From assembly GCA_012516065.1 (NCBI GenBank), contig JAAYXD010000123.1, positions 1-36,319 of the forward strand: a stretch of DNA of 36,319 nt, read 5' to 3'. Origin of the DNA: Clostridiaceae bacterium (GTDB lineage Bacteria; Bacillota; Clostridia; DSM-8532). Numbering within the stretch: the stretch's first letter is position 1; every line of letters begins with the position of its first letter. The notes under the pieces were generated by a model, which saw only the letters and a list, made by a program, of their open reading frames with translations, did no database searches and had not been told where the DNA came from. The position numbers were made by a program, and so were the translations under genes. Shown piece after piece: positions 1 to 36,319 of this stretch.

Positions 1-14
1 ATATACGCCCTTTT

Positions 15-50
15 AAAGCGTAAGAAGCGTTTACACGCTTCTTACGACAA
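15..50 (-). terminator. Hairpin downstream of rny
   Basis: A perfect 12-bp inverted repeat, CGTAAGAAGCGT with ACGCTTCTTACG, encloses a 4-nt loop just after the rny stop. The T tract after the stem on the minus strand is short (CTTT), so this may be a weak terminator or a 3' end-stabilising hairpin. Confidence 0.65.
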
Positions 51-72
51 AATTTTATTATCTGATAAATAA

Positions 73-1623
73 CTATTTCGCATATTCAACAGTTCGTGTT
101 TCCCGAATCACATGCACTTTGATCTGGCCGGGATAGTCAAGCTCGTTTTCAATACGCTTGACAATATCTCTTGCGACCATTACCATGCCGTCATCATTAA
201 TATCTTCGGGTTTAACCATAATTCGTATTTCCCGTCCGGCTTGTATCGCAAAAGATTTTTCGACTCCGGCAAAGGAATTTGCGATTTCTTCAAGCTTCTG
301 CAGCCTCTTGATATATGATTCCAGTGTTTCTCTACGGGCCCCGGGCCGCGCTGCCGAAACAGAGTCGGCGGCCTGCACGAGAACAGCTATTATAGATTTC
401 GGTTCGGCATCTCCGTGGTGAGCCATTATGGCATCAATAACCACTTCATGCTCGTTGTATTTTTTGCATAAATCGGCTCCTATTGTAACATGTGAACCTT
501 CAACTTCATGATCCACCGCTTTGCCGATGTCATGCAAAAGGCCGGCGCGTTTTGCAAGGGCTACATCTTCGCCCAGCTCACCCGCCATAAGTCCGGCCAA
601 ATTCGCAACTTCAATGGAATGAGTAAGTACGTTCTGCCCGTAGCTAGTTCTGAACTTGAGTTTTCCAAGCAGCCTGACCAGTTCGGGATGCAGCCCGTAA
701 ACACCTGTTTCAAATGTCGCATGATCGCCTTCTTCGCGGATTGTATTTTCAACCTCTTTCCTGGCCTTATCCACCATTTCTTCAATACGAGCAGGATGAA
801 TTCTGCCGTCCAGGATAAGTTTTTCAAGGGTAATCCTCGCAACTTCACGACGTATAGGATCAAAACCCGATAGAATTACCGCTTCAGGAGTATCGTCAAT
901 GATCAGGTCTATTCCGGTTAAAGTTTCCAATGTGCGAATATTTCTGCCTTCCCGGCCGATAATTCTCCCTTTCATTTCATCGTTCGGCAAAGATACAACC
1001 GAAACAGTGATTTCCGAAACATGATCGGCGGCACATTTCTGAATCGCCGTTGCCAACACTTCTTTCGCTTTCCTGTTCGCTTCTTCTTTTGCCTTATCGT
1101 AAATGTCCTTGACCAGAATAGCAGCTTCGTGTTTTACTTCATCTTCAATATTCTTCAACAGGTATTCTTTTGCTTCTTCAACGGATAACCCCGAAATTTT
1201 CTCAAGCTTTTCAAGCTGCTGCCTGTACAGTTCTTCGATCTTTTCCTGTTTTTCTTCAATTTCTTTTATTTGCCTGTTAAGCCCTTCCTCTTTTTTCTCG
1301 AGGGCATCCATTTTCTTTTCTAGGGTTTCGTCCTTTTGCTGAAGTCGCCTTTCGGTTCTCTGGATCTCAAGCCTTCTTTCCTTTACTTCCTTTTCAAGCT
1401 CAACTCTGCTTTTGTGTATTTCTTCTCTGGCTTCAAAAAGAGCTTCTCTTTTCTTTCTTTCAGCTATTTTCTCAGCTTCACTTACGATTCGCTGTCCTTC
1501 CAATTCGGCGCTGCCTATTTCGGCTTCCGCTACCTTTTTTCTATGCTCAATTCCTTTACGGAACATAATAAGTGAACTGATAACTGCGACAACCAAGCCT
1601 GCTCCTAAACCTAAAAACAACAT
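73..1623 (-). CDS. rny: Ribonuclease Y
   Basis: This is a membrane-anchored endoribonuclease that initiates mRNA decay in Firmicutes. The N-terminus is one hydrophobic segment, followed by a long charged coiled coil (about residues 30-200), a KH domain with [15 protein letters not shown] (about 227-240) and an HD domain with the metal-binding pair LLHDIGKA (about 370). The product is about 516-523 residues, normal for the family. The open frame extends to a GTG at 1644, but that codon overlaps the AAGGAGG ribosome binding site. The ATG at 1623 ([10 protein letters not shown]) gives a more sensible membrane anchor, although its spacing from the strong site is long, so the start is uncertain. 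The gene has its own promoter at 1917-1945 and so a leader of about 260-290 nt. Confidence 0.96.
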
Positions 1624-1916
1624 AAAATAACCTATATCCCTCACCTCCTTATCGACTGTAGCTTACAACCGGTTATCTCCTGTAAAACGTTTATTACATA
1701 TAAGAATTATATTTATCTGCTATAGGCATATATGCAAATTAACGTTCAGTTTATACGGTGTTCCTTATCTTATCTGTTTTCGCAATCAAAACACCGCCAT
1801 TTCGACAATAACCGGCAGTTTTTTTTATAATGGCGTCAAAGCTTTAAAATTCATAATATAGAGCAAACAAACGCAAAATCAATGCGGTTTACGCTGCAGA
1901 AGCTTACGCTATCAAC

Positions 1917-1945
1917 ATTGTAAACTTTTTTCAAAATAGTGTCAA
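1917..1945 (-). promoter_or_regulatory. SigA-type promoter of rny
   Basis: On the minus strand a perfect -35 box TTGACA (1940-1945) is followed by 17 nt and TACAAT (1917-1922). It reads toward rny and is the only near-consensus promoter I found between folD and rny. Confidence 0.75.
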
Positions 1946-2006
1946 GAAACGGACACAGCTATTTGACGATACCGGTAAGACCTGGCTTTGAACGGTAACT
2001 TTGAAC

Positions 2007-2041
2007 TATTGTACAACTCATCAAAGGACTTTTGTACAATA
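2007..2041. repeat. Spaced inverted repeat TATTGTACAA/TTGTACAATA
   Basis: Two perfect 10-nt arms (2007-2016 and 2032-2041) are separated by 15 nt. The repeat lies downstream of folD and about 60-120 nt upstream of the rny promoter. It has no T tract and little GC, so it is unlikely to be a terminator; a protein-binding site is possible. Confidence 0.5.
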
Positions 2042-2079
2042 AAATGAAACATGAACGGAATTCAGCTTGAAATATATGA

Positions 2080-2949
2080 TCAAAACGTTGATAAGCCCGC
2101 CGAAACTCGCATTTCTGCGGCCTTCACCGTGTTTTTCATAAGCATCGCGATTGTCATCGGCCCTACGCCGCCCGGAACGGGTGTTATATACGAAGCAACA
2201 CTCTTTGCCCCGTCGAAGTCAACATCACCGCATAACTTTCCGTTTTCCATTCTGTTTATCCCTACATCAATTACAACCGCTCCCGGCTTAATAAAATCGG
2301 CTTTTATCAGTTCAGGTTTACCGACAGCCACTACAAGCACATCAGCCCTTCTGCACACGGATTTCAAATCCTTTGTCCTCGAATGGCAAACGGTGACGGT
2401 GGCATGTTCATGCAGGAGCAGCATTGCCATAGGCTTTCCGACAATGTTGCTTCGCCCGACAACCACGCATTCGCTGCCTTTCAAATCAATGCCCGTACGG
2501 TGTATCAATTCCATAACCCCGGCGGGTGTGCACGGCAGGAATTTATAGTTGCCTATCATAATCTTCCCGACATTTACCGGGTGGAATGCGTCCACATCCT
2601 TGTCAGGGTCGATTTCGAACAATACCCTTTCACTGTTTATATGCTGCGGCAGCGGTAGCTGGACAAGTATTCCATGTACATTTTTGTCGCCGTTCAATGT
2701 TTTAATAAGTTCAATAACCTCTTCTTCGCTTGTTTCTGCCGGCAGTGCATATTCGAAAGAACGAATTCCGATTTCATCGCAGACCTTTTTTTTGTTATTC
2801 ACATATATGCGTGAAGCCGGATCATCGCCGACAATAACAACCGCAAGCCCGGGCTGAACTCCATTTCTTTTCAGTTTTTCAACGTCATTTTTCAAACCAA
2901 GTCTTATTTCTGAAGCTATATCGCGTCCGTTTATTATTTTGGCTTCCAA
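2080..2949 (-). CDS. folD: Methylenetetrahydrofolate dehydrogenase / cyclohydrolase
   Basis: This bifunctional cytosolic enzyme interconverts 5,10-methylene-, 5,10-methenyl- and 10-formyl-tetrahydrofolate using NAD(P). Visible family signatures are the YVNNKKKVCDEIGI region with the catalytic Lys (about residues 50-60), the PLPQH segment (about 100), KDVDAFHP, the nucleotide-binding VVVGRSNIVGKPMAMLL stretch and PVPGGVGPMTIAML near the C-terminus. The length of 289 residues is typical. The start is a TTG with AGGAGA nine bases upstream. A second folate gene, 5-formyl-THF cyclo-ligase, lies far away at 34.3 kb. The gene follows the epimerase-family gene by about 110 nt on the same strand. Confidence 0.97.
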   Translation of the reverse strand: MEAKIINGRDIASEIRLGLKNDVEKLKRNGVQPGLAVVIVGDDPASRIYVNNKKKVCDEIGIRSFEYALPAETSEEEVIELIKTLNGDKNVHGILVQLPLPQHINSERVLFEIDPDKDVDAFHPVNVGKIMIGNYKFLPCTPAGVMELIHRTGIDLKGSECVVVGRSNIVGKPMAMLLLHEHATVTVCHSRTKDLKSVCRRADVLVVAVGKPELIKADFIKPGAVVIDVGINRMENGKLCGDVDFDGAKSVASYITPVPGGVGPMTIAMLMKNTVKAAEMRVSAGLSTF

Positions 2950-3056
2950 CTAAAAACTCTCCTGTTCCTTTGCTCCAATACTTATAAAACAATACACAAA
3001 AGCGCTTGAGCTTTGAATTATTCTACGGCACAAAACCGGAATTGTCAAGTTATTCC

Positions 3057-4250
3057 TTAACGTACGGCGGACAGGTATTCCAGGCAGAAACGGCTGTTGT
3101 GATAAGGCGTTTTCCATGTATCCGCTTTCGGCAGGTGTGTTTTCGGATTTCCTATTCTTGTAACGGAACTGAACCATTCGCCGTACCGGTGATCAACGAT
3201 ATATTTATCGATAAATTCCCAAGTCTTTATCACCGCATCGGAATATTTGCTGTCGCCGGAAAGAATATACGCGTTCAGAAAACCGGATACGGCCTCGGCC
3301 TGCGCCCACCAGTTCTTATCAAAATCAATGCTGTACGGCGCCGATACCTGGTTATAGATGCCTCCGAAAACATCGTCATATCCTTCGTTATAAACGGCTT
3401 CGGCCATTTTCAGTGAAGCGTTTACGGCCAAATCTTTAAGTTCTTCTTCGCCCGATATCACGGCTGCCTTATATATAAGCCGGCTTGCGGCAATATCGTG
3501 CCCAAACGAAACAATATCCGAAACCGGTACCCAGTTTTCGGTAAAATACAGCTTTAAATGCTCGCTCTTTTGACTATATATTTTTTCAACTATTAAACGT
3601 ACGAGCGCGGTAAGTTTTTCTTCAGGCAGATTTCCCGGAGCAGCCCCGTACAGGTTCGTATAAGCGTCAAGTATATGTAAATGCGTACTCGCGCTCTTTG
3701 CCGCATTGATGTCGTCCTGCCTCGCCGTCTTATCTGCGGCAGGCTTCCAGTCCTCCGAAAACGCGCTGAAATAACCGCCGTGCATATCGTCAAAGCTGTT
3801 TTTCTCAATAAGCCCGAACAGTTCGACAGCGATTGAAATGCTTTCGCTGTTTCCGGTCACCCTGTAAAATTCCGACAGCCCGTTTATTCCTGCAGCAATG
3901 CCGCAGACCACCTTTTTCCTGTTTGTCGGGCTGCCTTTATAATCAACGGTATAATACAGCCCTCCGTACTTCTGATCATAAAAAGCATCCCTCAGGAACC
4001 GGAAAGCATGCTCCGCTGTTTTTCTGTAGTTTTCATCCTTAAAAACCGAATACGCGGCGGAAAACGTCCACAATACCTGTGAAATAAGAACACAGCTTTT
4101 ATCAGCCGTTTTGTCAATGCTCAAATCATTGGCCGCGCGGCCGTAAAAGCCGCCGAATTCGCTGTCAAGCATTTGATTTTCCCAAAAAGGCAGTATGTTT
4201 TCGAGCAGTTCCTTTTGTATCCTGTCTCTTATCGATAACAGTTCCTGCAT
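3057..4250 (-). CDS. Divergent cellobiose 2-epimerase / N-acylglucosamine 2-epimerase family protein
   Basis: The 397 residues show the (alpha/alpha)6-barrel AGE/cellobiose-epimerase pattern: GGFYG near 33-37, LWTFSAAY (60-67), GGLYYTVDYKG (96-106), LHILDAYT (191-198), GHDI (250-253), NWWAQAEAV (313-321) and YHNSRFCLE (383-391). The histidines matching the catalytic set (192, 251, 384), the Trp pair and Glu319 are kept. Compared with my recall of the Ruminococcus albus enzyme, the Arg of the SRILW motif is Gln58, the Glu of GHDIE is Ala254 and the following Trp is Arg257; the QxFAIY-type loop also differs (near 118-124). I read the key codons directly. Fold membership is secure. Epimerase activity on cellobiose is doubtful, and another sugar or a non-catalytic role is possible. 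The ribosome binding site is GGAGGTGA, 6 nt before ATG. Confidence 0.85.
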   Translation of the reverse strand: MQELLSIRDRIQKELLENILPFWENQMLDSEFGGFYGRAANDLSIDKTADKSCVLISQVLWTFSAAYSVFKDENYRKTAEHAFRFLRDAFYDQKYGGLYYTVDYKGSPTNRKKVVCGIAAGINGLSEFYRVTGNSESISIAVELFGLIEKNSFDDMHGGYFSAFSEDWKPAADKTARQDDINAAKSASTHLHILDAYTNLYGAAPGNLPEEKLTALVRLIVEKIYSQKSEHLKLYFTENWVPVSDIVSFGHDIAASRLIYKAAVISGEEELKDLAVNASLKMAEAVYNEGYDDVFGGIYNQVSAPYSIDFDKNWWAQAEAVSGFLNAYILSGDSKYSDAVIKTWEFIDKYIVDHRYGEWFSSVTRIGNPKTHLPKADTWKTPYHNSRFCLEYLSAVR

Positions 4251-4297
4251 AGGCCGTCACCTCCGCCAACATATCAATATCTATCAACACACGCGGA

Positions 4298-6088
4298 TCA
4301 CGAAGCTATCAGCGAGCGGTAACCCGGATGCCGGTACAGCGTTTTAAAATCGGGCTCTTCCTTGATCCTGGCGGCAAACGTAGGATCCAGCTCGAGTACT
4401 TTTTTCAGCAAATCAATGGCAATGTCCTTCTCGCCCATGTGCGTGTACACTTTCGACAAGCCGTATATCAGTTCAGCATCGTCAGGGTAATTTGACATCC
4501 CTGCCTTGCATATTCTTATAGCTTTTGCGTAATCCCTTTTTTTCAGCAGCGCAGCGGTATAATGGTAGTACAGCATCGGATCGTTCCGGTTCAGGTCATA
4601 CGCCTTTTCGAAATAAACTATCGCGTCCTCGAGCCTTCTCGACATTTCGAGGACAATCCCGAGGTTGAAATGAAGCTGGTATGATTTATTAAAAGCACGT
4701 ATCCCTTTTTCAAATACCTGCACCGATTCCCTGTAACGCTTCATCTGCCCGAGCAGAACGCCGAGGTAGTTGAACGCGTCTTCCAGGAGTTCGTCGCTTT
4801 GTATTGACTTATACAAAACCTCAACGGCCTTTTCTTTTTTCCCGACCTCATCGAGAAGTGTTCCATAATAGTAAAGAAGAGTACTATCCGTCTGGTTTTG
4901 CGCGATGCCCGCTTCATATGTCCTTAAAGCGTCTTCGTTATTGCCCATAGATCTCTGTGCAAGCGCAAGATGATAGTAATGAGAAGTCTCGGCGGGCTCC
5001 ATTTCTATAAGGGTATTAAAACATTCAACGGCCTTGTCGTAGATTTTTTCCTTGATGGCCGCTTTGCCGCGCCATTTTAATGCCTCAATCTGTTTTTCGT
5101 TTGCTTTAACCGCCTCGTCCAAAATTTCAAGAGCCTTTTTCGTATCGCCCTTTTTATAGTAAATAGAGCCGAGAACAACCCGCATAACGCTGTCCCTGAC
5201 ATCCATCCGTCCTTTTTCGAGGTATTCAATGGCCTTATCGTCCATGCCTATTTTAAGATAAGCCCTCGCAATGTTTTTATATGCCACCGTTAAATCCGGC
5301 TTCTTTTCGAGCACTTTTTTAAAACGCCGGATCGAATGTTCATATTTTCCTAAATTATAAAGCGAATAACCGATGTTAAACTCAATAACGATATCGAGAT
5401 CATCGGGAAGATAGTGCTTATGGCCTTTTTCGACTTCTTCAAAATCCTTCCCCCACTGTTTTTCCTGCTTAACCAACTCATATGCTCTCCTGAGGTATTT
5501 GTAGGCTTCCCTGTATCTGCCGATGAAACAATGCAAAAACCCCGTATTATAACAAATCAAATGGGAATCAGGTATGATTTCGCATAAAAAACGGTACTGT
5601 TCGACTGCCGTTTCGTACTTCTCGAGGTTAATCAGACGCTGCGTAATGATCAGCTTCTTTTTTATATTTTCCAAAATGTGCGGGTCCTGAATCGATAAGG
5701 AGCGGTATACATCCATTGCATGGATTTCCCTCTTCCAAAGCTCGGCGTTTTTAAGAAAACTTGAACTGTCCGGGTCCTGCCCGCGCTTTTCCTTCTTTTC
5801 GATGAACGGGACCGTTACGCCCATTTTTCTTATTTTCCTGTAAAAAACAATATGATCAATTGCAACAACAAACGCCGGTAAAATAATTCCCGCCGCTATC
5901 GCGGCGATCTCAACTACCGGAATTGTTAAAACGTTCTGAACAAGCGCAAAAACAATAACCGTCGCCGAAAAAAGCTGTATGCCCAAAATCGCGCCTGTTA
6001 TAACCGACGGTCTTCTAATAAAGCGGTTCATCATGTATAAAGCAGTTAAACATGCTGCAACTGCCACAAAAACCAACGGGATGTTCAT
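4298..6088 (-). CDS. Membrane-anchored tetratricopeptide repeat protein
   Basis: Residues 1 to about 90 contain three hydrophobic segments, followed by a cytosolic-type region of about 500 residues built from roughly ten TPR units. Each has the alternating small/large pattern, e.g. IEFNIGYSLYNLGKYEHSI, VAYKNIARAYLKIGMDDKAI and LHFNLGIVLEMSRRLEDAI. TPR arrays bind protein partners; no enzymatic domain is visible. The gene follows ftsK/spoIIIE by 46 nt on the same strand with its own GGAGG site 7 nt before ATG, so co-transcription with the DNA translocase is likely. A role in assembling a membrane complex is plausible, but the partner cannot be named from sequence. Confidence 0.85.
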   Translation of the reverse strand: MNIPLVFVAVAACLTALYMMNRFIRRPSVITGAILGIQLFSATVIVFALVQNVLTIPVVEIAAIAAGIILPAFVVAIDHIVFYRKIRKMGVTVPFIEKKEKRGQDPDSSSFLKNAELWKREIHAMDVYRSLSIQDPHILENIKKKLIITQRLINLEKYETAVEQYRFLCEIIPDSHLICYNTGFLHCFIGRYREAYKYLRRAYELVKQEKQWGKDFEEVEKGHKHYLPDDLDIVIEFNIGYSLYNLGKYEHSIRRFKKVLEKKPDLTVAYKNIARAYLKIGMDDKAIEYLEKGRMDVRDSVMRVVLGSIYYKKGDTKKALEILDEAVKANEKQIEALKWRGKAAIKEKIYDKAVECFNTLIEMEPAETSHYYHLALAQRSMGNNEDALRTYEAGIAQNQTDSTLLYYYGTLLDEVGKKEKAVEVLYKSIQSDELLEDAFNYLGVLLGQMKRYRESVQVFEKGIRAFNKSYQLHFNLGIVLEMSRRLEDAIVYFEKAYDLNRNDPMLYYHYTAALLKKRDYAKAIRICKAGMSNYPDDAELIYGLSKVYTHMGEKDIAIDLLKKVLELDPTFAARIKEEPDFKTLYRHPGYRSLIAS

Positions 6089-6134
6089 CTCTCATCCTCC
6101 GAAAAAATGTATTTTATATACCCGATAAAAGGAC

Positions 6135-8582
6135 TTATTCTCTGTCCATTCCTCCCATTTTCATTTCTTCCCACTGTTCCTTGCTGATAAGAACCCTGCG
6201 AGGCTTGCTTCCTTCAAATCCGCTTATGATACCTCTTTCCGCCATCTGGTCGATTATTCTTCCCGCGCGCGCATATCCAACCTTAAAACGCCTTTGAATC
6301 AGGGAAACGGATGCCTGTCCGCAGCTAATAACAAGCTCGATAGCCTGTGGCAGAAGTTCGTCTGCGTCCATCGCAGCCATGTCAGACTCATCGTCAGCCG
6401 CCGTTATTTTTTCGATAACATCCTCATCATACTCCGCAGTAACCTGGCTTTTGACATAGCTTACAACACTTTCAACCTCCCGCTCATCAACAAACGCACC
6501 TTTTACGCGTATCGGCTTCTGCGTACCGACCGGGTAATAGAGCATATCGCCTTTGCCGAGAAGTTTTTCTGCACCGGCCATATCCAATATGGTACGCGAA
6601 TCGACCTGCGACGACACTGCAAATGCAATCCTCGACGGTATGTTGGCTTTTATAACGCCCGTTATGACATTTACCGAAGGACGCTGCGTCGCGATAACAA
6701 GGTGCATCCCGGCCGCACGGGCCATTTGGGCAAGCCTGCAGATCGAATCCTCAACGTCATGCGGCGCTACCATCATCAGGTCGGCAAGCTCATCGATAAT
6801 TATTACTATATGCGGAAGCCTGAAAGCTTCCGGGTCATCCTTAACGGCCTTGTTGTAGCCCGCAAGATCCCTGACTCCCTTCTCAGCAAAAAGCTTATAC
6901 CTGTTCGTCATTTCCTGTACGGCCCATTGCAGCGCTCCGGCAGCTTTTGCGGGGTCTGTAACGACAGGGATAAGAAGATGCGGAACACCGTTATAAGCCC
7001 CAAGCTCGACAACCTTCGGATCAATCAGTACAAGCTTTACTTCTTCCGGAGTCGCCTTGTACAAAAGGCTTACTATTATGCAGTTTATGCAAACGCTCTT
7101 TCCTGATCCCGTTGCGCCCGCAATTAACAAATGCGGCATCTTGGCAAGATCAATGATTATATTCTCTCCTGAAATATCTTTTCCCAAACCTACAGCGAGC
7201 CTCGATTTAAATTTCACAAAATCAGGCGTTTCAAGAACTTCCCGAAGCCTTATCGGCGCAACTTCGCTGTTCGGCACTTCAATACCGACCGCGGCCTTGC
7301 CCGGAATAGGCGCCTCAATTCTTATACCCTGCGCCGCAAGGCTTAACGCGATATCATCGGCAAGATTGACAATGCGGCTTACCTTTACGCCAGGGCTCGG
7401 CTGCAGTTCAAATCTCGTAAACGCCGGGCCTACCGCCACGTTAACTACCTGAACACTGATCCCGAAATTAAGCAGCGTTTCTTCGAGCTTTCTCGCATTT
7501 TCAAGCGCGTCGGCCCTTAATTTCCTCATATTCACGCCTTCGTCATCCGGTGCTTTCAGGCATGAAAAAGGAGGGAAATGATATTCTATCCCCTGTACGG
7601 GTTTAACCCTTGCTTCACTTTCCAGTGATTTTTCGATTTCCCTGGCCGCTCCCGATATTTTTCCGCTCTTTACCCTCACAGTCGTTTCCTGCGTGCCGTT
7701 CGTTTCTTTCCCTTCGGTTAAAAAGCTTTCACGCTGTTCTTGAGCTCTCCTGTTCAGAGGAAAATCAATAATTTTATTGTTCGAAAACGCCCTCTTCGGC
7801 TTGTCCGCAGCGGAAGGTTCATCAAGTTCTTTAAGAAATACCGTTTCGTCTTCATCTTCTTCGTCTTCATCAGCGTCTTCGTATGTATCAATGACGGGTA
7901 AACTGATTTTCTTTACTTTGTCGGCAGCGTGGAACAATGTTTTCTTTATTGAAATTTCGGTAATCAGCATAGCTACAATAATCCCCGATGTAGCAAGCAC
8001 AATAATCGTTCCGGTTTTTTGCAGCAGGAAAATAAGCGGCACGCTGATCACTCCGCCGATAACGCCGCCGTTAAGCGTGTACGGCACTTTTGTGACCCCG
8101 CGCCCATGCTGGTAAAAAACCTTCAGATACTGGAACAGGGACATGTTCACGTAATCAGACTGGTTGAACGAACCAACCTGGAAAATCGCCGCGACTATGA
8201 TTAAAAGCAGTAAAACAAGAAGCGCCTTATTTCTTATTCGCGGTCTCTGCGGGAAGAATATATGCAAAAGTCCGTAAATGAAAATCAGAGGAGGCATTAC
8301 AAAAGCGACAAAACCGAACAGACCGGTCAGGACATGCAGAATTATTTCACCGATAATACCTGTGGTATTTCGAGTGTAAATACTCAGCCCAAATAGAATG
8401 CTTAAGGCTATAAGAATCACGCCTGTAAATTCACGCCGCTGACGTTTGTTCTTTGCGCTTGACCTGCCGGCGGCGGCTGCTTTTTTATTTCCGCCGCTTC
8501 CTGTAGTTCGGGCGGTCCTTCTTGAGCCGGCTTTTTTATCAACACCGTATACTTTTTTTTTCTTTTGTACCGTTCTTGACAA
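6135..8582 (-). CDS. ftsK: DNA translocase FtsK/SpoIIIE
   Basis: This hexameric, septum-located ATPase pumps double-stranded DNA, clearing the septum at division and, in spore formers, moving the chromosome into the forespore. The layout is a basic N-terminus, about four membrane segments (residues 52-210), an acidic Asp/Glu-rich linker (235-250), the alpha/beta motor with Walker A GATGSGKS (489-496) and Walker B IIIDELAD (594-601), and a C-terminal winged-helix gamma domain (about 740-805; ASVSLIQRRFKVGYARAG) that reads orienting DNA motifs. The length of 815 residues fits SpoIIIE-type proteins. The start is TTG, with GGGAGG ten bases upstream. FtsK usually activates XerCD; a XerD-like gene is present 6 kb away. 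Confidence 0.97.
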   Translation of the reverse strand: MSRTVQKKKKVYGVDKKAGSRRTARTTGSGGNKKAAAAGRSSAKNKRQRREFTGVILIALSILFGLSIYTRNTTGIIGEIILHVLTGLFGFVAFVMPPLIFIYGLLHIFFPQRPRIRNKALLVLLLLIIVAAIFQVGSFNQSDYVNMSLFQYLKVFYQHGRGVTKVPYTLNGGVIGGVISVPLIFLLQKTGTIIVLATSGIIVAMLITEISIKKTLFHAADKVKKISLPVIDTYEDADEDEEDEDETVFLKELDEPSAADKPKRAFSNNKIIDFPLNRRAQEQRESFLTEGKETNGTQETTVRVKSGKISGAAREIEKSLESEARVKPVQGIEYHFPPFSCLKAPDDEGVNMRKLRADALENARKLEETLLNFGISVQVVNVAVGPAFTRFELQPSPGVKVSRIVNLADDIALSLAAQGIRIEAPIPGKAAVGIEVPNSEVAPIRLREVLETPDFVKFKSRLAVGLGKDISGENIIIDLAKMPHLLIAGATGSGKSVCINCIIVSLLYKATPEEVKLVLIDPKVVELGAYNGVPHLLIPVVTDPAKAAGALQWAVQEMTNRYKLFAEKGVRDLAGYNKAVKDDPEAFRLPHIVIIIDELADLMMVAPHDVEDSICRLAQMARAAGMHLVIATQRPSVNVITGVIKANIPSRIAFAVSSQVDSRTILDMAGAEKLLGKGDMLYYPVGTQKPIRVKGAFVDEREVESVVSYVKSQVTAEYDEDVIEKITAADDESDMAAMDADELLPQAIELVISCGQASVSLIQRRFKVGYARAGRIIDQMAERGIISGFEGSKPRRVLISKEQWEEMKMGGMDRE

Positions 8583-8644
8583 AACAATAAACCTCCCGGA
8601 ATAACATTTACAAATCCAAAAACGCGGCCTGCCAATCTAATTTT

Positions 8645-8674
8645 ACTATACCATATCATAGCAAATTGCCGCAA
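8645..8674 (-). promoter_or_regulatory. Candidate promoter of ftsK
   Basis: On the minus strand TTGCGG (8669-8674), 18 nt and TATAGT (8645-8650) lie about 60 nt before the ftsK start. The -35 matches the consensus at four of six positions. Confidence 0.5.
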
Positions 8675-8732
8675 GTTATCGGCTTCATTAGTTTACGCAA
8701 TTGCCCTTATGTCTCGTTTCTCATCTTTATTC

Positions 8733-8941
8733 CGCCTGTCTTCACCGAAAGCACCCGAACCACCGCTGAGCTTTGTCATATATTCATAGAACTGCCCAAA
8801 TGCGGGAAGAACTATTGTACAATAACGGAAACTACAGCGGAATGCAGCATAGAGATGTATTGTCAGAGCGAGGATAAGCAAGTCGACTGTTTAAGCAAAA
8901 ATGCTTCCTGCAATAAATGGGTGTTTCGGTAAAGACGGGCG
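8733..8941. repeat. Repeat locus A: two outward-facing repeat ends
   Basis: The left end (8733-8757, CTTCACCGAAAGCACCCG) and right end (8919-8941, GGGTGTTTCGGTAAAGACGG) are imperfect inverted copies of the end seen at the other repeat loci (TTTCGGTGACGACGGG). About 160 nt lie between them; only the first bases inside the left end (CCACCGCTG) still resemble the core hairpin. The two ends face the ftsK and yjbQ promoters. It could be a decayed pair of elements or a MITE-like unit with terminal inverted repeats. Confidence 0.55.
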
Positions 8942-8955
8942 ATATGAATTACGCC

Positions 8956-8984
8956 TTGTTTACAGGCAAAAAAGAGTATACAAT
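8956..8984 (+). promoter_or_regulatory. Candidate promoter of the YjbQ-family gene
   Basis: TTGTTT (8956-8961), 17 nt and TACAAT (8979-8984) lie about 50 nt upstream of the ATG at 9037 and 15 nt beyond the right end of repeat locus A. Confidence 0.6.
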
Positions 8985-9036
8985 AATGTAACGGGAATTC
9001 GGCCCGGATTCCGGGTATGTGAAAGGAGCATAAATT

Positions 9037-9432
9037 ATGGTTTTCAGGTACAGCATAAGAACAGGTTCGGAGGGGTTTTACAATATAACGTCCAAAGTAA
9101 ATGCGGCGATATCGGAAAGCGGCGTCAGGGACGGAATATGCGTTGTGTTCTGTCCGCATACAACAGCAGGCATAACAATTAATGAAAATGCGGACCCGGA
9201 TGTTGTTAATGATATGTTATACGCATTGAGCAAAACTTTCCATGACCGACCTGAATTCCGGCATGCCGAGGGCAATACGACTGCCCATTTAAAAGCCTCA
9301 TATACCGGAAGCAGCGTTACCGTAATTATTGAAAACGGTCGGTTATTGCTGGGAACATGGCAGGGAATATATTTCTGCGAATTTGACGGGCCAAGAAACC
9401 GTAACTTTTACGTAAAAGTGATTTCCGGTTAA
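9037..9432 (+). CDS. YjbQ/UPF0047 family protein (secondary thiamine-phosphate synthase type)
   Basis: This small protein of 131 residues has the complete family signature: CPHTTAGITINENADPDV (about 44-61), the HAEGNTTAHLKAS block (about 80-92) and the C-terminal LLLGTWQGIYFCEFDGPRNR motif (about 107-126). Conserved His, Asn and Asp side chains form a putative metal/anion site in solved family structures. Some members show weak thiamine-phosphate synthase activity, but the physiological function is unsettled. AAAGGAG lies just upstream of the ATG. Its stop overlaps that of the convergent DUF2161 gene by 4 bp. It is the only plus-strand gene in the first 20 kb and has its own promoter. Confidence 0.93.
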   Translation: MVFRYSIRTGSEGFYNITSKVNAAISESGVRDGICVVFCPHTTAGITINENADPDVVNDMLYALSKTFHDRPEFRHAEGNTTAHLKASYTGSSVTVIIENGRLLLGTWQGIYFCEFDGPRNRNFYVKVISG

Positions 9433-10187
9433 TTGGTGTTATTCAATGGGGGCTGTGTATCTTCACTGTCATTTATCATATTGCTGTAATACGATGAAAG
9501 TTCAGGATACATGCTGAATACTTCGTGCCCCGTGTCGCTTAATTTATATACTCCTCTTTCCACTCTCTCAAACCAACCGTAAAAATTCTTTTCAAGTATT
9601 GACCGGGTCTTTTCCCCTGTTCCTAATTCTTTTAATTTACGCGGGGATAATTGACCGTACTTTTTCAAACAGCACGCAATGTGTATTGCATTCTCCCTGT
9701 AAGCGGTCATAATCTTTGTCCGTGAAATTCCGCCTATGTTATAGCTCCCGTGGCGTCCGTCAATTTCACTGATAATGTTTTTTCTTTTTTTCCCCGAAAG
9801 CTGCATGCTTTTCCGTCTATCGAACGGGCGCGGCTCAAAAACCACATTTACCTGTTTCGCACCGTCTTTCAGCGATACTGTTATTAGGCCGAGCTCAAGT
9901 CTTCTCGCAATAAAACATAAATCTTTCCACTTTTTCGTGTAAATGCCGTACCGAGGTTTTGGTATCGCGATATATACATTCTCGGTAATACGCTGGCGTT
10001 TTGCCGCCTGGATCAGCAGTTCCACGCTCATATTACGCTTTAGTTCTATTATTATAAGTTCATCGCCTTTTTTAGCGGTTATATCGCAGTCTTTAACCTC
10101 TCCATGCACATCATAGCCAAGTTCTTTAAAATAATCGTATACCGGCTGGTATAAATCTTTCTCAAGTATTTTTGCTGTTTTTTTCAT
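9429..10187 (-). CDS. DUF2161-type protein with PD-(D/E)XK nuclease-like fold
   Basis: The N-terminal half (about 1-120) carries the restriction-endonuclease-like core: an early Glu, then DCDITAKKGDELIIIELKRN (about 33-52), in which Asp, Glu and Lys occupy the PD-(D/E)XK positions. The C-terminal half (about 155-240) looks like a small winged-helix or DNA-binding region (CCLKKYGQLSPRKLKELGTG). The family is annotated as putative PD-(D/E)XK phosphodiesterase; substrate and role are unknown. No methyltransferase, helicase or immunity gene is adjacent, so a standard restriction-modification role is not supported. The ribosome binding site GGAG precedes the ATG. Confidence 0.8.
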   Translation of the reverse strand: MKKTAKILEKDLYQPVYDYFKELGYDVHGEVKDCDITAKKGDELIIIELKRNMSVELLIQAAKRQRITENVYIAIPKPRYGIYTKKWKDLCFIARRLELGLITVSLKDGAKQVNVVFEPRPFDRRKSMQLSGKKRKNIISEIDGRHGSYNIGGISRTKIMTAYRENAIHIACCLKKYGQLSPRKLKELGTGEKTRSILEKNFYGWFERVERGVYKLSDTGHEVFSMYPELSSYYSNMINDSEDTQPPLNNTN

Positions 10188-10245
10188 TTCCGATACTCCA
10201 ACATATTCAGCAGCACAGTACCTGTATGTTCATTATTTTTTGACA

Positions 10246-11406
10246 TCAGCCTGCCTGGGGGCCGTTCCTGAAAAGTTTTTCCGCTTCCTGCATATTGTTA
10301 ATTATGGGAACGCCGAACGGGCAGCGGCTCTCACAGCTTCCGCAGCTGATGCAGTCGCTTCCGTTATGCTCCATGCTCAAATAGTGGGATTGGATCGATT
10401 CGGGTATATTCCCGCGATCCAACCGTGCTATGTCCAGGTACTTGTTAACCGCCGCTATATCAATTTCCGCGGGGCATGGCTGGCAGTGACTGCAATATAC
10501 GCAGTTCCCCCTGAAATCATTCCGCATCGTACCAATAATTCCGGCGTAGTCCTTTTCCGAGTCATCGAGTTCAAAATAGCGCACAGCGCCCGCAACCTCG
10601 TCCGGTGTCTTACAGCCGAGCAATACGCTTGCCACAGCCGGTCTGGACAGCGCATAATGGATGCATTGATATACGCTGAGCGGCTTTTCGAACGGGGTAT
10701 GTTCCGGTGATATTAATTTGCCTGCGCCAAGTGTCTTCATAACCGTAATTCCAACCTGTTTTTTCTGGCACAGCTTATACAGTTCCGCACGCTTCGGATC
10801 AAGCCCGCGGAATAAATCGGCACTGAAACCTTTATCAATATGATCCAAAACGTATTCTTCAGGCGGAAGCATGTCAAACGCGGGGTTTATACTGAACAAC
10901 ACAACTTCCGGCAGTCCTGTGTTTATTACCTTTATTGCTGTTTCCGGATTATGGGAACTAAAACCGATATGTCCTATGTAGCCTTGATTTTTCATATGCT
11001 CTACATATTTAATGAAGTCCGTTTCAAAAACATTTTTATAATCTTCATCCGAATCTATGAAAAACATCATCCCTAAATCTATGTAACCGCCGAAGATACG
11101 CAGCATATCTTCAAAGTACCGCCGCACCGTAGGCAAATCCCGGCTTATATCATACTGCTGGTTGACATCCGTCGAACCGATATGCCCCTGAATTATCACT
11201 TCCTTGCGACTGCTGCCCAGGGCTTTCGCAATGTTTTCCCGAACCTCTTTCCCCGGCATAAACACATCAAGAATATTTATATTGTGTTCAAGTGCGGCTT
11301 TAATTGTTTCTTCAACCTGCGAGTAAGGCTTCCTGTCAAGATGTTCACATCCGAGGCCAATAGCGCTGACTTTAAGACCTGTTTTGCCAAGTTCCCTATA
11401 TTCCAT
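10246..11406 (-). CDS. Aldo/keto reductase-like protein with C-terminal 2x[4Fe-4S] domain
   Basis: Residues 1 to about 290 follow the AKR TIM-barrel pattern (YRELGKTGLKVSAIGLGCEH at the start; GHIGFSSHNPETAIKVI mid-domain). The C-terminal domain has two ferredoxin-like cysteine clusters, C302-x2-C-x2-C-x2-C311 and C352-x2-C-x2-C-x3-C362 followed by Pro. The barrel Asp is kept (D47), but the usual DTA-x-x-Y segment reads DVFMPGK and the catalytic Lys position reads QGH (His75), so the classic Asp-Tyr-Lys-His tetrad is incomplete. I recall a clostridial subfamily with the same changes. It probably uses its Fe-S clusters for electron transfer; the substrate is unknown. AGGGG precedes the ATG by 8 nt. 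Confidence 0.87.
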   Translation of the reverse strand: MEYRELGKTGLKVSAIGLGCEHLDRKPYSQVEETIKAALEHNINILDVFMPGKEVRENIAKALGSSRKEVIIQGHIGSTDVNQQYDISRDLPTVRRYFEDMLRIFGGYIDLGMMFFIDSDEDYKNVFETDFIKYVEHMKNQGYIGHIGFSSHNPETAIKVINTGLPEVVLFSINPAFDMLPPEEYVLDHIDKGFSADLFRGLDPKRAELYKLCQKKQVGITVMKTLGAGKLISPEHTPFEKPLSVYQCIHYALSRPAVASVLLGCKTPDEVAGAVRYFELDDSEKDYAGIIGTMRNDFRGNCVYCSHCQPCPAEIDIAAVNKYLDIARLDRGNIPESIQSHYLSMEHNGSDCISCGSCESRCPFGVPIINNMQEAEKLFRNGPQAG

Positions 11407-11511
11407 TTTCAGTACCCCTCTATAAAAAATAATATATGTATAATTGTATCATAACTTATAAAGCGGGCGGGTATTATTTAACATAATGTATATCCGGATT
11501 TCGCGGTAACG

Positions 11512-12030
11512 TTAATCAATATCCGTCTTCCTGCCGCCGACTATTTCACGGGGCCACTTATCGCTTACGTTTTCTTCCCCTTTGTAATAATCGACTTTAT
11601 CCTTCACCTCATACATCTCCCGGTACGGCAGGATATTTACTTTCCCCGAGTCCGGGTATTCGCAGACATCTATATCGGGGGCCGTGCGTATATCAAGATA
11701 AAGGCACGGATTTCCCGTATGGTTATACAACTGGTGCGCGCCTTCCGGTCCCATTTCAAAGAATACGATATCACCTTCATTTAATTCTGCAAAACCTCGG
11801 GGTGTTCTTAGAATTGCCTTCCCGGACAGTATTACAAAGAGTTCTTCCGCATTTCTGTGAAAATGGTACGGATAAGAGAATTTTCCCGGATCAAGCGACC
11901 TTACGTCAAAATGCAAATGCTTTGACTTTGCAATCTCCGCGAGTTTCGGACTTGTATGCCAGGAAAATTCGGGCACCGGAGACTGCCGCAATTCAAGCGG
12001 CAAATTTTTCGCATTGAATATATGAGACAT
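11512..12030 (-). CDS. Cupin-domain protein
   Basis: This protein of 172 residues has a single cupin barrel: motif 1 is YHFHRNAEELFVILSGKA (HxH...E metal ligands, about 55-72) and motif 2 contains GPEGAHQLYNHTG (about 93-105, fourth ligand His). Single-domain cupins of this type bind a divalent metal and act as sugar isomerases, dioxygenases or small-molecule sensors. Nothing here fixes the substrate. There is no DNA-binding domain, so it is not an AraC-type regulator. GGAGGGG lies 8 nt before the ATG, and an extended -10 promoter lies 36 nt upstream. Confidence 0.88.
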   Translation of the reverse strand: MSHIFNAKNLPLELRQSPVPEFSWHTSPKLAEIAKSKHLHFDVRSLDPGKFSYPYHFHRNAEELFVILSGKAILRTPRGFAELNEGDIVFFEMGPEGAHQLYNHTGNPCLYLDIRTAPDIDVCEYPDSGKVNILPYREMYEVKDKVDYYKGEENVSDKWPREIVGGRKTDID

Positions 12031-12065
12031 GCAGTATTCCCCTCCTGACTTAATTTTCTATATTG

Positions 12066-12074
12066 ATTATACCA
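12066..12074 (-). promoter_or_regulatory. Extended -10 promoter of the cupin gene
   Basis: On the minus strand TGGTATAAT combines an extended TGn element with a perfect -10 box 36 nt before the ATG. No good -35 is visible. The repeat begins about 27 nt further upstream. Confidence 0.55.
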
Positions 12075-12100
12075 AAAAACAGCAATTGGTGCTCTATCTC

Positions 12101-12442
12101 CCAGGAAAACGAAACACCCGAAGTAAAGCCGCGTACCCACCGGAACGCGGCAGCAATGCCTCGACCCGCGAAGCAGGACCCGCGGAAATAATGCAAAAAC
12201 ACAGCGGGTGGCTCAGGTGTTTTCGGTGACGACGGGCGGCATGCTCCGGAGTCCTGCTGCCTATAAACAACTGTGGAGCGTGCGAATGAGCGACCTGGGA
12301 TATGGAGACCGCTGTGTGAAATCAGTACAGGAATGGAAGCGTGCTATTCGTATGTGCTTTGTCGCACTAGGAAACGAAAAACCCGAGCCAGGACCCGCGG
12401 AAATAATGCAATAACACGGCGGGTGGCTCGGGTGATTTCGGT
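12101..12442 (+). repeat. Repeat locus B: two core hairpins flanking a body module
   Basis: This is the most complete copy. The second core (12371-12442) reads ACCCGAGCC-AGG-ACCCGC ... GCGGGT-GGCTCGGGT, a long stem with an AGG bulge and a loop containing ATAATGCAATAACA, ending in ATTTCGGT. The first core (12111-12238) has the same parts, but its left arm is split by an insertion (12121-12173) that carries its own hairpin GCCGCGT/ACGCGGC. Between the cores is a 130-nt body with CATGCTCCGG ... CAACTGTGGAGCG, followed by GTATGTGCTTTGTCGCACTA. The ends have no obvious target-site duplication. Confidence 0.8.
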
Positions 12443-12452
12443 AGTGTAACAG

Positions 12453-13541
12453 CTACTTAATTTTTACGGAATAGCCCAAAGACTTAAGAATCCGGTAACT
12501 GCTCTGCTGGCTTTCCCTGTCGTAAAAACAGATCTCAAGCGCTCCGCCTTCCATTTCCCGGCTGTTGATGATACCGATGTTTTTTATGTTTATGCCGTAA
12601 CTGCTGAGTTCACCCGCAATCGATGCTATTACTCCCGGCTGATCTTCGACATCGACAACAATATCATATGATTTTATCAGCGAACCTATCTTCCTTTCAG
12701 AGAATGAATCGCGGTATTCTTTAGCGCTGCCGAAGAAATCCGTTAACGCCCCGGAATCTTTTTTTCGAAGAATTTCTTTGAAGGAACGGATGACTTCTTC
12801 GAATTCTGACAGTATTTTCAGGATATTACCACTGTTCGCAAGACAGATGCTCTCCCATATAACCGGGGAAGACGACGCAATTCGCGTAAGGTCCTTAAAT
12901 CCTCCCGCCGCAAGCGTATGCATTAACTTATCGTCGCCGTCAAGCTTTTTAATCATATTGACAATTGCCGATGCCAACACATGAGGGACGTGGCTTATCG
13001 CCGCGGTCACATAATCATGAACCGTCGGCTCCACAATGACGGGAAGTCCTCCAAGCGCTGTAATAAAATCTATTAGCCTGTTCAAATGCGCTTTATTGGT
13101 ATCGCTGAACGGAGTAAGCACATAATACGCGTTTTCAAACAAAGTATGTCTCGCCGCGTTATATCCGGTAGATTCGGAACCCGCCATCGGGTGGCCGCCT
13201 ATAAAAGTACACGCAAGGGGCATCTCCCGTACTGCGTTGACCACATTCACTTTTGTGCTTCCTACATCGGTAATTACGCATTCGCTGCCGACAATCGCGC
13301 TGAGCTTTTGCACACATAACGGCACAATATCTACCGGAACACATATGAAAATAATGTCGCAGTCCCTGAAAGAATCATTTATTTCATAGGCGGCTTCGTG
13401 GATCGTGCCTTCGGATAATGCCTGCTCCGTAACCTCGGGATTCCGGTTGTACGCGACAACATATTCGGCCAATCCTTTTTTATTTGCGGCCTTGACAATT
13501 GAACCGCCGATAATTCCAAGCCCGATAACACCTATTTTCAC
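12453..13541 (-). CDS. tyrA: Prephenate dehydrogenase with C-terminal ACT domain
   Basis: This enzyme oxidatively decarboxylates prephenate to 4-hydroxyphenylpyruvate with NAD(P), committing carbon to tyrosine. The Rossmann motif GVIGLGIIGGS opens the protein, followed by the helical dimerisation domain with GGHPMAGSESTGY (prephenate site), and the last 70 or so residues form an ACT domain (VDVEDQPGVIASIAGELSS) expected to bind an amino acid effector. The start is GTG at 13541, with GGGAGGG seven bases upstream. The upstream in-frame ATG at 13559 has no such site. The GTG overlaps the aroF stop by one base (TAGTG), implying translational coupling. Confidence 0.96.
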   Translation of the reverse strand: MKIGVIGLGIIGGSIVKAANKKGLAEYVVAYNRNPEVTEQALSEGTIHEAAYEINDSFRDCDIIFICVPVDIVPLCVQKLSAIVGSECVITDVGSTKVNVVNAVREMPLACTFIGGHPMAGSESTGYNAARHTLFENAYYVLTPFSDTNKAHLNRLIDFITALGGLPVIVEPTVHDYVTAAISHVPHVLASAIVNMIKKLDGDDKLMHTLAAGGFKDLTRIASSSPVIWESICLANSGNILKILSEFEEVIRSFKEILRKKDSGALTDFFGSAKEYRDSFSERKIGSLIKSYDIVVDVEDQPGVIASIAGELSSYGINIKNIGIINSREMEGGALEICFYDRESQQSSYRILKSLGYSVKIK

Positions 13542-14554
13542 TATATCACCCTCCCGCAAAGAGCCGCCAGAGGTTTAAGCTCTTCAAGCAATTTCGTGAA
13601 TTCTTCTAAATTTAAAGACTGCGGTCCGTCCGATAAAGCTTTCGCGGGGTTCGGGTGAACTTCGAGCATGATACCGTCGGCTCCGGCTGCAAGAGCAGCT
13701 TTGCACAGCGAAGGAATGTACTCTCTCACACCGGACGCGTGACTCGGGTCTATCAGTATCGGCAGATGCGATTTGCTTTTAATCACCGGTATGGCACTGA
13801 TGTCAAGCGTATTTCGCGTGGCTGTTTCAAAAGTCCTTATTCCTCTTTCACACAATACTACGCTGTTGTTTCCTTCCCGCATGATATATTCGGCGGCATT
13901 AAGCCATTCATCAATCGTAGCCGAAAGGCCTCTTTTCAGGACAACAGGTTTGCCTGTTCTCCCCGCCTCTTTAAGCAGTTCGAAATTATGCATATTTCTT
14001 GCGCCGATCTGAAGAATATCCACGTAATCAATCGCAATCTCAAGTGTTTTTAAACTGGTTACCTCCGTTACGATAATCATGCCTGTTTCTTCGGCCGCTT
14101 CGCGCAGATACTCCAGACCTTCACGGCCAAGACCCTGAAAAGAATACGGTGATGTTCTCGGCTTAAATGCGCCTCCCCTTAAAAAGCGGATGCCCTGTCC
14201 GGCTAAAAACCTGGCTTCTCCGATGATCTGTTCTCTTCCTTCAACCGAGCAGGGACCGGCTATAATGCAGAACGATTCCGCACCGATTGTATAATTTTTA
14301 ACGCGTATTACGCTCGGCTCCGGATTAAACTTTCTGTTGCTTAGTTTATAGCTTTCGGTAATAGGGACAAGTTTATCGACCCCGTCAAGAACCTCGAGAT
14401 TCTTTTCGGATATAACTGATTTGTCTCCGATGACTCCGATAATGGTCACTTGTTTTCCGGTTGAAAGATGTGCCTGGAGCCCGTGCTCTTCAAGAACTTC
14501 AATGACCTTTTCAATATTTTCCCGGGTCGCGCCCGGTTTCATTACAACAATCAT
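13541..14554 (-). CDS. aroF: 3-deoxy-7-phosphoheptulonate (DAHP) synthase
   Basis: This is the first enzyme of the shikimate pathway, condensing phosphoenolpyruvate and erythrose 4-phosphate. It is the AroA-I-beta/KDPG-like type. Residues 1-70 form the ferredoxin-like regulatory domain (MIVVMKPGATRENIEKVIE) and the catalytic barrel follows, with AGPCSVEG (about 99-106), RGGAFKPRTSPYSFQGLG (about 125-142), the metal/PEP motif VVLKRGLSATI and DPSHASG (about 272-278). The length of 337 residues is normal. Co-transcribed with tyrA downstream, so entry and tyrosine branch are expressed together. GGAGGG lies 7 nt before ATG, and the promoter is at 14664-14692. Confidence 0.97.
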   Translation of the reverse strand: MIVVMKPGATRENIEKVIEVLEEHGLQAHLSTGKQVTIIGVIGDKSVISEKNLEVLDGVDKLVPITESYKLSNRKFNPEPSVIRVKNYTIGAESFCIIAGPCSVEGREQIIGEARFLAGQGIRFLRGGAFKPRTSPYSFQGLGREGLEYLREAAEETGMIIVTEVTSLKTLEIAIDYVDILQIGARNMHNFELLKEAGRTGKPVVLKRGLSATIDEWLNAAEYIMREGNNSVVLCERGIRTFETATRNTLDISAIPVIKSKSHLPILIDPSHASGVREYIPSLCKAALAAGADGIMLEVHPNPAKALSDGPQSLNLEEFTKLLEELKPLAALCGRVI

Positions 14555-14663
14555 ATTTTTTCCCTCCTGCTACCATACTTCCATACTACAATAAAAAACG
14601 GGAAACAGACTATAAAAAAGCATTCCGCAGCGCCTGAACAATAAACGCCGCTTGGTTTAGTAT

Positions 14664-14692
14664 ATTCTAAACGAAGTCTTATTTTCAGTCAA
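14664..14692 (-). promoter_or_regulatory. SigA-type promoter of aroF-tyrA
   Basis: On the minus strand TTGACT (14687-14692), 17 nt and TAGAAT (14664-14669), each with one mismatch to consensus, lie about 110 nt upstream of the aroF ATG and 11 nt from the edge of repeat locus C. Confidence 0.75.
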
Positions 14693-14697
14693 GCATG

Positions 14698-14724
14698 AAA
14701 AAAGCCCCGGCAGGACGCCGGAGC
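14698..14724 (-). terminator. Intrinsic terminator downstream of the XerD-like gene
   Basis: On the minus strand GCTCCGGC, loop GTCCT and GCCGGGGC are followed by six T. The 8-bp stem and uninterrupted T tract make a good rho-independent terminator. It forms the outer edge of repeat locus C and separates the recombinase transcript from the aroF promoter a few bases on. Confidence 0.8.
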
Positions 14725-14910
14725 ATACCGCTATTTGTCCGCTCCACAGTTGCCTGTACGCAGCAGAGTTACGGAGCATGTCACCTGTCGTCACCGAATG
14801 CACCCGAACCAGAGTCGCGTACCTGCCGGAACGCGACAGCAATGCCTTGAGCCGTTAAAACACCCGCTGTTCCAACGGCATAATTCCAGTGGGTCCTTTC
14901 CCGGGCGTCT
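14704..14910 (-). repeat. Repeat locus C
   Basis: Read on the minus strand it matches locus B: a core remnant (CACCCGCTG region), an inserted hairpin GTCGCGT/ACGCGAC with loop TCCGGCAGGT, the end ATTCGGTGACGACAGG, then the body CATGCTCCGTAA ... CAACTGTGGAGCG. The body includes ACAG-GCAA-CTGT, a small hairpin with a GCAA tetraloop. Relative to the core, the inserted hairpin is on the opposite arm from locus B. It fills the gap between the xerD stop and the aroF promoter. Confidence 0.8.
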
Positions 14911-14915
14911 CATAA

Positions 14916-15767
14916 CTACGAGCTTTCGTTTACAATCTGCAAATATACCTGTGTTGACGAAATATCCGAATGCCCGAGCATCCTCTGTACATCCTTGAGA
15001 TCCTTCCCTCTCTGTACAAGATGCGCCGCAAATGAATGCCTCAGCGTATGCGGGGTAATATCCTTGTTGATGTTGGCTTTAGAAGTGTAATACTTGACAA
15101 TTTTCCAAAATCCCTGCCTTGTCAGCCTTTTTCCGTTCGTGTTGACGAACAGGGCTTTTTCGTCCTTGTCCCTGAGCATGAACGGCCTTACTTTTTCAAG
15201 GTATTCCTTCATAAGCTCGACGCATTTTCTTGAAATCGGGATTTTGCGTTCACGGCTACCGTGGCAGCATGTCAGGATTGCCTTTTGCAAATCCAAATCT
15301 TCAACATTCAGTGAAATAAGTTCCGAAACCCTGATTCCCGTCGAGTAAAGCAATTCGAGCATCGACTTGTCACGAACGCCTTTCAGGCCAATCCTGTTCG
15401 GCTGGTTTAGAAGTATTTCCACTTCTTCGACCGAAAGAATCTGCGGTATCTTTTTCTCTATCTTCGGTGATTCAAGCCCTATTGTCGGATTGCCCGTCAT
15501 AAAGTCATGGGAGATTAAAAACCTGTAAAATGCTCTGATAGACGCAAGGCTTCTTGAAATAGTCGTAACTGCCCGCCCCTGATTGTTCTGATATGCGATG
15601 TAGGTTGCAATTGTAGCTTTATTGCTCTGCTGGATACTGCTGACGTTTTTGCGCTGAAGAAATGCGATGTACTGTTCGATATCCCTCTGGTATGACATAA
15701 GTGTGTTTTGGGAAAGCTTTTTCTCATCCCTGAGATAATGGATAAATGCTGTTACCAGATTGTCCAT
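14916..15767 (-). CDS. xerD: XerD-like tyrosine recombinase
   Basis: This site-specific recombinase has an N-terminal SAM-like core-binding domain (residues 1 to about 90) and a C-terminal catalytic domain. The catalytic set visible is Arg in TGIRVSEL (about 146), His/Arg in TPHTLRHSF (about 240/243), His in LGHSD (about 266) and the Tyr nucleophile in STQVY (about 275). The beta-hairpin motif that normally reads GKGxKxR is CHGSRER here, so the catalytic Lys position is His. I read these codons directly. The length of 283 residues is slightly short, ending 8 residues after the Tyr. The start ATG at 15767 has GGGGTGA upstream. The expected role is resolution of chromosome dimers with FtsK, but the Lys change and an unseen XerC partner leave that open. 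Confidence 0.88.
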   Translation of the reverse strand: MDNLVTAFIHYLRDEKKLSQNTLMSYQRDIEQYIAFLQRKNVSSIQQSNKATIATYIAYQNNQGRAVTTISRSLASIRAFYRFLISHDFMTGNPTIGLESPKIEKKIPQILSVEEVEILLNQPNRIGLKGVRDKSMLELLYSTGIRVSELISLNVEDLDLQKAILTCCHGSRERKIPISRKCVELMKEYLEKVRPFMLRDKDEKALFVNTNGKRLTRQGFWKIVKYYTSKANINKDITPHTLRHSFAAHLVQRGKDLKDVQRMLGHSDISSTQVYLQIVNESS

Positions 15768-16145
15768 TTTTCTATCACCCCTATATTCCACATAAAGTCA
15801 TAAGACTGTTAACTTTTATCCTGTGAAACTAGGCTGTCCCAATTCTGTCGATTTATAGAGCGCTCTGGTAAAATAAGTATCCACTGATGTGAGAATTATA
15901 TCCTAATTGCGAGGTGTTAATCAAATACGATATAAATTTCCGGGTTAAGTTACATAACTAAAAAGTCGGCTGGATGCGATAAACAGAGAAAAACTTCGTG
16001 ATGACAATAATATCAGTATTTCCCAAGGCCAGGCTAAAAGCCATCAACATGAATTAAAACAAAACACCGGACCATCACCTGTTATACATAAATATGAACA
16101 AATGCTCTTATATTAATTTACCACTTAATTCATTTTTATGCAAAC
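15768..16145. other. Nudix-xerD intergenic region with possible decayed element
   Basis: This gap of about 378 nt has no intact gene. Its base composition is more A/T-rich than its neighbours. AGGCTGTCCCAATTCTGTCG near 15831 resembles ends of some insertion sequences. From about 15958 the plus strand has an open stretch of about 50 codons without a start (contains ISISQGQAKSHQHELKQNT), ending at a stop near 16116. This may be a relic. In related Clostridia a spoIIM gene often sits between a nudix hydrolase and xerD; none is visible here. Confidence 0.4.
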
Positions 16146-16697
16146 TTATCTTATTTTATACTCACCGCGTATTATCCTGTCGGCAAGAAAAATGCCTATT
16201 ATTGATTTTGCGTCCGTTATCTCTCCGTTATCAACCATAGAAATGCAGTCGGAAAGCGAGTATTCGCCGCACGTGATGAACTCGTCGTCATCGGGGCATG
16301 CTTCGTATTTGGTCAGACCCGTAGCCACATACATATGAAGCACTTCGTCGGAAAAACCGGGCGTTGAATGTATCGTCATAACCTTTTTCAATTTTTCAGC
16401 ATGGTATCCCGTTTCTTCCTTAAGTTCCCTTTCGGCGCACACGGCAGGATCTTCGCCTTTGTCCAATTTGCCTGCGGGTATTTCCAGAGAAACCATATCG
16501 CATGGTTTCCTGTACTGTTTAACAAGCAGAATATTTCCATTTTCTTTAATAGGGATAACAACGGCCGCTCCCGGATGCCGCACGACATCCCTTGTCGCTT
16601 CCCTGCCGTCGGGAAGCAGCACGGTTACCTTATCGACATTAATAATATTTCCCGTATACTTTCTTTCGCTTTTTACCGTCTTTTCAAAGTAGTCCAT
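16146..16697 (-). CDS. nudF: Nudix hydrolase, ADP-ribose pyrophosphatase type
   Basis: This enzyme hydrolyses ADP-ribose or a related nucleoside diphosphate sugar to AMP and ribose 5-phosphate. The Nudix box is intact: GKLDKGEDPAVCAERELKEE plus TG (about residues 76-98), with the REL-x-EE metal-binding core. The N-terminal strand region (VTVLLPDGREATRDVV) and HPGAAVVIPI are typical of the ADPRase subgroup. The length of 183 residues is normal. It starts 2 nt after the rnhA stop, with GGGAGA inside the end of rnhA, so it is the last gene of the ruvC-ruvA-ruvB-proC-rnhA run. The exact substrate cannot be fixed from sequence. Confidence 0.92.
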   Translation of the reverse strand: MDYFEKTVKSERKYTGNIINVDKVTVLLPDGREATRDVVRHPGAAVVIPIKENGNILLVKQYRKPCDMVSLEIPAGKLDKGEDPAVCAERELKEETGYHAEKLKKVMTIHSTPGFSDEVLHMYVATGLTKYEACPDDDEFITCGEYSLSDCISMVDNGEITDAKSIIGIFLADRIIRGEYKIR

Positions 16698-16699
16698 TT

Positions 16700-17152
16700 T
16701 CAGTCTCCCTTGTTCTTTAATTTTAAAATCTCACCGGTTGCGAGTTTGTCGCACCTGTTGTTGTATTCGTTGTCGGAATGCCCTTTAACCTTGATAAACT
16801 CAACGGAATGCAGCTTTATCAGTTGTTCGAGCTCTTGCCAGAGATCGTGGTTTTTCAGTTCTTCCTTCTTTTTGCCGCGGGTCCAGCCGTTGCTTTTCCA
16901 GTTTTCTATCCATCCCTCATTAAACGAGTTGACAAGGTATGCGCTGTCGCTGTACAGTTTCACCTTACAGCGTTCCTTCAGCGCTTTCAGCCCTTCAATT
17001 GCCGCCTTTAATTCCATTCTGTTGTTCGTAGTGTTTCTTTCGTGCCCTGAAAGGATTTTTTCTTTCCCCTTATAAACAAGAATTGCTCCCCAGCCGCCGT
17101 CGCCGGGATTACCGGAACAGGCGCCGTCGGTATATATTTCAACTTCTTTCAT
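16700..17152 (-). CDS. rnhA: Ribonuclease HI
   Basis: It degrades the RNA strand of RNA-DNA hybrids (R-loops, primers). The four acidic residues are visible in YTDGACSGNPG (Asp about 9), NRMELKAAI (Glu about 47), YSDSAYLV (Asp about 69) and HSDNEYNNRCDKLA (Asp about 134), with the basic-protrusion-like WTRGKKKEEL segment. The length of 150 residues is standard. Its ATG directly abuts the proC TGA, with GGGAGA in the proC tail as ribosome binding site, so translation is probably coupled. It sits with ruvABC, a replication/repair setting. Confidence 0.97.
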   Translation of the reverse strand: MKEVEIYTDGACSGNPGDGGWGAILVYKGKEKILSGHERNTTNNRMELKAAIEGLKALKERCKVKLYSDSAYLVNSFNEGWIENWKSNGWTRGKKKEELKNHDLWQELEQLIKLHSVEFIKVKGHSDNEYNNRCDKLATGEILKLKNKGD

Positions 17153-17965
17153 TCACACTGTCTCCCTGGCAATTTCTCTCGCTTTTTTCGTGCATTCCAT
17201 CATAGCCGTTATTACGGCGTCCCTGAATCCTTTGCGTTCAAGCATCGCGACGGCCTCAATCGTGGTTCCGCCCGGAGAACATACCATGTCCTTAAGCTCG
17301 CCGGGGTGTTTACCCGTATCGAGAACCATTTTGGCGGCTCCGAGCACCGCCTGCGCCGCGAGGCGGTAGCTTAACGCTCTCGGTATTCCCGACTGCACCG
17401 CAGCATCGGCCATCGCTTCAATAAACATATATACGTATGCCGGACTGCTGCCCGTTACGGCAGTCACTTCGCTCATAAGCGACTCATCGAGCTCTTCGAC
17501 TTTCCCGACGCATTTGAAAATGTCTTTTACGATTTCGCGTTCGGACGCATCGACGCTTTCGTCAAAAGATACAACCGTCATTCCTTCTCCTACCAATGCG
17601 GGAGTATTCGGCATCGTACGCACGATTTTTACGCCGTCGCCGAGTATTTTCTTATAAAATTTTACAGGAATCCCGACTGCAACGGTGACAAAAATTGTTG
17701 AATCATCGAACGAACCGGCACATTCGTTCAAAACATCCTTTATATAAGCAGGTTTCACGGCAATAACGACAATATCGCATTCCTTTACGAGGGCGGGTAT
17801 CGAAGGCATTATATTCAAAGCGTACAGGTTTGCCAGCTCTCTCACCGCCTTTTCGTTTATATCATACGCGTACAGCTCAAATTTGCCGGCTCCGGCGGTT
17901 GATAATCCTTTAATAAGAGCGCCTCCCATATTTCCCGCGCCGATAAACCCTATCTTTACAGCCAT
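17153..17965 (-). CDS. proC: Pyrroline-5-carboxylate reductase
   Basis: It catalyses the last step of proline synthesis, reducing 1-pyrroline-5-carboxylate with NAD(P)H. The Rossmann motif GFIGAGNMGGALIKG is at the N-terminus; TMPNTPALVGEGMT and the C-terminal signature MVCSPGGTTIEAVAMLE are both present. The open frame runs upstream to 17998, but ATG at 17965 has AAAGGAG eight bases before it and gives the standard N-terminus (MAVKIGF). The product is 270 residues. It lies between ruvB and rnhA on one strand with little spacing, a metabolic gene within a repair operon. Confidence 0.97.
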   Translation of the reverse strand: MAVKIGFIGAGNMGGALIKGLSTAGAGKFELYAYDINEKAVRELANLYALNIMPSIPALVKECDIVVIAVKPAYIKDVLNECAGSFDDSTIFVTVAVGIPVKFYKKILGDGVKIVRTMPNTPALVGEGMTVVSFDESVDASEREIVKDIFKCVGKVEELDESLMSEVTAVTGSSPAYVYMFIEAMADAAVQSGIPRALSYRLAAQAVLGAAKMVLDTGKHPGELKDMVCSPGGTTIEAVAMLERKGFRDAVITAMMECTKKAREIARETV

Positions 17966-18007
17966 TGCGAATACTCCTTTCATATCGATTGCAGGCATTA
18001 TAAAACA

Positions 18008-19033
18008 TTAAATATCATCAATCAAACTAATCTGATCAGCCTGATCGCACCTGATATTCAGATGACGGTACGCAAGGCGCGTAGCTTTCCTGCCTCTCGG
18101 AGTTTTCTGGATAAAGCCAAGCTGAATCAGGTAAGGCTCGTATACATCCTCTATTGTTTCAGCTTCTTCGCCCGTAGAAGCCGCAAGCGTATCGAGGCCG
18201 ACCGGCCCTCCGGCGAATTTTTCAATAATGCAGTACAGTAAATTCCTGTCCACCCTGTCGAGCCCTTTTTCATCCACTTCAAGCGCTTCAAGACCGTATC
18301 TCGCTATCTCGAGGTCTATGATTCCGTTTGAGCGCACCTGCGCAAAATCCCTTATCCTTCTCAAAAGCCTGTTTGCAACCCGGGGCGTCCCCCTTGCCCT
18401 TCCGGCAATTTCCGCCGCCGCATCGTCATCTATTTCTATGTTAAGTATTTTCGCGGAACGCATTACTATTTTCGTTAATTCTTCTTTCGTATATAGCTCC
18501 AGACGGTTGATAATACCGAACCTGTCGCGCAGAGGCGAAGTCAGCAGACCTGCCCTTGTTGTTGCCCCTATCAGTGTGAATTTTGACAGATCAAGGCGTA
18601 TCGATCGGGCCCCGGGTCCCTTTCCGATAATTATATCCAAAGCAAACTCCTCCATCGCCGGATACAGTATCTCTTCCACGGTCCGGTTAAGCCGGTGGAT
18701 TTCGTCTATGAAAAAAACGTCCATCGGGGCAAGATTCGTAAGTATCGCGGCAAGATCCCCGGGTCTTTCAATCGCAGGCCCTGATGTCACCTTTATGCTT
18801 ACTCCCATCTCCCGCGCTATAATACCCGCAAGCGTGGTTTTCCCAAGGCCGGGAGGGCCGTACAACAGAACGTGGTCAAGCGGCTCTTTTCTCTGTTTCG
18901 CGGCTTCTATAAAAACCATCAGGTTTTCTTTGACTTTTTCCTGGCCGATGTATTCATCGAAGCTTTTCGGTCTAAGTCCCGCTTCCTCGTAATCTTCCTG
19001 CCTGAATCTGAAGTCTACAAGCCTTTCATCCAA
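18008..19033 (-). CDS. ruvB: Holliday junction branch migration ATPase RuvB
   Basis: This AAA+ hexameric motor drives branch migration of Holliday junctions on RuvA. Walker A GPPGLGKT is at 59-66 and Walker B FFIDEIH at about 107-113. [19 protein letters not shown] carries sensor 1 and the arginine finger, and the C-terminal winged helix (about 260-330) includes [12 protein letters not shown]. The length of 341 residues is typical. The start is TTG with GGAGG 8 nt upstream. Gene order ruvC-ruvA-ruvB is the conserved one. Confidence 0.98.
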
Positions 19034-19098
19034 AATAAACGCCTCCGTTTAATAATATACCAGCGCATAAGCCGGTAATCTTTCTTTCGCATTCCTGT

Positions 19099-19707
19099 TT
19101 ATACCGCAAGACTCTTCAGAGCGTCGCGGATAATATCTTCAAGGCTCTTGTCATCGCTGTATACGCGTGACACGGCTCTGTTCGCCTCATATGCGGAATA
19201 CCCGAGCATAATAAGGGCACCGGCGGCTTCCTGGATTTTGCCCGCGGGTTTATCGGCACCGGTAATTTCAGAGCCTGACAGCGCTTCAATATCGCTTTCT
19301 CTTTCTTTCTTTAACTTGTCTTTCAACTCGAATATAATTCTCATCGCTGTTTTCTTTCCGATGCCTGGCGCTTTTGTAAACGCGTTAACGTCATCGGTCA
19401 GCACGGAAAGCCCAAACTGCGAGGGATGCATAACGGATACAACCGACAATGCGGCTTTCGGTCCGACCCCCGAAACTTTTATAAGCTGCTCAAACATTTT
19501 CAGTTCTTCCTCGGTAAGGAACCCGTACAAAGACAGGCCGTCTTCCCTGACATTGAGATGGGTATGCATTTTCACTTCGGAACCTATGGCGTCAAGCCGC
19601 TCAAGCGTATTCGACGTTACGCCGATACGGTATCCTACCGCGCCTGTTTCGATTACAACGTAATCCTGCCCTTTTGCCGTTAAAACTCCTTTAATGTACG
19701 CAAACAT
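19099..19707 (-). CDS. ruvA: Holliday junction DNA-binding subunit RuvA
   Basis: A tetramer of this protein holds the four-way junction and recruits RuvB. Domain I is the OB fold (MFAYIKGVLTAKGQDYVVIE), domain II has two helix-hairpin-helix motifs (ISG-type KVSGVGPKAALSVVS and FTKAPGIGKKTAMRIIFELK), and domain III is the C-terminal UBA-like three-helix bundle that contacts RuvB (AAGALIMLGYSAYEANRAVS). The length of 202 residues is normal. AAGGGGA precedes the ATG. It lies 50 nt after ruvC and 65 nt before ruvB. Confidence 0.98.
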   Translation of the reverse strand: MFAYIKGVLTAKGQDYVVIETGAVGYRIGVTSNTLERLDAIGSEVKMHTHLNVREDGLSLYGFLTEEELKMFEQLIKVSGVGPKAALSVVSVMHPSQFGLSVLTDDVNAFTKAPGIGKKTAMRIIFELKDKLKKERESDIEALSGSEITGADKPAGKIQEAAGALIMLGYSAYEANRAVSRVYSDDKSLEDIIRDALKSLAV

Positions 19708-19757
19708 AAACTTCCCCTTTTAAATATAACGATCTATGCAAAAACCATTGCCCGTTT

Positions 19758-20246
19758 TTAAAGAGCCTTTCCGCCGATTCCAGAATAATGGGCATGACAT
19801 ATTGCGGCGGCAAGCGCATCAGCCGCGTCGTCGGGTTTCGGAATTTTTTCAAGGTTCAGCAAAACCTTAACCATTTGCTGTACCTGGACCTTATCCGCCC
19901 GTCCGTACCCCGTAACCCCCTGTTTCACCTGCAGCGGAGTATACTCGTATACGGGTATTCCCGCTCGTGCGGCGCACAAAAGCGCTACGCCCCTTCCCTG
20001 CCCAACTTTTATCGCTGTTTTTGAGTTTGTGTTGAAAAACAATTCCTCGACCGATACCGCATCGGGCGTGTATTTTTCAATTAACTCAACGAGACCTTTT
20101 TCGAGCATAAGCAAACGATTAGCAAGCGGCATTGATGCATTTGTCGTAATAACGCCGTAATCAAGCATCCGGAAACGGTTGCCTTCATAACTGACAATTC
20201 CATACCCCAAAATGGCAAACCCCGGATCAATTCCCATTACAACCAC
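19758..20246 (-). CDS. ruvC: Holliday junction resolvase RuvC
   Basis: This dimeric endonuclease cuts Holliday junctions symmetrically. It has the RNase H-like fold, with the catalytic acids visible as Asp in [13 protein letters not shown] (residue 7), Glu in SVEELFF (about 67) and the pair in [17 protein letters not shown] near the C-terminus. [10 protein letters not shown] and [17 protein letters not shown] are conserved family segments. The length of 162 residues is typical. The start is GTG, with GGGG about 8 nt upstream. It is first in the ruvCAB run and divergent from argG, so the 172-nt gap carries promoters for both directions. I could not pick a convincing one for ruvC. Confidence 0.97.
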
Positions 20247-20318
20247 AATTTATTCCCCTTATGCTATTGATAAGGCATCCGGCGGATACCCTGCCAGCTG
20301 TAAATAAAAAAATCAAGT

Positions 20319-20356
20319 GTTGAATAATTATGCATCCTAATGTATAATTATTAAAA
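20319..20356 (+). promoter_or_regulatory. Tandem candidate ArgR operators (ARG boxes)
   Basis: TGAATAATTATGCA (20321-20334) matches the ARG-box core TGAAT-WWWW-ATTCA with one mismatch. TGTATAATTATTAA (20341-20354) matches with two. Their centres are 20 bp apart, close to the usual spacing of paired ArgR boxes. Together they cover the -35 and -10 of the argG promoter, so an arginine-bound ArgR hexamer would block RNA polymerase. ArgR itself is not in the window. Confidence 0.65.
20320..20348 (+). promoter_or_regulatory. SigA-type promoter of argGH
   Basis: TTGAAT (20320-20325), 17 nt and a perfect TATAAT (20343-20348) lie about 70 nt upstream of the argG start. The -35 region overlaps the first candidate ARG box. 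Confidence 0.8.
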
Positions 20357-20418
20357 TGAATAATTTACCGCAAACCTGTAACATTATATTATTTTAACAT
20401 AGAATGGAGAGATTTTGT

Positions 20419-21636
20419 ATGGCAAATAAGGAAAAAGTTGTACTTGCATATTCCGGAGGCCTTGACACGTCAATAATTATTCCTTGGCTCAAGGAAAACT
20501 ACGATTACGAAGTTATCGCAATGGCGGCGGATGTCGGGCAGGGTGAAGAACTTGAACCGCTCAGGGAAAAAGCTATAAAAACAGGCGCTTCAAAAATATA
20601 TATTGAAGATCTGAAAGAGGAATTTGTCACGAACTATATTTTCCCGACATTGAAAGCAGGCGCGAAATACGAAGGGAAATACCTTCTCGGCACTTCGTTC
20701 GCGAGGCCGATCATAGCAAAAAGACTGGTCGAAATCGCGAAAAAGGAAGGAGCCGTTGCGGTTGCGCACGGAGCGACAGGCAAAGGCAATGACCAGGTAC
20801 GTTTTGAACTGACGGTAAAAGCGCTCGCGCCCGAGCTTAAAATAATAGCCCCGTGGAGAATATGGGATATACGTTCTCGCGAGGACGCAATAGACTACGC
20901 AGCGGCACGCAATATTCCCATACCGGTAACCAAACAGGACAATTACAGCCGTGACAGGAACTTATGGCATTTAAGCCATGAAGGTTCCGAACTGGAAGAC
21001 CCGGCTAACGAGCCTTGCTATGACAGGCTTTTGAAACTTTCTATCACACCCGAGAAAGCTCCGGACAAACCTGTCTATGTCGAAATCGAATTCGAAAAGG
21101 GGATACCCGTAAAACTGAACGGTTCCGCGAAAAAACCCGTCGATCTTATCATGGAACTTAACAAAATCGGTGGAGAAAACGGGATCGGAATCATTGACAT
21201 TGTCGAGAACAGGCTTGTCGGAATGAAATCAAGAGGTGTATATGAAACCCCCGGTGGCACGATATTGTATGCCGCACACCGGGAACTCGAACTGCTGTGT
21301 CTTGACCGCGACACGCTGCATTTCAAGGATATCGTATCGCATCGTTTCGCGGAACTTGTATATTACGGGCAGTGGTTCACTCCTCTTCGCGAAGCCCTGT
21401 CGGCATTTGTAGATTCCACGCAGAAGACCGTCACGGGCAAAGTAAGGCTTAAGCTTTATAAAGGCAACATCATTCCCGCCGGATGCGAATCCCCCTATTC
21501 GCTTTTCAGCGAAGAACTATGCACCTTCGGCAGGGATGATGTTTATAACCAGAAAGATGCGGAAGGCTTTATCAATCTTTTCGGCCTCCCCGTTAAAGTG
21601 CAGGCGATGATGAAGAAAAAGAGCGGGCTTGAATAA
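20419..21636 (+). CDS. argG: Argininosuccinate synthase
   Basis: It ligates citrulline and aspartate with ATP to make argininosuccinate, the penultimate step of arginine synthesis. The PP-loop [15 protein letters not shown] opens the protein. [25 protein letters not shown] and [18 protein letters not shown] are the substrate-binding blocks, all intact. The start at 20419 (MANKEKVVL) has GGAGAG 7 nt upstream; the in-frame ATG at 20404 contains that site and is rejected. The product is 405 residues, normal. It is followed 58 nt later by argH, with no terminator between. Confidence 0.98.
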
Positions 21637-21694
21637 TGCCCGGTCTTTTTCGAAAACGCCGTAAATTTGAAAGTATGAATACGGAGGAAATGCA

Positions 21695-23062
21695 ATGAAG
21701 CTGTGGAGCGGTCGTTTTTCAAAATCTACGGATCCGTTGGTTGACGATTTTAACTCGTCGATCCGTTTCGATAGCCGCCTGTATAAACATGACATTTTAG
21801 GAAGCGTTGCTCATGCGAAAATGCTCGGGAAATGCGGGATCATCCCTGAGGATGAAGCCTCGCTCATCTGCAAAACGCTTCTTGAAATCCTTGTGGATAT
21901 TGAAAACGGCAAAATAGAATTTGACACCGAAGCTGAAGACATACATATGAATATTGAGAAAATCCTTACATCCCGTATAGGGGAAGCGGGTAAAAAGCTG
22001 CACACGGGGCGGAGCAGGAACGATCAGGTCGCACTGGATATGCGGATGTACCTGAAGGATGAAAATGTCAGGATCCGTGAAATGATTACGGATCTGATTA
22101 CCGTGCTTATAAACATCGCGGAACAGAACCTTGATGTCATAATGCCCGGGTATACGCATCTGCAGAGAGCCCAGCCCGTAACATTCGCTCATCATCTCAT
22201 GGCATATGCCCAAATGCTGTTAAGGGATCGAGAAAGACTTTCGGACTGTTATGCGCGGCTGAATATAATGCCCCTCGGTTCGTGCGCCCTTGCCGGCACA
22301 ACCTACAGCCTTGACAGGAGAATGACCGCCATAGAGCTTGGATTTGATTCAATTACCGAAAACAGCATTGACGCCGTATCCGACCGTGATTTTGTTCTCG
22401 AAATGGCTTTCTGCCTTTCCGTTTTAATGATGCATCTGAGCCGATTCAGCGAAGAGATTGTTTTATGGTGTTCCCAGGAGTTTTCTTTTATAGAGCTTGA
22501 CGATGCGTTCAGCACGGGAAGCAGCATAATGCCGCAGAAAAAAAATCCCGATGTCGCGGAACTGGTCCGCGGGAAAACAGGCCGCGTATACGGTAACCTT
22601 ATGGCCCTGCTGACCGTGATGAAAGCGCTGCCGCTTGCCTATAACAAAGACATGCAGGAAGACAAGGAAGCCGTATTCGATTCTATTGATACGGTAAAAA
22701 CGTGCCTGCCCGTATTTACAAGAATGATAGAAACAATGAAAATAAACCGTGACAATATGCTTAACGCAGCCAGGAGCGGTTTTACAAACGCTACTGATAT
22801 AGCCGATTACCTGGTAAAAAAGGGCGTGCCGTTCCGCGATTCGCATCATATAACAGGAAAACTCGTGGCTTACTGTATAGAGCATAAAAAAGAAATCAGC
22901 GGGCTGACAATGGAAGAGTTCAAATCCTTTTCGCCTTTCTTCGAGGATGACATTTACGAAGCAATTACTCTTGAAGCATGCGTGAACGGCAGGAAACTTA
23001 CCGGAGGGCCGGCCAGGGAAAGCGTAAAGGCATCGATCGCAAAAGTGAAAAAACTCCTGTAA
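21695..23062 (+). CDS. argH: Argininosuccinate lyase
   Basis: It cleaves argininosuccinate to arginine and fumarate. The aspartase/fumarase signature [12 protein letters not shown] is at 275-286, [12 protein letters not shown] at 104-115, and [13 protein letters not shown] at about 155-167 carries the general acid His. The C-terminal segment GGPARESV fits the family. The length of 455 residues is standard. GGAGG lies upstream of the ATG. It completes an argGH operon closed by a strong terminator at 23069-23104. Confidence 0.98.
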
Positions 23063-23068
23063 AAAGCG

Positions 23069-23104
23069 AAACAGGAAAGTCGTCATACGGCTTTCCTGTT
23101 TTTA
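23069..23104 (+). terminator. Intrinsic terminator of argGH
   Basis: A 14-bp stem (AAACAGGAAAGTCG with CGGCTTTCCTGTTT, one G-U pair) encloses loop TCATA. The stem's own 3' end runs into a TTTTT tract. It begins 7 nt after the argH stop. Confidence 0.9.
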
Positions 23105-23172
23105 TCAAACTAACAATAATGAGTCCAAAAAATTCAACATTATGATTTGCTGCCTAAAGCAAACCCTGATAA

Positions 23173-23203
23173 AAAAGCTCCGGCTTTTCTTTCCGGAGCT
23201 TTT
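23173..23203 (-). terminator. Intrinsic terminator of the 106-residue hypothetical gene
   Basis: A perfect 11-bp inverted repeat, AAAAGCTCCGG with CCGGAGCTTTT, encloses a 9-nt loop. On the minus strand it ends in TTTTTT and begins at the stop codon of the gene at 23202. It also backs up argH termination on the other strand. Confidence 0.85.
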
Positions 23204-23522
23204 AATATGGTTTTGCTTTTTTATCAAGGGCTTTCCCCATACTATACCAGGAATCCCTTAGCTTTTTCCTCATAGCTCCGTCAAGTGTGCTTTCAATTAC
23301 ATCATTAAACTGCCTGCGCATTCTGTGGTATTCACGAATATCAAACTCTTCTTTTTCCAGCAGCGCCTCCATTTCTTCGAGCCAATCCATAAGATAATCG
23401 ATACCCATATATTCTTTCGATGCCTTTTTCTTTAAATGCGCCACAACAAGCTTTACTGCTTTCTTTTTTACGTCGGCATCAGTCAACTCTTTTTTTGTGT
23501 TTTTTTCTGTCTTTACATCCAT
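23202..23522 (-). CDS. Hypothetical small helical protein
   Basis: This protein of 106 residues is highly charged, rich in Lys and Glu, and predicted to be almost entirely helical. It has no cysteines, membrane segment or signal peptide. A central acidic stretch (MDWLEEMEALLEKEEFDIRE, about 45-64) is flanked by basic helices. I do not recognise the family. AAAGGAG lies 11 nt before the ATG, and a strong terminator overlaps the stop, so it is probably a monocistronic real gene. The gaps on both sides are long. Nothing nearby suggests a function. Confidence 0.7.
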   Translation of the reverse strand: MDVKTEKNTKKELTDADVKKKAVKLVVAHLKKKASKEYMGIDYLMDWLEEMEALLEKEEFDIREYHRMRRQFNDVIESTLDGAMRKKLRDSWYSMGKALDKKAKPY

Positions 23523-23911
23523 TACCGCTCTTACTCCTTTCTATTATAACGAGGTAAAAGATGGGCTTACGCCCTCTCTGTTTTTTACAAAACAAAAACC
23601 ATGTGCAAAAATCCCTTATTTCTGCTTCAATCGTGGGTATAATCCATCACTGTACGGGCATTTGATAAAATGGTCTTGTGCGAAATTACGCGACAAAACT
23701 AGGTTATAAAAATAACGGAAGAAATTGTTTCAGCAATTTTAATACACCAAATTACATGTGCAGACAAACCACAGGAATGTGCATTAATTGCTAAAAAAAC
23801 TATAACAACTTAATTGCACCGGTCTTAAAACAGTAAAATGTCCGGTGCATTTATATTATACCTTAAATCTTCCAGAAATGCAAATTCAAAATAGGGAAAA
23901 ATCAGGGTGTT
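23523..23911. other. Intergenic region upstream of the 106-residue gene
   Basis: This gap of 389 nt has no gene. It contains a short hairpin GGGC-GTAA-GCCC with a minus-strand TTTT (23554-23580, possible weak terminator), a block resembling the gap at 29.3 kb (23701-23750), and an 8-bp-stem hairpin TGCACCGG/CCGGTGCA with a long A/T loop (23815-23849), which may mark the end of the deacetylase transcript. I found no convincing promoter. Confidence 0.5.
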
Positions 23912-25123
23912 TTAGTAGGTTATCAATTTCTTTCCGTTAAGTTTTCCGGTATCTATCAGGTTTTCCTTTCCCTTCGGAACGACAACGGTATTCGGATCCC
24001 CGTCGCTTATATACATCCTGTCCCTTGTCATATTCGGAAGCCAATATGTAAGGTCGAATTTTACCTCTACTTTGCCCTGCGAACGTATACGCGCCACATA
24101 ACCGGGATTATAGTCCTTATGGATTGAAGGCACGCTCGGCGTCGATCCGACTGCCATAATGGTCTCATGGAAATAACGGGCGCCTTCATATTCTCCCTGC
24201 ACCATCGCGTCCTTCAGTTCTTCGGGCGCTTTCCCCCCATGCGGCAGCGCGAGGGAATAAAATGACGCGCCCTCTATTATCTCCTGCAGGCGTTTTTGGT
24301 TCCTGCCGAGTCTTTCATAAACCTGCTCGCGGTTTTTAGCCTGTGAGAAATTGAAATGCCCCCATGAATGGTTGCCGACTTCAAAACCATAGCTCATAAG
24401 TATTTCCAGTCTTTCTTTCAACGTGCCGGCTCCTTCGAAAGTCTTTTCTTCCTTATCCATGTTCAGGTAGAAAATACCCTTTATTCCAAAATCGGGATGC
24501 TTCTCGCTGAACTTAATCATAATTCCGGCGGCAGACTTGGGATTTACAACCAGCTTGCCGTTTTCCTCGATAAGGTTGAACTGCCCGGGAGAACCGTCAT
24601 CAAACGTAAATACCATCGGTTTCGTACCCGCGGGAACCGATATGTTGTGATCTATGAAATCGCGCATGCTAATAAGCCTGTAACCTTCGTTGTACAAGGT
24701 TTCCAGCAGTTTTTCGAAATCCGCGAACGAAGTGGTGAATTCCGGATCGTTTGTTGAATTCAGGTCTTCCACAAAGTTGTGAAACATGACAATAGGTATT
24801 TCGCCCGATTCATTCGGCCGTATTGCCGAATAATCAACAGGTTCTATATTTAACTCCTGTGCCGGTTCCGATGGTTTTTGATCAGGTGCCGGTGTCGGCG
24901 TCAAAGAAACCTGATTGTCCGAAGAAGCAGTGGGTGTCGGTGACAAGGATTCCTGGCCCGGCGATGCAGGCGACGGTTCGCGTCCTTCAGCCTGAGCCGT
25001 GTTCCCGTCCGTTAAATTTCCCGGGGACGGAGTCTTTTCATTGTCTTTTCCGATTATGCACGATACTGCTATTAACAGGCATACTGCGATCGTTAACATC
25101 AGAATTCCTTTAAGTATTCTCAT
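23912..25123 (-). CDS. Lipoprotein polysaccharide deacetylase
   Basis: The N-terminus is a lipoprotein signal peptide with lipobox Cys22 (LIAVSC), followed by a Pro/Ser/Thr-rich linker (about 30-90) that would span the cell wall. The NodB-type deacetylase domain (about 108-360) has motif 1 TFDDG (173-177; catalytic and metal Asp) and motif 2 HSWGH (252-256; the metal His pair). It would remove acetyl groups from peptidoglycan or another surface glycan outside the membrane. The NodB fold is interrupted by extra segments compared with minimal family members. It follows cobO by 23 nt on the same strand. Confidence 0.9.
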   Translation of the reverse strand: MRILKGILMLTIAVCLLIAVSCIIGKDNEKTPSPGNLTDGNTAQAEGREPSPASPGQESLSPTPTASSDNQVSLTPTPAPDQKPSEPAQELNIEPVDYSAIRPNESGEIPIVMFHNFVEDLNSTNDPEFTTSFADFEKLLETLYNEGYRLISMRDFIDHNISVPAGTKPMVFTFDDGSPGQFNLIEENGKLVVNPKSAAGIMIKFSEKHPDFGIKGIFYLNMDKEEKTFEGAGTLKERLEILMSYGFEVGNHSWGHFNFSQAKNREQVYERLGRNQKRLQEIIEGASFYSLALPHGGKAPEELKDAMVQGEYEGARYFHETIMAVGSTPSVPSIHKDYNPGYVARIRSQGKVEVKFDLTYWLPNMTRDRMYISDGDPNTVVVPKGKENLIDTGKLNGKKLITY

Positions 25124-25146
25124 CTTTTGTTTTCACTCCCAAATCT

Positions 25147-25683
25147 CTAATATTCTATCCCGTATCTTGCGCTTACTCCCTTATCATAAGGATGTTTCAC
25201 TTTTTCAATCAGCGATATATAATCCGCGAGTTTGCGCAAACTGTCCGGCACGTCACGGCCCGTGCATATTATTTCCGTTTTGAGCGGTTTTTTTACCAGC
25301 ACATCCGCTATATCTTGTTCCGAGAGGAGCCTGCATGCTAAAACGTCAAGAACTTCATCAAGCACAACGACATCCCATTTGCCGGACAGAATTTCTTCGC
25401 GGACATGCCGCCAGCCTGTCTCAATATCTTCTTTGGTTTCAGCAAGCTGTTTTTCGTCCATTTTCCACAGGAACGTCGTATGCCTCTGCTCCGGCCGGTA
25501 AAAATAAAGACTTCCGGTAAACTTCTCGAGAATATTTTTCTCGCCTGTTACCGTATTTTTCAGAAACTGGACAAAAAACACCTTCAGTCCCGCGCCGAGA
25601 GCTCTTACCGCAGAACCGACGGCGGCGGTGGTTTTCCCTTTTCCGTTACCGATATACAGGTGGATCATTCCCTGTGACAGCAT
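25147..25683 (-). CDS. cobO: Cob(I)yrinic acid a,c-diamide adenosyltransferase
   Basis: This BtuR/CobO-type corrinoid adenosyltransferase attaches the 5'-deoxyadenosyl group of ATP to cobalt. The P-loop GNGKGKTT is at 12-19 (the family's reversed-order P-loop). VFFVQFLKN, DVVVLDEVLD (Walker-B-like) and IICTGRDVPDSL follow in the usual order. The length of 178 residues is typical. No other cobalamin gene is in the window and no cobalamin riboswitch is visible in the short leader, so it may serve salvage. It has its own promoter (25783-25811) and probably co-transcribes the deacetylase. Confidence 0.94.
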   Translation of the reverse strand: MLSQGMIHLYIGNGKGKTTAAVGSAVRALGAGLKVFFVQFLKNTVTGEKNILEKFTGSLYFYRPEQRHTTFLWKMDEKQLAETKEDIETGWRHVREEILSGKWDVVVLDEVLDVLACRLLSEQDIADVLVKKPLKTEIICTGRDVPDSLRKLADYISLIEKVKHPYDKGVSARYGIEY

Positions 25684-25726
25684 ACCGTTTCCTTTCGGGG
25701 CAATAAAAAAAATACAGCACTGAAAA

Positions 25727-25742
25727 ACAAATATATATTTGT
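25727..25742. repeat. Perfect 16-bp palindrome in the cobO leader
   Basis: ACAAATATATATTTGT is self-complementary over all 16 bases. It lies between the cobO promoter and start, about 40-55 nt downstream of the -10 box, where a bound repressor could block elongation. Confidence 0.5.
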
Positions 25743-25782
25743 CTTAAACAATGCCGCACCTGTTATGCAGCGGTCCAATACT

Positions 25783-25811
25783 ATTATATTACATTATGTC
25801 CGGCACCGCAA
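25783..25811 (-). promoter_or_regulatory. Candidate promoter of cobO
   Basis: On the minus strand TTGCGG (25806-25811), 17 nt and a perfect TATAAT (25783-25788) give a leader of about 95 nt. Confidence 0.6.
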
Positions 25812-25830
25812 TGAAAACCGCGGTATGATT

Positions 25831-26292
25831 TTACTTTCTGTATTTGCTTAGAGGATTCGGCATTTTCCCGATTCCTTTATACCTGTTTGCAGGTTTTGTC
25901 TTTCTGTTCATCCCGATAATACTGCCGACAGCCCCGGCCAGTATCCCTGTCAGTATCATTATAACCGCGCGGCTGTTCAGCATAAAATCCTTATAAACAA
26001 TACTGCTCGCCAAATACAGTATGACCATATATATAAGCCCGCATAACGTTCCCTTCAGCACGCCGTTTTTCTGGTTAAGGGCGCCAGATTTAAACCCTGC
26101 CGCAAGCAGTCCCATTAACGTGGCAATCAATACGGCAATCGTAATATACTTTTCGGGAAAATCGGTAAAAGCCAGAATGCCGGCCAATACCAGCAAAGCC
26201 GGAACAGTTATCCCGTAAGCGGTAATCAGCGCGGAACCAATGCCGTACCCTTCCGCCTTGACCGCGCTTTGACCTTTCATCTTATCCAACAT
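25831..26292 (-). CDS. TIGR04086-type membrane protein
   Basis: The product is about 153 residues with four predicted membrane segments (GSALITAYGITVPALLVLAG, ITIAVLIATLMGLLAAGFKS, LCGLIYMVILYLASSIV and VIMILTGILAGAVGSIIGM). GLLAAGFKSG followed by the short loop and NGVLKGTLCGLIY match the TIGR04086 family found in spore-forming Firmicutes. Function is not established. ATG at 26292 has GGGGGGA 6 nt upstream; the upstream in-frame ATG at 26352 overlaps the promoter and is rejected. A basic tail ends the protein. Confidence 0.8.
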   Translation of the reverse strand: MLDKMKGQSAVKAEGYGIGSALITAYGITVPALLVLAGILAFTDFPEKYITIAVLIATLMGLLAAGFKSGALNQKNGVLKGTLCGLIYMVILYLASSIVYKDFMLNSRAVIMILTGILAGAVGSIIGMNRKTKPANRYKGIGKMPNPLSKYRK

Positions 26293-26350
26293 TCTAATCC
26301 CCCCAAAATCTTCGCCTGTTCTGTCCGGACGCCGCTGTTTGAACTGTTGC

Positions 26351-26359
26351 ATTATATCA
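26351..26359 (-). promoter_or_regulatory. Extended -10 promoter of the TIGR04086-type gene
   Basis: On the minus strand TGATATAAT joins a TGn element to a perfect -10 box. No good -35 is visible; the expected -35 position falls at the edge of repeat locus D. Confidence 0.5.
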
Positions 26360-26371
26360 AAATATAATAAC

Positions 26372-26440
26372 TATTTCCGCGGGTCCTGTTTCGGGTGTTT
26401 CGTTTCCCGGGGCGACAAAGCGCATGCCGATAACACGCTT
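26372..26440 (-). repeat. Repeat locus D (half copy)
   Basis: On the minus strand it reads AAGCGTG, then GCGCTTTGTCGC, GGAAACGAAACACCCGAA and CAGGACCCGCGGAAATA, matching 12344-12402 of locus B closely. The right arm and the TTTCGGTGACGACGGG end are absent; the match stops inside the loop, at the TIGR04086 gene promoter. Confidence 0.75.
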
Positions 26441-26614
26441 AATAGTTCAAAAGCGGCGTCCGAACAGCTTCCTTCGCTTCAATGTATGCACAGAAACCGG
26501 ACTTTAGAACCGGTCCGGCCGTGGAATCGGCTCCGTCATAATTAATAAAGCTGTAACATCATTACGTTAACCTGAATAAACTGTTATTGAAAATAATTTC
26601 AGGGGGTCAAGGAT

Positions 26615-26728
26615 ATGGGCTCACGTAAAAGAGGAATTATGGGATGCAACAGCGAAATATTGTTCTTCATTATCCTGTTCCTGCTTCTTTTCTGCAACAC
26701 AGACTGCGGATGCGGTGTCTGTGACTAA
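26615..26728 (+). CDS. Cysteine-tailed membrane microprotein 1
   Basis: This gene of 37 codons has AGGGGG 8 nt before ATG. The product has a short basic N-terminus (MGSRKRG), a single hydrophobic helix (SEILFFIILFLLLFCN) and a tail NTDCGCGVCD with three Cys, plus Cys at 11 and 27. It is clearly paralogous to the next gene over NSE-[IV]-LFFI...F-x-LF-x-N. Small hydrophobic Cys/Gly-rich proteins of this kind occur in Clostridia, often linked to spores or annotated as high-cysteine proteins; that link is inference here. Two aligned ribosome binding sites and a shared terminator argue strongly that it is expressed. Confidence 0.75.
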   Translation: MGSRKRGIMGCNSEILFFIILFLLLFCNTDCGCGVCD

Positions 26729-26770
26729 AGGCACGGAATGGGAGAACATAACGTAAAGGAGGGAATAATA

Positions 26771-26890
26771 ATGCCGGACGGATTCTTCGGGGATTGGAAC
26801 AATAGTGAAGTTCTTTTCTTCATACTTATTTTCCTGTGCTTGTTCTTCAATCGCAGTTATGGCGGCTATGGCTACGACGACAAGTGCTAA
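26771..26890 (+). CDS. Membrane microprotein 2, Gly/Tyr-tailed paralogue
   Basis: This gene of 39 codons follows its paralogue by 42 nt, with AAAGGAGGG 7 nt before ATG. The product MPDGFFGDWN then NSEVLFFILIFLCLFFN is a single hydrophobic helix, ending in a Gly/Tyr-rich tail RSYGGYGYDDKC. The GGYGY tail recalls YjcZ/YtzL-type small spore proteins of Firmicutes, but the helix motif differs. Family and function are unassigned. A perfect terminator lies about 70 nt downstream. Confidence 0.78.
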   Translation: MPDGFFGDWNNSEVLFFILIFLCLFFNRSYGGYGYDDKC

Positions 26891-26958
26891 AGGAATTATC
26901 CAAAACTTAACTTGATAAATTAATAAACACTGCCTTAAATAATTTCACCACTCACAAT

Positions 26959-26984
26959 AAAAGAAGCGGTGCCCCGCTTCTTTT
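26959..26984. terminator. Bidirectional intrinsic terminator
   Basis: A perfect 11-bp inverted repeat, AAAAGAAGCGG with CCGCTTCTTTT, encloses loop TGCC. T tracts on both strands would end the microprotein transcript (plus) and the pgsA transcript (minus). Confidence 0.9.
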
Positions 26985-27036
26985 GCTTTAAATATTGTTC
27001 ATCCCATACCTTCTCACTGTGACCCATGCCGCCGTT

Positions 27037-27585
27037 TCAATCCGCTTCCCGTCCGGTGCCGGGACTCTTAAGCTGTTTAACGTAACAATTAAGGTACACG
27101 ATTGACGCGGCGATTGAAACTGCGGTACCCGCCCACATAATATGGACCGCGGCAGGAATGTTTAGAAAAGCAAGCACGATACCCGTAAAAAGAATAGCGG
27201 CAGCAGCCTTTCCAACCCAATTCGACGAAACAACGATCTCACGGTGAAGGAAAAACAGCGAACCTATTATCATCGCGGCTTCCTTCGCGAGCAGAATGAA
27301 GAAAAAATAATACGGGAGCCTGCCGCCACTGGCTAAAAGCAGCAGAGCGGTCAATTGAATAGCTTTATCGGCGAACGGATCGGCAAGCTTTCCGAAATTT
27401 GTGATAAAATTATACTTTCTTGCAATATAACCGTCGAGTATGTCGGTTAACTCAGCCGCAGCAAAAACTACCAGGCTTTCCGTCCATTTTCCTGAAATCA
27501 TCAACAAAGCCATAACAGGCACCGCTATAAGCCTCAGTATCGTCAATATGTTAGGCACATGCCTCCACATGCTTTTATTATTCAT
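27037..27585 (-). CDS. pgsA: CDP-diacylglycerol-glycerol-3-phosphate 3-phosphatidyltransferase family
   Basis: This integral membrane enzyme makes phosphatidylglycerol phosphate from CDP-diacylglycerol. The CDP-alcohol phosphotransferase motif D-x2-DG-x2-AR-x8-G-x3-D-x3-D is intact (from DILDGYIARK to GKLADPFAD, about 49-75). About five hydrophobic helices are visible, and PNILTILRLIAVPVMALLMI is the usual N-terminal helix. ATG at 27585 is chosen, with GGGGGAG about ten bases upstream; the frame runs further up to 27615. It overlaps the thioesterase gene by 8 bp, implying coupling. Headgroup specificity is inferred from family resemblance. Confidence 0.9.
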   Translation of the reverse strand: MNNKSMWRHVPNILTILRLIAVPVMALLMISGKWTESLVVFAAAELTDILDGYIARKYNFITNFGKLADPFADKAIQLTALLLLASGGRLPYYFFFILLAKEAAMIIGSLFFLHREIVVSSNWVGKAAAAILFTGIVLAFLNIPAAVHIMWAGTAVSIAASIVYLNCYVKQLKSPGTGREAD

Positions 27586-28015
27586 CCTCACGGTTCTCCC
27601 CCTGCATGAACACATCGATAAGCAATTCGTATAACTCGGGGCGGTATTTTTTCATGTTGACAGGTTTTAGCTGCCTGTTTGCCCAAACATGCTCGGTTTC
27701 GCCGGAAGCAGCGGGTTTTACGGAGCCTTTGCGAAAAACTTCATAAAAGAAAGTTATCCGTGACGGTTTAATATCCTTAACGCCGGTTTTCACAATCACC
27801 GTGTCGCCGTAAAAGCACGGGGATATGTACCTGCACTTCAAACTGAGCAAAGGCAGCATAACACCGTCCTTTTCCATCCGGTCGTAAGTTATTCCGGCTA
27901 TTTTTATTAAATCGGTTCTGCCGCATTCAAACCAGATCGGATAGACCGAATGATGGACAACCCCCATTTGATCTGTTTCCTGGTATCTTACAATAAGTTC
28001 GGTATGCGATATCAT
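27578..28015 (-). CDS. Hotdog-fold acyl-CoA thioesterase (YbgC/FadM-like)
   Basis: This protein of 145 residues has the 4-hydroxybenzoyl-CoA thioesterase pattern: RYQETDQMGVVHHSVYPIWF (about 10-29), where Asp and the His pair form the active site, then FECGRTDLI on the central helix and the strand-rich remainder (LKCRYISPCFYGDTVIVKT). It hydrolyses acyl-CoA or acyl-ACP thioesters; the natural substrate is unknown. GGGAG lies 6 nt before ATG. It starts 15 nt after pfkA and overlaps pgsA. Confidence 0.9.
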   Translation of the reverse strand: MISHTELIVRYQETDQMGVVHHSVYPIWFECGRTDLIKIAGITYDRMEKDGVMLPLLSLKCRYISPCFYGDTVIVKTGVKDIKPSRITFFYEVFRKGSVKPAASGETEHVWANRQLKPVNMKKYRPELYELLIDVFMQGENREDE

Positions 28016-28030
28016 CGATTTCTCCCTGAA

Positions 28031-29002
28031 TTACAACGCCAGTATTTTGTTCAACTCAATCATTTCCTCGTCAATCGATTTTTTCATTGAAAGGGCTTCG
28101 GCAAGGTCAAAATCGGTAATCCGGCCGTTTACGAACGACACCGCCCTGTTTACGACCCCATCTTTAAGCAGCTTGACCGCATGGTATCCCATACGGCTTG
28201 CCATTACCCTGTCATAAACCGTAGGGCTTCCCCCGCGCTGGATATGCCCCAGAATAGTCGCGCGTGTTTTAATCTCGGTTTTCTTTTCTATGTATTCGGC
28301 TATTTCCACCGCTCCGCCGACACCTTCCGCGATAATTACAAGGTAGTGCTTTTTACCGCGGTTTCTTCCCTCAACAATCGGTTTAATTATATCAATATCT
28401 ATATTAAAATCCTTTTCGGGCAGAACGACGGCCTCCGCGCCTCCCGATATCGCAACGTTAAGCGCGATATATCCCGCTTTCCTACCCATAACCTCGAGAA
28501 CGCTGCAGCGTTCGTGTGAATACGCCGTATCCCTTATCTTGTCTATCGCGTCCTGGACGGTGTTCATTGCGGTATCAAAGCCTATTGTATATTCCGTACA
28601 CGCAATATCATTGTCTATTGTACCGGGAATACAAATCACCGGCATCCCTTTTCTGCTCAGGTCAAGAGCGCCGCGGTACGAGCCGTCGCCGCCGATCACG
28701 ACAAGCGCGTCAATCCCGAAAACTTTAGCAATAGTTATCGCTTTATTTACGCCGGCTTCGGTGTTAAATTCCGCCGACCTTGCGGTTTGAAGCACAGTGC
28801 CGCCCCGGTGTATCAAATCTCCCACTGAACGCGCCGTCATTTCTTCAATGTCGCCGTTTAAAAGGCCTTCATAACCTTTACGGATTCCCATAACCTTAAA
28901 CCCGTAATATATACCCGTCCTTACAACGGCACGGACCGCCGCGTTCATTCCCGGAGCATCACCTCCGCTTGTCAAAACGCCAATTGTTTTTATCCCGCTC
29001 AT
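28031..29002 (-). CDS. pfkA: ATP-dependent 6-phosphofructokinase
   Basis: It phosphorylates fructose 6-phosphate to the 1,6-bisphosphate, the committed step of glycolysis. GVLTSGGDAPGMNAAVRAVV is the ATP site, IGGDGSYRGA and PGTIDNDI (catalytic Asp) follow, and ILGHIQRGGSPT is the conserved substrate/effector segment. Gly at the position after GGDGS and the absence of the PPi-type Asp fit the ATP-dependent type. The length of 323 residues matches bacterial PfkA. It lies between dnaE and lipid genes, as in many Firmicutes where pfkA is near dnaE. Confidence 0.97.
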   Translation of the reverse strand: MSGIKTIGVLTSGGDAPGMNAAVRAVVRTGIYYGFKVMGIRKGYEGLLNGDIEEMTARSVGDLIHRGGTVLQTARSAEFNTEAGVNKAITIAKVFGIDALVVIGGDGSYRGALDLSRKGMPVICIPGTIDNDIACTEYTIGFDTAMNTVQDAIDKIRDTAYSHERCSVLEVMGRKAGYIALNVAISGGAEAVVLPEKDFNIDIDIIKPIVEGRNRGKKHYLVIIAEGVGGAVEIAEYIEKKTEIKTRATILGHIQRGGSPTVYDRVMASRMGYHAVKLLKDGVVNRAVSFVNGRITDFDLAEALSMKKSIDEEMIELNKILAL

Positions 29003-29037
29003 CCTTCCACCACTCTTTTAATTTAATGTAATGAATA

Positions 29038-29058
29038 GCCCGTGTTATTCACACGGGC
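29038..29058. other. Hairpin between the DUF2007-like gene and pfkA
   Basis: GCCCGTGT-TATTC-ACACGGGC is a perfect 8-bp stem with a 5-nt loop and no T tract on either strand. It could stabilise or process the mRNA between the two minus-strand genes rather than terminate it. Confidence 0.55.
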
Positions 29059-29094
29059 ATATTCTGTAAATGCAGTTCTAAAATAAATAAATCA

Positions 29095-29289
29095 TCAGAA
29101 GCCTTTTTCTATGATTATACTGTGTGCTTCCTCTACTTCACCTTCCGGAACTGATACTTCAAAATAGTTGTCGTTTTTTTCTTTTTGGCTGACCGGGTTC
29201 AGCTTTACAAGTATACCTTCAGCCTCAAGAATTTCTTTAAGTTTTTCAGCCATTTCCTTATTCTGGGCCATATATACGACAGTCCACAT
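29095..29289 (-). CDS. Small DUF2007-like protein
   Basis: This protein of 64 residues has the order strand-helix-strand-strand-helix (WTVVYMAQNKEMAEKLKEIL; EGILVKLN; YFEVSVPEGEVEEAHSII), the ferredoxin-like layout of putative signal-transducing DUF2007 proteins that resemble PII-type folds. Function is unknown. GGGGGG precedes the ATG by about 8 nt. Genes of this size between dnaE and pfkA occur in Clostridia, and the conserved place supports a real gene. Confidence 0.75.
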   Translation of the reverse strand: MWTVVYMAQNKEMAEKLKEILEAEGILVKLNPVSQKEKNDNYFEVSVPEGEVEEAHSIIIEKGF

Positions 29290-29591
29290 TTTACGCTCCC
29301 CCCTGTTAATTCAGGTCTTTTACAACAGCGGAAGAAACTGCTTGGCAATTTCAACACACAATGCTGCATCGGCAGGCATTAAACTTCGAGTTTGAGCCGG
29401 CCATTTTCAACAAGACGGCCGGTTATCATCCGCCGCCTGCAACTTTTAAACCGGTATTTACCGTTCAAAAACGAAAAATGTCCCTAACAGGCTATACTAA
29501 ATGTATATAACTACGACATTACTATATATTATTTTCAGAAAAAACGCAAGTAACAAGCTCTATATGCGTCCATTTATTTCCATATCGCGTC
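29290..29591. other. Intergenic region downstream of dnaE
   Basis: This gap of 302 nt has no gene. It holds a block resembling the gap at 23.7 kb (29313-29362), a hairpin CCGGCC/GGCCGG with loop ATTTTCAACAAGAC (29397-29422) and a loose inverted repeat TATAC-TAAAT-GTATA (29493-29507). There is no clear dnaE terminator and no near-consensus promoter. Confidence 0.5.
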
Positions 29592-32500
29592 TTATACAGG
29601 CACCTTGTCTATCTTTACGTTATCTGCACCAAGCATGCTCTTCAACTCGTTTATAAGAGTGTTGTTCAGTGTTACCCTGAAGCCTTTTTTAACTGTCCCC
29701 TCATGATAGACATATACGGGAACCGTCCCGTCAAAATATTTCAGCATTGAGCAGACAGCGTGAACAATTTTTTTGCCCGTACCCTCAGGTATGCGTACTT
29801 TAAGGCATTCTATCACAGTGCCGTATTCACTTTTTATTTCCTGAATATTGCCTGTACTGTTTGCTGCCCCGCCGGATAAATCCTGATACCTTTTCGGTTC
29901 AAAAGGCTTTTCACCCTTGATGATTGGTTTCGCCATTTCCATTATAATTTTCGGTGCTTCATCTTCCCTTACACTTATTTTCCCTTCAATCCAGATCGGC
30001 AGTTCCGGCTTAAGAAAAGCCCCGTATTTTTCAAGCACGCTTGGAAATACGATAACCTCCATCTGTCCAAGAAGATCCTCTACAGTGACAAACGCCATCA
30101 ATTGATTGCTTTTTGTCGTTATGGTCTTAATATCTGTGACCAATCCTGCAACACGGGCAAAAGTTCCGTCTGCAATACCGTTCCCGGACTCTTCGCCAAG
30201 TTTTTCGTCATCAACCAAATCAACGGAATGTATCGTTACCCAGCTATTTATATCATCTTCAAACTCCCTCAAAGGATGCCCCGATAAATACAACCCAAGC
30301 ATATCCTTTTCCATCGCCAACAGAAGCCTGTCGTCATACTCGTCAATTTCCGGGTATGATACATCGAAACCGGAACTCTTCGTACCGCTGTTGTCGAAGA
30401 ACGACAACTGGCCTTCCATTCTCATTTTTTTGGCATTGGCGATGTTTTCCATTATCTTTTCATATGAGTTAATGAGCCTTGAACGGTAGACCTTCAGTGA
30501 ATCAAAAGCGCCGCTTTTTATAAGGCTTTCAACACACCGTTTATTCAGATCCCTTCCTTCCATTCTCTCGCATAAATCGGGCAGACTTGTGAACGGGCCG
30601 TTCTTCTCCCTTTCCGCAATAATTTGCTTCACAACACTTGAGCCGACATTTTTAACAGCTGCGAGCCCGAACCTTATTTTGCCGTCCGATACGGTAAACC
30701 CGACGCCGCTTTCGTTAATGTCGGGAGGCAGCACCTTAATACCCATCTTCCTGCATTCATATACATAGCGCGATATTTTTTCCGGTGAACCGAGGAAACT
30801 GTTTAAAAGCGCGGCCATAAACTCGACGGGATAATAACGCTTCAGCCATGCTGTCTGATACCCTACCACGGCATATGCTGCGGCATGGGACTTATTGAAC
30901 GCATAGCTTGCGAAGTCGGACATCTCATCGAATATCTCGTTTGCTGTTTTCTCATCGACACCGTTTCTGACAGCACCCGGGATTATAACTTTCCCCGACG
31001 GGTCCGTTTCGCCGTATATAAACTTTTGTCGTTCATCATCCATTATTTCCTTTTTCTTCTTAGCCATCGCCCTCCTGACAAGATCGGAGCGGCCGAACGA
31101 ATACCCCGCCAAATCTCTTACAATTTGCATAACCTGTTCCTGGTAGATGATGCAGCCGTAAGTTACATTCAGTATCGGCTCAAGCAGGGGATGGGCATAG
31201 CGTATTTCTTCGGGGTTCTTTTTATTCCTGATATATCTTGGTATCTGATCCATAGGCCCGGGTCGATACAGGGAAATGCCGGCGATAATGTCCTCAATCG
31301 AAGAAGGTTTAAGTTCGGTAAAAAACTGCGTCATGCCCGAGCTTTCCAACTGGAACACCCCGGCGGTGTCACCGTCCGATATCATCCTGAAAACTTCCGG
31401 ATCATTCATGTCAATGTTATCAATATCAATCTTTATCCCATGATTCTTTTCTATCATATTCAGCGCGTCGCGTATTACGGTGAGCGTCCTTAGGCCGAGA
31501 AAATCCATTTTCAAAAGCCCGAGCTCTTCAAGAGTTGTCATCGGGAACTGGGTTGATATATTTCCTTCACTCTGGTAAAGAGGGACGTATTCGGTAATAG
31601 GTTCGCTTGATATAACGACACCGGCGGCGTGCGTAGACGCATGGCGCGGCATTCCCTCCAGAAGCATCGCGGTATTGATCAGTTCATGCACGCGGTGGTC
31701 GTTCTCGTAAGCATACCGTAATTCACTGTTCAGTTCAAGTGCTTTATTTATGCTCATTCCGATCTGCATCGGAACCATTTTCGCTATCCTGTCAACTTCG
31801 GAATACGGGATTGCCAATGCGCGCCCTACATCCCTTATCGCTGCGCGCGCGGCCATAGTCCCGAAGGTTATTATCTGCGCAACCCTGTCTTTCCCGTATT
31901 TGTTTACGACATAATCAATTACTTCGCCGCGCCTTTCATAGCAAAAATCTATATCGATATCGGGCATGCTTATTCTTTCAGGGTTAAGGAACCTTTCGAA
32001 TATAAGGCTGTAACGGATTGGGTCGACATTCGTGATTCCAAGGCAGTACGAAACCAGGCTCCCCGCGGCCGAGCCCCTGCCCGGCCCTACCATTATATTG
32101 TTTTCCTTGGCATAGCGGATAAAATCGGACACAATAAGGAAATAGTCCACGTAATTCATCTGCCTGATAACCGAAAGCTCATATTCAAGGCGTTCAAGAA
32201 GCGAATCGTCATCGCCGTAACGATCGCGGAAGCCTTTCAGGCATAATTCCCTGAGGTATTCGAACTTATCGACGTTACCCGGAACTTCAAAAGTAGGAAG
32301 CCGCGTGTTGCCGAACTCAATTTCCACATTACATAATTCCGCAATTTTTACGGTGTTTTCAATTGCTTCGGGACAATAATTAAACTGCCTGGCCATTTGG
32401 TCCGGGGATTTTAAATAGAGCTCATCCGTCCTGAATGTCATCCTGTCTTCGTCTTCAATTGTTTTTGCCATTTGTATGCACATCAGTATTTCCTGCGCTC

Positions 32501-33146
32501 TTGCGTCCTCTTTGTTCAGATAATGAACATCGTTCGTGGCAACAACGGGAATCCCGGTCTCCGCGGACAGTTCACGCAGTTTCATATTGACCAGTTTCTG
32601 TTCTTCAATGCCGTTATGCTGGAGCTCAAGGTAGAAGTTCCCCCTGCCGAAAATTGCTTCAAACCTTACGGCAAGTTCTTTTGCGTGTTCATACCTGTTA
32701 TCCAGGATCGCCCTCGGTATATCTCCCGCAAGGCATCCGCTTAAACAAATGAGCCCTTCATGATATTTTTCCAAAAGCTCGATGTCAATTCTCGGTTTAT
32801 AGTAGAAGCCTTCGATATAACTTGCAGAAACCAGCTTCATCAGGTTCTTGTAACCTGCAGAGTCCTTCGCGAGCAGGATTAAATGCCCCTGATCGGCATC
32901 AAGCCTTGCGTCCTTGTCAAACCTCGAACGCGCGGCAGTGTAAACCTCGCAGCCAATTACCGGTTTAATCCCGTTTTTCACGCAGGCCTTGTAAAAATCT
33001 ATCACTCCGAACATAGCCCCGTGATCGGTAATTGCAACCGCGTCCATTCCAAGCTCCTTAACCCGTTGCACGAGTGAATCAATACGACAGGCTCCGTCAA
33101 GAAGGCTGTATTCTGTATGAACATGCAAGTGAACAAAAGAACCCAT
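29592..33146 (-). CDS. dnaE: DNA polymerase III subunit alpha
   Basis: This is a replicative polymerase of 1184 residues. The N-terminal PHP domain starts with HLHVHTEYSLLDGACRI and has AITDHGAMFGV, with metal-ligand His and Asp residues. The palm has the catalytic PDIDIDF (around residue 400) and the GRGSAAGSLVSY segment (P-loop-like, around 370). The fingers follow, then a helix-hairpin-helix region (around 840-900) and the C-terminal OB domain (FARVAGLVTDIKTITTKSNQ). There is no proofreading exonuclease domain, so it is DnaE rather than PolC. AAAGGAG lies 9 nt before ATG, with its own promoter at 33197-33225. Confidence 0.97.
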   Translation of the reverse strand: MGSFVHLHVHTEYSLLDGACRIDSLVQRVKELGMDAVAITDHGAMFGVIDFYKACVKNGIKPVIGCEVYTAARSRFDKDARLDADQGHLILLAKDSAGYKNLMKLVSASYIEGFYYKPRIDIELLEKYHEGLICLSGCLAGDIPRAILDNRYEHAKELAVRFEAIFGRGNFYLELQHNGIEEQKLVNMKLRELSAETGIPVVATNDVHYLNKEDARAQEILMCIQMAKTIEDEDRMTFRTDELYLKSPDQMARQFNYCPEAIENTVKIAELCNVEIEFGNTRLPTFEVPGNVDKFEYLRELCLKGFRDRYGDDDSLLERLEYELSVIRQMNYVDYFLIVSDFIRYAKENNIMVGPGRGSAAGSLVSYCLGITNVDPIRYSLIFERFLNPERISMPDIDIDFCYERRGEVIDYVVNKYGKDRVAQIITFGTMAARAAIRDVGRALAIPYSEVDRIAKMVPMQIGMSINKALELNSELRYAYENDHRVHELINTAMLLEGMPRHASTHAAGVVISSEPITEYVPLYQSEGNISTQFPMTTLEELGLLKMDFLGLRTLTVIRDALNMIEKNHGIKIDIDNIDMNDPEVFRMISDGDTAGVFQLESSGMTQFFTELKPSSIEDIIAGISLYRPGPMDQIPRYIRNKKNPEEIRYAHPLLEPILNVTYGCIIYQEQVMQIVRDLAGYSFGRSDLVRRAMAKKKKEIMDDERQKFIYGETDPSGKVIIPGAVRNGVDEKTANEIFDEMSDFASYAFNKSHAAAYAVVGYQTAWLKRYYPVEFMAALLNSFLGSPEKISRYVYECRKMGIKVLPPDINESGVGFTVSDGKIRFGLAAVKNVGSSVVKQIIAEREKNGPFTSLPDLCERMEGRDLNKRCVESLIKSGAFDSLKVYRSRLINSYEKIMENIANAKKMRMEGQLSFFDNSGTKSSGFDVSYPEIDEYDDRLLLAMEKDMLGLYLSGHPLREFEDDINSWVTIHSVDLVDDEKLGEESGNGIADGTFARVAGLVTDIKTITTKSNQLMAFVTVEDLLGQMEVIVFPSVLEKYGAFLKPELPIWIEGKISVREDEAPKIIMEMAKPIIKGEKPFEPKRYQDLSGGAANSTGNIQEIKSEYGTVIECLKVRIPEGTGKKIVHAVCSMLKYFDGTVPVYVYHEGTVKKGFRVTLNNTLINELKSMLGADNVKIDKVPV

Positions 33147-33196
33147 TTGCCGATGCTCCTTTTAAAGAAATGCAGCAAAAACGAATGTTCTATTAA

Positions 33197-33225
33197 ATTA
33201 TAACATAACGGATCATCGCTGCAAA
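33197..33225 (-). promoter_or_regulatory. Promoter of dnaE
   Basis: On the minus strand TTTGCA (33220-33225), 17 nt and a perfect TATAAT (33197-33202), preceded by a TGT extended element, lie about 50 nt before the ATG. The -35 box is 6 bp from the homologous end of repeat locus E. Confidence 0.7.
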
Positions 33226-33228
33226 CTG

Positions 33229-33334
33229 TTACCCGTCGTCACCGAAAGCACCCGGGCCATCCGCTGCGTTAATGCGTTATTCCCGCGGGTCCTGGCTCAG
33301 GTGTTTCGTTTCCTAGTGCGACAAAGCACATATG
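33229..33334 (-). repeat. Repeat locus E
   Basis: Read on the minus strand: CATATGTGCTTTGTCGCACT, GGAAACGAAACACCTGAG, CCAGGACCCGCGGGAATAA, a loop, then the right arm GCGGATGGCCCGGGTG and the end CTTTCGGTGACGACGGG. It is a complete single core hairpin without the extra inserted hairpin or the body module, and lies between the CPBP gene stop and the dnaE promoter. Confidence 0.8.
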
Positions 33335-33343
33335 GTGCTGCGT

Positions 33344-34270
33344 TTAGAGCAGCGGCCTTGTTAAGGATATTATAAACAGAACCGTGATTATAAGATATAC
33401 CGAATATACGGCCAGCATCGGCCAATGCGCGATAATCGGAATAACTGCGGATTTTTTGTTACCTGAAGCGGGTTTTACCTTATCCTTTGTTAATGCTTCA
33501 AATGCCTTAAGCATAATAGCAAGGATAAACCCGACAGCAGAAGCAAGAATAATAAGCTCTCCCATTACCGCCGGTGTCAGCGCTGCGTCGCTTGCGGATA
33601 TATGCCTGTTGTTCCAGTTAATTAATACGGCAAGAAGGTTATTTGTAAAATGCGCGAGAACTCCCGCGAATATTGAACCTGTCCTGTGGCAGAACCATGC
33701 AAAAAGAAGCCCGAGGAAAAAAGGTCCAAGCAGGTTTCTTATATCGAAATGAAACAAAGCAAAATAAAAAGCGGATATTATTATCGCCGCCCGGATACCA
33801 AGCGGCTCAAACATGCCAAATACAACGCCCCTGAAGAATAACTCCTCGCATACGGCCGGAAGAAGAACTATCACAAAAATTTGCATCCATAATTCCTGTA
33901 CGTTTGCCGGGGCTGGCACGTTAACGGCTGTCATCGTACCGATTTTTTCAAGCAGGTAAATAACGGACGTGTTAAGGACCGATGCAATAAGGCTTGAAGC
34001 GACGGTCATCATAATTACCAGAAGCACTTCCAGAATTGTTATTGGTTTCAGCTTTAGAACCGCTGCCGGGGAAGTACCGTTTAAATATATAAAAACAAGC
34101 GCCGGGAGAAGTATTACAATCAACTGGAAAAAGGCAAGCAGCATATACAGGTTATTATCAATCCACGCATCTCCGAACAACAGCTTGAATAAAAATTGAA
34201 ATATGAGATATATCAAAACAACTGCAAATACCAGATAGTTGGTATGTTTCTCAGTTAATTGCCGCTCCAA
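33344..34270 (-). CDS. CPBP-family intramembrane metalloprotease
   Basis: The product is about 308 residues with seven or eight hydrophobic helices. The Abi/CPBP motifs are intact: CEELFFRGVVFG (EE-x3-R), FALFHF (F-x3-H) and HFTNN. The family is related to Rce1/CAAX proteases and acts within the membrane; targets in bacteria include bacteriocin-immunity and stress signalling substrates. The frame extends to 34393 and would overlap the cyclo-ligase gene by 110 nt, but a TTG at 34270 with GGAGG 5 nt upstream (MERQLTEKH) is the better start and lies 13 nt after that gene's stop. Confidence 0.88.
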   Translation of the reverse strand: MERQLTEKHTNYLVFAVVLIYLIFQFLFKLLFGDAWIDNNLYMLLAFFQLIVILLPALVFIYLNGTSPAAVLKLKPITILEVLLVIMMTVASSLIASVLNTSVIYLLEKIGTMTAVNVPAPANVQELWMQIFVIVLLPAVCEELFFRGVVFGMFEPLGIRAAIIISAFYFALFHFDIRNLLGPFFLGLLFAWFCHRTGSIFAGVLAHFTNNLLAVLINWNNRHISASDAALTPAVMGELIILASAVGFILAIMLKAFEALTKDKVKPASGNKKSAVIPIIAHWPMLAVYSVYLIITVLFIISLTRPLL

Positions 34271-34283
34271 CTTAACCTCCGTT

Positions 34284-34868
34284 TTACTTTTCCGCCGGGC
34301 ACAGCAGTATTCGTTTTTCTGTAATGATAAGCATAACCGGTTTGTCGTGTTTTCCACGCGGAAGTGTTTGTACCAGCTGGTTTTCAAATGCAAGCCCTAT
34401 TGTCCGGCAGTGCGGTGAAATCGTATAAACCCTGTCAAGATACCTGTCATAATATCCTTTCCCGTAACCTATGCGGTATCCCCTTCTGTCAAACAAAAGG
34501 CCGGGAACAATAATAAGGTCGATACAAGCTTCGGAAACAGGCAGTAAATGTAATTTCGGTTCCATTATTCCGAACTTACCGGGTTCCAGGTCCTGTTCAA
34601 GGTCTCTTACCGGAACCGCATGCATTTGTGTTCCCGGACCAATCCTCGGCACAGATACGGTTTTCCCGCCGGCCAGAGCGTTTTTTATTATATTGTGCGT
34701 CGGAACTTCATTCCCCATCGATACATATATAAAAATGCTTTTGCTTGATTTATACCATTCATGATTTATAACGCGGTTTGCAATAATATCGCCATATTTG
34801 CAAACCATCAGTTTATCCATTGAATCTCTTTTTATCTGCGCCTGCTTTCTTAATTCACTTTTTAACAT
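34284..34868 (-). CDS. fthC: 5-formyltetrahydrofolate cyclo-ligase
   Basis: It converts 5-formyl-THF to 5,10-methenyl-THF with ATP, returning stored folate to the active pool used by FolD. DLIIVPGLLFDRRGYRIGYG with GKGYYDRYL (about 119-147) is the family ATP/substrate loop, and the N-terminal LKSELRKQAQIKRDSM helix is typical. The length of 194 residues is normal. GGGGTAGTGA precedes the ATG. It likely forms an operon with the CPBP gene downstream. Confidence 0.95.
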   Translation of the reverse strand: MLKSELRKQAQIKRDSMDKLMVCKYGDIIANRVINHEWYKSSKSIFIYVSMGNEVPTHNIIKNALAGGKTVSVPRIGPGTQMHAVPVRDLEQDLEPGKFGIMEPKLHLLPVSEACIDLIIVPGLLFDRRGYRIGYGKGYYDRYLDRVYTISPHCRTIGLAFENQLVQTLPRGKHDKPVMLIITEKRILLCPAEK

Positions 34869-34897
34869 TCACTACCCCTTATGCTGATTAGCGCAGT

Positions 34898-35239
34898 TTA
34901 ATTTAACTTGCTCCCGCACTGCGGGCAAAACGCGGTATCCGCGGTAACTTCCGTTCCGCACCCCGGACACTTCTTCGAATTCTTTATTTCCTGGATTTTC
35001 TGCTGGAGTTCTTCAATTTTCTGTTCAATTTCAGCTATCTGTGAACATTTTTCTTCCATTCCCAGATTGTTTCCGGCTTTGTACTGTTCATAAACGGCAG
35101 TGCCTATTTCATAATATAATTTTCTGATCTTTTCCTTTTCCTGTGAAATAGCGGAGTTTAACTTTGTTATCTCGACCATATCGCTTGTCTTCTGGGAAAT
35201 ATTTTTGCCGAATTTCTTTAAATCGTCCATAAATGCCAT
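34898..35239 (-). CDS. Coiled-coil zinc-ribbon protein
   Basis: The product is 113 residues: a helical N-terminal part (DLKKFGKNISQKTSDMVEIT), a coiled coil (about 45-88, EIEQKIEELQQKIQEIKNSK) and a C-terminal zinc ribbon C-P-G-C-x10-C-P-Q-C. This layout is common in Firmicute proteins of unknown function, often near membrane-stress or phage-shock type genes. ATG at 35239 (MAFMDDLKK) has GGAGG 8 nt upstream; the frame extends to 35278 without a better site. No partner can be named. Confidence 0.82.
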   Translation of the reverse strand: MAFMDDLKKFGKNISQKTSDMVEITKLNSAISQEKEKIRKLYYEIGTAVYEQYKAGNNLGMEEKCSQIAEIEQKIEELQQKIQEIKNSKKCPGCGTEVTADTAFCPQCGSKLN

Positions 35240-35277
35240 ATATATCGCCTCCAATAATAATTTTACTTTTCCTGACA

Positions 35278-35305
35278 CTTATAGGATATTATTTATTCAC
35301 CGCAA
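35278..35305 (-). promoter_or_regulatory. Candidate promoter of the zinc-ribbon gene
   Basis: On the minus strand TTGCGG (35300-35305), 16 nt and TATAAG (35278-35283). An overlapping alternative is TTGATT, 17 nt, TATCCT. Confidence 0.4.
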
Positions 35306-35307
35306 AA

Positions 35308-35781
35308 TCAAGAGCCTATAGCATTGCCCGCATCTTCCTGTTTGATCGCAGATATCCACAAAGTCAGCTCAGAAGTAAGTACGACCCTGTCAACATGAAG
35401 CTGGTACTGGTACCTATCGGTCCTGAATAACCTTTTATCGACAACTTCAATAACCAGATCAATATCAATCTCTTTAGTTTTCTTGCCGAGCAGAACACTG
35501 TATTTCTGTTTGACAGCCCGCTGCAGAACCATTTTTTCAATGTCGTCGTCGATGTTTATTTCAACAATAATATCTTTTAAAGTTTGTTCTGTTTCCTGTT
35601 GGGATCGTTCCAGTTTTTCAAGCTTTGTACGATAATCTTCAACCATTGTTTCAAGGTATCTGTTTCTTTTATATAAATCATCGATTTTTCCCGCAAGCAG
35701 AAGATTCCATAATATCGCGCCTATCGCGATTCCGACTATAATGCCCGAAATATGATATTTAAACGCGGTTTTTTTATTCAT
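35308..35781 (-). CDS. ytrI: YtrI-like sporulation membrane protein
   Basis: This protein of 157 residues has one N-terminal membrane segment (ISGIIVGIAIGAILWNLLLA), a coiled coil (about 30-70) and a C-terminal alpha/beta domain (IDIDLVIEVVDKRLFRTDRY). The sequence itself is weakly diagnostic. The call rests on its position directly after ytrH, with a 4-bp ATGA overlap, and on the same ytrH-ytrI pairing near dnaE in Bacillus, where both are needed for efficient sporulation. Confidence 0.78.
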   Translation of the reverse strand: MNKKTAFKYHISGIIVGIAIGAILWNLLLAGKIDDLYKRNRYLETMVEDYRTKLEKLERSQQETEQTLKDIIVEINIDDDIEKMVLQRAVKQKYSVLLGKKTKEIDIDLVIEVVDKRLFRTDRYQYQLHVDRVVLTSELTLWISAIKQEDAGNAIGS

Positions 35782-36122
35782 GGCAGCAAATCCCCAAAAC
35801 CCGGAACAAATTTAAATATATATGACCCGCAGTTCGCTCCTGCCATTGCACAGATAATATAAATGACCTCTCTTGCCATAGCTCTTATTTCTCCCTGCAG
35901 GAGTCCTTTTTCAAACATCTTCAGTGAATTAAACGAACCTCCGAGAGCGATGGCTATTGCCCATACTTTTACAAAGCTCGCCATGTCATTCATCGCTTTA
36001 AGCGGGGGCTGATCATTAATAACAGCGGCAATGCCGGCAAAACACGCCGCTCCCAGAACAACTCCGAAAGAAACCAGGAAGTGATATATAACAGCTCCCA
36101 AAAAGGACGGCACGTTATTCAC
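35778..36122 (-). CDS. ytrH: YtrH-family sporulation membrane protein
   Basis: This protein of 114 residues has about three hydrophobic helices and the family pattern FLGAVIYHFLVSFGVVLGAA, WAIAIALGGSFNSLKMFEKG and QIICAMAGANCGSYI-like C-terminus (here YIICAMAGANCGSYI). In Bacillus subtilis YtrH is a SigE-dependent mother-cell protein. The start is GTG at 36122, only 3 nt from GGAGG; a second GTG at 36113 with a 12-nt spacing is an alternative. On the minus strand TCATAA, 13 nt and CATAAACT (about 36145-36172) loosely resembles a SigE promoter. Confidence 0.9.
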   Translation of the reverse strand: MNNVPSFLGAVIYHFLVSFGVVLGAACFAGIAAVINDQPPLKAMNDMASFVKVWAIAIALGGSFNSLKMFEKGLLQGEIRAMAREVIYIICAMAGANCGSYIFKFVPGFGDLLP

Positions 36123-36216
36123 ACACCTCCAAAAGCTTATACTATTGAAGTTTATGCTGAAAAACTCTTATGAGAACATGGTAAATTGTAAAATAAATTG
36201 CCCAAATTAAAAAAAA

Positions 36217-36291
36217 TGATCCATTTCGAGCCCAAACCAGTTATGCTTAATGTTGAAGACAAAAGCGACTGGAGGGAACGGAAATGGATCA
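36217..36291 (+). repeat. Long inverted repeat spanning the start of the last gene
   Basis: TGATCCATTTC (36217-36227) is perfectly complementary to GAAATGGATCA (36281-36291), which contains the ATG of the gene at the window end. A nested pair CCAGT (36237-36241) / ACTGG (36268-36272) fits inside with internal loops of 9 and 8 nt. The GGAGGG ribosome binding site falls at the base of the inner stem. Confidence 0.6.
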
Positions 36292-36319
36292 AGAAAAGCA
36301 TACCACAGACAAGAGGAAA
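36284..36319 (+). CDS. Start of an unidentified gene (truncated by the window)
   Basis: ATG at 36284 with GGAGGG eight bases upstream opens 12 codons (MDQEKHTTDKRK) up to the window edge. The charged N-terminus is not diagnostic. It is divergent from ytrH. Its start codon is inside an inverted repeat (see 36217-36291). Confidence 0.55.
   Translation, partial: MDQEKHTTDKRK

Follow-up and report, generated by a model that had tools for sequence, protein, structure and literature searches.

Intergenic repeats of digester bacteria built as mosaics of nested hairpin modules

The repeats described here are mosaics of hairpin modules nested one inside another, and they lie in intergenic gaps of digester bacteria. 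They were noticed in a window of 36,319 nucleotides, one contig of a 3.07-Mb, 328-contig genome (G000), at five loci (A to E) which the first-pass annotation read either as a mobile element targeting the regions upstream of promoters or as a domesticated insulator or regulatory RNA. That reading is partly supported by the present analysis; it missed that separate palindromes are nested and that module A is part of a wider class. The explanation that we put forward, with about as much confidence as doubt, is that the modules are small palindromes, mobile but non-autonomous, which insert into other palindromes, are moved in trans, and are homogenized in place.

Module anatomy and the loci of the window

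The profiles of module H (about 84 nt), whose alignment comprises the 31 of 64 copies that are of near-standard length, give the order left arm, loop around AAATAATGCAATAAC, and right arm. Module M (about 131 nt), with the ends GGGCGACA..TGTCGCCC, sits between H copies, and the arrays read H-(M-H)n with a period of about 215 nt, partial arrays, detected with part profiles, being common. Module N (about 45 nt) also reads as a hairpin. Its orientation depends on the arm of H that holds it, being opposite in the left and the right arm, and at one locus (L136) both arms carry it. The full module A is a near-palindrome of 204 nt with the ends GAACTATTGTACAATAACG / CGTTATTGTACAATAGTTC. It occupies the loop of H, inside a 20-bp palindrome Z (GAACTATTGTACAATAGTTC), the 12-bp center of which, TATTGTACAATA, then stands on both sides of A. 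The parts found in the window are listed in Table 1, from which locus B is seen to be an H-M-H array whose first H carries N in its left arm.

Table 1. Repeat modules located in the window
Feature	Position	Strand	Basis and remarks
Module A, decayed copy	2028..2156	-	nhmmer with A profile, E 3.8e-13; divergent gap
Locus A, frame end, right-arm half of H (Hr)	8737..8767	-	profile, E 6e-8
Locus A, about half of module A (model positions 95-201)	8805..8918	-	nhmmer/DNA matches
Locus A, second frame end, Hr-like	8924..8938	+	weak alone, E 0.7
Locus B, first H, carrying N	12107..12235	+	profiles; loop and right arm 12177-12235
Locus B, N in left arm of first H	12126-12168	minus orientation	profiles
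Locus B, module M	12235..12365	+	profile, E 2e-40
Locus B, second H	12369..12442	+	sequence matches, folding, profile
Locus C, part of M	14729..14785	-	profile, E 5e-11
Locus C, H with N (14811-14855) in right arm	14786..14905	-	end 14905 set by eye
Locus D, left half of H and end of M	26372..26441	-	profile
Locus E, single complete H and stub of M	33232..33332	-	self-comparison, profile

The five loci share related sequence far above chance, as had been claimed; in the self-comparison, the 92-nt arms 12351-12442 and 33241-33332, among others, match at 89%. They are not the full set, since the decayed copy of module A at the head of Table 1 was missed. Locus A, delimited at 8733-8941, is a member of the family by virtue of its H-type ends, which form a frame and are complementary to each other on reading, but its inside is about half of the second large hairpin, module A. 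This inner stretch shows GGATAAG..CTGTTTAAGC on the + strand and has matches in 7 of 32 genomes of the family. Locus C, taken to span 14704-14910, holds from about 14729, while the - strand of 14704-14724 gives, by score, an ordinary hairpin like that of an intrinsic terminator. The latter hairpin has a T run and is situated downstream of a Xer-like recombinase gene (14916-15791). The bulged GC-rich hairpin proposed as the core of the repeat is found at 12369-12446 (-34.4 kcal/mol, z -5.4), but the z values of three other folded pieces are only -1.2 to -1.9. A role of the repeats as Rho-independent terminators was considered and rejected: those H copies that were read are not followed directly by a T run, and terminator-like sites in 8600-15000 are at the chance level (8 vs 7.4). 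In the same region, 19 consensus matches to promoters were found vs 11.3 (sd 3.4) expected, and such predicted promoter-like hexamers adjoin locus C (14692, -) and locus A (8959, +).

The repeats have many copies in the genome. An 83-nt piece of locus B gives 41 matches in G000 (itself included; the next best has E 1.6e-24) and a 353-nt query of the same locus gives 77. At least 49 distinct loci were delimited, a number that is a lower bound because some of the loci that consist of module A alone are not included. Among related Clostridia, a 302-nt unit has 71 and 43 matches in two sister species of the genus, G001 (Clostridiales bacterium DTU069) and G002 (Clostridiaceae bacterium AS06rmzACSIP_332), and 6 and 4 matches in two species of other genera, G006 (AS10tlH2TH_408) and G007 (AS09scLD_248), these names being assigned through 100% identical stretches. 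The M pattern also matches a fifth assembly, AS20ysBPTH_8, and the H query has matches in 5 of 61 genomes, G000 included. DTU069 reportedly appears in a paper on biogas microbiomes. Several contigs (L105, L113, L117, L125, L128, L137, and L182) start or stop in or near the repeats, which therefore probably break assemblies, and the copy numbers are thus lower bounds.

The first-pass annotation knew of no named family that fits, and none was found on the elements in Rfam, plasmids, phages, or text searches with exact fragments. Rfam 15 gave no match in the window at the gathering score, none on the elements of four further stretches (L102, L225, L176, and L238) up to E 1, and none on the A or tip hairpins of nine others up to E 2. 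The TwoAYGGAY RNA was rejected as an identity, as it has no match on the elements scanned in the window and in those four stretches. A phage or plasmid origin was also rejected, locus B having no match in plasmids and phages and three module patterns none in viral contigs. Among open-licence papers, no literature on these repeats was found by tip or module fragments.

Nesting, border repeats, and the proposed mechanism

All 32 full-length A copies of the genus are flanked by TATTGTACAATA-like 12-mers within GAAC..GTTC or close variants, and Z is also seen without A in H loops of a like kind; a regex for Z that tolerated up to 2 changes gave 28 matches, of which at least 2 are ends of A copies. 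One orthologous gap carries A in G001 and the bare palindrome Z in G000; one flank aligns over 428 nt (88%), and the opposite flank has a match as well. The comparison of filled and empty sites between close relatives thus provides one such pair, but the direction of gain or loss is not polarized. The 12-mer to the left of A is invariant (32/32), while the right one differs in 11 of the 32 copies (a count from the listing). This asymmetry, which plain target duplication does not predict, is more like that of a core carried by the element. As the 12-mer is itself palindromic, a target duplication and a terminal repeat are indistinguishable here.

For module N, 54 copies were matched, of which 45 have a recognizable H context, with N in the right arm (by reading) in 34 and in the left arm in 11. 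The right-arm copies have GGYT 4-mers on both sides in 22 of the 34 cases, the two sides being identical in 12 and different in 10, and an unoccupied H has GGYT once. Around the 11 left-arm copies the border repeat is 2-3 bp. Of the traits of MITEs, module A has the small size and the terminal inverted repeats. Its flanking 12-mers, which have a bare-site counterpart, may be a target-site duplication, but a 12-mer that is a palindrome could belong to the element; the repeats at N are short and identical in part of the copies.

Two copies of module A (L238 2319-2415 and L242 1096-1160) keep both ends and have lost the center, which is what a deletion inside a palindrome would produce. No longer, autonomous element bearing the ends of A was found in the seven stretches with one-ended A matches, which gave only internal deletion derivatives, fragments, and one case cut by a contig end.

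The same sites hold different contents in different species. Gap A contains A-in-H in G000, H-M-H with part of A in G001, and no recognizable element in G002; gap B contains HN-M-H in G000 and an H with both A and N in G001; gap C contains just a short remnant of the element in G001; and the module sets of gap D differ between G000, G001, and G002. On both flanks, 21 of the 49 G000 loci map to the G001 or G002 stretches compared, mostly at other lengths. These stretches were mostly chosen because they bear elements, so that empty sites are undercounted. In a tree of 88 M units with their half-hairpins, the genome label changes 10 times, compared to a mean of 42 (minimum 35) when the labels are shuffled, and the nearest neighbor of a copy belongs to the same genome in 73 of the 88 cases. 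The same test on 32 copies of module A gives 8 changes vs 12.0 (minimum 9), with the nearest neighbor in the same genome for 19. Shared sites filled with genome-specific copies point to an exchange between copies within each genome, which, as judged from these sequence comparisons, would be stronger for M than for A.

In the mechanism that we propose, the frame is H, which is present at most loci. Module A would have been inserted into Z in the loop of H, leaving the 12-bp center TATTGTACAATA on both sides, and N into one or the other arm of H, where it would have left direct repeats that are short and are clearest in the right arm (GGYT), while M would travel with H and multiply as tandem M-H units. 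The insertion step may be a transposition or a site-specific recombination carried out by a trans-acting enzyme, whose substrate would be palindromic DNA, perhaps single-stranded or cruciform, and recombination between copies would then renew the contents of old sites. The whole can stay foldable because each piece sits in a loop or an arm of a hairpin. Insertion is the simplest account of the nesting, the border repeats, and the filled and bare sites, but bare Z and N-less H could be explained equally by a precise deletion between direct repeats, the direction of change not being polarized.

Gene context and competing explanations

The gene context was evaluated for 115 distinct loci from three species (only part of the matches of G002 were taken in), with genes called by our own longest-ORF rule; 24 loci at stretch ends were dropped, and orthologous sites are included, hence the loci are not all independent. 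The placement upstream of genes noted for the window extends to this larger set, as 89 of the 91 intergenic loci with both neighbors called lie upstream of at least one gene. Tandem gaps account for 61, divergent gaps for 28, and convergent gaps for 2. In a control set of 49 stretches (412 kb of the genus), the elements are present in 1 of 38 convergent, 15 of 41 divergent, and 30 of 235 tandem gaps, the Fisher p for convergent vs divergent being 1.5e-4. The element-free convergent gaps of this set are shorter (2,262 nt in total vs 6,113 nt), and when gap length is allowed for the convergent deficit has p 0.045 in the control set and p 0.006 for the 28:2 count.

PMC3049150 reports that BOX, RUP, SPRITE, and IS elements of pneumococcus are over-represented in convergent gaps, and its authors allow that such an excess can be taken as a sign of mobile, parasitic entities. 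The deficit observed here is the opposite, and it therefore points to a landing preference near promoters or to a function. It also counts against the mobile account, since the avoidance is the reverse of what parasitic repeats do in pneumococcus.

Two more specific proposals on the placement fared differently. The position of the element on the strand of the gene that it precedes is reproduced for loci C, D, and E of the window, and locus B is inverted, as first noted, but in the tandem gaps genome-wide 21 elements are on the gene strand and 38 on the opposite one (59 of the 61 scored; p 0.036, the loci being not all independent), so that C, D, and E represent the minority type by strand. Abutment on the promoter does not hold as a general rule, the median distance being 117 nt to gene starts and 38 nt to gene ends.

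The gene-context bias makes a functional role the main rival to the mobile account. According to this alternative, the repeats are a domesticated structured element whose hairpins act, as RNA or as extruded DNA, on the transcription or the mRNA 5' ends of the genes they precede, and which is retained for this effect. Besides the positions upstream of genes and the avoidance of convergent gaps, many sites are common to several species, and the columns of a module A alignment (21 rows; six genomes, three genera) average 82% identity, 55 of them being invariant by count, with 10 of 34 predicted pairs changed on both sides and the pairing kept. However, the strand is mixed, the number of modules differs between many orthologous sites, the elements have no Rfam match, and the neighboring genes of the window have no common function. 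The latter encode FtsK, UPF0047, cupin, prephenate dehydrogenase, DAHP synthase, and Xer-like integrase proteins, as well as DUF3792, CDP-alcohol phosphatidyltransferase, DNA polymerase III alpha, and Rce1-like proteins. Counts of G-U vs A-C changes were tried as a test of the strand and discarded: they assign no strand to A (30 to 23), and those of M (104 to 28) are biased, as they lean on a fold chosen on that strand. A regulatory or single-strand-DNA-binding role of the repeats is possible, but we regard domestication as the full explanation as doubtful.

It is less probable still, and in our judgment unlikely, that these are old fixed repeats without present or recent mobility, which change only by slippage, unequal crossing-over, and gene conversion. 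The shared sites, the tandem arrays of about 215-nt units in varying length, and the genome-wise clustering of the copies are all compatible with such a history, and direct repeats at the module borders favor slippage. Nevertheless, the same site holds different modules and not merely different numbers of them, and the mirrored presence of N in both arms of H, together with A in loops with several kinds of flank, requires insertion at some time.

Returning to the mobile account, the system resembles a BIME or BOX mosaic, and also a MITE, in the way it works, but no RAYT gene was found in its own genome. With the BIME/REP repeats of enterobacteria, which are associated with RAYT, it shares palindromic units, mosaic intergenic arrays, and dozens of loci, but here the modules are much longer and of other sequence, several distinct hairpins are nested, and no Y1 transposase was found in G000. 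REP palindromes are given a length of 21-65 bases in the relevant part of PMC1525189, compared to about 84 nt for H and about 204 nt for A, and the REP table of PMC2817692 lists a GTAG-type head of the palindrome. The idea that the repeats are of the REP/BIME type and are spread by a RAYT (Y1 tyrosine) transposase, apart from the likeness to BIMEs in being palindromic, intergenic, and arranged in mosaic arrays, draws on a PF01797 match in 6 of the 10 genomes with module A or the tip (G001, G007, G019, G115, G280, and G397). The search of the whole of G000, which covered this one transposase family, gave no Y1_Tnp (PF01797) match in a genome estimated by the tool to be 99.98% complete. G001 has 1 match, and G002, G004, and G006, with 28, 41, and 12 module A matches, have none. 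As 3 of the 8 genomes without A carry PF01797, there is no clear association with module A over the 18 genomes, and no tip was found around 24 Y1_Tnp loci save one match with 3 changes taken as chance. Mobilization by RAYT was rejected on these grounds, as highly improbable.

The pneumococcal BOX, RUP, and SPRITE elements are similar in being composites in which an inner module is repeated a varying number of times, but they favor the gaps that are avoided here, and the likeness to BOX (boxA-(boxB)n-boxC) is in architecture only. Mobile pieces that land inside palindromic repeats are also known: IS elements of several families, e.g., IS1397 and IS621, target REP palindromes, as stated in a passage of PMC1525189. 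These are, however, full IS with a transposase, whereas the pieces inserted here are small palindromes, no partner of which was found in the seven stretches.

Module A and its tip hairpin beyond the genus

A DNA query detects module A in 7 of 32 genomes and 4 of 7 genera of the family. In G004 it forms tandem arrays with a period of about 220 nt and a different small hairpin between the copies. When 391 genomes of the class were searched with a covariance model of the module, 6 had a match, and three of these lie beyond the family (G397, E 1.5e-17; G115 and G280, E about 6e-6). The matches have a tip in common. Read on the other strand, this tip consists of CTGTYTGAGC (CTGTCTGAAC in G397), GAA or a longer stem, and GCGAGTTT or a close variant, placed on a stem. 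The combination CTGTYTGAGC/GCGAGTTT also occurs on hairpins of unrelated sequence in seven other families of the class, in Bacteroidota, and in Fusobacteriota. The exact 21-mer CTGTYTGAGCGAAGCGAGTTT is present in 12 of the 391 class genomes, from seven families by count that do not include that of the window, and the pattern read backwards is present in none of the 391. Weak BLAST matches (E 6e-4 to 0.1 in the relevant rows) lead to records of Aureibacter, Ilyobacter, and Parabacteroides; the Ilyobacter record has 10 tip copies at one mismatch, one exact, compared to 0 in the control. E. coli genomes have no match for the tip piece. There are three matches in viral contigs, among which that in L298 folds unlike the others and is probably due to chance.

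At 20 distinct loci collected by the tip alone, which include L298 and some close relatives (L272/L273 and L312/L314), the flanking 9 bases are 81% Watson-Crick complementary with mixed pair types, compared to 36% (maximum 51%) when the partners are shuffled. The triplet in 30 tip contexts is GAA in 23, GTA in 4, GCA in 2, and AAA in 1, the search itself being built on GAA. The layout of the putative class is a stem, CTGTYTGAGC, either a GNA triloop or a longer stem, GCGAGTTT, and the stem again, with the stem sequence free and the pairing and the tip fixed. We tentatively propose, considering it short of an even chance, that module A is a branch of an undescribed cross-phylum hairpin class defined by this tip, which a moving or copying protein perhaps recognizes as single-stranded or extruded DNA. 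Recognition in this form is suggested because the short form contains GCGAAGC, which is exceptionally stable in DNA. For stable DNA mini-hairpins of the GCGAAGC type a wider GNA rule applies, and the GTA and GCA variants occur in the short A-type tips as well. In contrast, in the genus of the window a long AAAAATGC..GCATTTTT stem replaces the triloop. The isolated GCGAAGC has no stable fold in the folding program with DNA or RNA parameters, while the relevant passage of PMC10527192 describes a 5' CGCGAAGCG 3' segment as forming an extraordinarily stable DNA mini-hairpin.

The members in different phyla may owe the tip to descent, to transfer, or to convergence on a stable fold, and in the genus of the window the tip hairpin would have been embedded in further palindromes and carried to dozens of gaps. 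The class differs from integron attC sites, which have conserved R and L boxes near the stem base and a variable tip and lie beside cassettes; here the tip is conserved, the stems vary, and repeated modules rather than cassettes lie between the hairpins.

Some further features were observed near the tips. In the Ilyobacter and Parabacteroides stretches (L271 and L272), a segment around TTGGTTACTTTT lies just 3' of the tip hairpin and contains two interleaved complementary pairs, pseudoknot-like by eye. On the Aureibacter plasmid pAT2 (L270 1459-2534), the tip is inside a small annotated ORF just before two tyrosine recombinase genes, the first of them Xer-like; a Xer-like recombinase gene adjoins locus C as well. 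In G115, a match to the TwoAYGGAY RNA (RF01731; L263 1155-1304, 47.8 bits vs a gathering score of 43) is separated by about 170 nt from a tip hairpin of the A-like kind, and structured repeats possibly form larger arrays in this region.

Of the elements found here, the tip hairpin of module A is the one with the greatest novelty, and it provides a short exact search key for a putative partner protein, for instance in the named type strain Ilyobacter polytropus DSM 2926. The avoidance of convergent gaps distinguishes the repeats from tolerated parasites as commonly pictured, and it opens a regulatory effect to testing. If the proposed mechanism is right, gene-free palindromes build on each other, each serving as the landing site of the next, and intergenic arrays would thereby grow without breaking their own fold.
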